Of a stretch of DNA of 38,333 nt, positions 1-38,333 are shown in pieces. This stretch comes from Oscillospiraceae bacterium. Lineage in GTDB: Bacteria; Bacillota; Clostridia; Oscillospirales; Oscillospiraceae. The notes beneath the pieces are model-generated. The model had not been told where the DNA came from and did no database searches. It saw nothing but the letters and a program-made list of their open reading frames with translations. Both the position numbers and the translations under genes were made by a program. Within the stretch, counting starts at the first letter, position 1. Each line of letters begins with the position of its first letter. The stretch is taken from assembly GCA_017522015.1 (NCBI GenBank), contig JAFXAW010000018.1:1-38333 (forward strand), given 5' to 3'.

Positions 1-29
1 GTGCGTCGGCACAGCGGCGCTTTCGCCCT

Positions 30-55
30 AAACGCCGTTGTAAAAGGCGGTTTTT
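30..55 (+). terminator. Possible intrinsic terminator of a gene left of the window
   Basis: A short stem (AAACGCC at 30-36 against GGCGGTTT from 46, with one bulged G) is followed by a run of five T. It would end a plus-strand gene lying beyond the left edge. The stem is weak, so this is tentative. Confidence 0.35.
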
Positions 56-152
56 CAGCCCAATTACCGGCGCGCAAAAGCCCTAAGCCCCGTCGCGCGA
101 AATGCGCATTTCGCAGCGCCGGCGGGCAGTACAAAAGGATGGAGAGATCAGA

Positions 153-695
153 ATGAGCGGCTATTCCTACGATCCCGAAAACGTCAAAAAGGCGGAAAAA
201 TATATCCGCGAGGCGCTCGCGCTCGGCGCGAGCCACGCCGTGCTCTTTGAAGCGCCGCAGATCTGCTGGGACAGCCGGACGCTGCTCAAATGCATGTACG
301 GCTGCTCGGACTGGGGGAAGAACCACACCTGCCCCTCCCGAGCGGGAAACCCCTCAATGGCGGAAATGCGCGAGATGTTCTCCAACTACAAGTGGGGCAT
401 CATCATCCACGCGGGCAACAAGCACGACTCGCAGCGCATCTCCATGCGCATGGAGAGCATGGCTTTTCATGACGGTTATTATTTCGCCATGTCTCTTTCG
501 GACTGCGGCCTGTGCAAGGAGTGCGCCGCCGTGAACTGTGAGGATTGCCGCAACGTCCGGCAGGCGAGACCGGCCTTCCACAGCGTCGGCATCGACGTGT
601 TCAAAACCGTGCATCAGTTCGGCCTGCCGCTGTATACACTCGCGAGCCGCGATGAGCCGGAGCAGAACTGGTACAGCGCCGTGTTCGTGGAGTAG
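153..695 (+). CDS. DUF2284 family predicted metal-binding protein
   Basis: 180 aa, of the DUF2284 type, a cysteine-rich protein family of unknown reaction found mostly in anaerobes. Two cysteine groups are visible: C38, C47, C51 and C60, then a dense CGLCKEC motif with C118, C121, C124, C129 and C132. These could hold iron-sulfur clusters or other metals. The ATG at 153 is preferred over an in-frame ATG at 102 because GGAGAG lies 6 bases before it and the family similarity begins there. The next gene, a B12/radical SAM protein, starts 66 bases downstream on the same strand with no terminator between, so the two are probably co-transcribed. I infer a redox or cofactor-related role; no substrate is evident. 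Confidence 0.8.
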   Translation: MSGYSYDPENVKKAEKYIREALALGASHAVLFEAPQICWDSRTLLKCMYGCSDWGKNHTCPSRAGNPSMAEMREMFSNYKWGIIIHAGNKHDSQRISMRMESMAFHDGYYFAMSLSDCGLCKECAAVNCEDCRNVRQARPAFHSVGIDVFKTVHQFGLPLYTLASRDEPEQNWYSAVFVE

Positions 696-761
696 GAGGA
701 AAGCGTCTGACCCGAAGCCAAAGCCGCGCCGCGGCGCGTGCAGGAAAAGGAGGAAACTCTC

Positions 762-2252
762 GTGGATACGAAAAAGACCGTTGTGCTGGTCGCGTTCTAT
801 AACAAAAAGGCGCTGGGCGTGCGCTATCTGGAAAGCGCGCTCGCGCAGCGCGGCTATGCCGTGCGCAACGTGTTTTATAAGAACATCAACAGCGTCCGGC
901 CGATGCCCACCACCGGGCGGGAGCTGGAGCTGCTGCGCGACGTCATCCGTCAGGCGCAGCCGCTGTTCGTCGGCCTGTCGGTGATGAGCTCCATGTATCT
1001 GGACACGGCGTGGCAGGTGCTGGACGCGGCAAAAAGCTGCGGCGTGCCGGTGGTCTGCGGCGGCGCCTTTGCCACCATGTTTCCGGAAATGCTGCTCGCG
1101 CGCGGGGCGGACTTCGTCATCCGCACGGACGGCGAAGCGGCCATCTGCCGCCTGGCCGAAGCGCTGGAAAAGGGTACGCCCTTTCAGGACATCCCCTGCC
1201 TCTGCTATCGGGAGAACGGCGAAACGAAGATCAATCCGATCGGCGATCTGGAAAAGGATCTGGACGCTTACGGCCTGCCGGTGATCAACAGCCGCAGCGC
1301 CTGCTTCATCGACCGGGACACGCTCGTGGAGGGCGACCCGCAGCTGGACACCCGCAGTTATGAGGTCGTGGCCTCCCGCGGCTGCCCCTTTTCCTGCAGC
1401 TATTGCTGCTGTCCGAATCTTCGCCGCCTGCTGCCGAAGGGCATCCCCGGCGTGCGCACGCGCTCGGTGAAGAGCGTCATCGGCGAGCTGATCGAGGCGA
1501 AGAAGCATTGCAAAAAAATCGCCTTCGTCCATTTTTACGACGAGGTGTTCCCCAACCTCCCGGGCTGGGTGGACGAGTTCGTTGCGGAATATAAAAAGCA
1601 TATCCATATGCCCTTCACAATCTGGTCGCATCCGAAGATGGCGGATCTGAACGTGCTGAAAAAGCTGAAATCCGCGGGTCTGGCCGAGGTGATCATGGGC
1701 ATCCAGTCCGGCAGCGAGCGCATCCGGCATGATGTGTTTCACCGTTACGAAACGCAGGAGGACATCATCGGCGCAATCACCGCCATCCAGCAGGCGGGCG
1801 TGTTCTGGTGCACCTTTGACCTGATGCTGCAGCACCCCTTTGAGTCCATTGAGGAGCTCAAGGAATCCTATGAGCTGGTCAAGCGGCTGCCCGGCCGTTA
1901 CGAGCTGCAGCTGCACGGGCTGAACTTCCTGCCGGGCACGGACATCGTGGATATGGCGATTGAACAGGGCTATTTCACGCCGGAAGAGATGGACGAGATT
2001 ATGTTCGCGCCGATGGAAACGCAGTTTAACCAGTATTGGAAGCGCGAAGCGGGGAAGGAGAGCCAGCTCTGGTATCAGATGATCTGCCTGTGGCAGTTCC
2101 GTCAGTTCCGGCGTAAGCTTTCCGCCTTCGAGGCAGACCCCCTGCGCCATGAAGCGGAGATTGACGCCATGTACGCCCGGGCGCAGAAGCTCATGAAGCT
2201 GCGCTATCTCTACAAAAAAGGCGTCATCGTCCTCAAACGGCTGTTCTCCTGA
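762..2252 (+). CDS. B12-binding-domain radical SAM protein
   Basis: 496 aa if begun at the GTG at 762, which has AAGGAGG 8 bases upstream; an earlier in-frame GTG at 738 has no such site. The N-terminal ~170 residues form a cobalamin-binding-like Rossmann domain (VVLVAFYNKKALGVRYLESAL). The radical SAM cluster motif CxxxCxxC follows as C208, C212 and C215 (RGCPFSCSYC), which would bind the 4Fe-4S cluster that cleaves S-adenosylmethionine. A TIM-barrel segment continues to about residue 430. I see no canonical DxHxxG cobalamin-ligand motif, so B12 may bind base-off or the domain may be vestigial. Members of this class include methyltransferases and ring-rearranging enzymes; the substrate here is unknown. 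Probably in an operon with the DUF2284 gene. Confidence 0.85.
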   Translation: MDTKKTVVLVAFYNKKALGVRYLESALAQRGYAVRNVFYKNINSVRPMPTTGRELELLRDVIRQAQPLFVGLSVMSSMYLDTAWQVLDAAKSCGVPVVCGGAFATMFPEMLLARGADFVIRTDGEAAICRLAEALEKGTPFQDIPCLCYRENGETKINPIGDLEKDLDAYGLPVINSRSACFIDRDTLVEGDPQLDTRSYEVVASRGCPFSCSYCCCPNLRRLLPKGIPGVRTRSVKSVIGELIEAKKHCKKIAFVHFYDEVFPNLPGWVDEFVAEYKKHIHMPFTIWSHPKMADLNVLKKLKSAGLAEVIMGIQSGSERIRHDVFHRYETQEDIIGAITAIQQAGVFWCTFDLMLQHPFESIEELKESYELVKRLPGRYELQLHGLNFLPGTDIVDMAIEQGYFTPEEMDEIMFAPMETQFNQYWKREAGKESQLWYQMICLWQFRQFRRKLSAFEADPLRHEAEIDAMYARAQKLMKLRYLYKKGVIVLKRLFS

Positions 2253-2334
2253 TTGCAGCCGCGCGATGCCGGGTCAATGCCCGGAAAACGGATGCGCCTT
2301 GCCTGAAACGGCGCAAAGCGCGCCTTGCCGGAAG

Positions 2335-2363
2335 TTGACAACATATGCCGGATTTGATATGAT
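2335..2363 (+). promoter_or_regulatory. Sigma-A type promoter of the FAD oxidoreductase
   Basis: TTGACA (2335-2340), 17-base spacer, TATGAT (2358-2363). It lies 60 bases before the start codon of the FAD oxidoreductase, giving this gene its own strong promoter. Confidence 0.8.
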
Positions 2364-2423
2364 TTACAGGATTTTTTAACCCGAAATATAAAGCCTTTAC
2401 TATCATGCAGGGAGGAAGAAAAT

Positions 2424-3902
2424 ATGGCAACTTACCTTGAGCCCGCAAATGAAATTAACGTGTATGCGGAATGTGACGTTCTGGTCGTCGGCGCCGGCTG
2501 CGCCGGACACAGTGCGGCAGTCGCGGCGGCGCGTGCCGGCGCCAAGCGCGTCATCCTGATGGAGCGCTACGGGTATTCCGGCGGCGACGTGACCGGTGAC
2601 TATGTTCTGATGGTGCCGAAGCTCTCTTACAAGACGCTGCCCTTCGTGCGCGGCATTCAGGAGGAGTGGTTCGAGCGCATGGAGAAGAACGCGCCCGGCT
2701 CCACCTGGGGCCCGCGTATGCAGGACATCGGCAAGCAGGACAAGGCGCTCATTCTCCGCTGGCAGCATAAGATGGACACCGTCAGCCCCAGCGACCCGAA
2801 GATGCTCGTGCGCAGCGTCTATTACGATGGACCGCAGCTTGAGATCGAGATGGACATGATGCTGCTGGAGCTGGCCGATCAGATTCAGGTGCTCTATCAC
2901 AGCTGGGGCACCCGTCCCATCATCGAGGACAATCAGATCAAGGGCGTGATCTTTGAGAGTAAAGAGGGCCGCCAGGCCGTCTTCGCCAAGGTCGTCATCG
3001 ACGCCACCGGTGACGGTGACCTTTACCGTCAGGCCGGCGTGCCCTACGAGCACCTCTCCGATCTGGACACCCGTTCCCACACCACCACCCTCGCATGGCG
3101 CGTCGGCGGCGTGGACAACGATTACCTCATCGAGTGGCGCTATAATCACCCGCAGGAGTGGAGAGCCGCCTGCGCCGAAGTCGCCAAGATGACCGGCTAC
3201 CGCAGCTCCCTGCCCGCATGGGATGAGCCGAACGGCAACTGCCTCGTCTTCAACAGCCACTATAACATGGACTGCACCAGCATCCATGACCTGACCAAGA
3301 CGGAGATGGACACCCGCAAGCACATCCGCGATATCATCGACTACTGCAAGCAGGCCATCCCGGGTGCGTACAAGGATATGTACCTGATGAGCATCGCGCC
3401 GCAGACCGGCGTGCGCTGCGGCAACCGCCTGCTCGGCGAGTACGTCATGACGCCGCGTGACTTTGCCTTTGCCACCGAGCATGACGACGTCATCGCGTGG
3501 CACTCCACCATCTGCCGCATCAACGACTGCGCGCCCGTGGAGATTCCCTATCGCTCCATCGTGCCCAAGGGCATTGACAATCTGCTCTGCCCGGGCCGTC
3601 ACTTCTCCGCCAACTCCGTCGCCATCGACTGGCTCAACCTCATCCCGCAGTGCATCGGCACCGGCCAGGCCGCCGGCGTCGCCGCGGCCATCGCCGTGGA
3701 GAAGGGCACCGGCACGCACGATGTGGACATCCGTGCCGTGCAGGATGTTCTGGTCGATCAGAACGTCCCGCTGCCGCGTAATGCGAAGGTCGACAAGTGC
3801 TACATGGAGCTCGTCAAGGAGAACGAATACGGTCTCAACAACGACCTCGCCCGCCGCGTCCGCGAGAATCCGGACGATCTGAGCGCTTACCGCCAGTATT
3901 AA
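2424..3902 (+). CDS. FAD-dependent oxidoreductase (FAD_oxidored family)
   Basis: 492 aa. The N-terminal dinucleotide-binding motif GAGCAG spans residues 23-28, followed by the acidic strand end RVILME. The second FAD-contact motif, IDATGDGDL, is at about residues 192-200. The C-terminal block GVRCGNRLLGEYVM and the GxAAGVAAA helix are typical of this flavoprotein family, which resembles fumarate-reductase and thiazole-synthase type folds. There is no signal peptide and no heme motif, so it should be cytoplasmic. GGAGGAAG precedes the ATG. It is monocistronic, with its own promoter and a strong terminator. The substrate is unknown; related proteins occur in anaerobic catabolic clusters of gut bacteria, so an electron-transfer or dehydrogenation step on a small organic molecule is inferred. 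Confidence 0.85.
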   Translation: MATYLEPANEINVYAECDVLVVGAGCAGHSAAVAAARAGAKRVILMERYGYSGGDVTGDYVLMVPKLSYKTLPFVRGIQEEWFERMEKNAPGSTWGPRMQDIGKQDKALILRWQHKMDTVSPSDPKMLVRSVYYDGPQLEIEMDMMLLELADQIQVLYHSWGTRPIIEDNQIKGVIFESKEGRQAVFAKVVIDATGDGDLYRQAGVPYEHLSDLDTRSHTTTLAWRVGGVDNDYLIEWRYNHPQEWRAACAEVAKMTGYRSSLPAWDEPNGNCLVFNSHYNMDCTSIHDLTKTEMDTRKHIRDIIDYCKQAIPGAYKDMYLMSIAPQTGVRCGNRLLGEYVMTPRDFAFATEHDDVIAWHSTICRINDCAPVEIPYRSIVPKGIDNLLCPGRHFSANSVAIDWLNLIPQCIGTGQAAGVAAAIAVEKGTGTHDVDIRAVQDVLVDQNVPLPRNAKVDKCYMELVKENEYGLNNDLARRVRENPDDLSAYRQY

Positions 3903-3960
3903 ACCCCTCGCGGCTTTCAAGCCTTGCAGACCCTGTGCCTGCAGGTAAAAAAGAAAAGAA

Positions 3961-3997
3961 AGAGCATTCTCCGGGGAATCGGAGAATGCTCTTTTTG
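3961..3997. terminator. Bidirectional intrinsic terminator
   Basis: Perfect 12-bp stem AGAGCATTCTCC (3961-3972) and GGAGAATGCTCT (3981-3992), with T-rich tails on both strands. It ends the FAD oxidoreductase gene (plus) and the DegV gene (minus). Confidence 0.9.
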
Positions 3998-4017
3998 TAT
4001 TTTGTGTGGTCGGTTTT

Positions 4018-4908
4018 TTATTTTCCCTTGCGCGTTTCGCCCCAGAAAAACAGCGCGACGGTGCCGGGGCCGGTGTGGCTGCCGATCGTGGTGCCGATGT
4101 CGTAAATCTCAACCTGTCCGCAAAGCTTCGGGAAGCGCGCGGTGACCATCTCTGCCACGGTCTGCGCGTCCTCGAGGCAGGCCGAATGCGAGATGTAGCA
4201 CTTTCCGCTGTAATCCGCGCCATCCTGCGCGTATTGCTCCATGCGCTGCACCAGCGCTTCGATCACGCGCTTCTTTCCGCGGATGCGCGCGCGGGGGATC
4301 AGATGTCCGGGCTCGTCCATGTTCAGCAGCGGGCAGATGCCCACGATGCCGCCGAAGAAGCCCGCCGCGCGGGAGATGCGCCCGCCGCGGACATAGCTGC
4401 TCAGGTCTGTGGAGAAGAACCAGTGGTGCACGTTCAGGCGGTTGGCCTCCGTCCAGTCGGCAAGCGCATCCAGCTCCATGCCGGCGGCATATTTTTCGGC
4501 CACGCTGTCCATCAGCAGCCCGTAGCCGGAGGAGGCGCCCAGCGAGTCCACAACCCGCACCTTCCGTCCCGGAAAACGCTCCATCGCGATCAGCGAGGCA
4601 GCGGTCGCGGCGCTGAAGCTTCCGGAGAGGCCGCTGGAGAGGGAGATGTGCAGAATGTCCTTCCCCTCGCGGAGGAAGCCCTCAAAATAATCAAGATATT
4701 CGGAGACGTTGATCTGGCTGGTCTTGGTCTCCGCGCCGTCGGCCATCGCCTGATAGAACTCTGCAAACGGCATGCTCTCGCCGAGATCGTCGGGGTAATG
4801 CTTGCCGTTGAGATAGTAGTGGAAGCAGATGTAGCGGATGTTCCGGCGTTCAAAATCCTCTTTGCGCACGTCGGCCGTGGAGCAGCAGCTCAAAATATAA
4901 TCGGGCAT
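4018..4908 (-). CDS. DegV family fatty-acid-binding protein
   Basis: 296 aa, about the usual length for DegV proteins (~280-290). DegV proteins bind a fatty acid, and some members (FakB) present it to the kinase FakA for phosphorylation and phospholipid synthesis. Visible family features are the N-terminal STADV segment, the TSQIN motif, the LSSGLSGSF ligand-contact motif and the VDSLGASSGYG segment. The start is fixed by AAGGAGG about 9 bases upstream. It is convergent with the FAD oxidoreductase. No FakA-like kinase is in the window, so its partner must lie elsewhere. A weak promoter-like pair (TTGCTC-18-TAGACT, minus strand, 4939-4968) lies upstream. Confidence 0.88.
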   Translation of the reverse strand: MPDYILSCCSTADVRKEDFERRNIRYICFHYYLNGKHYPDDLGESMPFAEFYQAMADGAETKTSQINVSEYLDYFEGFLREGKDILHISLSSGLSGSFSAATAASLIAMERFPGRKVRVVDSLGASSGYGLLMDSVAEKYAAGMELDALADWTEANRLNVHHWFFSTDLSSYVRGGRISRAAGFFGGIVGICPLLNMDEPGHLIPRARIRGKKRVIEALVQRMEQYAQDGADYSGKCYISHSACLEDAQTVAEMVTARFPKLCGQVEIYDIGTTIGSHTGPGTVALFFWGETRKGK

Positions 4909-5012
4909 GGGTTGTGACCTCCTTGTTATGCTGGGAAGAGTCTATCCCATGCCCGGCGCAAAGAGCAAGCTACTCCCGCCTCCGGCCGGTCTACGATGCG
5001 GGAAAAAAGCAA

Positions 5013-5036
5013 TAGAGCCCGCTTTTGCGGGCTCTA
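5013..5036 (-). terminator. Intrinsic terminator of the XRE regulator
   Basis: 10-bp perfect stem (TAGAGCCCGC at 5013-5022, GCGGGCTCTA at 5027-5036). A T-rich tail on the minus strand (complement of 5001-5012) ends the gene at 5052-5651. Confidence 0.85.
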
Positions 5037-5051
5037 CGAATTGTAGAATCC

Positions 5052-5651
5052 TTATTTTTCAGGCTTTTTTCGCTGTTTCAGGCGGGAGCAGCAAAACACG
5101 ATCAGCTCTGCCGGCACGATCAGCAGCAGGCACTGCCACCAGTTGTGATGACCAAATGCATAGCCGGAGAGAAAGATGCCCACGAACACACACAGCGTCA
5201 GCGCCGCGATGATGTAGTAATTTGCCCGCCCGCGCCTCCAGATCGAGTGCAGCACGAGCAGCGTGATCAGCGCAACGCCCAGCGCGTAGACGAGGAGGAT
5301 CCAAAGTACCTCGCCGAGAATCCAGAGGATGACAAAGGCCAGCATCGCAAGGAACAAAATGCCCGACAGCGCGATGCCGATGATGGCGCTCTTGCTCAGC
5401 CCCTGCGGCGTTTTGTCGTTCGGCCTGCGCTCCCAGCGGTCGTGCGAGGTGAGCAGGAAGTCCACCGAAACGCCGAAAATTTCGCTCATGGCCTTGAGGA
5501 TGTAAGCGTCCGGAACCGCCTCGCCGCGCTCCCATTTGGAAACGGACTTGTCCGAATAATTCAGTTTCTGCGCAAGCTCCGCCTGCGTGAGCTTTGCCGC
5601 GGTGCGCAGCCGGATGATGTTGCCGGCGCACACAAGTTTCAGATCGTCCAT
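5052..5651 (-). CDS. XRE-family helix-turn-helix regulator with membrane domain
   Basis: 199 aa. Residues ~8-62 are a Cro/C1-type helix-turn-helix (LTQAELAQKLNYSDKSVSKWERG is the recognition region). The C-terminal half has three to four strongly hydrophobic segments (SAIIGIALSGILFLAMLAF, ILWILLVYALGVALITLLVL, IIAALTLCVFVGIFL, LLLIVPAELIVFCC). It therefore looks like a membrane-tethered transcription factor that could sense an envelope signal. GGAGG lies 8 bases before the ATG at 5651. The frame stays open upstream to a GTG at 5825, but that start lacks a ribosome site and would add only low-complexity repeat sequence. The promoter seems to lie upstream of a tandem repeat array, so the mRNA would carry a long repetitive 5' leader. 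Confidence 0.85.
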   Translation of the reverse strand: MDDLKLVCAGNIIRLRTAAKLTQAELAQKLNYSDKSVSKWERGEAVPDAYILKAMSEIFGVSVDFLLTSHDRWERRPNDKTPQGLSKSAIIGIALSGILFLAMLAFVILWILGEVLWILLVYALGVALITLLVLHSIWRRGRANYYIIAALTLCVFVGIFLSGYAFGHHNWWQCLLLIVPAELIVFCCSRLKQRKKPEK

Positions 5652-5688
5652 CGCTTCGCCTCCGATTCTGCTGCGTGACGTCCTGCCC

Positions 5689-5855
5689 GATGCTTTGTGC
5701 AGCGTCTGGCCTGACGCTTCGCACAGCGCAGTTTCCGATGCTTCGCGCAGCGCCACAAAAGATGCCCCGCGCGGCGCCCTGCACAGCACCTTAGCCGATG
5801 CCCCGCGCGGTGTCCTGCGCAGCACCTTAGCCGATGCCCCGCGCAGCGTCCGACG
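5689..5855. repeat. Degenerate 24/36-bp tandem repeat array upstream of the XRE gene
   Basis: Units begin GATGCnnYGYRCRGCG. Three 24-bp units occupy 5689-5712, 5713-5736 and 5737-5760. Two nearly identical 36-bp units follow at 5761-5796 and 5797-5832, with a partial unit to 5855. The 36-bp unit looks like the 24-bp unit plus a 12-bp insert. The array lies between the predicted minus-strand promoter and the XRE start codon, in what would be the 5' untranslated leader. All units are multiples of three, which explains why the frame stays open across them. Confidence 0.85.
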
Positions 5856-5864
5856 CCCGAATCT

Positions 5865-5894
5865 ATTTTAACAGATTCCGCCCCCGCTGCGCAA
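5865..5894 (-). promoter_or_regulatory. Probable promoter of the XRE regulator
   Basis: On the minus strand, TTGCGC (5889-5894), 18-base spacer, TAAAAT (5865-5870). It lies upstream of the tandem repeats, about 215 bases before the start codon. Confidence 0.5.
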
Positions 5895-5952
5895 GCGGCA
5901 GGATGACCGAAAATCTCCGGATACAGATTGTGACTTTCTGTTGTTCGGCTGT

Positions 5953-6015
5953 AAAAAAATGCCGCTTCGCGGCGGCTGCCCTCCTTGCGGAAAGGGGACA
6001 GACACGCGAAGCGGC
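5953..6015 (-). terminator. Intrinsic terminator of the esterase-cupin operon
   Basis: An 11-bp perfect stem (GCCGCTTCGCG at 5961-5971, CGCGAAGCGGC at 6005-6015) encloses a 33-base loop. A run of seven T follows on the minus strand (complement of 5953-5959). Confidence 0.75.
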
Positions 6016-6033
6016 AAAGTTTATGCCGATGGC

Positions 6034-7029
6034 TTATTTCATGCCGATGCTTTCGATCTGGATGTCGAAGCGCTTCTTGAGCGCGTCGAGGGTCTCGGGC
6101 GTCAGACGCGCGGGATCATGATGCTGGATGGAGGCGTAGCTCTGCAGGAACAGGGACCAGTAGCTCTGGCCGCCGAGCTCGAACATCTGGGTCTTCTCCA
6201 GAACCTCAATGCTGCGCGGGGCGTAGCGCGGGGCAACGACAACGCACTCGTCGTCCGCGATGAATTCCTGACCCATGATGTTGAACTTTACCTTACCGCT
6301 GCGGATGTAGAAGAGCTCCTTGATGGTGGGATACTGCACCCACTTGGCCGTGAAGCCGGGCTCCATAACGGCGCAGTCAAGCTCCTTGGTGCCGCCGTTT
6401 TCCCAGCGCTCGACCACGACGCGCATGCTCACGCCGGGGAACTCGTAGGCAGCGTGCGGACGGTCAACGTGCTTGACAGCGCTGCACTGCTCCTTCTCGG
6501 CCTCTTTCCACAGGAAGGGCTCCATGCCGTTGGAGTCCATGCGGCCGTAGGGGGCAAGGGCGGTCAGGGTGGCGTCGTCGTTGAGCTCCGGCATGTACTT
6601 CTTCACGCGGGTGACATCGGTGAACTCGTCATGCTTGAACAGGTCGTGATATGTGCCGCGCCACTTCACTTCGTCGAGGAAGAGCATGCCCTGCGCCTGG
6701 CCGGGCTGGAAGTGCAGAATGTCGCCCTTTTCGCACTTGACGCGCATGCCGTTGATGTAGAGATACAGGCTGCCGCTGTCCACGAAGAAGGTCTCATAGC
6801 CCTTGTAGTGGAAGTGGGGCATCTGGGTCTTGGAGGCGTCGATGTCGTCGGGGTTCTTGTGCATGACGGAGTCGAGGAACCAGTAGAGACCGTGCTCACC
6901 CTCGGGCGAGGTGACGGTGCCGACCGTGGAGGAGACAGCGCCGTTGGAGGGGAAGTAGCTGTAGGAATACGGGCCGGAGTGAGCAGTCTCCGGGTGCTTG
7001 AGGTCAAACAGGAATTCGTTCTTTTCCAT
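6034..7029 (-). CDS. Two-barrel cupin-domain protein
   Basis: 331 aa with two cupin barrels. The first (about residues 65-125) shows the metal-site motif as H72, H74 and E79 (MPHFHYKGYE), with PGQAQ where the usual second motif has a histidine, so the fourth ligand is not obvious. The second barrel (about residues 225-290) has no histidines at the equivalent places and is probably structural. Cupins of this shape include dioxygenases, isomerases and sugar- or aromatic-binding proteins. In an anaerobe a non-oxygenase role such as isomerase or lyase is more likely (inference). AAAGGA precedes the ATG. It follows the esterase gene by 50 bases on the same strand, with one promoter upstream and one terminator downstream, which implies a two-gene operon. 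Confidence 0.8.
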   Translation of the reverse strand: MEKNEFLFDLKHPETAHSGPYSYSYFPSNGAVSSTVGTVTSPEGEHGLYWFLDSVMHKNPDDIDASKTQMPHFHYKGYETFFVDSGSLYLYINGMRVKCEKGDILHFQPGQAQGMLFLDEVKWRGTYHDLFKHDEFTDVTRVKKYMPELNDDATLTALAPYGRMDSNGMEPFLWKEAEKEQCSAVKHVDRPHAAYEFPGVSMRVVVERWENGGTKELDCAVMEPGFTAKWVQYPTIKELFYIRSGKVKFNIMGQEFIADDECVVVAPRYAPRSIEVLEKTQMFELGGQSYWSLFLQSYASIQHHDPARLTPETLDALKKRFDIQIESIGMK

Positions 7030-7079
7030 TGTGTTGCATCCTTTCTTTTATGTGAATATTTTGAATTGTGCGCTTGTTT

Positions 7080-7877
7080 TTACAGCTCCAGCGCCCAGCG
7101 GATGCTGGGTTCCAGATATTCGTTCCAGAACTTCCAGTCGTGGATGCCGGGGGATTCGTAATAGACCACGGGGACGTTCTCGCTCACGAAGAAATCACGC
7201 AGCACGCGGTTGAGGTCGCGGAGCATGTCGTCCGTGCCGACGGCCATGAAAATGTCGGGGATTTTTCCGCCGGCGGCCTTCAGGTCGAGCAGCTGCTTTT
7301 CCGGATTGGCCTCTCGCTCCATCAGCGTCTCCGGCGCGCCGAAGGTCTGGAAGTAGTAGTCGTAGTCCGCAACGGCGTTGCCGGTGCCGGGCTTCATGCC
7401 GGCAACCTCGCGGTAGATCAGCGCGGAGGACAGGGCAATGATCTTGCCGAAGGACTCGGGATGTGCAAGGCCGAGGTGGATGGCGCCGTAACCGCCCATG
7501 GAAAGACCGCCGATGAAGGTGTCCTCCGGCGTCAGGGCGATGCCCAGATTCTTGCGCAGATAGTCCACAAGCTCCACGCCGACAAAGGTGTCATAAGCGT
7601 TGTAGCTGCCCTTTTGATTCAGATAAAAGCTGTTCTCCCCGCTCGGGCAGACGATGGCGAGGTTGTAGTCAATGGAAAGCTGGTTGACGCCGGTGTTCAG
7701 CGGCCAGTCCAGATGGCAGCCGTAGAAGCCGTGGAGCAGAAACAGCGTCTTGCAGGGGCGCTTGTAAAAGGGGTTCTGCTCGAGCATCATGGCCGGGCCG
7801 TCGCCGGGCAGCAGGATGGTCACATCCGTGCCGCGACCCAGCGCCTGCGAGAAGTAGTTGAGTTCGATTCTTGCCAT
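7080..7877 (-). CDS. Alpha/beta-hydrolase esterase (esterase D / tributyrin esterase type)
   Basis: 265 aa. The nucleophile elbow is G-L-S126-M-G-G, the acid is D216 or D217 in VGTDD, and the catalytic histidine is H246 in PGIHDW. An oxyanion-type LLHG motif is at residues 47-50. This is the esterase-D/feruloyl-esterase-like family, acting on acyl esters. There is no signal peptide, so it is probably cytoplasmic and acts on imported esters. GGAGG lies about 9 bases before the ATG at 7877. The frame is open further upstream to 8222, but that stretch is low-complexity repeat DNA upstream of the promoter and is not coding. It probably forms an operon with the downstream cupin gene, suggesting linked removal of an acyl group and further conversion (inference). 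Confidence 0.87.
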   Translation of the reverse strand: MARIELNYFSQALGRGTDVTILLPGDGPAMMLEQNPFYKRPCKTLFLLHGFYGCHLDWPLNTGVNQLSIDYNLAIVCPSGENSFYLNQKGSYNAYDTFVGVELVDYLRKNLGIALTPEDTFIGGLSMGGYGAIHLGLAHPESFGKIIALSSALIYREVAGMKPGTGNAVADYDYYFQTFGAPETLMEREANPEKQLLDLKAAGGKIPDIFMAVGTDDMLRDLNRVLRDFFVSENVPVVYYESPGIHDWKFWNEYLEPSIRWALEL

Positions 7878-7943
7878 TGGGAAAGCCTCCTCATACGTAG
7901 GTTCAAATGCCGATTTCGGCAGCGCAGGGAAATATTTTCTAAG

Positions 7944-7972
7944 ATTATACCACCCCGTTTGCAGAAACACAA
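7944..7972 (-). promoter_or_regulatory. Promoter of the esterase-cupin operon
   Basis: On the minus strand, TTGTGT (7967-7972), 17-base spacer, TATAAT (7944-7949), about 65 bases upstream of the esterase start. Confidence 0.75.
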
Positions 7973-8067
7973 GCCGAACCTGCGCAAAAAGGAAAAAAGA
8001 CCCCCGCAGGAGGTGAAAGGCTTTGCGCGGGAGAGGAACAGCCCCCGCACGGGAGCGGGAAAAACCC

Positions 8068-8190
8068 GCGCCGACCCTGCCCACGCACCGACCCTGCCGC
8101 TGCGCCGCCACGCCCCCCCCGCACCGACCCAGCCGCTGCGCCGCAACATCCCCCCCGCGCCGACCCAGCCGCGCGCCGACCCTCCCCCTG
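8068..8190. repeat. GC-rich 36-bp tandem repeat in the divergent intergenic region
   Basis: Two full 36-bp units (8085-8120 and 8121-8156), each starting GCACCGACCC and ending in a C-run, are flanked by partial units starting GCGCCGACCC (8068-8084 and 8157-8190). The array lies between the divergent esterase and GH63-like promoters. A CTCCCCC/GGGGGAG hairpin (8182-8204) closes it on the right. No spacers or flanking cas genes are present. Apart from this array, the two promoters and the GH63 leader (8245-8414), I see nothing in the 537-base gap. Confidence 0.8.
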
Positions 8191-8215
8191 TGCAGCCGGG
8201 GGAGCGTTTCTTTTG

Positions 8216-8244
8216 TTGACACGCGCTGTGCAGATTGTTAAAAT
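8216..8244 (+). promoter_or_regulatory. Promoter of the GH63-like gene pair
   Basis: TTGACA (8216-8221), 17-base spacer, TAAAAT (8239-8244). It leaves a leader of about 165 bases before the ATG at 8415. The leader contains a GCGCCG/CGGCGC hairpin (8340-8345 with 8356-8361) but no evident terminator. Confidence 0.8.
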
Positions 8245-8414
8245 TAAAAAAGCCCTCCAAGGCGTTCCCTTTGTGCAGGAAAGCCGGGGAGGAGAAGGCC
8301 CGGAAAAGCGAATTTTGTATATTCCCGCGCCGCCCGAGTGCGCCGCCGATTTTTACGGCGCGGCTGCGGGCAGAGCGGACAGCAGCAGATATATCGGAAA
8401 GGCAGGAAAAATCA

Positions 8415-10178
8415 ATGAGCAATGCACTTTCGTTCCCCCCGAAAGAAAATCTGGTGGATCTTTCAAAACGCGGTATTTTTGCCCGGCGCGGCGCCTATAT
8501 GGGCATCGGCGCGGATATGCTCGGCGCGCCCGCGCCCGGCCAGAGCTTCCGGGAGGGCAGACTTTATCTCAACTCCCGCCGCAGCACGCCGAGTGCCAGC
8601 CAGCGCGGCATCTATCTGGCCTATTTCACGCCCATGTACAAGGGCGCCAAGGTGGCCTGTGAGGTACATATGACGCCCACGGAGCTGACGGTGTGCACCG
8701 CCTACGGACGCATCAGCGCCTGCTTTGCCGATGACAGCATGCTCTATTTCCGCGGCGAAAACGGCCTTTCGCTGCAGGTTGATGTGCCGATGTACGGACA
8801 GGAGATCATGAAAAAGCGCGCAGAAAACGCCTGCGAAGCCATGTTCCGCAGCCGCTGCTCGCTGGTGTTCAACGCGCTCAAAGGCGGCCTGACGATGGAC
8901 GCGGCCTGGGTCGCCGGGAAGAAGTCCACGCCCGATGCCGCCCTGTTCATCGAGCCGGACGAAAACGGCGAGTTCCTGCTGGCGATCGACGAGAGCGCCT
9001 ATGCCGGCAAGATTCGCGCGGCCTATCCCGCTTATGACGAGGCGCTTGCTTCCGTCACGGCGGACTGGGAGCAGTTTCTCGCCTGCGTGCCGGAGGTGAA
9101 CGAAGATCTGGCGCATCAGCGCATCGTGTCGAGCTACATCCTCTGGTCTTTCCTCATTCATGCTTCCGGCTGCGCCAAGCGGACGGTGATTTTGATGGCC
9201 ATCAACAGCGCGGCTTCTTCCTGGCAGATGGGCCATAATGCCGTTGCGCTGCGAAACAATTTGCCGATTGCAAGCGACCTGCTGCTTTCCGTGACGGACG
9301 CTGTGAGTGAGTACGGACAGTTTTCGGACTTTGTGGACGACGGCTCCTCCCATGCGCAGTCCCTCCATCCGCCCACACAGGGCTGGATGCTCAAGTGGAT
9401 GATGCGCACGCGCGATCTGAAAAAGGACTATCCGCGCGAGACGCTTGAGCGGATGTATACCTACTATGGCCGTTACGCGGAGTGGTTCATGCTTGCGCGC
9501 GACGACGATGGCGACGGGCTGCCGCAGTACGACAACGGCGACGAGTGCGGCTTTGACGACAGCAGCGCTTTCATGGTGCACGACCAGGTCGAGTCGCCGG
9601 ATCTGATGGCCTATCTCGCCTTGCAGTATGACGCGCTGGGCGATCTGGCGGAGATGCTCGATAAGCCGGACGAGGCCGCCGCGTGGCACAAGCGCTGCGA
9701 CGAGACGGTGGAAAAGATGATCGAGGTTTTCTGGAACGGCGAGCGCTTCATCGCCCTGTCCGCCCACACGCATGAGGTTATCGAAACGGACTCCCTGTTC
9801 TTCTATGCGCCGATCATCCTCGGCAAAAAGCTGCCGCAGGAGATCATTGACAAGATGACCGCCGATCTGCTGGATGAGACGAAATATCTCACGCCCTACG
9901 GCCTTGCCACGGAGACGCTCACGAGCGACGTGTTCCGCGTTTCCGGCTTCTCAAGAGGCTGGGTCCTCGCCCCCGGCAACCTGCTGGTCATCACGGGCCT
10001 GTACAGCGCCGGAAAGGTGGAAGAGGCGAAGATGATCGCGCAGCGCTTCTGCTCCGCCTGCGCGAAGTGGGACAGTCCGCTGCTCATGAACCCCATTGAG
10101 GGCGGCAGCTGCAATTTCTATTGCAGCTGGAGCTGCTGCTCGTTCCTGATTCTGGCAGATATGCTCAGCAATATGTGA
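8415..10178 (+). CDS. GH63/MGH1-like (alpha/alpha)6-barrel glycoside hydrolase
   Basis: 587 aa. The N-terminal ~200 residues are a beta-rich domain; the rest is an (alpha/alpha)6 barrel of the GH63, mannosylglycerate-hydrolase or trehalase-like type. The signature DDDGDGLPQY (363-372) followed by ECGFDDS (377-383) matches the family's Asp-rich loop and the general-acid region, making D381 the likely acid. Near the C-terminus NPIEGG (559-564) before CSWSCCSF gives E562 as a candidate general base. The family hydrolyses alpha-linked sugars or glycosides with inversion; the substrate is unknown. There is no signal peptide. The ATG at 8415 has AGGAAAA upstream; an in-frame start at 8235 would lie inside the promoter. 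A paralogue follows 17 bases later. Confidence 0.82.
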   Translation: MSNALSFPPKENLVDLSKRGIFARRGAYMGIGADMLGAPAPGQSFREGRLYLNSRRSTPSASQRGIYLAYFTPMYKGAKVACEVHMTPTELTVCTAYGRISACFADDSMLYFRGENGLSLQVDVPMYGQEIMKKRAENACEAMFRSRCSLVFNALKGGLTMDAAWVAGKKSTPDAALFIEPDENGEFLLAIDESAYAGKIRAAYPAYDEALASVTADWEQFLACVPEVNEDLAHQRIVSSYILWSFLIHASGCAKRTVILMAINSAASSWQMGHNAVALRNNLPIASDLLLSVTDAVSEYGQFSDFVDDGSSHAQSLHPPTQGWMLKWMMRTRDLKKDYPRETLERMYTYYGRYAEWFMLARDDDGDGLPQYDNGDECGFDDSSAFMVHDQVESPDLMAYLALQYDALGDLAEMLDKPDEAAAWHKRCDETVEKMIEVFWNGERFIALSAHTHEVIETDSLFFYAPIILGKKLPQEIIDKMTADLLDETKYLTPYGLATETLTSDVFRVSGFSRGWVLAPGNLLVITGLYSAGKVEEAKMIAQRFCSACAKWDSPLLMNPIEGGSCNFYCSWSCCSFLILADMLSNM

Positions 10179-10195
10179 CATAAGGAGGGACAGAC

Positions 10196-11914
10196 ATGTT
10201 CAGTGTTTTTGATAAAGTTCAGGGCAATGTGTGCAGCCCCGCGAAACATGTGTTCACCCGCGCCGGGGCCTATTTCGGCCTTGAGGCAAAGCCGCAGCGC
10301 CACACGCGGGCGCAGGATCTCGGCAAGTGGGGCAGCTCGGATCTGTACGTCACCACCGGCCGCGGCGGCGCCTCCGCGCGCGGCTCGCGCAACTGCCTGC
10401 TGCTTGTTCCCGTCCACCACGGCGTTATGGTGCCTTATGCCATGGAGACCTCGCCCACGGAGCTGAAGCTGCGCACCGCTTACGGTGACATCTGCCTTTG
10501 CTTTGCGGAGAAATCTCTGCTGCTTATTAAGGGCGAAAACGGCCTCGGCCTGCTGGTGGAAAACGACAACCGCGCCCACCAGTTCCTGCGCCGCAGGAAA
10601 GAAAATTCCTGGGAGATTCCCAACAGCCCGACCTGCTCGCTGGTCGTCACGGAGACCAAAGGCAGCTTCCGCATGGACGGTAAATATGACTTCCAGCGCC
10701 TGTCGCACCCGCAGGTGCGCGGCGAGGTGATTCCCGCGGAGGACGGCTCGTTCCTGCTGGCGATCGAGGAGTTTTCCCACCTCGGTCACACGCGGGAGTG
10801 CTATCCGGATTACGAAACGGGTCTTGCGTCCGTCACCGCGGATTGGGAGGCCTACCTTGCGCAGATGCCCGAAATGCCGGGCTACGAAGCCGCGCGCATC
10901 CCGGCGGCCTATCTCACATGGTCTCTGCTGGGCGGAAGCGCGCATCAGATTGAAAATGTGATGCTCTTCTCCGCGTTCGGACAGGCCTCAAACGGCTTCC
11001 AGCTCTGTCAGGCGGCCGCGGCGCTTTCCGGCAATCTGCCGCTGGCGGTTGATCTTCTGCTCGCGCAGCTGGAGCATCAGAGTCCGGACGGGCAGCTCCC
11101 CCTGTTCCACGACGATACGCGCGTGCTCGCGCAGACGGTTTCCGTGCCCGCACAGGGCTGGGCGCTCGAGCAGCTGATGCAAACGCACGATCTGGCGAAG
11201 GAAGTGCCTGCCGAGAAGCTTACTGCGCTCTACGAGGGCCTTGCCAAATGGGTCGGCTGGTACGATGCCTGCCGCGATAATGATGGCGACGGCGTGCCGC
11301 AGTACGAATCCGCGGAGGAGTGCGGCTTTGACGGCTGCCCGGTCTTTGAAAAGCAGAACGCCGTGGAGCTGCCCGACCTGTGCGCCTTCCTCGCGCTGCT
11401 GGAGGAGAAGCTCGGCGATCTGGCCGGGATGCTCGGCCGCGCGGAGAGTGCGGACTGGTACGCCCGCAGCAAGGCGCGCATCGAGCGCATGATTTCCGCG
11501 TTCTGGAACGGCAAGCGCTTTGTCGGCCGCGCGGCGGAAAGCGGGGAGACGCTGGAGGACGAATCTCTGGTGTTCTACCGTCCGCTCATCCTCGGAAAGC
11601 GTCTGCCGGAAGAGATCATGGAGGCCATGGCGGCGGACATCGCCGAGGGCGGCTACCTTGCCCCCGGCGGCGTGAGCAGCCGTCCCACCGCGCACATCGA
11701 GGGCAGCGAGTTGCCTGTGGATGTCGGCGGCATCATCCCCGCGGAGAACCTGCTCGTGGCAACGGGCCTGCTCGCAGCGGGCGAGACTGCGCTGGCCGAA
11801 ACCGTCGCCAAGCGCTATTGTGACGGCGCTGTGCGCTCCGGCGCGCCGGCGAGCTTCTTCGGCGGCAGCGCGGACGCAGCGGTGTTCCAGATCCTTGCGC
11901 AGATTGCGAAATGA
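10196..11914 (+). CDS. GH63/MGH1-like paralogue, possibly catalytically altered
   Basis: 572 aa, clearly paralogous to the preceding gene: the same beta-rich N-domain with matching segments (SPTELKLRTAYGDICLCFA against TPTELTVCTAYGRISACFA), then the helical barrel. The Asp-rich loop DNDGDGVPQY and ECGFDG (D379 as the acid candidate) are kept. The C-terminal segment that carries NPIEGG in the partner reads SFFGGSADAAVF here, so the candidate base glutamate is absent. It may be inactive, a regulatory or structural partner, or may use another residue. AAGGAGGGA precedes the ATG and the gap to its partner is 17 bases, so the two are co-transcribed and probably act together (inference). Confidence 0.8.
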   Translation: MFSVFDKVQGNVCSPAKHVFTRAGAYFGLEAKPQRHTRAQDLGKWGSSDLYVTTGRGGASARGSRNCLLLVPVHHGVMVPYAMETSPTELKLRTAYGDICLCFAEKSLLLIKGENGLGLLVENDNRAHQFLRRRKENSWEIPNSPTCSLVVTETKGSFRMDGKYDFQRLSHPQVRGEVIPAEDGSFLLAIEEFSHLGHTRECYPDYETGLASVTADWEAYLAQMPEMPGYEAARIPAAYLTWSLLGGSAHQIENVMLFSAFGQASNGFQLCQAAAALSGNLPLAVDLLLAQLEHQSPDGQLPLFHDDTRVLAQTVSVPAQGWALEQLMQTHDLAKEVPAEKLTALYEGLAKWVGWYDACRDNDGDGVPQYESAEECGFDGCPVFEKQNAVELPDLCAFLALLEEKLGDLAGMLGRAESADWYARSKARIERMISAFWNGKRFVGRAAESGETLEDESLVFYRPLILGKRLPEEIMEAMAADIAEGGYLAPGGVSSRPTAHIEGSELPVDVGGIIPAENLLVATGLLAAGETALAETVAKRYCDGAVRSGAPASFFGGSADAAVFQILAQIAK

Positions 11915-12035
11915 AGCACCCCGCGCGGGGCGTTTCCCCGGTTTTTCCCGCGGCAGCGAGAAATGCGCGTTGCTGCGATAGAATCAATATCCCGAAAGAA
12001 TAAGATTGTAAATTTTCAGTCAGGAGGATATAGAA

Positions 12036-12869
12036 ATGGATAAGAGAAAAAGATGGTACAGAAAATGGGATCTCGACGTCAGCCGTGAGACCGTGGAGAA
12101 AGTCGTTGCCGAGTGCAGCACGCCGGATAAATACGCCAGGGGCGGCGGCATTTTGAACGGCCCCTACACGCCTCCCGATTCCGAGGACCTCATCGGCAAA
12201 ACCCTTGTTTTCCGCAGCGAGGGCGTGGAGATGACCTTTGAAATCACGGGCATCAACGAGCTGATCTTCTCCGAGAACGGCGGCGAGAAAAAGACCTGCT
12301 TTACCAAGGTCAAAACGCTCAACCATGAGATTTATCTGATTAACCAGCTCATCCCCGGCTACACCATGTCGCGCCAGATCTCCCTCGTGGTGGACATGGT
12401 CAGCGGCTACGCCACGGTCTGCGACGCGCACTTCGGCACGCCCTATTCCAGCATTGATGTCGAGCGCAGCTTCATCTTCGGCCGTCTGGACGGCGACTTC
12501 CAGCCCGGTGAGATGCACCACTTCACCTCCGAGCTCGTTGGCAGAGCGATCGAGTGGAAGTACAGCGATAAGATCATGCTCATCAAGCACATGTACACCT
12601 CCGATTTGTATTACACCTATTCCGCCGCCGCACCGAACGGCGCGTGGATGGCCACGAACCCCGCGGACTATGTGAAGGTGCGCGATAACACCTTCATCTT
12701 CTCCTTCGTGGAGGAGCGTCAGGCCGGATTGCAGGGCTTCTTCGTGATCGACACGGATCTGATGCACGACATGGGCGTGTTCTACGGCTGCAGCGCCGAT
12801 CACATCTCCAGCAACTGCGTCGGCGCTATCGGACATTGGGCCGACTGCACCACCGTCTTCGATAAGTAA
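12036..12869 (+). CDS. MoaF-related (lipocalin-like) protein
   Basis: 277 aa. Two lipocalin-like repeats fit the MoaF N- and C-terminal domains: residues ~52-135 (LIGKTLVFRSEG onward) and ~165-275 (ELVGRAIEWKYSDK, IKHMYTSDLYYTYS, then ADYVKVRDNTFIFSFVEE). MoaF was first seen in a monoamine-utilisation regulon and its reaction is not established. Phenolic acid decarboxylases share the fold. GGAGGATAT lies before the ATG. It stands between the GH63-like pair and the UroD-like gene, each with its own signals, so a role in binding or converting a small aromatic or amine molecule is inferred. I see no convincing -35/-10 pair in the 121 bases upstream, so it may be read through from the GH63 pair. 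Confidence 0.75.
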   Translation: MDKRKRWYRKWDLDVSRETVEKVVAECSTPDKYARGGGILNGPYTPPDSEDLIGKTLVFRSEGVEMTFEITGINELIFSENGGEKKTCFTKVKTLNHEIYLINQLIPGYTMSRQISLVVDMVSGYATVCDAHFGTPYSSIDVERSFIFGRLDGDFQPGEMHHFTSELVGRAIEWKYSDKIMLIKHMYTSDLYYTYSAAAPNGAWMATNPADYVKVRDNTFIFSFVEERQAGLQGFFVIDTDLMHDMGVFYGCSADHISSNCVGAIGHWADCTTVFDK

Positions 12870-12885
12870 GCATTCCCGAAAAGAC

Positions 12886-12930
12886 GAAACAGGGGGGCGT
12901 GCGCTGTGAGCGTGCGCTCCCGTTTCTTTT
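12886..12930 (+). terminator. Probable intrinsic terminator after the MoaF-like gene
   Basis: GAAAC near 12886 pairs with GTTTC near 12922, with an inner GC-rich imperfect stem, followed by TTTCTTTT. The stem has a bulge. Confidence 0.55.
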
Positions 12931-12991
12931 GCAAGGCGCCTTCCCACGCGGAGGAATGGCGATATTCCGCCCCCCACGGGCGAAAAATCAG

Positions 12992-13021
12992 TTGACGCAG
13001 CGGGGAGAAATGGATTACAAT
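12992..13021 (+). promoter_or_regulatory. Promoter of the UroD-like gene
   Basis: TTGACG (12992-12997), 18-base spacer, TACAAT (13016-13021), about 50 bases before the ATG at 13072. Confidence 0.75.
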
Positions 13022-13071
13022 GGACGCAGACCTGATTAAAAACCTGTCGCAATCAGAAAGGAGAAATTTTC

Positions 13072-14145
13072 ATGAAGTATCCCAGACCCCCTTATCTGGC
13101 AGAGGGCATTCCGGTTAAGGAATACGGTTCTGTGTTTGCCAAGAGCAAGATCATGATCCCGCAGCTGGAGTATCCGATTGATGTTCGCGAAAACTTCAAG
13201 CGCGCCTACACCCGCAATAACCCCGTCTGGGTTCCCAACACCATGACGGATATGTGCAACGTCATGAACTCCGTTCTCACCGGCGCGCCGGAGGCGGACT
13301 GGACCCGCAAGGATCGGTATGACTGGACGGACTGGTTCGGCGTAGAGTGGACCTTCGTTCCGGATGCCGGCGGCCCGATGCTCAAGCCCGGCACGCAGTT
13401 CCTCGATGATATTACCAAGTGGGAAAGCCGCGTCAAGTTCCCGGATCTGAACGCTTATGACATCAAGGGCTGCTGCGAAACCTGGCTGAAGGAAAAGTAC
13501 GAGCCCGGCAAGATTCTGCACGTCAACATCGGACAGGGCTGCACCGAGCGTCTGGTCGCGCTGCTCGGCGGTTATACGGACGCCATGGTCGCGCTGGCCG
13601 TGGAGCCCGAAGCGGTGAAGGACTTCCTCGAGGCTTTCGTGGACTTCACGATCAAGTTCTTCGACAAGCTGTGTGAGTACCTGCCCATCGACATGATTAC
13701 CTATCATGACGACTGGGGCACGGAGCGTGACACCTTCTTCTCCGAGCGCATGATGGAGGAGATCGTCTACGATCCCACCAAGCGTCTGTTCGACCACTTC
13801 AAGAGCAAGGATCTCTGCCTCGAACATCACTGCTGCGGCCGTATCGAGCGCTTCCTGCCCTACATGGTGGAGCAGGGTGCCGACTTCCTGCAGATTCAGG
13901 CCCGCGCCAACAACATCAAGATGCTCAAGGAGAAGTACGGCGACAAGATCGGCTTCAACGTCATGGTTCAGGCGGACAGCGAGAACATCGAGGATGTGCA
14001 GGCGAATGTCCGCAAGGTCGTGGATACTTACGGCAAGGGCGGCGGACTGTATTCCGGCGTCATGGGCGGCACGCCCAAGGCGGTTTGGGACACGGTCATG
14101 GAGCTCTTTGCGTACAGCCGCGAGTATTACGAAGAGAACAACTGA
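13072..14145 (+). CDS. Uroporphyrinogen decarboxylase (UroD/MtaA/CmuA) family protein
   Basis: 357 aa TIM-barrel protein of the UroD superfamily. The motif YHDDWG (H212-D213-D214) and the segment CLEHHCCGR (residues 249-257) with an H-x-C pair are visible. In corrinoid methyltransferases of this superfamily (MtaA, MtbA, CmuA) an H-x-C pair plus a later cysteine bind zinc. Here the later region reads GLYSGVMGGTPKA and has no cysteine, so the zinc site may be incomplete or completed differently. No heme-synthesis genes are nearby, so true UroD activity is unlikely; demethylation or another reaction on a carbon skeleton is inferred. GAAAGGAG precedes the start. It is monocistronic, between its own promoter and terminator. 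Confidence 0.82.
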   Translation: MKYPRPPYLAEGIPVKEYGSVFAKSKIMIPQLEYPIDVRENFKRAYTRNNPVWVPNTMTDMCNVMNSVLTGAPEADWTRKDRYDWTDWFGVEWTFVPDAGGPMLKPGTQFLDDITKWESRVKFPDLNAYDIKGCCETWLKEKYEPGKILHVNIGQGCTERLVALLGGYTDAMVALAVEPEAVKDFLEAFVDFTIKFFDKLCEYLPIDMITYHDDWGTERDTFFSERMMEEIVYDPTKRLFDHFKSKDLCLEHHCCGRIERFLPYMVEQGADFLQIQARANNIKMLKEKYGDKIGFNVMVQADSENIEDVQANVRKVVDTYGKGGGLYSGVMGGTPKAVWDTVMELFAYSREYYEENN

Positions 14146-14172
14146 TTTTTCGCAAAGCGAACATAAAACAGC

Positions 14173-14208
14173 AGGCGGCGAAGGAATTTTTCCTTCGCCG
14201 CCTTTTTG
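14173..14208 (+). terminator. Strong intrinsic terminator after the UroD-like gene
   Basis: Perfect 13-bp stem (AGGCGGCGAAGGA at 14173-14185, TCCTTCGCCGCCT at 14191-14203) followed by a T-run. Confidence 0.92.
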
Positions 14209-14326
14209 CGTAAATATGCTTTTGTGTTTTATTCCCCGAGCGGAGCGCGATGGAGAAGCTCATCCCGGCTGCGCGGTGGCGCCGCCGGAAAGCCCGACAG
14301 GGCAGGGGTGTTTCTTTTCCCGCGTC

Positions 14327-16774
14327 TTAGGACAGGCGCGCGCACAGCGCAAGGATGCGCCCCGCGCAGAGCTGCAGCTCCTCGATGGAAAGCTCGCCGC
14401 TTTCCACGCACTCGACGATGCGGTCCACGTCATCCTGCTGGCCGGGCATGATGAGGTCGTTGCCCGCGCGCACGCAGAGCATCGGGTCGCTGCAGCCGGC
14501 CATGCCCATGCTGCGGTTGAAGGCGCTGCCGGTGGTGCCCCAGTCGGTCATCACAACGCCCTCAAAGCCCCACTCGCCGCGCAGGATCGTCTCAAGCAGT
14601 GCCTGGTTGTTCGCGCTGTGCACGCCGTTGATGAGGTTATACGAGGTCATCACCGACATGGGCGCGGACTCCTTCACGCAGATCTCAAAGCCCTTGAGAT
14701 AAATCTCGCGCAGCGCGCGCTGCGACAGGATGCTGTTCGAGCCGAAGCGGTCGGTTTCCTGATTGTTGCAGGCAAAGTGCTTGATCGTCGCGGCGCACTT
14801 TTCGCGCTTTTGTATGCCGCGCACGACGGCAGCGGCAGTCTTGCCGGAGATCAGCGGATCCTCGGAATAATACTCAAAGTTCCGGCCGCAGAGCGGGCTG
14901 CGGTGGATGTTCATCGCGGGCGCAAGCCAGAGGTTGACGCCGAAGCGCTGCATCTCCTCCGCGACGATGTCGCCGCATTCTTCCTGCAGCGCGGCGTTCC
15001 AGCTCTGCGCCAGCGCCGTGCCGATCGGGATTGCCGCGGCGTAGTGATAGAGAATCTCTCCGCGCTCCTGCGCGCGGCGCTCGTTCTCGATCTGCTGAGC
15101 CTGCAGCGCCTCCCACTCCTCCGGGGACATGAGATCCTTAAACCAGATGCTGGAATTCAGGTCGAGATTGATCGCGCCGCTTTCAACCTCGAAATAGCGC
15201 TTGTTCACGCGCACACCGGCCGGGCCGTCCGCCATGACCAGCTTGCCGAAGCCCTTTTCCTCCGCGATGTCGGCCGTTTCGCCCGCCGCGCCCGAGACGC
15301 GGGCGGAGGCGTTGCCGATGACGGAAAGCTCGCCGCCGGCGCGGTATTTTCCGGCGCAGATCGTTGCAAGCTCCCGCACCGTGAAGTCGGAAAGCTCGGG
15401 AAGATTCAGCTTCTCGCCCGCGATGCGCGCGCGGTCAAAATGTCCGGCGTTTTGCAGAACCGCGGCGTCCACCGCGAGGCGCGGCAGATTTTCCGGAACG
15501 CTGCGCTGCTTTTCGCCCTGCCAGTCCGCAAAGTCGGCATCGCCGCAGGCGTGGCTGAGATGCGCGGTGTAAACGCTCTGTGTGAGGCTTGCGATTCCGG
15601 CGGGGATGCCGTTGACGCTCAAAACATAGTCGCCGGCCTCCAGCAGCCATGCATCCTCGGCGCTGTCCCAGCTCGCCATGTCCTCCAGCGGCAGCCTGAG
15701 CGTAAAGCTCTCCTGCTCGCCCGGAAGCAGCTCGGCGGTCTTCTGATAGGCGCCCAGCTCGCGCAGCGGCTTAGGAAGCTTTCCGGCGGGCGCGCTGTAA
15801 TAGAGCTGCAGCGTCTCGCGCCCGGCGTATGCGCCGGTGTTGCGCACCGTGACGGTCACGGCGGCTGTCTTGTCCTCCACGGCAAAGCCCGTGACGCTTG
15901 TTTCAAAATCCGTGTAGCCAAGGCCATAGCCGAAGGGAAAAATCGGCTCTACGCCCGCTGCGTCGTAATAGCGGTAGCCGACGAACACGCCCTCGCGGTA
16001 GCGCGCGTCGCCGTGCAGGCCGAAATCGCCGAGGCTGGGATAATCCTCCGCCTTCGCCCAGGTCGTTGCGAGCTTTCCGGAGGGATAGGCCTTGCCGAGC
16101 AGAAGGTCGGCAAACACATCGCCGGTGACGGAGCCGAGCTGGCTGAGCAGCAGCACGTTTTCCACATGGGGCAGTACCTCGCTGATGTCCACAGGGCCGC
16201 CGACGTTGAGCACGAGCATGAATTTTTTGTATTTCTCCGCGCAGGCGAGGATGTCGCGCTTTTCATCCTCGGTGAGCAGCAGGTCGCCCGCGGCGGCGTG
16301 GCGATCCGCGCCCTCGCCGGAGTCGCGCGAGAGGACGTAAATGCCCACTTCGCCCGCGCCGTCGATCGGCGCGGCATACTGCGGCGCAGGCGGAACGCGC
16401 CCCATGCTGACCATGAAATAGGACCGTCCGGTGGCCTTCGCCTCCGCGACCAGCTCTGCCTCGAATTTCACGGCAATCTCCGCGCGGAGCGCTGCGCAGC
16501 CGCGCAGCCATTCCTTCGTCGTGACGGTGAAGCCGGCGTTTTCCAGCCCCTCCTCCACCGTGGTGTAGTGCCGGACGTTTACGTTGCCGGAGCCGGTGCC
16601 GCCCTTGATCGTCTCCCGCGCGCCCGCGCCGTAGAGCGCGACCGCACAGGGGGCGTTCAGCGGGAAGTCTCCGTTCTTTTTCAGCAGCACCGCGCATTCC
16701 GGGGCGAGCGCGCGCAGCGCGGCGTAATGCGCTTTTTCAAAGGGTTGAACAGCGTCCGTGCTGACTTTGACCAT
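14327..16774 (-). CDS. GH3 beta-glycosidase with permuted domain order
   Basis: 815 aa. The order is reversed relative to classical GH3: the alpha/beta sandwich (GH3 C) domain comes first (~residues 5-290, with SGEGADR and E154 as candidate acid/base), then a fibronectin-III-like segment (~300-420), then the TIM barrel (GH3 N) last (~480-815). The barrel carries the substrate-binding IKHF and the nucleophile motif VVMTDWG with D744. This arrangement is known for some rumen and gut beta-glucosidases. GGxGxGxV near the N-terminus (KGGTGSGNV) supports the sandwich domain. There is no signal peptide, so it should act on imported glycosides or cellodextrins. AGGAGGAA lies upstream of the ATG at 16774. 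It has a single-gene unit and its own promoter, back to back with the ABC importer promoter. Confidence 0.9.
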   Translation of the reverse strand: MVKVSTDAVQPFEKAHYAALRALAPECAVLLKKNGDFPLNAPCAVALYGAGARETIKGGTGSGNVNVRHYTTVEEGLENAGFTVTTKEWLRGCAALRAEIAVKFEAELVAEAKATGRSYFMVSMGRVPPAPQYAAPIDGAGEVGIYVLSRDSGEGADRHAAAGDLLLTEDEKRDILACAEKYKKFMLVLNVGGPVDISEVLPHVENVLLLSQLGSVTGDVFADLLLGKAYPSGKLATTWAKAEDYPSLGDFGLHGDARYREGVFVGYRYYDAAGVEPIFPFGYGLGYTDFETSVTGFAVEDKTAAVTVTVRNTGAYAGRETLQLYYSAPAGKLPKPLRELGAYQKTAELLPGEQESFTLRLPLEDMASWDSAEDAWLLEAGDYVLSVNGIPAGIASLTQSVYTAHLSHACGDADFADWQGEKQRSVPENLPRLAVDAAVLQNAGHFDRARIAGEKLNLPELSDFTVRELATICAGKYRAGGELSVIGNASARVSGAAGETADIAEEKGFGKLVMADGPAGVRVNKRYFEVESGAINLDLNSSIWFKDLMSPEEWEALQAQQIENERRAQERGEILYHYAAAIPIGTALAQSWNAALQEECGDIVAEEMQRFGVNLWLAPAMNIHRSPLCGRNFEYYSEDPLISGKTAAAVVRGIQKREKCAATIKHFACNNQETDRFGSNSILSQRALREIYLKGFEICVKESAPMSVMTSYNLINGVHSANNQALLETILRGEWGFEGVVMTDWGTTGSAFNRSMGMAGCSDPMLCVRAGNDLIMPGQQDDVDRIVECVESGELSIEELQLCAGRILALCARLS

Positions 16775-16819
16775 CGTATGTTCCTCCTGTATTTCCGGTA
16801 TATTTTTTTCGCTGCGTCC

Positions 16820-16848
16820 ATTATATTCCGGGAGACTTTCCCCGTCAA
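16820..16848 (-). promoter_or_regulatory. Promoter of the GH3 gene
   Basis: On the minus strand, TTGACG (16843-16848), 17-base spacer, TATAAT (16820-16825), about 45 bases before the ATG. It is divergent from the importer promoter, whose -35 starts only 18 bases away. Confidence 0.85.
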
Positions 16849-16865
16849 CGAAAATCGCCTCGCTC

Positions 16866-16894
16866 TTGACAAGTCCGCGCGCGGCGGATATAAT
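16866..16894 (+). promoter_or_regulatory. Promoter of the FecCD-type importer operon
   Basis: TTGACA (16866-16871), 17-base spacer, TATAAT (16889-16894): a consensus promoter. The expected start of transcription, about 16901, coincides with the first paired base of the structured leader. Confidence 0.88.
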
Positions 16895-16900
16895 AAGCCA

Positions 16901-17148
16901 AACTCCATAACGAGCAACACTTTGTTCGAGCCCGCCCAGCCTAAAGAGCCGTTTGCCGGCTTCATGGCGCCCGGGCCAAAGCGGACGGATTTGTCCGCTT
17001 TCAGAGTTGGATGTGGAAACGCACCGGCTTTCCGTGATTGAGAAGGACAAAGGCTTCACTGCGGCAAAAGATGCCGCAGTTGTATTGCATATCTGCAATT
17101 TTTGCCTGTTCACGGTCTGCTTCGCGTTTCGCGGGGCAGACTTTTTTT
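16901..17148 (+). promoter_or_regulatory. Structured 5' leader RNA, candidate riboswitch or attenuator, class not recognised
   Basis: From the predicted transcription start the leader can fold as follows. P1 (AACTC 16901-16905 with GAGTT 17004-17008) closes a four-way junction. P2 is CGAGCAA/TTGTTCG (16911-16917, 16922-16928). P3 is GCCCG/CGGGC (16930-16934, 16972-16976) with an inner AGCCG/CGGCT (16947-16951, 16957-16961). P4 is AAAGCGGAC/GTCCGCTTT (16978-16986, 16993-17001). Directly after it comes a hairpin with a GAAA tetraloop and one bulged A (17009-17025). Then follow ACTGCGGC/GCCGCAGT (17058-17065, 17073-17080) and ATTGCA/TGCAAT (17084-17089, 17094-17099), and finally an intrinsic terminator at 17115-17148. 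Promoter, folded domain and terminator before a metal-type ABC importer is the standard layout of a transcriptional riboswitch. I see no cobalamin or TPP box; a molybdenum/tungsten-cofactor (Moco) type or an undescribed class are possibilities. Base pairing was judged by eye. Confidence 0.65.
17115..17148 (+). terminator. Leader terminator (attenuator) before the ABC importer
   Basis: 12-bp stem GTCTGCTTCGCG (17115-17126) with CGCGGGGCAGAC (17130-17141), including two G-T pairs, a three-base loop and seven T. It ends 27 bases before the permease start codon, so it must be bypassed for the operon to be expressed. Confidence 0.9.
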
Positions 17149-17175
17149 ATGTATTTGATGTGTGTTGAGGTGTCT

Positions 17176-18237
17176 ATGACGAAACGGAAAAAAGAGAAAA
17201 GAGCCGTGCATTACAGCTATCGCTTCGCCATTCTGGCGGCGGCATTCGTGCTGGTGTTTTTGGGCTCGTTTGTCGTCGGGCGCTATGCGGTGTCGCCCGG
17301 CAGCCTGCTGAAGATTCTGATCTCGCGGCTCATGGAGCTCGTCAGCTTCGGAAAATGGTCGCTGGTGCAGACATGGACGCAGCGCGAGGAGCTGGTCGTG
17401 CTGTCCATCCGCTTCCCGCGGATCGTCTGCGCGGCGCTGGTGGGCGCGGCGCTCTCCGCAGCGGGCGTGTCCTATCAGGGCATGTTCAAAAACCCGATGG
17501 TATCGCCCGACCTGATGGGCGCGTCCACGGGTGCGGGCTTCGGCGCGGCGCTTGCGATTCTGCTCTCGCTGGGCTACCTGGGCATCACGGTCAGCGCCTT
17601 CGCGTTCGGCCTCGTTGCCGTGCTGCTTGCCTACTGCGTCAGCCGCTTCAGCCGGTTCAAGGCCTCCATGGCGCTCATCCTTGCGGGCGTGATGATCTCC
17701 TCGCTGTTCTCCGCGTGCACTTCTTTTGTCAAGCTCGTCGCGGACACGACGGAGCAGCTGCCCGCCATCACCTATTGGCTCATGGGCTCGCTCAGTTCCG
17801 TGAAGATGGTCGACCTGAAGTTCGCCTTCTGGCCGATTCTGGTCGGTGCCGTGCCCCTCGTGCTGCTGCGCTGGCGCATGAATCTGCTCACGCTCAGCGA
17901 GGCCGAGGCCCGCAGCATGGGCATCCACACCGGAAGACTTCGCCTTGTTGTCATCCTCTGCGCGACGCTGATGACCTCGGCAAGCGTGGCTGTCAGCGGC
18001 ATGATCGGCTGGGTCGGGCTTGTGATTCCGCATTTTTGCCGCATGATCTTCGGCTATGACTATCGCCGCCTCATCCCGGCGTCCCTGCTCATGGGCGGCA
18101 CTTTCCTGATGATCGTGGACGATATCGCCCGAAACATCGCAGCAAGCGAAATTCCCCTCGGCATTCTGACCTCTTTTGTCGGCGCGCCGGTGTTTATCTA
18201 TTTGATTTTGCGGGGAGGTTTGGCCAGTGAGGATTGA
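17176..18237 (+). CDS. FecCD-family ABC importer permease
   Basis: 353 aa, matching the ~330-350 aa of BtuC/FecCD permeases of type II importers for iron-siderophores, heme, cobalamin or metal oxyanions. After a basic N-terminus (MTKRKKEKRA) about nine to ten membrane segments follow. Family motifs are RFPRIVCAALVGAALSAAGVSYQGMFKNPM and GLVIPHFCRMIFGYDYRRLIP; the latter is the ATPase-contact loop. The ATG at 17176 is chosen because GAGG lies just upstream and the family similarity begins after it; in-frame ATGs at 17149 and 17158 fall in or right after the terminator tail. The stop overlaps the ATPase start by 11 bases, so translation is coupled. Confidence 0.9.
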   Translation: MTKRKKEKRAVHYSYRFAILAAAFVLVFLGSFVVGRYAVSPGSLLKILISRLMELVSFGKWSLVQTWTQREELVVLSIRFPRIVCAALVGAALSAAGVSYQGMFKNPMVSPDLMGASTGAGFGAALAILLSLGYLGITVSAFAFGLVAVLLAYCVSRFSRFKASMALILAGVMISSLFSACTSFVKLVADTTEQLPAITYWLMGSLSSVKMVDLKFAFWPILVGAVPLVLLRWRMNLLTLSEAEARSMGIHTGRLRLVVILCATLMTSASVAVSGMIGWVGLVIPHFCRMIFGYDYRRLIPASLLMGGTFLMIVDDIARNIAASEIPLGILTSFVGAPVFIYLILRGGLASED

Positions 18238-19009
18238 AGTAAAGGATCTGCGCTTTTCTTACGGCGGTGCCGAGGTGCTGCATGGGATAAGCTTCGCCGC
18301 CGGTGCAGGTGATGTTGTGGCGGTGCTGGGTCCCAACGGCGTGGGAAAAAGTACGCTGTTTCGCTGCCTGCTGGGTTTTCTCCGCCCCCGCAGCGGCCAA
18401 ATCCTGCTGGATGGGAAGAATATCCGGAGCATGGATCATCAGGAGCTTGCGCGGCAGATCGCCTATATCCCCCAAAGCGCCGCGCCCGCTTTTAACTACA
18501 CGGTGCTCGACAGCGTGCTCATGGGCATGACGAGTCAGATCGGCGTGTTTTCCTCCCCGACGGCGGCGCATCGGGAAAAGGCGATGGAGGCGCTGGAAAG
18601 CCTCGGCATCGCGCATCTGGCAAATCGCGGCTGCGGCAGAATCAGCGGCGGCGAGAAGCAGATGATGCTTTTGGCGCGTGCGCTTGTGCAGGACGCGAAA
18701 ATTCTCATCATGGACGAGCCCACCGCAAGCCTCGATTACGGCAACAGCTTCCGCGTGATGCGGCGGATTGAAACGCTGGGCGAGGCGGGCTATACGGTCA
18801 TCTTCTCCACGCACGAGCCCAATCAGGCCTTCCGCTACGCAAGCCGCGTTTTGGCGCTGCGAGACGGCCGCCTTCTGGCCGACGGCCGCCCGGCAGAGGT
18901 GCTCCATGAGGACACCCTCTCCGCGCTCTACGGCATCGGCGTTGCCGTGCGATGCGCGGAGGTGGACGGCATGAATTACAGCATTTCCATTCCGAAAGGA
19001 GAAAAATAA
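18227..19009 (+). CDS. FecE-type ABC importer ATPase
   Basis: 260 aa. Walker A GPNGVGKST (residues 35-43), Q-loop YIPQSA, signature ISGGEKQ, Walker B ILIMDEPTAS and the switch histidine in STHEP are all present, so it is an active-looking ATPase. It starts at a GTG with GGGGAGG upstream, inside the end of the permease gene. It drives the importer made of the flanking permease and lipoprotein. As in other FecE/BtuD systems, two copies would pair with two permeases. Confidence 0.92.
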   Translation: MRIEVKDLRFSYGGAEVLHGISFAAGAGDVVAVLGPNGVGKSTLFRCLLGFLRPRSGQILLDGKNIRSMDHQELARQIAYIPQSAAPAFNYTVLDSVLMGMTSQIGVFSSPTAAHREKAMEALESLGIAHLANRGCGRISGGEKQMMLLARALVQDAKILIMDEPTASLDYGNSFRVMRRIETLGEAGYTVIFSTHEPNQAFRYASRVLALRDGRLLADGRPAEVLHEDTLSALYGIGVAVRCAEVDGMNYSISIPKGEK

Positions 19010-19010
19010 A

Positions 19011-20177
19011 ATGAAAAAAATCATCAGTCTGTTGCTGGCACTGCTGCTTGTGTTCGGACTTTTGTCCGGCTGCGCGGGGAACAGTCCGGAAAGCGGAAAA
19101 AACGGGGAAGACGCCAAGCCCAACGCCGGCTCTGACGCCGGGCAGACCGGGGAAGAGAACGGCTCCGGCGCGCAGCAGAGCGGGGAAGCCGAAACCGTGA
19201 TTTTCACCGACTCCGTCGGACGCGAGGTGGAGCTGCCCGCCAACATCACGCGCATCGCGCCCTCCGGCTCCGTGGCCACGATGATTTTGGCGGCCATCGC
19301 GCCGGAATATCTGGTCTGCGTCGGCAGCACGCAGGAGGAGACCCAGCGCGGCTATCTGGCGGACAATCTGTTTGCGGTGCCGGTGACGGGTCAGCTCTAC
19401 GGCGGCAAGAGCACGCTCAATCTGGAGGAACTGCTCAGTTGTGACCCGCAGGTCATCATCGACCTCGGTGACGTCAAAGGCGATGTAAAGGGCGACATGG
19501 ACGCGCTGCAGGAGCAGACGGGCATCCCCTGCGTGTTCATCGAAGCGGATTTGGCGCACATGGCGCAGGCCTTCCGGATGCTCGGTGAACTGCTGGACGA
19601 AAAGGAAGCGCGTGCGGAAGAGCTTGCCGCGTTTTTGGACAGGACGCTGACCATGGCGGAGGAAAATTCCGCCAAAATCCCCGAGAGTGAGCGCCTGCGC
19701 GTCATGCTCACCGCCGGCAGCGCGGGCCTCGGCACGGACGCCGCCGGAAGTGTGCAGGCGCAGGTGCTGGACATCGTCGGCGCGGAAAACGCCATCGAGC
19801 TGGGTGACATCAACAACAAAAGCGGCGGCAACGAGATCAACATGGAGCAGCTCTATCTCTTTGACCCGGACGTGATTTTGTTCATGCCCAACAGCATCTA
19901 TGGCGAGGTCGGCAGCGACGTGCAGTGGCAGGAGCTGGAAGCCGTCCGCGCCGGGCGCTATTACGAGGTGCCGAGCCTGCCCTATAACTGGATGAGCAAC
20001 CCGCCGTCGATGAACATGGTGCTCGGCATCTGGTGGCTGGGCAACCTGCTCTATCCCGAAGTGTATGACTATGACATGGCGGAGGTCACGCAGGAGATCT
20101 TCGAGCTGTTCTGGAACTGTACGCTCACGGAGGCGCAGCTGCACTCTCTGCTTGAGAATTCCAGCCTGAAACAGTAA
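19011..20177 (+). CDS. Periplasmic-binding lipoprotein of the FecCD importer (FecB/BtuF fold)
   Basis: 388 aa. Signal peptide with lipobox LLSGC (C about residue 21), then a linker rich in G, N, E and S, then a FecB/BtuF/MolA-type binding domain starting at VIFTDSVGREVELP. It is anchored outside the cytoplasmic membrane and hands the ligand to the permease. The C-terminal segment SLPYNWMSNPPSMNMVLGIWWLGNLLYP resembles the class annotated for molybdate/tungstate or metal-chelate binding (MolA-like) more than siderophore binders; this is a recollection-based judgement, not a search. It begins one base after the ATPase stop, with AAAGGAG upstream. Confidence 0.88.
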   Translation: MKKIISLLLALLLVFGLLSGCAGNSPESGKNGEDAKPNAGSDAGQTGEENGSGAQQSGEAETVIFTDSVGREVELPANITRIAPSGSVATMILAAIAPEYLVCVGSTQEETQRGYLADNLFAVPVTGQLYGGKSTLNLEELLSCDPQVIIDLGDVKGDVKGDMDALQEQTGIPCVFIEADLAHMAQAFRMLGELLDEKEARAEELAAFLDRTLTMAEENSAKIPESERLRVMLTAGSAGLGTDAAGSVQAQVLDIVGAENAIELGDINNKSGGNEINMEQLYLFDPDVILFMPNSIYGEVGSDVQWQELEAVRAGRYYEVPSLPYNWMSNPPSMNMVLGIWWLGNLLYPEVYDYDMAEVTQEIFELFWNCTLTEAQLHSLLENSSLKQ

Positions 20178-20190
20178 AATATGTAAAGCA

Positions 20191-20234
20191 ACTTCCTTCC
20201 GGCCTTTGACAAGTGGGTCGGAAGGAAGTATTAT
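20191..20234 (+). promoter_or_regulatory. Promoter straddled by a perfect 11-bp inverted repeat (possible operator)
   Basis: TTGACA (20206-20211), 17-base spacer, TATTAT (20229-20234) would drive the methyltransferase and NTPase-NUDIX genes. The inverted repeat ACTTCCTTCCG (20191-20201) and CGGAAGGAAGT (20219-20229) flanks the -35 box and fills the spacer, which is where a repressor would sit. Alternatively it is an RNA hairpin at the end of the importer mRNA. Confidence 0.65.
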
Positions 20235-20286
20235 ATATATCGAAAAATCCCCGCCCGGACAGGCGAGACGGGAGAAACGGTATCGT

Positions 20287-21009
20287 ATGTTTTTTGAATG
20301 GAACGAACAGATCCTGCAATGGCTTTTGGACGCCTCGGACTACACGGGCTATAACAAAAAGCTGGCAGCCATGCTGCGCAGATATATCACCCCGGGCGGC
20401 ACGCTCTGTGACATGGGCTGCGGCATGGCGCTGGTGGATTTTGAGCTTGCGCCCATGGTGCGCGAGCTTACCTGCGTGGACATCAGCCCCTTTGCCATCT
20501 CCTTTGTGGAGGCGGAGGCGCGCCGCCGGAAGCTGGATTCGCTGCGCGCGCTGTGCTGCGACGGGCAGCAGGCGGACGGGGAGTGGGACACCGTCATGGC
20601 GCTGTTCCACGGTACGGTGGAGCTGATCTGCGAGGGCTATCTGCGCCGCGCGAAAAAGCAGTTCATCCTCGTCACCCACGGCGCGCCCGAGGGGCAGACC
20701 GGGCCGGAGGGCTATCGCGTGCGCAAATGTGATGACGTGAAAAGCACCGCCGCGTGGCTGGAGTCCAAGGGTCTGCGCTATGAGCTGGAGCGCGGCTCAC
20801 TGGAGTTCGGACAGCCGCACCGGAGCTTTGCCGACGCGCTGGAGTACACCCGCGCGTTCAGCCGCAAGGCGCCGGAGGAACTGCTCGAGGCGCACGTGCG
20901 CAGCAAAATCACGCAGACGGGGCGCGCGGATTTCCCGCTTTACACGCCGAAAACGCGCGATTTTGGCATTTTTGTCATTCGGAGAGAGGATAATGCAAAT
21001 TTCTTCTGA
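20287..21009 (+). CDS. Class I SAM-dependent methyltransferase
   Basis: 240 aa. The SAM-binding motif I is LCDMGCGMALVDFEL (~residues 40-54), followed by the acidic motif II end VDISP. The C-terminal half (LVTHGAPEGQTGPEG, then SLEFGQPHRSFADALEYTRAF) is not one I can tie to a known substrate. The ATG at 20287 has GGGAGAAAC upstream. It overlaps the NTPase-NUDIX gene by 17 bases, so the two products are made together. Placement right after a metal-type importer suggests it modifies the imported ligand or a cofactor (inference). Confidence 0.82.
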   Translation: MFFEWNEQILQWLLDASDYTGYNKKLAAMLRRYITPGGTLCDMGCGMALVDFELAPMVRELTCVDISPFAISFVEAEARRRKLDSLRALCCDGQQADGEWDTVMALFHGTVELICEGYLRRAKKQFILVTHGAPEGQTGPEGYRVRKCDDVKSTAAWLESKGLRYELERGSLEFGQPHRSFADALEYTRAFSRKAPEELLEAHVRSKITQTGRADFPLYTPKTRDFGIFVIRREDNANFF

Positions 21010-21958
21010 GCGCGCCGACAACAAAATTCACATTTTTCTGACGGGCGGCATTCAGGTTGGCAAGTCCACCATGCTGCGCCGCCTGCTTGCGGAGTTTCCC
21101 GCCGTGCCCTGTGCCGGCTTTCGCACCGTCACCGGCCCGGGGCCGGAGGGCAGCATCGGCGCTGTGTATCTTGTGCCCGCGGATGGGGAAACGCTGTTCC
21201 TGCCGGAGCGCAAGGTGGGTCTGCGTTTGGGTCATGCGCGCGGGATCGAGTCCTTTCCCGCCGCTTTTGACGAATTTGGCACAGCTTGTATCGAAGCGCC
21301 CGGCAGGCTGATTCTGATGGATGAGATCGGACGTATGGAGCGCGAAGCCCCGCGCTTTTCGGAGGCCGTGCTGCGGCGGCTGGACGGCGACACGCCCATC
21401 CTCGGCGTTTTGCAGGGCCGCGCGGATACGCCTCTGGCGAATGCCATCCGCTGCCATGAGAAGGTGCTGCTCGCGGAGGTAACGCCGGAAAACCGCGAGG
21501 AAGTTTTCGCGCAGCTCCTGCGCAAAATGCGCTGGCAGATGAAGCGCTTTGTTGATTCCGCGGGCGCTGTTGTGTTCCGTGAGCACGAGGGGAAAACGCA
21601 GGTGCTGATGATCTGCTCCAAGCATAAAAGCTGGGGCTTCCCGAAAGGCCATATCGAGCGCGGGGAGGACCCCGCAGGCGCCGCGCGGCGTGAGGTTTTG
21701 GAGGAGACGGGCATCCGGATCGAACTTCTGTCCGAGCACGGCTTTGCAGCTGACGCAGCACTCTTGCGGGAGTCGCGGCAGATTCACTATTTCCCGGCCC
21801 TCGTGCGCAGCGGAACGCTCAGCCCGCAGCCGGGCGAGGTGCGCGCCGCGGAGTGGCAGGATGCAGAGCGCGTGAAGGAGCTTTTGTATTTCCGCGAGGA
21901 TGTCGAGCCCTTTGAATGGGCGCTGCAGCAGTATCGGGCGCGGACGGGAAGAAGCTGA
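20993..21958 (+). CDS. THEP1-type nucleoside-triphosphatase fused to a NUDIX hydrolase
   Basis: 321 aa. Residues ~12-180 are a THEP1 (NTPase_1) P-loop domain: Walker A GGIQVGKST (18-26) and the Walker B type motif LILMDEIGRME with D110-E111. Residues ~188-320 are a NUDIX domain with a complete box, G219-x5-E225-x7-R233-E-V-L-E-E-T-G-I. THEP1 enzymes hydrolyse NTPs; NUDIX enzymes cut nucleoside diphosphates linked to another group. The fusion could clear or activate a nucleotide-linked cofactor (inference). GGAGAGAGG precedes the ATG, which lies inside the end of the methyltransferase gene. Nothing follows on this strand. Confidence 0.88.
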   Translation: MQISSERADNKIHIFLTGGIQVGKSTMLRRLLAEFPAVPCAGFRTVTGPGPEGSIGAVYLVPADGETLFLPERKVGLRLGHARGIESFPAAFDEFGTACIEAPGRLILMDEIGRMEREAPRFSEAVLRRLDGDTPILGVLQGRADTPLANAIRCHEKVLLAEVTPENREEVFAQLLRKMRWQMKRFVDSAGAVVFREHEGKTQVLMICSKHKSWGFPKGHIERGEDPAGAARREVLEETGIRIELLSEHGFAADAALLRESRQIHYFPALVRSGTLSPQPGEVRAAEWQDAERVKELLYFREDVEPFEWALQQYRARTGRS

Positions 21959-22093
21959 GCCCTGCCCGCTGCCTGCGCGGCGTCCCCCCCCACAGGGCGA
22001 GAACCGGGCGCGACAGGACACGCGCGCTTCCGGGCGCGAAACGCTTGTATGGGTTTCGCCATCCGCCTTGCAAACAGAACAAAAAAGATAAAA

Positions 22094-22127
22094 AAGTCCC
22101 CGTCCGCTTGAATGCGGACGGGGACTT
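22094..22127 (-). terminator. Intrinsic terminator of the ZIP transporter gene
   Basis: Perfect 14-bp stem (AAGTCCCCGTCCGC at 22094-22107, GCGGACGGGGACTT at 22114-22127) with a T-rich tail on the minus strand only. Confidence 0.92.
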
Positions 22128-22224
22128 CGTTCTCGGCGCATTTGCGCGGGGTAAAGTCTTCCGCTCCGTTTCGGGAGAAAAGCTGCGCCGGAAAAGTGTT
22201 ATTTGTTCTTTTTGCCGGACAGAA

Positions 22225-23058
22225 TCACAGATAAATGATCATCACGCCCACCAGAATTCCGATGAGAGTGGCCAGCGCGGGCAGCTTAGAGCGCCACATC
22301 AGGATGGATTCGGGCAGCAGCTCGCCGAACACGACGTACAGCATCGCGCCGCTGGCAAAGCCCAGCGCGACGGAGAGCATCATCGGGTTGAGCGCGCCCA
22401 GCAAATAGCCGAGCAGCGCGCCCAGAATCGTCGGCGCGCCGGACAGCGCGGAGAGAAGCACGGCCTTGCCCTTGTGCATGCCGCCGCTGATGAGCGGCAC
22501 GGAAACCGCCATGCCCTCCGGAATGTTGTGCAAACCGATCACAACGGCCATCAGAAAGCCGCCGGAGAGCAGATCTCCCGGTTGGGATCCAACGTAGGCC
22601 GCGCCGATGACCATGCCCTCGGGCAGGTTGTGCAGCGCAATGGCGCAGGCCATCACGATGCCGGCCAGAAACAGAGACTGCCGGCTGTTTTTGTGCTCGA
22701 CGAAATGGTCACTGTGGATCAGCTCGTCCAGATCATCTGCGGTTTTCGGATGCTCCGGGTCGATGTGCTTGACCTCGTGGTTCGTGGCCTTGTCAATCCA
22801 GGTGTTCAGGCCGTAAATGGCCAGATACCCGACCAGCACCCACAGAAACGCGAAATAAACGCTGTTTGCGCTGTCGATGGCTTCGGAAATCAGGTCGAAG
22901 CACACAATGCTGAGCATGACGCCGCCCGCGAAGCTGAGCAGCAGGCTGACGGTTTTGCCGGAATTGCGGTTGAGCACGGCGCCGATGCCGCCGCCGAGGC
23001 CGGTTCCGACAACGCCGGCGATTGCAGTTACCAAAGTGATGTAGAGAAACATATTCAT
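22225..23058 (-). CDS. ZIP family divalent metal transporter (ZupT-like)
   Basis: 277 aa, ZIP fold with about eight membrane segments. The two metal-site motifs HNLPEGM and HNIPEGM lie in the fourth and fifth segments, and a cytoplasmic loop (about residues 88-125) is rich in His, Asp and Glu (KHIDPEHP, HSDHFVEHKN). It should import zinc, iron or manganese across the cytoplasmic membrane. The start at 23058 has only a weak GGTGAG site. A separate promoter and terminator make it a single-gene unit, convergent with the importer-NTPase operon. Confidence 0.92.
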   Translation of the reverse strand: MNMFLYITLVTAIAGVVGTGLGGGIGAVLNRNSGKTVSLLLSFAGGVMLSIVCFDLISEAIDSANSVYFAFLWVLVGYLAIYGLNTWIDKATNHEVKHIDPEHPKTADDLDELIHSDHFVEHKNSRQSLFLAGIVMACAIALHNLPEGMVIGAAYVGSQPGDLLSGGFLMAVVIGLHNIPEGMAVSVPLISGGMHKGKAVLLSALSGAPTILGALLGYLLGALNPMMLSVALGFASGAMLYVVFGELLPESILMWRSKLPALATLIGILVGVMIIYL

Positions 23059-23117
23059 GGGCTTGACTCACCATTCTATGTATCGCCCTCTTTCGGGGCG
23101 GATTGATTCCGTTCCCC

Positions 23118-23147
23118 ATTATACCCACAGCAGACAGCATTCGTCAA
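23118..23147 (-). promoter_or_regulatory. Promoter of the ZIP transporter gene
   Basis: On the minus strand, TTGACG (23142-23147), 18-base spacer, TATAAT (23118-23123). A CGCCCC/GGGGCG hairpin sits in the leader around 23084-23100. Confidence 0.75.
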
Positions 23148-23176
23148 TAAAAAAGCATCGGCAACAGGGGAAAACA

Positions 23177-23212
23177 AAAACCGGCAGATTTCTTTCAAAA
23201 TCTGCCGGTTTT
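23177..23212. terminator. Intrinsic terminator of the small AT-rich gene
   Basis: Perfect 15-bp stem (AAAACCGGCAGATTT at 23177-23191 with its complement at 23198-23212). The minus-strand tail is T-rich and ends the gene at 23278-23571. Confidence 0.9.
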
Positions 23213-23277
23213 CTGCAAAAGAGCAGCATAACGGTGCGCAAAGTGATGTAAGAAAAGTGAAAAGGTGCGTAAACATA

Positions 23278-23571
23278 TTAAAACTCTATAATTTCAAGGG
23301 TTGGATCATAGTCCGTGCTCCTTGCCACCACATAACATTTTTCTAAGTCGTTGCAATAAGTAGTATTTATCCACTTAATAAACCCATCTGTTTCGGTAAT
23401 AGTACATTTTCTTCCGTTGATTAATTTCCAGTAGTCTGGATCCTCTGCGGTCGGAACCCAGTGCAAGAAAATTTGTCCGATCTCCTCTATGTGTGAGAAA
23501 ATCTCGTCAGGAATCGCAATAATATCAGCATCATCAAAAATATCATCAAAAACGATGTTTACTTTTTTCAT
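23278..23571 (-). CDS. Small acidic AT-rich orphan protein, unrecognised
   Basis: 97 aa from the ATG at 23571, which has GGAGGTG about 9 bases upstream. It is acidic (many D and E: VFDDIFDDADIIAIPDEIF) and aromatic, with no membrane segment and no motif I recognise. The base composition is visibly AT-rich against GC-rich neighbours. Together with its own promoter and terminator and its place immediately downstream of tRNA-Ser genes, this suggests recent acquisition. Its size and acidity resemble orphan immunity proteins, but that is only a guess. Confidence 0.72.
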   Translation of the reverse strand: MKKVNIVFDDIFDDADIIAIPDEIFSHIEEIGQIFLHWVPTAEDPDYWKLINGRKCTITETDGFIKWINTTYCNDLEKCYVVARSTDYDPTLEIIEF

Positions 23572-23592
23572 TAGTAGCACCTCCGCTTGTTA

Positions 23593-23620
23593 ATTGTACC
23601 ACAAATCCATGATTGTGCAA
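23593..23620 (-). promoter_or_regulatory. Promoter of the small AT-rich gene
   Basis: On the minus strand, TTGCAC (23615-23620), 16-base spacer, TACAAT (23593-23598), between the tRNA terminator and the start codon. Confidence 0.65.
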
Positions 23621-23625
23621 GAAAA

Positions 23626-23664
23626 CGAAAAAACCTCTCTTGTCGTGGTAGACAAAAGAGGTTT
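23626..23664 (-). terminator. Terminator of the tRNA-Ser transcription unit
   Basis: A 14-bp stem with one mismatch (23631-23644 with 23651-23664) is followed on the minus strand by TTTTTT, just downstream of tRNA-Ser(GCU). Confidence 0.85.
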
Positions 23665-23670
23665 CTTTTC

Positions 23671-23762
23671 TGGCGGAGAAGATGGGATTTGAACCCATGC
23701 TCGGCTCAACACCGACTACTCCCTTAGCAGGGGAGCCCCTTCGGCCACTTGGGTACTTCTCC
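23671..23762 (-). tRNA. tRNA-Ser (anticodon GCU)
   Basis: Acceptor stem GGAGAAG/CTTCTCC, long class II variable arm, T-loop GTTCAAATC, and CCA encoded at 23671-23673. The anticodon loop CTGCTAA between CTCCC and GGGAG gives GCU, which reads AGC/AGU codons. Confidence 0.95.
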
Positions 23763-23798
23763 AAGCCGAATGTTTTTGCGCTTTGCACCGTCGGAAAC

Positions 23799-23886
23799 TG
23801 GCGGAGAGAGTGGGATTCGAACCCACGGATGCTCTCACATCGCCGGTTTTCAAGACCGGTGCCTTCGACCGCTCGGCCATCTCTCC
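23799..23886 (-). tRNA. tRNA-Ser (anticodon UGA)
   Basis: Acceptor GGAGAGA/TCTCTCC, long variable arm, T-loop GTTCGAATC, encoded CCA (23799-23801). The anticodon loop CTTGAAA gives UGA, which reads UCN codons. It is upstream of the GCU tRNA in the same unit. Confidence 0.95.
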
Positions 23887-23922
23887 TCATCCGAGCCTCT
23901 GCGCAAGCGCCTGCGCCCGAGT

Positions 23923-23951
23923 ATATTACCATAAACATTGCGCCTTGTCAA
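23923..23951 (-). promoter_or_regulatory. Promoter of the two tRNA-Ser genes
   Basis: On the minus strand, TTGACA (23946-23951), 17-base spacer, TAATAT (23923-23928), 36 bases before the first tRNA. Confidence 0.82.
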
Positions 23952-23992
23952 TCCATTTCTTTCGATCTTGTCCGAACTTGCGGGGAGGAGCA

Positions 23993-24021
23993 TTGACAGC
24001 GCGTTTTCTGCGCGGTATAAT
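23993..24021 (+). promoter_or_regulatory. Promoter of the AbrB-ABC exporter operon
   Basis: TTGACA (23993-23998), 17-base spacer, TATAAT (24016-24021): a consensus promoter. Confidence 0.88.
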
Positions 24022-24026
24022 GTATG

Positions 24027-24050
24027 AAAAGTATAACTAATCATACTTTT
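24027..24050 (+). promoter_or_regulatory. Palindromic operator at the AbrB operon start site
   Basis: Perfect 8-bp inverted repeat AAAAGTAT (24027-24034) and ATACTTTT (24043-24050) with an 8-base centre, covering the expected transcription start. The motif GTAT also occurs just before it at 24022-24025. The position fits autorepression by the AbrB-type protein encoded next. Confidence 0.7.
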
Positions 24051-24078
24051 ACACAGGATTCAAAAGGAGGCGGGCTTT

Positions 24079-24327
24079 ATGAAGAAACCGGCGCCGCGCG
24101 GATACTGCGCGGGCATGGCGCGCGTGGGGGAGAAGGGGCAGATTGTGATTCCGAAGGAGATGCGCGAGATGTTCGGCATCGTGCCGGGGGATACGCTGCT
24201 GATTGTTGCGGACATAAACCGTGGGATTGCCATCCCGGCCAAGGAGGAGTTTGACAAGCTTTCCAGGCTGGTGATGGACATCGGCTTTGCCGGCGCGGAG
24301 GAAACGGAGCGCGGGGAAGATGCGTGA
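24079..24327 (+). CDS. AbrB/MazE/SpoVT-type transcriptional regulator
   Basis: 82 aa. The swapped-hairpin DNA-binding domain is seen at residues ~13-55 (ARVGEKGQIVIPKEMREMFGIVPGDTLLIVAD), typical of AbrB/SpoVT. AAAGGAGG precedes the ATG. Its last 8 bases overlap the ABC ATPase start, so it is translationally coupled to the exporter. AbrB-type proteins paired with ABC-2 exporters usually regulate their own operon; the palindrome at 24027-24050 is the likely target. Confidence 0.88.
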   Translation: MKKPAPRGYCAGMARVGEKGQIVIPKEMREMFGIVPGDTLLIVADINRGIAIPAKEEFDKLSRLVMDIGFAGAEETERGEDA

Positions 24328-25159
24328 ACCGGTTTTGGAGGTTTCGGGGCTGACGAAGCGCTATCCGGGCTTTGCGCTGGAAGACGCGTCGTTTTCCCTG
24401 CACGCGGGGGAGATCATGGGCTTTGTCGGGCGCAACGGCGCGGGCAAAACCACAACGCTCAAAGCCCTGCTCAATTTTGTGCATCCGGACGCGGGCGAGG
24501 TGCGCTTTTTCGGCATGGACGCCGCGGCGCAGGAGCTGGAGATCAAAAAGCGCATCGGCTTTGTGTCGGGCGGTGCGGATTACTATGCGCAAAAGCGCCT
24601 CGGCACGATTCTGCAGGTGGTGCGCCGCTTTTATCCGAGCTGGGATGACGCACTCTGCGCGCAGTATATGGCGCAGTTTCAGCTCGATGCAAACAAGCAG
24701 ACGCGGCAGCTTTCCGCGGGCATGAAGGTCAAATTCGCGCTGGTGCTCGCCCTCTCGCACGGCGCGGAGCTGCTGCTGCTCGATGAGCCGACCAGCGGGC
24801 TTGACCCCGTCTCGCGCGAGGAGATATTGGAGATTTTTCTCTCGCTTGCGGACGCAGGCGTGAGCATTCTGTTCTCCACGCACATCACCTCGGACCTTGA
24901 AAAGTGCGCGGATACGATCACCTATATCCGCAGCGGGCGGATTGAAGCGAGCAGCCCGCTGCGCGATTTTACGGCGGCCTATCGGCTTGTGACGCTGCCG
25001 GAGCGGGTCGATGACCCAATGCTCCTCGGCGCGCGGCGCAGCCGGGAGGGTTATACGGCGCTGCTGCGCGCGGAGGATGCGGCAAAAAGTCCCTACGCGC
25101 ATCAGCCGGCGACGCTTGACGAGATCCTTGTGCATCTTGAAAAGGAGGAGCGGGCATGA
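24320..25159 (+). CDS. ABC exporter ATP-binding protein
   Basis: 279 aa. Walker A GRNGAGKTT (~residues 38-46), Walker B ELLLLDEPTSGLD and the switch histidine STHIT are present. The signature reads LSAGMKVK instead of LSGGQ, as in YtrB/EcsA-like exporters. About 70 residues at the C-terminus form an extra domain. It pairs with the small permease that overlaps it by four bases. The substrate is unknown; this operon type is often linked to cell-envelope stress or peptide antibiotics. Confidence 0.88.
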   Translation: MREPVLEVSGLTKRYPGFALEDASFSLHAGEIMGFVGRNGAGKTTTLKALLNFVHPDAGEVRFFGMDAAAQELEIKKRIGFVSGGADYYAQKRLGTILQVVRRFYPSWDDALCAQYMAQFQLDANKQTRQLSAGMKVKFALVLALSHGAELLLLDEPTSGLDPVSREEILEIFLSLADAGVSILFSTHITSDLEKCADTITYIRSGRIEASSPLRDFTAAYRLVTLPERVDDPMLLGARRSREGYTALLRAEDAAKSPYAHQPATLDEILVHLEKEERA

Positions 25160-25806
25160 AAAATCTGCTGTATAAGGAGCTGAAGCTCGCGCTGCAGGCG
25201 CCGGCGGTGCTGTTTCTGGCGCTCTCAGCCATGCTGCTGATTCCAAATTATCCCTATTACGTCACATTTTTCTATACGGCGCTCGGCATCTTTTTCTGCT
25301 GCCAGCTCGGGCGGGAGAATCACGACATCTTTTTCACGCTCTGCCTGCCCGTGCGCAAGCGTGATGTGGTCTCGGCGCGCTTTCTGCTCGCCGTGCTGCT
25401 GGAAGCGGCGCAGATGCTGCTGGCCGTGCCCTTTGCCTTGCTGCGGCAGAGTTTTGACGTCCTCGGAGGCAACGCGGTCGGCATGGACGCAAATCTCGCG
25501 TTTTTCGCGCTTTCGCTTCCGATGCTGGGGCTGTTTCATCTGGTGTTCTTCCCGGCTTATTACAAAAATCCGCAAAAGGTCGGCTTGCCCTTCGTGAAAG
25601 GCAGCATCGCGGTGTTCGTGTATGTGCTCGTGGCCGAGGCCTGCGTCCACGCGCTGCCCTTCTTCCGGGATAAGCTCGACACGATGCACGGCGCGTTCCT
25701 GCCGGAAAAGCTGCTCGTGCTGCTGCTCGGCGTGCTGCTGTATGCGCTGCTGAGCTTCCTCGCGTGGAAAAAGAGCCTGCGCCTTTTTGAAAAGCTGGAT
25801 CTGTAA
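25156..25806 (+). CDS. ABC-2 type exporter permease
   Basis: 216 aa with about six hydrophobic segments, matching the short ABC-2 (ABC2_membrane_5-like) permeases that follow AbrB- or GntR-regulated ATPases. The N-terminus MKNLLYKELKLALQ is typical. It overlaps the ATPase gene by four bases (ATGA). It would form the membrane channel of the exporter. Confidence 0.83.
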   Translation: MKNLLYKELKLALQAPAVLFLALSAMLLIPNYPYYVTFFYTALGIFFCCQLGRENHDIFFTLCLPVRKRDVVSARFLLAVLLEAAQMLLAVPFALLRQSFDVLGGNAVGMDANLAFFALSLPMLGLFHLVFFPAYYKNPQKVGLPFVKGSIAVFVYVLVAEACVHALPFFRDKLDTMHGAFLPEKLLVLLLGVLLYALLSFLAWKKSLRLFEKLDL

Positions 25807-25931
25807 GGCGCGCGCGGGAATTTGACAGGGCAAAGCTTCGCGCAGACCTGCGGCCGGAACGCATGGTTTCAAATCCTGGAATTTTTTGCCGCTTGCGCAT
25901 CGCGCCTCGCAGCTTTGCAGCATAAATTTAT

Positions 25932-25978
25932 GCCCTCTGTGCAAAAATAGGCGCGGTAAGCTTTTTTGCATGGAGGGC
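25932..25978 (+). promoter_or_regulatory. Long hairpin that includes the ribosome site of the next gene
   Basis: GCCCTC (25932-25937) pairs with GAGGGC (25973-25978), and TGCAAAAA (25940-25947) pairs with TTTTTGCA (25963-25970), with a 2x2 internal loop. The outer stem includes the GGAGGG ribosome site of the secreted protein, so folding would block translation. Four T follow, so it could instead be the terminator of the exporter operon. Confidence 0.6.
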
Positions 25979-25985
25979 TTTTGTG

Positions 25986-26366
25986 ATGAAAAAACGTATT
26001 ATTTCTGCGCTGCTGGCGCTGGCGCTGCTTTCCGTGCCGGCGCTGGCGAATGTGGCGGCGGCAGACGGGGCGCCGGACGCGGGCAGCGCGCCCGAGGCGC
26101 TGAATCTGGAGATCGAGACGCCGCGCGGCAGCGCGTACGCGGGCAAGCTCGAGGCGGAGGACCCGGACGGCGATCTCTGCGGCTTTGAGATCACGACACC
26201 GCCGATCAAAGGCACGGTTGAAGTGCAGCCGGACGGCAGCTTCGTCTATACGCCCCTTGTGGGGCGGCGCGGCCGGGATTATTTCGGCTACAAGGCGGTC
26301 GATGCGCAGGGCAACCTCTCGCAGGAGGCCACCGTCATCATCCGTCTGACAAAGCCGGAGGGCTGA
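25986..26366 (+). CDS. Small secreted cadherin/Ig-like domain protein
   Basis: 126 aa. A clear signal peptide (MKKRIISALLALALLSVPALANVAAADG) with a probable A-x-A cleavage site is followed by one tandem-Ig/cadherin-like domain (about residues 45-122). The domain has the calcium-type EDPDGD motif, GxVxVxPDGSFVYTP and DYFGYKAVDAQGN, as in Big_9/VCBS repeats. Such domains usually occur in long adhesins; a single free domain is unusual. There is no sorting signal or membrane anchor. The ATG at 25986 lies 8 bases after GGAGGG; a GTG sits just before it. Its partner may be a surface enzyme encoded elsewhere. Confidence 0.78.
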   Translation: MKKRIISALLALALLSVPALANVAAADGAPDAGSAPEALNLEIETPRGSAYAGKLEAEDPDGDLCGFEITTPPIKGTVEVQPDGSFVYTPLVGRRGRDYFGYKAVDAQGNLSQEATVIIRLTKPEG

Positions 26367-26382
26367 TTTTTCCGGCCGGAGA

Positions 26383-26423
26383 GAAACAGAAAAGCGTGGC
26401 AAAATGCCACGCTTTTCTGTTTC
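26383..26423. terminator. Bidirectional intrinsic terminator
   Basis: Perfect 19-bp stem (26383-26401 with 26405-26423) with a three-base loop. It ends the secreted-protein gene (plus) and trkH (minus). Confidence 0.9.
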
Positions 26424-26489
26424 GCGCCCCCGAAAGGCTGCTCCGGATAAGAAAACAAAAGCTTTCCTGTCCCCGGCGCAGCATGCGCT

Positions 26490-27938
26490 TTACTTTTTCC
26501 AGACGGCGGGGGCGAAGAGAATCAGAATCGGATACAGCTCCAGTCGGCCGAGAAGCATGTCAAAAATCAGCACAAGCTTGCTCAGCAGGGAGAGAGAAGC
26601 GAAATTGCCCGTCGGCCCCACAACGTCAAGACCCGGGCCGATGTTGTTCAGGCAGGCCGCCACCGCGGAAAAAGAGGTCTCAAAGCTGAAATTGTCCAGC
26701 GAGATGATCAGCACGGAAAACGCCATGATGAAAAAGTAGATCAGGAAGTAGCTCTGCACTTCGGAGACCGTCGAATCCTCAACGAGCTCGCCGTCCATAT
26801 GCACAAGCTTGACGGAGTTCGGCCGCAGCGTGCGATGGACGGCGCGCCGCGCGCTCTTGAACGCGAGCAGCACGCGGGACACCTTGAGGCCGCCGCCCGT
26901 GCTTCCGGCGCAGGCGCCCATGAACATCAGCAGCAGCAGGATGGCACGGCTGAGCTCCGGCCAGACGTTGAAGTCGGCCGTGGCAAAGCCTGTCGTCGTG
27001 AGGATGGAGGCAACCTGGAAGATCGCGTGGTGGAAGGCTTCGCCGAAGCTTCCGTAGGCGCTTAAAATGTTCAGCGCGATAATCAGCGCGGCGGCAAAGA
27101 TCGTGATCAGATAAAGGCGCAGCTCCTCACTGCGCAGCACGGCGCGGACTTCGCGCATCAGCAGCAGATAGTACAGGCTGAAGTTTACGCCGAAGAGAAT
27201 CATGAAAACGGTCGTGACGGTCTGGCAATAGGGGGAATAGGCGCCCAGACTGCTTGCGCGGATGGAAAATCCGCCGGTTCCGGCTGTGCCGAAAGTGGTG
27301 GTCACGGCGTCGAGCACCGGCATCCGCCCGATCAGGAGCAGCACAATCTGTATCAGCGTGAGGACGATGTAGATGCCGTAGAGAATTTTCGCGGTGCGCT
27401 GCATGCGCGGCACCAGCTTGGAAACCTGCGGGCCGGGGCTCTCCGCACGAAGGAGGTGCAGAGAATCGCCGAGCTCGCCGCCGGTGATGGGGCCGAGCGC
27501 CAGCACGAACACAAGAACGCCCATGCCGCCGAGCCAGTGCGTGAAGCTGCGCCAGTAGAGCAGTCCGCGGGACATGGCCTCCACATCGCTGAGGATGCTC
27601 GCGCCGGTCGTTGTAAAGCCGGATACCGTCTCAAACACGGCGTCCATGAAATTCGGAATCTCCCCACTGAAGAAGAAGGGGAGCGCGCCGAAGAGCGAAA
27701 CGACGATCCAGGCCAGACCGACGGTCACAAAACCCTCGCGCGCATAGAAGTTGCGGCTTTTCTGTTTGGTCCTTGCCAGCAGAAAACCGCAGAGCCCGGT
27801 GGCGACAATTGTGCCGAGAAAGGCGTAGCCCGGCAGCGTTTCCCCGCAGCAGAAGGAGATAATCATGGCCGGCAGCATAAACGCGGCAACCGCGCACAGG
27901 ATCCGGCCGATGACACGAAAAATAATTCGATAGTTCAT
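26490..27938 (-). CDS. trkH: Trk/Ktr potassium uptake membrane subunit
   Basis: 482 aa, standard TrkH length (~480). It has four membrane-pore-membrane repeats with selectivity-filter loops visible at SGFTTTGAS, TTFGTAGTGGFS, LTTTGFATADF and NNIGPGLD. It imports K+ (with Na+ or H+) across the cytoplasmic membrane and is gated by the TrkA ring encoded just upstream. The start has AAGGAGC, which overlaps the end of trkA, and the gap is 9 bases. KtrB is the alternative name, but the length and the two-domain partner favour TrkH. Confidence 0.92.
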   Translation of the reverse strand: MNYRIIFRVIGRILCAVAAFMLPAMIISFCCGETLPGYAFLGTIVATGLCGFLLARTKQKSRNFYAREGFVTVGLAWIVVSLFGALPFFFSGEIPNFMDAVFETVSGFTTTGASILSDVEAMSRGLLYWRSFTHWLGGMGVLVFVLALGPITGGELGDSLHLLRAESPGPQVSKLVPRMQRTAKILYGIYIVLTLIQIVLLLIGRMPVLDAVTTTFGTAGTGGFSIRASSLGAYSPYCQTVTTVFMILFGVNFSLYYLLLMREVRAVLRSEELRLYLITIFAAALIIALNILSAYGSFGEAFHHAIFQVASILTTTGFATADFNVWPELSRAILLLLMFMGACAGSTGGGLKVSRVLLAFKSARRAVHRTLRPNSVKLVHMDGELVEDSTVSEVQSYFLIYFFIMAFSVLIISLDNFSFETSFSAVAACLNNIGPGLDVVGPTGNFASLSLLSKLVLIFDMLLGRLELYPILILFAPAVWKK

Positions 27939-27947
27939 AGCGGCTCC

Positions 27948-29315
27948 TTAATCCTCCGCGGCAAAAATATCGTTCAGGTCAAGGATGACGCGGTCGGCGG
28001 CTGTGACCACAATGACGGTGTCGCCCTTTTCGATGGTGTCGCTGCCGCCGGGGATGATGATCTTGCCCATGCGGTTGATGCAGGCGATGAGGATGTTCGG
28101 CTTGAGGCGGATTTTGCTGAGCGTTTCGCCCAGATGCTTTGTCTGCTCCGTTGTGAGGAACTCCAGCGCCTCGACCTGGTTGTTCACAAGATGGTGCATG
28201 GCCAGCACACTGCTGCCGCTGCTGTTTTGCATCGCGCGCACGTACTGCACGATGTTCTGCGCGCAGAGGTGCTTCGGGCTGATTACGCAGTCAACACCCC
28301 GGTTGCGGAACACGTCGTTGTATTCCGTGCGGTTGAGCTTGGTGATCACCTGCGGGATGCCCAGGAAGCTGGCATACATGGACAGGGTGAGGTTTTCGCC
28401 GTCCTGCTCCGTGAGGGCCACGACGGTGTCCATCTGGGAGATGTTTTCTTCGTTGAGGATGTTCTGATCAAAGCTGTCGCCCCGGATAATCGTCGCGCCC
28501 GGCAGCATCTCGGCCAGCATCTCGGCCAGCTCAGGGTTCGATTCGATGATTTTCACGCGCGTGCCGGAGCGCAGAAGCATGGGCGCGAGCATCTGCGTGA
28601 TGCGGCTGCCGCCGATAATCATGGCGTCCTTGGCCTTTTTCGAGCGGATGCCGAGGCTGCGCAGCAGATGGATGAGCTCGTCAGCCGGCGCGGTGACGTA
28701 CAGCTTGTCGTTCGCCTGAAGCTGATAGCGGCCGTCCGGAATCACGACGCGATCGCCGTGTTCCACGGCGCAGACGAGAACCTTGACCTTCAACCGGGGG
28801 TTGAGATCCATCAGGCGGAGGCCACACAGCGGCGAATCCTCCCGCAGCTCCAGCTCGACGATCTCCACGCGCCCCTTGGCAAAGGAGTCGCGCTTGAGAA
28901 AGCCCGGAATCTGCATCAGCCGGAAAATTTCGTTCGCGGCCGTCTGCTCGGGGTTGACCGTCATGGACAGACCCATCTCGTTGCGCAGGAAGTAGAGCTG
29001 TTCGCTGTATTCCGGGTTGCGGATGCGCGCGATGGTGTTGGTGCAGCCGAGCTTGCGGGCGATCACGCAGCTCATGAAGTTCAGCTCATCGAGCGGGGTG
29101 ACGGCGATCAGCAGATCGCTGCTGCCGACGTCCGCGGCCTTGAGCGTGCGCATGCTCGCGCCGTTGCCATAGCTGACCATGATGTCCAGCTCGGCGGAGA
29201 GCCGGGAAACGACCTCGCGGTCGTTGTCGATGAGCACAATGTCGTGTCCCTCGCGGGTGAGCTGCGCCGCCAGAGTCTGTCCGACTACGCCGCCGCCGAC
29301 AATGATGATCTTCAT
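27948..29315 (-). CDS. trkA: Trk potassium system gating subunit, two RCK domains
   Basis: 455 aa, the length of a double-RCK TrkA. The first NAD-binding domain starts MKIIIVGGGVVGQTLA with the acidic strand end IDND; its TrkA-C domain lies at ~residues 140-220. The second nucleotide-binding domain starts AMIIGGSRITQMLA (degenerate GxGxxG, as is usual for the second copy) and ends with a second TrkA-C domain. It binds nucleotides in the cytoplasm and controls TrkH. The start at 29315 is chosen for the motif and an AGAAGGG site. Confidence 0.93.
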   Translation of the reverse strand: MKIIIVGGGVVGQTLAAQLTREGHDIVLIDNDREVVSRLSAELDIMVSYGNGASMRTLKAADVGSSDLLIAVTPLDELNFMSCVIARKLGCTNTIARIRNPEYSEQLYFLRNEMGLSMTVNPEQTAANEIFRLMQIPGFLKRDSFAKGRVEIVELELREDSPLCGLRLMDLNPRLKVKVLVCAVEHGDRVVIPDGRYQLQANDKLYVTAPADELIHLLRSLGIRSKKAKDAMIIGGSRITQMLAPMLLRSGTRVKIIESNPELAEMLAEMLPGATIIRGDSFDQNILNEENISQMDTVVALTEQDGENLTLSMYASFLGIPQVITKLNRTEYNDVFRNRGVDCVISPKHLCAQNIVQYVRAMQNSSGSSVLAMHHLVNNQVEALEFLTTEQTKHLGETLSKIRLKPNILIACINRMGKIIIPGGSDTIEKGDTVIVVTAADRVILDLNDIFAAED

Positions 29316-29384
29316 TTCGAAAACCCTTCTTTCACTTAACGACATAAAGCCTTGAAATGTGCGGAGTTTACACCATACAGAATC

Positions 29385-29413
29385 ATTTTACTATATTTGT
29401 CAGCGGTTTTCAA
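29385..29413 (-). promoter_or_regulatory. Promoter of trkA-trkH
   Basis: On the minus strand, TTGAAA (29408-29413), 17-base spacer, TAAAAT (29385-29390), about 70 bases upstream of trkA. Confidence 0.72.
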
Positions 29414-29485
29414 GATGTTTCCCGCCCCGGCAGAGAAAGCGCGGCCTGCGGGAACGTGGATGGTCTGTGCCGGGAATGCAGAGCA

Positions 29486-29553
29486 CGCAGCAGGGCGACT
29501 GAGAAGTTTTTCCATGGGGGAGTGGCTGCGCGGGAAGCGGCCGCCCTGCTGCG
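29486..29553. repeat. Perfect 12-bp inverted repeat in the trkA-DUF362 gap
   Basis: CGCAGCAGGGCG (29486-29497) and CGCCCTGCTGCG (29542-29553) are separated by 44 bases. It lies upstream of both divergent promoters. No reading frame or T-tail accompanies it. The remainder of this 370-base gap holds only the two promoters. Confidence 0.6.
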
Positions 29554-29590
29554 CAGATCTGCCTGCGCGGGGAGAAAGAAAAGTCCGCTC

Positions 29591-29619
29591 TTGCCACGGA
29601 GCGGGAAAGGCACTATAAT
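29591..29619 (+). promoter_or_regulatory. Promoter of the DUF362 gene
   Basis: TTGCCA (29591-29596), 17-base spacer, TATAAT (29614-29619). Confidence 0.78.
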
Positions 29620-29685
29620 GTTCTGTAATGCCTCCGCTGCGGGCTTTGGAATTGCCTGCGCGCGGGGGAAAAGGAGGAGAGAGCC

Positions 29686-30834
29686 GTGACGGAAAGGAAT
29701 TGGGACGTCGCCATCGTCCCCTGTGCGGACTATGAGAAAGAAACCACGGAGCGTGCGCTTGAGGACGTGCTGCGTCCGATCGGCGGGCTGGACTGGGTGA
29801 CGCCGGGCATGCGTATCGCCGTGAAGGCGAATCTCGTGAGCTTCATGAAGCCGGAGAGCGCCGCCACAACGCATCCGCAGCTTTTGCAGACGCTCTGCGC
29901 CATGCTGACGGCGCGGGGTGCGGAGGTGACGGTGGGCGACAGCCCCGGCGGCACCTGGGGCGCGGTAACGCTCAATCCGGTCTACAACGCAACCGGCGTG
30001 CGCTGTGTGGAGGAGACGGGCGCGAAGCTCAACCACGATTTCGGCCAGCGGGAAGTGGAGTTCCCGGAGGGCGTGGCCTGCAAGCGCTTTCCCTATACGA
30101 CCTGGCTGGACGAAGCGGACGCGGTTATCGACTTCTGCAAGCTCAAAACCCACGGCCTTGCCGCGATGAGCTGCGCTGTGAAAAACCTCTTTGGCGTCGT
30201 GCCGGGCACGCACAAGCCGGAGTTTCACTATCTCTATCCGCAGGTGGGGCAGTTTTGCGATATGCTCGTGGACATCAACGAGTACGTCCGCCCGCGCCTG
30301 ACGATCGTGGACGCGGTGATGTGCATGGAGGGCAACGGCCCAACGCAGGGCACGCCGCGGCACATGGGCGCGCTCATCGCTTCGGAGAGTACATATAAAG
30401 CCGACCTGCTCTGCGCGCACCTGATCGGACTGGATGAAAAGAGCTGCCCGACCGTCGCGGCGGCCGCGCAGCGCGGCCTCTGTCCGGCGGATTGGCGGGA
30501 ACTCGCCGTCAGCGGCGATGTGACGCCCTTTTTGCAGCCGGATTTCGACAAGGTGCCCTCGCGCGGCGGCGTGGAGTTTTTCGGACAGAGCAAGCTCGTG
30601 CTGGGCTTTCTCAACCGCTGCTTTGGCGCGTATCCGAAGGTGGACGCGCAGAAATGCGTCGGCTGCGGGAAGTGCGTGGAGAGCTGCCCGATGGACACCG
30701 TCCGCTTGAAGAATAAGCGCGCGGTCATCGCCCGCGGGAGATGCATCCGCTGCTTTTGCTGTCAGGAGTTCTGCCCCAAGGGCGCCATCACGGTCGGCCG
30801 CACGGCGCTGGCCAGGCTCGCGTCCAAGCTGTAG
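29686..30834 (+). CDS. DUF362 domain protein with two C-terminal 4Fe-4S clusters
   Basis: 382 aa. Residues ~10-300 are a DUF362 domain (IAVKANLV, GDSPGG, DFCKLKTHGLAAMSCAVKNLFG). The C-terminus is a bacterial ferredoxin with C324, C327, C330, C334 and C353, C356, C359, C363. DUF362-ferredoxin proteins are common in strict anaerobes and are thought to pass electrons to an unknown acceptor. It starts at a GTG with AAAAGGAGGAG upstream. It is a single-gene unit, convergent with the ene-reductase, which also carries a 4Fe-4S cluster and could be a redox partner (inference). Confidence 0.87.
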   Translation: MTERNWDVAIVPCADYEKETTERALEDVLRPIGGLDWVTPGMRIAVKANLVSFMKPESAATTHPQLLQTLCAMLTARGAEVTVGDSPGGTWGAVTLNPVYNATGVRCVEETGAKLNHDFGQREVEFPEGVACKRFPYTTWLDEADAVIDFCKLKTHGLAAMSCAVKNLFGVVPGTHKPEFHYLYPQVGQFCDMLVDINEYVRPRLTIVDAVMCMEGNGPTQGTPRHMGALIASESTYKADLLCAHLIGLDEKSCPTVAAAAQRGLCPADWRELAVSGDVTPFLQPDFDKVPSRGGVEFFGQSKLVLGFLNRCFGAYPKVDAQKCVGCGKCVESCPMDTVRLKNKRAVIARGRCIRCFCCQEFCPKGAITVGRTALARLASKL

Positions 30835-30950
30835 AAGCGGGCAAAGCGCGCAGATGCATAGCCGTGGCGCGGCGGCAGACGCAGCTGCAGACAAGTCGCG
30901 CAGCGGCAGATCCGGATGTATGCCGCCCCGCGCGGATGAAATCAAAGATG

Positions 30951-30990
30951 TAAAAAGAGACCCTGTCCGTTTTGAACGGACAGGGTCTCT
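30951..30990 (-). terminator. Intrinsic terminator of the ene-reductase gene
   Basis: Perfect 16-bp stem (AGAGACCCTGTCCGTT at 30956-30971 with 30975-30990) with a TTTTT tail on the minus strand. Confidence 0.92.
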
Positions 30991-31031
30991 CTCATTGTCA
31001 TGCTATGTATTGTTTTGTGCGTGCCGTCTGC

Positions 31032-33056
31032 TTAGATGTGCAGGCAGGCCTGGAAAGCCTCGTTGACCGCCTCGCAGATGGTCGCGGCCTTGCGGCAGTC
31101 GCCAACATGGTAGACGCTGGTCTCGGGCGCGCAGTGGCGCAGCTCCTCGACGAGGTCCCACTTCGCGCGCATACCGACAGCCAGCAGCACCGTGTCGCAG
31201 GGGATCTCGGTCGTTTCGCCCGTGTCGACGTTGCGGCAGACGATGCAGTCGTCGCGCACTTCCGCGAGGGTGGAGCTGTAGTGCATCTTGATGTCCTGCT
31301 CCTCCAGAATGGTGCGGAACTCTCTGGCGGCGCTGCCGCTGGAGGTCAGGCGCAGACGCGTGAAGGAAGCTTCCTTCTCCAGCATCTCCACGACATCAAC
31401 CTGCTTGCCCTGCTTGTAGAAGTCGTAGGCCGCTTCCAGACCGACGCTGCCCGCGCCGATGACAACGAGCTTCTCCCCGACGGGGTGCTTGCCCATCTCG
31501 GCATCCGGCGCCCAGCAGACGTGCGCCTTGTCAATGCCGGGCACGCCCGCGGGAATGACGGGCTCGGCGCCCACGCAGATGACGATGGCGTCGTATTTCT
31601 CGAGGTCGAGCAGATCCTTGGTCGCCTCGGTGTTGAGCAGAACCTTTGCCCCGCGCTCGACACACTGTGCGGTGGTGTGGCGCATCCAGGTCAGGTAATC
31701 CTTCATGTCGATCTTGAAATCGGGCACAGCCGCGCCGATGACGTTGCCGCCGATCGCGCCGGACTTCTCATAGAGCGTAACGTCGTGTCCGCGGTCAAGC
31801 AGCGTCTGCAGCGCCTGCACGCCGGCGGGGCCGCCGCCGATTACGGCAACGCGCTTTTTCTTGTCCGCCTTCGGGATGATGCCGTCGGGCAGGTCGGTGG
31901 TCATGCCGGACATGGGGTTGACGGCGCAGAAGATCGGCTTGGGGATCATCAGATGTCTCGTGCAGGAGTCGCAGCGCAGGCAGGGGCGGCGATCCTCCGG
32001 GCGGTCCTCAGCGTACTTGAGCGGCATGTCGGGGTCGGCCATCAGCGGACGGCACATGGCCACGAAATCGGCCCAGCCGTTGGCGATGATCTCTTCCGCG
32101 TAGTCCAGGCTCGTGATGGAGCCGACGGTGGTCACCAGCAGGTCGGGATAGGCCTTCTTCACGTCGCGCGCATAGTGGACGTTGAAGCAGCGGTCCATCA
32201 TGAAGTTCTGGCACCAGTTGCGGTAATACTTCATGTTGAAGTCGCTGTGCAGACCGGCGGAGACGTGCAGGATGTCGATATGATCCTTCAGGTAGCCGAT
32301 CAGCTCGAGCGTCTCGTCAAAGTGCATGCCCTCTTCGGCGATCTCGTCGGCAGAGATGCGGAACTCAATCACGAAGTCCTCACCGCACTTGCGGCGGATG
32401 GCGTCGCAGACCTCGATGGCGAAGCGCGCGCGGTTTTTCGTGCTGCCGCCGTATTCGTCCGTGCGGTGGTTGTACAGGGGGCTGGTGAACTGGCTGATGA
32501 GGTTGCCGTGGCCGCCGTGGACAAGGCAGATGTCCATGCCGGCGCGCTTCATGCGTGCCGCGGCGTCGCCAAACTTCTCCACGGTCTCGGCGATCTTCTC
32601 GTGCGTCATCTCGATGGCGGCGATCGGCTCGCGGCCGAGGCGCGCAGCGCGGCTGCGCTCGGTGGAGGAGATGTTGGGGGAGGAGCTGAACGGCGCGTGG
32701 CCCACCGTCTCGAAAGCGGTGTTTTCGCCGTTGTGGTTGATCTCAAAGGAGGCGTGGCAGCCGTACTGCTTGCCCATGTCCGCGAACTTGGCCAGCGAGC
32801 GGATGCAGCGATCGTCGCTCAGGTCAAGCTGGAAAGCCTCGTCCTTGCACTCGGTGATGTCGATCGAGCAGTTGCCGACATAGATCGTGCTCACGCCGCC
32901 GCGGGCGAACATGCGGAACCATTCCACAAATTCACGGGTGACCAGACCGTCCCGGCTGGCGAGGTTCGGGGAGGGAGGAGCCAGAGTAATGCGGTTTTTG
33001 AAGTCGATGCCGCGAATGCGGATGGGATTGAAAACGTGTTTGTACTTGGAGCCCAT
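31032..33056 (-). CDS. Old Yellow Enzyme-type FMN/4Fe-4S/FAD reductase (2,4-dienoyl-CoA / enoate reductase family)
   Basis: 674 aa, full length for the family (~640-680). The N-terminal FMN TIM barrel (~1-350) carries HGGHGNLISQFTSPLYNHRTDEYGG. The 4Fe-4S ligands are C359, C362, C365 and C377 (CLRCDSC-x11-C). The FAD domain starts RVAVIGGGPAG (402-412), and the NAD(P)H domain has VIGAGSVGLEAA (~residues 527-538). Relatives reduce activated C=C bonds (dienoyl-CoA, cinnamate/enoate, bile-acid intermediates) or oxidise methylamines. Electrons would flow from NAD(P)H through FAD and the cluster to FMN. The ATG at 33056 has AGGAAAAG upstream. The substrate is not determined. Confidence 0.92.
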   Translation of the reverse strand: MGSKYKHVFNPIRIRGIDFKNRITLAPPSPNLASRDGLVTREFVEWFRMFARGGVSTIYVGNCSIDITECKDEAFQLDLSDDRCIRSLAKFADMGKQYGCHASFEINHNGENTAFETVGHAPFSSSPNISSTERSRAARLGREPIAAIEMTHEKIAETVEKFGDAAARMKRAGMDICLVHGGHGNLISQFTSPLYNHRTDEYGGSTKNRARFAIEVCDAIRRKCGEDFVIEFRISADEIAEEGMHFDETLELIGYLKDHIDILHVSAGLHSDFNMKYYRNWCQNFMMDRCFNVHYARDVKKAYPDLLVTTVGSITSLDYAEEIIANGWADFVAMCRPLMADPDMPLKYAEDRPEDRRPCLRCDSCTRHLMIPKPIFCAVNPMSGMTTDLPDGIIPKADKKKRVAVIGGGPAGVQALQTLLDRGHDVTLYEKSGAIGGNVIGAAVPDFKIDMKDYLTWMRHTTAQCVERGAKVLLNTEATKDLLDLEKYDAIVICVGAEPVIPAGVPGIDKAHVCWAPDAEMGKHPVGEKLVVIGAGSVGLEAAYDFYKQGKQVDVVEMLEKEASFTRLRLTSSGSAAREFRTILEEQDIKMHYSSTLAEVRDDCIVCRNVDTGETTEIPCDTVLLAVGMRAKWDLVEELRHCAPETSVYHVGDCRKAATICEAVNEAFQACLHI

Positions 33057-33135
33057 ATTGCATCTTTTCCTTTCCTGTAACAACTTGAGTCGGCGCTTTT
33101 CCCCGAAAAGGGCCGCGCCGCATATCCTGCCCCTC

Positions 33136-33164
33136 AGTATATCGGATAAGGCGGAAATATGCAA
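33136..33164 (-). promoter_or_regulatory. Promoter of the ene-reductase
   Basis: On the minus strand, TTGCAT (33159-33164), 17-base spacer, TATACT (33136-33141). Nothing else is evident in the rest of the 314-base gap to the next gene. Confidence 0.75.
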
Positions 33165-33370
33165 GATTTTTTGCTTTTCAGCGCGCACAACCGAAAAAGA
33201 AGCCTTCCGGAATTCATTGTTGCCGCCGCGGGACGGAATGTGCGCGGTGGGTGCGCGCGGATTTTCGCGTTTCGCGAAGACTTTGCGCAAAAAACCGCTG
33301 CCTCCGCGCGCGTAAAATTGCCCGGGACGGACATACTATTTCCGAAATGAATTTTTCGGGAGGGAACAGG

Positions 33371-33538
33371 ATGAAGGTATCCGCGTTTATCAAGGGATTG
33401 GGCGCCGGTGTGATCGTCGGCAGCATGGTGTATATGTGCTGCGCGAAGAAGCCCTTTGGCAAGAGAAGCGGCATCGGCCGGGCGCTGCGAAAAGTGGGCG
33501 CTGTGGTGGAAGATGTGACGGATTTGATCGGTCTTTAA
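33371..33538 (+). CDS. Small membrane-associated protein, unrecognised
   Basis: 55 aa. One hydrophobic segment (~residues 5-24, FIKGLGAGVIVGSMVYMCC) is followed by a basic, then amphipathic tail (KKPFGKRSGIGRALRKVGAVVEDVTDLIG). GGGAGGG lies upstream of the ATG at 33371. It resembles small stress- or envelope-related proteins with a glycine-rich first helix, but I cannot assign a family. It stands alone, just before a tRNA gene. Confidence 0.7.
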   Translation: MKVSAFIKGLGAGVIVGSMVYMCCAKKPFGKRSGIGRALRKVGAVVEDVTDLIGL

Positions 33539-33566
33539 GAAAAATAAAAAAATTTGGAAAAACCTC

Positions 33567-33595
33567 TTGCATTTCGCTCCGGCATGTGCTATTAT
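33567..33595 (+). promoter_or_regulatory. Promoter of tRNA-Arg
   Basis: TTGCAT (33567-33572), 17-base spacer, TATTAT (33590-33595). An overlapping TATAAT at 33593-33598 would give a 20-base spacer. Confidence 0.6.
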
Positions 33596-33614
33596 AATCG
33601 GGCGCTCAAGATGT

Positions 33615-33691
33615 GCGCCGTTAGCTCAGCTGGATAGAGCGTCTGGCTACGGACCAGAAGGTCAGGAGTTCGAATCTCTTACGGCGTGCCA
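33615..33691 (+). tRNA. tRNA-Arg (anticodon ACG)
   Basis: 77 nt with encoded CCA (33689-33691). Anticodon stem TCTGG/CCAGA with loop CTACGGA gives ACG, normally edited to ICG to read CGU/CGC/CGA. The acceptor stem GCGCCGT/ACGGCGT has a G1-U72 pair, which is uncommon. Confidence 0.95.
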
Positions 33692-33728
33692 AAATCCCGT
33701 GGAAACCTTGGTTTCCACGGGATTTTTC
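33692..33728 (+). terminator. Terminator of tRNA-Arg
   Basis: Stem AAATCCCGTGGAAACC (33692-33707) with GGTTTCCACGGGATTT (33710-33725), followed by T residues, beginning directly after the CCA. Confidence 0.9.
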
Positions 33729-33781
33729 CTTTTCGGCCCGGAACCGGGAACAATGTCCGCAGTTTTGGGTGACAAAAGAAA

Positions 33782-33819
33782 AAGAAGCTGTCCGGTGCAA
33801 ACCGGACAGCTTCTTTTTT
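33782..33819. terminator. Intrinsic terminator of the cation exchanger
   Basis: Perfect 14-bp stem (AGAAGCTGTCCGGT at 33782-33795 with 33800-33813) with T-rich tails on both strands. Confidence 0.9.
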
Positions 33820-33825
33820 TAACAA

Positions 33826-34866
33826 TCAGACAATGTGCAGCGCGATGAGCACCTGCAAAACCACAAAGGCCACATAGATGCCCAGCAGCGTCAGACCCTG
33901 CCAGCGGCGCAGCTTGCCCTTGAACAGCGCGGGCAGCGTCATCAGCGCCATCACAACCACCATCAACGGGATCTCGAACAGCTGAGAGGTGTTGTAGCCC
34001 AGCAGCTTGCTTCCCTCCGGGATGGCAAAGGGAGAGATCGTCACCGCCGCGCCGGACACCAGCACGAGATTGAAGATGTTTGCGCCGATGATGTTGCCGA
34101 GCGACAGCGCGCCGTGTCCCTTCACAAGCGCGGTAACGGCCGTTACCAGCTCGGGCAGAGAGGTGCACAGCGCAACGATGGTCACGCCCACAACCTCCGT
34201 GGGGATGCCCGCCATGGTCGCCAGCGAGACGGAAGAGCCTTCCAGCATGTCCGCGCCCACGGCAATCAAAGCCGCGCTGATGACCAGCACAATCAGATCC
34301 TTCAGCAGAGAACCGCTCTTTTCTTCAGCTTCGGCTTCCTGCTCTCCTTCGCCAAGCGCCTCCACGGGATTCTTGAAGCCCTTGTAGATGGTGATCGCCA
34401 TATACACAACGAACACCAGCAGCATGATGATGCCCAGCCATCTGTCAAAGCGGCCGAAAATGTATGCTGCAAGCATGTAAATCACAGCGGATGCAAAGAA
34501 GAACAGCACGGGCGTGCGGAGGGTCTTTTTCTCCACCGGTGCGGGCCGGATTGCAATGGTCAGCGCAGCAATCAGCGCCGTGTTGCAAATGATGGAGCCG
34601 ATGGCGTTGCCGTAAGCAATCGCGCCGTTGTGGTTGACCGCCGCCGTGACGGACACCATCACCTCCGGCAGCGTCGTGCCGATGGACACCACCGTGGCGC
34701 CGATGATGATTTCCGGAACGCGGAATCGCTTGGCGATGCCCACCGCGCTGTCCACAAACCAGTCGCCGCCTTTAATCAGAAAAACAACGCCCACCGCGAA
34801 CAGCAGCAGTGCGCCCCACAAGCTGCCGGTCAGCCCGTTATACCATGTAAGAAATTGTTCGATCAT
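33826..34866 (-). CDS. Sodium/calcium exchanger family (CaCA, YrbG-like) membrane protein
   Basis: 346 aa with about ten to eleven membrane segments in two inverted halves. The paired alpha repeats are GATVVSIGTTLPEVMVSV with GNAIGSIICN, and GVTIVALCTSLPELVTAV with GNIIGANIFNL. The acidic residues in TLPE and SLPE form the ion site. A cytoplasmic loop rich in Glu (GEGEQEAEAEEKSG) divides the halves. It exchanges Ca2+ (or another cation) for Na+ or H+ at the cytoplasmic membrane. The ribosome site is weak (AAGGTAG). Confidence 0.92.
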   Translation of the reverse strand: MIEQFLTWYNGLTGSLWGALLLFAVGVVFLIKGGDWFVDSAVGIAKRFRVPEIIIGATVVSIGTTLPEVMVSVTAAVNHNGAIAYGNAIGSIICNTALIAALTIAIRPAPVEKKTLRTPVLFFFASAVIYMLAAYIFGRFDRWLGIIMLLVFVVYMAITIYKGFKNPVEALGEGEQEAEAEEKSGSLLKDLIVLVISAALIAVGADMLEGSSVSLATMAGIPTEVVGVTIVALCTSLPELVTAVTALVKGHGALSLGNIIGANIFNLVLVSGAAVTISPFAIPEGSKLLGYNTSQLFEIPLMVVVMALMTLPALFKGKLRRWQGLTLLGIYVAFVVLQVLIALHIV

Positions 34867-34956
34867 AATACTACCTTGTTTCTGTCTCTATTTAGCGTAA
34901 AACGCCGATACAACTCCGCGTGCCCGGAGGCCGCGGCTTTTCACTATGATGATGGC

Positions 34957-35157
34957 TTAGTCAAACGGATAACGATCCGGGGTGAAAGGCGTGTCCTCGC
35001 AGAACATCGCCTCGCGCGACAGGGGATAGTGATCCTCATACAGACAGAATCCGACGCCATATTCATCCCGACGTTTTCTGGTGATGTACTCTTCGCGCTT
35101 TGCCACATTGGTCTCGCCGATCAGGTATAAATACTGAATCTCCGCCCACTTTGCCAT
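34957..35157 (-). CDS. Hypothetical small protein, possibly a remnant
   Basis: 66 aa, mixed charged and aromatic (EEYITRKRRDEYGVGFCLYEDHYPLSREAMF), with no motif I recognise. No ribosome site is visible. Instead a perfect inverted repeat (35161-35180) lies three bases before the ATG, and a promoter-like pair lies 70 bases upstream. It may be a real small gene with unusual initiation or the tail of a decayed gene. Confidence 0.4.
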   Translation of the reverse strand: MAKWAEIQYLYLIGETNVAKREEYITRKRRDEYGVGFCLYEDHYPLSREAMFCEDTPFTPDRYPFD

Positions 35158-35160
35158 GAT

Positions 35161-35180
35161 CTCATAATTTGTATTATGAG
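35161..35180. repeat. Inverted repeat abutting the start codon of the 66-aa gene
   Basis: CTCATAAT (35161-35168) and ATTATGAG (35173-35180) with a TTGT centre: a perfect 8-bp palindrome that extends further with one mismatch. It could be an operator or a start-codon-proximal RNA hairpin. Confidence 0.65.
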
Positions 35181-35226
35181 GTCAAGGAACAGATGGAATT
35201 TCATAGCAGATAAAAACAACGCACAT

Positions 35227-35256
35227 ATCATACCACTATACAAATCCCAAACACAA
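35227..35256 (-). promoter_or_regulatory. Possible promoter of the 66-aa gene
   Basis: On the minus strand, TTGTGT (35251-35256), 18-base spacer, TATGAT (35227-35232), in a locally AT-rich stretch. The rest of the 319-base gap holds the palindrome at 35161-35180 and the terminator at 35327-35365 and nothing else I can support. Confidence 0.5.
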
Positions 35257-35326
35257 GACTTTTGTCGTAAAAAACATAATATAGTATAATAATTGTGTCT
35301 GAAACTGCAGAAAAACTGCATAAGAA

Positions 35327-35365
35327 AAGAACGGCCTTTGCAGCTGTGCTGCAAAGGCCGTTCTT
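35327..35365 (-). terminator. Intrinsic terminator of the NUDIX gene
   Basis: Perfect 18-bp stem (35327-35344 with 35348-35365) with a three-base loop. The minus-strand side continues TTCTTATG after the stem, so the tail is moderate. It lies about 110 bases past the NUDIX stop. Confidence 0.7.
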
Positions 35366-35476
35366 CCCATGTTCACTTTCCCTATGAAATGTACCCGCAG
35401 AACGCTTCAACGCTGTCGCCTCAATGGGCTTTGCCGCGCCATCCGCGTGCGCGTTCCCGGCGATTTGTTTTGCCCG

Positions 35477-35878
35477 TCAGCGCTCCGCTATCAGCTTTTG
35501 CAGGATGGCTGCATCCGCCGGGCAGAAAGCATAGTCCGGGATCTCGTCTGCGGTGATCCAACGAATGTCGTTGTGCTCGAGCTTTTGCGGCACGCCCTCC
35601 GCGATCGCGGCGTTGAACAGCGTCAGATGCACCGTCAGGTCCGGATACTCGTGCAGGACATCCATAAAAACCGTGCCCACAGAAAGCGTGACGCCCAGCT
35701 CCTCCCGGCATTCCCGGATCAGCGCCTGTTCCATTGTCTCGCTGGGCTCAAGCTTGCCGCCCACGAACTCCCACAGCAGGCCTCTTGCCTTGTGGGCTGG
35801 GCGCTGACAGATCATAAATTTGTCGCCATCCCGGATCAGGGCCGCAACAACCTCTGTGATTTTCCTGTTTTCCATCAT
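35477..35878 (-). CDS. MutT-like NUDIX hydrolase (8-oxo-dGTP diphosphatase type)
   Basis: 133 aa, typical MutT length. The NUDIX box is complete: G-KLEPS-E-TMEQALI-RECREELGV (about residues 40-62), the magnesium site for cutting nucleoside diphosphate-X. The segment AHKARGLLWEFVGGKLEPSE is close to MutT/NudG-type enzymes that remove oxidised dGTP or act on CTP analogues. The double ATG at 35873-35878 has GGCGGTG upstream. It is followed on the same strand by an isolated terminator. Confidence 0.88.
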   Translation of the reverse strand: MMENRKITEVVAALIRDGDKFMICQRPAHKARGLLWEFVGGKLEPSETMEQALIRECREELGVTLSVGTVFMDVLHEYPDLTVHLTLFNAAIAEGVPQKLEHNDIRWITADEIPDYAFCPADAAILQKLIAER

Positions 35879-36017
35879 TTCACCGCCGATCTGTTTGTTT
35901 TTGCCATACAAAACGCTTCTTATTTGCCGGATTTCCGGTTCCGCGCACGCGAAGCTGTGTGGCAGCTACGGCGCCGCCGATATATATGTCCGCAAAAGCG
36001 CACGCGGCTTCTGTTTT

Positions 36018-36788
36018 TCAGGTCAGAGAGTCAAACGCGGCGACCGTGCGCAGCAGTTCGTAATCAAAAGCCTCACGCCCGTAGGCATCCAGAAAGCGGT
36101 CGATGTATTTCTCGCTTTGCAGATTGTAACGCAGCGACCAGCAGGCCCAGAACAAATCAATATGCTTATCCCCGCGCCCGGCCATGCCCAGATCAATGAA
36201 GGCGCGGAATGCAAAGTCTTTCAGAATGATGTTGGGCAGGCAGGCGTCCCCGTGGATGAGCGTGTCCGCCTTCAGCCGGTCTTTGTTCTCTTCGACAATC
36301 CGCAGCGCCTCCTGCGCGGAGCGGATGCCAAAACGCTCCAGCGGTACGCCCGGGTCGAAGTTTTCTCCCTGCGGATTTTCAGCGAAATCCGCGAAGATCT
36401 GCATGTGGGAGGACAGCGGCAGATTGTCGGGCGCGAGCCCGTGCAGCGCGCGCAGCGCCTGTGCAAAAACGTCGCACAGCTTTTCGGGATCGTCCAGATG
36501 GTGCGTCGCGTCCTCGCCGTCGGTGCTTCGGGTGAGCATGTAGTCGCGACCTTCCGATAAGTAGACGATGAGCTCCGGCCCCAACGCCTTTTCAAAGAAA
36601 TGTTGCGCGAGCGCCGCCTCCCGCTTCAGCGCGCCGGCTGCATCCACTTTCAGATAAAAGCCGGAGTCGAGATAATACACCGCCGCATCGGAGCGGCAGC
36701 TGCTGTCATAGACCTGCACATCCTGCAAAAAGGGCCGTATTTCACTTGGGAAACTCGCGGCATCTATGCAAACCGGCTGTTTATTCAT
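36018..36788 (-). CDS. Aminoglycoside phosphotransferase (APH(3')-like) family kinase
   Basis: 256 aa, close to the ~265 aa of APH(3') enzymes. The Brenner motif H179-G-D181-A-C-L-P-N186 holds the catalytic Asp and a magnesium Asn. FIDLGMAGRGDKHIDLFWACWSL with D199 is the DFG-like magnesium site, and its sequence is specifically APH(3')-like. It would transfer phosphate from ATP to a hydroxyl of an aminoglycoside or another small molecule. Whether it confers resistance cannot be told from sequence. An AGGGGGGTG ribosome site precedes the start. It has its own promoter, divergent from a GNAT gene. Confidence 0.85.
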   Translation of the reverse strand: MNKQPVCIDAASFPSEIRPFLQDVQVYDSSCRSDAAVYYLDSGFYLKVDAAGALKREAALAQHFFEKALGPELIVYLSEGRDYMLTRSTDGEDATHHLDDPEKLCDVFAQALRALHGLAPDNLPLSSHMQIFADFAENPQGENFDPGVPLERFGIRSAQEALRIVEENKDRLKADTLIHGDACLPNIILKDFAFRAFIDLGMAGRGDKHIDLFWACWSLRYNLQSEKYIDRFLDAYGREAFDYELLRTVAAFDSLT

Positions 36789-36835
36789 GCGATCGCACCC
36801 CCCTGTGCCAAATCCGGATTCGTCCGGTTTTTGCC

Positions 36836-36864
36836 ATTATAGCATCCGGCTGCGAGATATACAA
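36836..36864 (-). promoter_or_regulatory. Promoter of the APH-like gene
   Basis: On the minus strand, TTGTAT (36859-36864), 17-base spacer, TATAAT (36836-36841). Confidence 0.78.
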
Positions 36865-36875
36865 GCGCCCCGCGC

Positions 36876-36904
36876 TTGTCCGGATGGTGCGCGCGTGCTA
36901 TAAT
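36876..36904 (+). promoter_or_regulatory. Promoter of the GNAT gene
   Basis: TTGTCC (36876-36881), 17-base spacer, TATAAT (36899-36904). It is back to back with the APH promoter, 11 bases apart. Confidence 0.78.
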
Positions 36905-36944
36905 GCAGCTGTCCGGTGAATCTGAGCTTGGAGGGCGTGCGTGT

Positions 36945-37385
36945 ATGTGCGGTGAAATCACAATTTTGCAGGAACGAATCACGGCAGAAGAATATATCGC
37001 TTTTCTGAAAAGAAGCGACCTGGGCTCGCAGTATCCGAAAGAGCGCTTTGAAAACAGAATTGCAAAACTTGTCGGTTCCGCATCGATCAGCCTTGTCGCC
37101 CGGAATGAAAGCGGCGTCGCCGTCGGCGTCCTGTTTGGCCTGAGCGACTTTGCCTATTGGCTCTATGTGACCGATCTGGGCGTGGACAGAGCCTACACGG
37201 GGCGGGGGATCGGAAGGCGGCTGATGCAAACGGCCCACGAAATCGCAGGCGGCGAAAAGGACATTGCGGTGTATTTGGTCGCCAATGAGAATGCGGTCGG
37301 TTTTTATGAGAAGCTGGGCATGAAAAAATCGGTGGATGTGATGCAGTATAACAAAATGGATTGGACTGCCTTCACGGTGGAGTGA
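36945..37385 (+). CDS. GNAT family N-acetyltransferase
   Basis: 146 aa. The acetyl-CoA motif A is LYVTDLGVDRAYTGRGIGRRLM (the R/Q-x-x-G-x-G pattern as TGRGIG), followed by the C-terminal NENAVGFYEKLGM segment of the fold. It would move acetyl from acetyl-CoA to an amine; the acceptor is unknown. The ATG at 36945 has GGAGGG about 9 bases upstream, preferred over an earlier in-frame start inside the promoter. The divergent APH-like gene raises the possibility of a small drug-modification pair, but this family is far too broad to claim that. Confidence 0.85.
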   Translation: MCGEITILQERITAEEYIAFLKRSDLGSQYPKERFENRIAKLVGSASISLVARNESGVAVGVLFGLSDFAYWLYVTDLGVDRAYTGRGIGRRLMQTAHEIAGGEKDIAVYLVANENAVGFYEKLGMKKSVDVMQYNKMDWTAFTVE

Positions 37386-37410
37386 GTTTTCCCGAAGCCG
37401 GGATAGATAA

Positions 37411-37446
37411 AAACCTCCCTGCGTACTGTCGCAGGGAGGTTTTTTG
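37411..37446. terminator. Terminator of the GNAT gene
   Basis: 13-bp stem AAACCTCCCTGCG (37411-37423) with CGCAGGGAGGTTT (37430-37442), followed by T residues; usable in both directions. Confidence 0.9.
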
Positions 37447-37453
37447 CTTTGCG

Positions 37454-37485
37454 CAGCCCCGCTTTGTGCGGGGCTGTTCTTTTTT
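37454..37485 (+). terminator. Second hairpin between convergent genes
   Basis: 9-bp stem CAGCCCCGC (37454-37462) with GCGGGGCTG (37468-37476), followed by TTCTTTTTT. It is a back-up terminator for plus-strand reading into the clpC-like gene. Confidence 0.75.
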
Positions 37486-37497
37486 ATGGCGGGTGCA

Positions 37498-38333
37498 TCA
37501 GCCCGGATTGGCATCGGGCGATTCCTGTTCCGGCCCGGGGGCTTCCTGCTCGCGCTCGACGACGAGCTTGTCGTCCTCAAGACGCAGCAGCGCGCGGTCG
37601 CCGGCTTTCAGCGAGCCGTCGAGCAGCTTTTCCGCGACCTGATCCTCCACGACGGACTGGATCGTGCGCCGCAGCGGGCGCGCGCCGTAAACGGGGTCGA
37701 AGCCCTGCTCGGCGAGCTTGTCAAGCGCCTCGTCCGTGCAGTGCAGCGTCACGCCGAGCGCCTCCACGCGCGCGGACACCGTGCGCAGCAGATTGCCGCA
37801 GATGGCGCGGATGTTCTCCCGCGTGAGCTGGTGGAAGACGATGGTGTCGTCAATGCGGTTGAGAAATTCCGGACGGAACACGCGCTTGAGGTCGGAGAGA
37901 ACGGCGGCGCGGATTTCCTCGTCGCTGCGCACGTTGTCACGGTTGCTCTCCGCGTCGAAGCCGAGGCGCTTTTTCGTCTCGGTGATGTTCCGCGCGCCGA
38001 TGTTGCTGGTCATGACGATGATGGTGTTCTTGAAGTCCACGTGCCGCCCCTGACTGTCGGTCAGACGGCCGTCGTCGAGGATCTGCAGCATGATGTTGAA
38101 CACATCCTCGTGCGCCTTTTCAATCTCGTCAAAGAGGATGACGCTGTAGGGCTTGCGGCGCACCTTTTCGGTGAGCTGGCCGCCGTCGTCATAGCCGACG
38201 TAGCCCGGAGGCGAGCCGATGAGCTTGGAAACCGTGTGCTTTTCCATGAATTCGGACATATCCACGCGCAGCATGGCGTTTTCGTCGCCGAAGACGGCCT
38301 CCGCCAGCGCCTTGCAAAGCTCGGTCTTGCCGA
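37498..38333 (-). CDS. clpC: ClpC-type AAA+ unfoldase, C-terminal part (cut by window edge)
   Basis: The gene enters from the right edge; the last ~278 residues are present, starting inside the second Walker A (GKTEL). Visible are the pore loop [12 protein letters not shown], Walker [12 protein letters not shown], sensor 1 TSNIG, the arginine-finger region [10 protein letters not shown], and sensor 2 GARPLRR near the end. ETKKRLGF and the [15 protein letters not shown] block fit ClpC (partner of the ClpP protease) better than ClpB. It ends with an acidic tail rich in E, P and D. The ATP-driven unfoldase feeds proteins to ClpP in the cytoplasm. Its promoter and N-terminus lie outside the window. 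Confidence 0.9.

What the first reader, a model, noticed from the sequence alone, without database searches (positions are those of the whole stretch)
16895..17175. Candidate riboswitch of unassigned class controlling a metal-type ABC importer
A consensus promoter places the transcription start at about 16901, exactly where a P1 helix (AACTC/GAGTT) begins. That helix can close a four-way junction with three further helices, including a 9-bp P4. A GAAA-capped hairpin with a bulged A follows, then two more hairpins, then a strong intrinsic terminator 27 bases before the permease ATG. This layout is that of a transcriptional riboswitch or attenuator. The downstream genes (FecCD importer, methyltransferase, NTPase-NUDIX) suggest a metal, metal oxyanion or cofactor ligand. 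I do not see cobalamin or TPP signatures. A Moco/Tuco-type aptamer is the main known alternative that I cannot exclude by eye.
Basis: partly seen in the sequence, partly recalled or inferred. Interest (0 to 1): 0.85.

Follow-up and report, generated by a model that had tools for sequence, protein, structure and literature searches.

The report
Moco riboswitch on candidate cofactor importer
The RNA switch is of a known type that senses the molybdenum cofactor, but it sits on an importer in a bacterium that has molybdenum enzymes and appears unable to make that cofactor, which suggests the importer brings in the finished cofactor, an uptake route that I did not find described for bacteria.

Summary
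The leader is a real riboswitch of a known class: 16913-17062 matches RF01055 (Moco riboswitch) at 50.4 bits against a cutoff of 36, between a perfect promoter and a strong terminator. What it controls is more interesting. The host genome has two bis-MGD-type molybdoenzymes and a MobA homologue, but no detectable MoaA, MoaC or MoeA; a congener lacks MoaA and MoeA. Of 56 family genomes with the riboswitch, 22 have it at a FecCD-type importer; ten of these lack MoaA, eight also MoeA. My best reading: it switches off an importer of molybdopterin or Moco in Moco auxotrophs. Against: the permease is closest to the molybdate importer MolB; 12 MoaA+ genomes carry the same pair; 71 of 150 family genomes lack MoaA anyway; three carriers show no molybdoenzyme of the one family searched; nearly all assemblies are in several contigs. 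Ligand and substrate are untested.

The parts
16866..16894 (+). sigma-70-type promoter, TTGACA-17-TATAAT; start of transcription expected near 16901
   Evidence: 12 of 12 consensus matches; unchanged in the congener G368
16913..17062 (+). Moco riboswitch aptamer, RF01055
   Evidence: 50.4 bits, gathering score 36, model 1-135 of 135
16920..17052 (+). P1: 16920-16927 paired with 17045-17052 (8 pairs, one G-U)
   Evidence: fold of the 16901-17056 transcript; Rfam alignment
16930..16976 (+). P2 with CCUAA...AUGG internal loop (tetraloop receptor position of the family)
   Evidence: Rfam alignment, fold
16978..17001 (+). P3, 10-bp hairpin; its presence marks the 'Moco' rather than the P3-less 'Tuco' subtype of Regulski 2008
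   Evidence: fold; outer pair A-U here is G-C in G368; subtype rule read in PMC2408646 section 11
17003..17031 (+). P4 with GAAA tetraloop 17016-17019 and bulged A 17011
17058..17099 (+). two expression-platform hairpins (17058-17080, 17084-17099)
   Evidence: fold
17114..17148 (+). intrinsic terminator and T-run
   Evidence: 13 pairs, 8 G-C, loop 3
17176..18237 (+). FecCD-type permease
   Evidence: PF01032 E 5.6e-84; profile of 11 relatives best matches HI1471/MolB in the PDB
18227..19009 (+). ABC ATPase
   Evidence: PF00005 E 3.5e-34
19011..20177 (+). substrate-binding lipoprotein, Peripla_BP_2
   Evidence: PF01497 E 9.8e-18; AlphaFold model pLDDT 87.6, Foldseek best 4pag, MolA 3psa rank 7
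20287..21009 (+). class I SAM methyltransferase (ATG 20287 chosen by eye against a homologue)
   Evidence: weak Pfam methyltransferase matches; tblastn matches in 27 of 80 related loci
20993..21958 (+). NTPase_1 domain fused to NUDIX hydrolase
   Evidence: PF03266 E 2.8e-22, PF00293 E 2.7e-20; tblastn matches in 22 of 80 related loci

Best explanation
The leader is a Moco riboswitch (RF01055) that works as a transcriptional OFF switch. When cofactor is plentiful, the aptamer holds P1 and P4 and the terminator forms; when cofactor is scarce, alternative pairings let polymerase read into the operon. The operon encodes a type II (FecCD-type) ABC importer whose most likely cargo in this organism is molybdopterin or Moco itself (perhaps dephosphorylated), because the genome has molybdoenzymes and MobA but no detectable MoaA, MoaC or MoeA. 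MobA would then attach GMP to the imported cofactor; the methyltransferase and the NTPase-NUDIX protein would process it. Shown: aptamer match, promoter, terminator, operon, and no match for three synthesis families in the assembly held. Inferred: ligand, direction of the switch, substrate, roles of the last two genes.
For: RNA: RF01055 50.4 bits. Switch: P1-formed and free folds of the leader are close (-104.3 and -106.7 kcal/mol), and GAAACGC 17016-17022 can pair with GCGUUUC 17124-17130 in the terminator, the best fold at transcript ends 17130-17134. Auxotrophy: MoaA (PF06463), MoaC (PF01967) and MoeA (PF03453) gave no match in the host, MoaA and MoeA none in the congener G368, while each family rang in 11 of 14 control genomes. 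Need: two Molybdopterin + Molydop_binding proteins with Fe-S neighbours and a MobA homologue, E 1.6e-25, on a contig syntenic with a 39-kb contig of G368. Pattern: 22 of 56 riboswitch genomes have a FecCD or binding-protein homologue at the riboswitch; ten lack MoaA, eight of these also MoeA, at 91-99% completeness. Seven of the ten have PF00384 and clear MobA; G339 has 11 PF00384 matches. Among PF00384+ genomes, a close binding protein is found in 13 of 22 without MoaA against 16 of 51 with it (p 0.04). In G314 the riboswitch leads a MobA-kinase fusion followed by FecCD-ATPase-SBP.
Against: Permease relatives match the molybdate/tungstate importer MolB best (2e-96, against 3e-48 for BtuC), and the binding protein resembles MolA distantly. 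12 of 41 MoaA+ riboswitch genomes also have riboswitch-FecCD, several beside riboswitch-ModABC. MoaA- genomes are common: 71 of 150 in the family, and 47 of 97 of the more complete ones, so 10 of 18 carriers without MoaA is near the base rate. The contrast with other riboswitch genomes (2 of 21, p 0.004) is partly built in, because there the riboswitch often stands on the moa/moe/mod genes themselves. Close binding proteins (E < 1e-100) are not clearly enriched in MoaA- genomes (20 of 71 against 17 of 79). G252, G369 and G371 carry the pair but no PF00384 and no clear MobA; other molybdoenzyme families were searched in the host only (PF01314, no match) or not at all. In G296 tblastn saw a 30-residue MoaA-like stretch beside moeA, so its MoaA may be broken or missed. 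9 of 20 MoaA- genomes with a close binding protein have no riboswitch match. At full length the antiterminator fold is 10 kcal/mol weaker than the terminator fold. The host assembly is 91% complete, and the genomes are related.
Confidence: 0.55

Rival explanations
1. The operon is a MolBCA-type molybdate or tungstate importer, and the missing Moco genes are assembly gaps. A Moco riboswitch on a molybdate importer would then be the ordinary arrangement.
For: Permease best PDB match HI1471/MolB; MolA among the structural neighbours; molybdate uptake by MolBC-A reported, with low affinity (passages of PMC4031551); riboswitches on modAB are common here (29 of 118 contexts); host 91% complete; 12 MoaA+ genomes have the same pair.
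Against: MoaA and MoeA are missing also in G368 (94% complete) and in G252, G314, G339, G346, G369, G371 (95-99% complete), all with riboswitch-FecCD; joint loss by gaps in eight assemblies is unlikely. A methyltransferase and an NTPase-NUDIX protein are not expected for an oxyanion (inference).
Confidence: 0.29
2. The importer brings in metal-free molybdopterin or a precursor, and metal is inserted inside by MoeA or another enzyme.
For: G296 and G348 lack a MoaA match but keep MoeA, and in G348 a riboswitch leads SBP, MoeA and MobB.
Against: The window's genome and seven other FecCD carriers have no MoeA match, so metal insertion would need an unknown enzyme there.
Confidence: 0.1
3. The enzymes of this genome do not use Moco, or Moco is made by an unknown route, and the importer serves another compound.
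For: Zhang et al. 2018 (passages of PMC6147048) proposed new biosynthetic components or Mo-independent forms for 'orphan' molybdoproteins.
Against: The genome keeps a Moco riboswitch and a MobA homologue, which make little sense without Moco.
Confidence: 0.06

Closest known systems
Moco riboswitch, RF01055 (Regulski et al. 2008, PMC2408646)
   Same: Whole model matched; helix layout, GAAA tetraloop on P4, P3 present; terminator platform as in some published members (passage)
   Different: Stands before a FecCD-type importer in a genome without detectable MoaA, MoaC or MoeA; 'FecCD' occurs nowhere in that paper's main text (its supplement was not seen)
MolBCA (HI1470-1472) molybdate/tungstate importer
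   Same: Type II ABC importer; permease is the nearest solved relative by sequence profile
   Different: Binding protein only distantly similar to MolA (20% identity in the structural alignment); operon has methyltransferase and NTPase-NUDIX genes and a Moco riboswitch; host seems unable to use molybdate for Moco
BtuCDF vitamin B12 importer and its riboswitch
   Same: Cofactor riboswitch that controls a FecCD-family importer in organisms that need not make the cofactor (what it would work like; the B12 comparison is recalled, not looked up)
   Different: Different riboswitch class; B12 transport by BtuCDF is proven, Moco transport here is not

Membership tests
RF01055 Moco riboswitch | score above the curated gathering score over the whole model | tested here: met
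   50.4 against 36 bits, model 1-135
RF01055 Moco riboswitch | P1 closing helix, P2 with receptor bulge, P4 with GAAA tetraloop | tested here: met
   alignment, folds; in an alignment of 42 sequences that I picked, 18 of 21 predicted pairs have at least one sequence changed on both sides with the pair kept
RF01055 Moco riboswitch | P3 present (Moco subtype) | tested here: met
   10-bp hairpin 16978-17001
RF01055 Moco riboswitch | binds Moco and controls expression | not testable with these tools
MolBCA molybdate importer | FecCD permease, ATPase and class III binding protein related to HI1471/HI1470/HI1472 | tested here: met
   permease and binding protein; the ATPase was tested only as a generic ABC ATPase
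MolBCA molybdate importer | transports molybdate or tungstate | not testable with these tools
MolBCA molybdate importer | host can use molybdate for Moco (MoaA, MoaC, MoeA) | tested here: not met
   no match in the held assembly, 91% complete; points to a different cargo, does not exclude family membership by descent
Moco uptake system (proposed) | carrier has molybdoenzymes but cannot make Moco | tested here: inconclusive
   met for the host by the PF00384, MobA, MoaA, MoaC and MoeA searches; for G252, G369, G371 no PF00384 found and other molybdoenzyme families not searched

The most novel reading that the evidence does not exclude
This operon is a bacterial uptake system for molybdenum cofactor: a Moco-riboswitch-controlled type II ABC importer that makes Moco a shared, vitamin-like nutrient in anaerobic communities. 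Its partner enzymes re-activate the imported cofactor: MobA adds GMP, a kinase fused to MobA (G314, G380) or the NTPase_1 protein restores the phosphate, and the NUDIX domain cleaves dinucleotides. G380, with no MoaA or MoeA match, may use a second, unrelated small membrane transporter under the same riboswitch.
Probability: 0.48. Interest if true: 0.88.

Novelty: new variant of a known kind. Interest (0 to 1): 0.7.

Why it matters
The abstract of PMC9793310 (seen in passages) states as the prevailing view that cells which need Moco make it themselves, with C. elegans as an apparent exception. A survey of Mo use (PMC6147048, passages) found several hundred organisms with only part of the trait, most of them with molybdoproteins but no complete Moco pathway, and offered unknown synthesis genes, Mo-independent enzymes or unsequenced genes as reasons. 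A riboswitch-controlled importer in such genomes would turn that puzzle into a testable one, give a candidate for a bacterial Moco importer (I know of none described), and add Moco to the cofactors exchanged among anaerobes. It also offers a natural case in which a riboswitch would sense a cofactor that comes from outside.

Tried and rejected
An unassigned riboswitch class was rejected. No other Rfam family matched the leader: with an E-value cut of 1, 16860-17200 gave one match, RF01055. A tungsten (Tuco) reading is less likely because P3 is present and no AOR (PF01314) was found in the host, but the P3 rule is a published correlation. A simple claim that the importer marks auxotrophs was rejected: close binding-protein relatives (E < 1e-100) occur in 20 of 71 MoaA- and 17 of 79 MoaA+ genomes.

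A regular expression for the aptamer missed sites that the covariance model found. Riboswitch alignment A3 was discarded because loci from the genome search are not re-oriented; A4 replaced it. RNAalifold on A4 recovered P1, P2 and P4 but not P3. The first membrane protein of the G380 operon looked to me like an ECF S component, but Pfam gave only a sub-threshold match to an unrelated family, so this is only a lead. PDB sequence searches for the methyltransferase and the NTPase-NUDIX protein gave generic matches. The tree of 58 binding proteins (quick method) shows riboswitch carriers clustered but not one clade (10 changes against 19 in shuffles). Contexts of two of 120 riboswitch matches (G357:C31, G352:C55, both under the cutoff) were not fetched; G352 was counted among 'other' MoaA+ genomes. 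Scans of 150 genomes with RF01055 used stricter filters that lose weak matches, so 'no riboswitch' is provisional. The MobA search rang at E <= 0.001 in 14 of 14 controls and 20 of 20 genomes and passed the curated cutoff in none of the 20; I called it clear at E < 1e-18 (16 of 20 genomes), above a gap down to 1e-9. That the four 150-genome scans drew the same genomes is judged from their handles.

Full report
WHAT IS THERE. The stretch holds a perfect promoter (TTGACA, 17 bases, TATAAT; 16866-16894) and a strong terminator (17114-17142) on the + strand. The leader folds better than any of 200 dinucleotide shuffles (z -4.51). Rfam assigns 16913-17062 to RF01055, the Moco riboswitch, at 50.4 bits against a gathering score of 36, E 2.6e-9 over the 38-kb window, with the whole model aligned. 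It is the only RF01055 match in the host genome (the control search rang in 2 of 14 genomes). The family's landmarks are present: P1 (16920-16927/17045-17052), P2 with the CCUAA...AUGG internal loop, a 10-bp P3, and P4 with a GAAA loop.

SUPPORT FROM RELATIVES. RF01055 matches at E <= 0.001 occur in 56 of 150 genomes of the same family, 55 of them over the cutoff. In an alignment of 42 sequences that I picked (most from this family, some from its order), 18 of 21 predicted pairs have at least one sequence changed on both sides with the pair kept. In the congener G368 the aptamer is nearly unchanged, the outer pair of P3 is G-C instead of A-U, and promoter and terminator stem are unchanged.

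HOW IT MAY SWITCH. Folds of the leader free and with P1 forced differ by 2.4 kcal/mol (-106.7, -104.3). The 5' strand of P1 can pair upstream (16911-16917 with 16922-16928) and the 3' strand can pair downstream. GAAACGC (17016-17022, the P4 loop and start of its 3' strand) can pair with GCGUUUC (17124-17130) in the terminator. Of the transcript ends tried, this fold is the best at 17130, 17131 and 17134 and no longer at 17137; at 17148 it is 10 kcal/mol weaker than the terminator fold. An OFF switch fits: cofactor-bound aptamer, terminator forms. This is computed for one leader and is a hypothesis.

THE OPERON. FecCD permease, ABC ATPase, Peripla_BP_2 lipoprotein, SAM methyltransferase, NTPase_1-NUDIX fusion. 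By sequence profile the permease relatives match HI1471/MolB first (E 2e-96), then haem, hydroxamate and B12 permeases. The binding protein model (pLDDT 87.6) matches 4pag first and MolA at rank 7. So by descent this is a type II importer near MolBCA.

THE HOST. The held assembly (1.87 Mb, 49 contigs, 91% complete) has no match for MoaA, MoaC or MoeA; each family rang in 11 of 14 control genomes. MoaC was searched in the host only. The host has two large proteins with Molybdopterin and Molydop_binding domains and adjacent Fe-S proteins, and no AOR (control 5 of 14). It has a MobA homologue, below the curated cutoff like all 20 genomes of that search but well apart from the background (90 bits, E 1.6e-25), on a 4.6-kb contig that is 93.5% identical over 4.57 kb to a 39-kb contig of G368. 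So the apparent state is: enzymes and the nucleotide-adding step present, synthesis absent.

THE PATTERN. I compared the stretch behind 118 of 120 riboswitch matches in 55 of 56 genomes with the window's operon and E. coli Mo proteins: 24 contexts have a FecCD or binding-protein homologue (at least 45% identity, within 3.2 kb), 29 modAB, 24 moe/moa/mob, 41 other or unassigned; some stretches are short because contigs end. The 24 lie in 22 genomes. A MoaA match is missing in 10 of these 22 and in 5 of the other 34 (p 0.015); at 90% completeness or more, in 10 of 18 and 2 of 21 (p 0.004). This contrast is partly built in, since the other riboswitches often stand on moa, moe or mod genes, and MoaA is missing in 71 of 150 family genomes anyway. 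The ten are G000, G252, G296, G314, G339, G346, G348, G368, G369, G371; G296 and G348 keep MoeA and the other eight lack it. G296 shows a 30-residue MoaA-like stretch beside moeA. PF00384 is found in 7 of the ten (not G252, G369, G371), and MobA is clear in the same 7 and not in those three. G339 has 11 PF00384 matches. A test free of the riboswitch: among PF00384+ genomes a close binding protein is found in 13 of 22 without and 16 of 51 with MoaA (p 0.04). In G314 the riboswitch leads a MobA-APH kinase fusion, then FecCD, ATPase and binding protein. In G339 a second riboswitch leads homologues of the window's methyltransferase and NTPase alone. G380, without MoaA or MoeA matches and without a close binding protein, has a riboswitch before an unassigned membrane protein and an APH kinase-MobA fusion.

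WIDER VIEW. Of 80 named loci with the nearest binding-protein relatives (80 of 450 confirmed candidates were kept by the tool), 17 carry the riboswitch by my model. I gave 15 of these 17 to Rfam and it confirmed all 15; L114 and L118 and the 63 loci without a model match were not given to it. In 15 of 17 the riboswitch precedes transporter genes (by up to 2.6 kb); in L120 and L126 it lies behind the binding-protein gene. One is a Chloroflexi assembly (L152). At least seven of the 17 share contig lengths with family handles and are not independent. Methyltransferase matches are in 27 of 80 and NTPase matches in 22 of 80 loci, so the gene set is wider than the riboswitch link.

AGAINST. 12 MoaA+ genomes have riboswitch-FecCD, several with riboswitch-ModABC as well. 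Close binding proteins as such are not clearly enriched in MoaA- genomes (20 of 71 against 17 of 79). Nine of 20 MoaA- genomes with a close binding protein have no riboswitch match; I gave the surroundings of the gene in 8 of the 9 to Rfam, which found none. Completeness values and kinship limit the statistics. Only one molybdoenzyme family was searched across the family genomes, and its matches were checked for further domains in the host only.

PRINT. Regulski et al. 2008 (PMC2408646; outline with abstract, sections 11 and 12, and passages) describe the class and its link to molybdate transport, synthesis and enzyme genes. In the held open-access library, terms for Moco uptake, transport or import are in 5 papers (4 listed) and terms for Moco auxotrophy, salvage or exogenous Moco in one; the relevant one concerns C. 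elegans (PMC9793310, passages). Broader searches (in most only part of the hits was listed) I judged by title and start of abstract, and saw no bacterial Moco importer. Subscription papers and preprints are not held, so absence from print is not shown.

VERDICT. RNA: known class, about 0.97. Moco or molybdopterin import by this operon: about 0.55, with a molybdate importer plus assembly gaps as the chief rival.

Noticed in passing
window 12036-12869: Protein matching Pfam MoaF (N and C domains). As I recall, the name comes from a monoamine regulon and not from molybdenum; it should not be taken as a Moco gene.
   Followed up: no
L109 (G380:C15) 2804-5014: Moco riboswitch followed by an unassigned 217-aa membrane protein, a small protein with a sub-threshold Oxidored_molyb match, and an APH kinase-MobA fusion, in a genome without MoaA and MoeA matches: possibly a second kind of Moco transporter.
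   Followed up: partly
L099 (G314:C53) 3041-4261: MobA fused to an APH-type kinase as first gene behind a Moco riboswitch; the order of domains is reversed in G380.
   Followed up: partly
L188, L163, L173, L175, L135, L137, L138: FecCD-ATPase-methyltransferase-binding protein (and often NTPase) cassette in Sphaerochaeta, Fusibacter, Christensenella, Lachnospiraceae and Bacillus loci without a riboswitch match; a ModE-like stretch lies upstream in L188.
   Followed up: partly
G367 and G379: Nine RF01055 matches in each genome, a large apparent Moco regulon; closely spaced pairs of aptamers in G367:C4 and G361:C239.
   Followed up: no
window 16820-16848 (-): A second near-consensus promoter (11 of 12) points the other way, toward the glycoside hydrolase 3 gene 14327-16774.
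   Followed up: no
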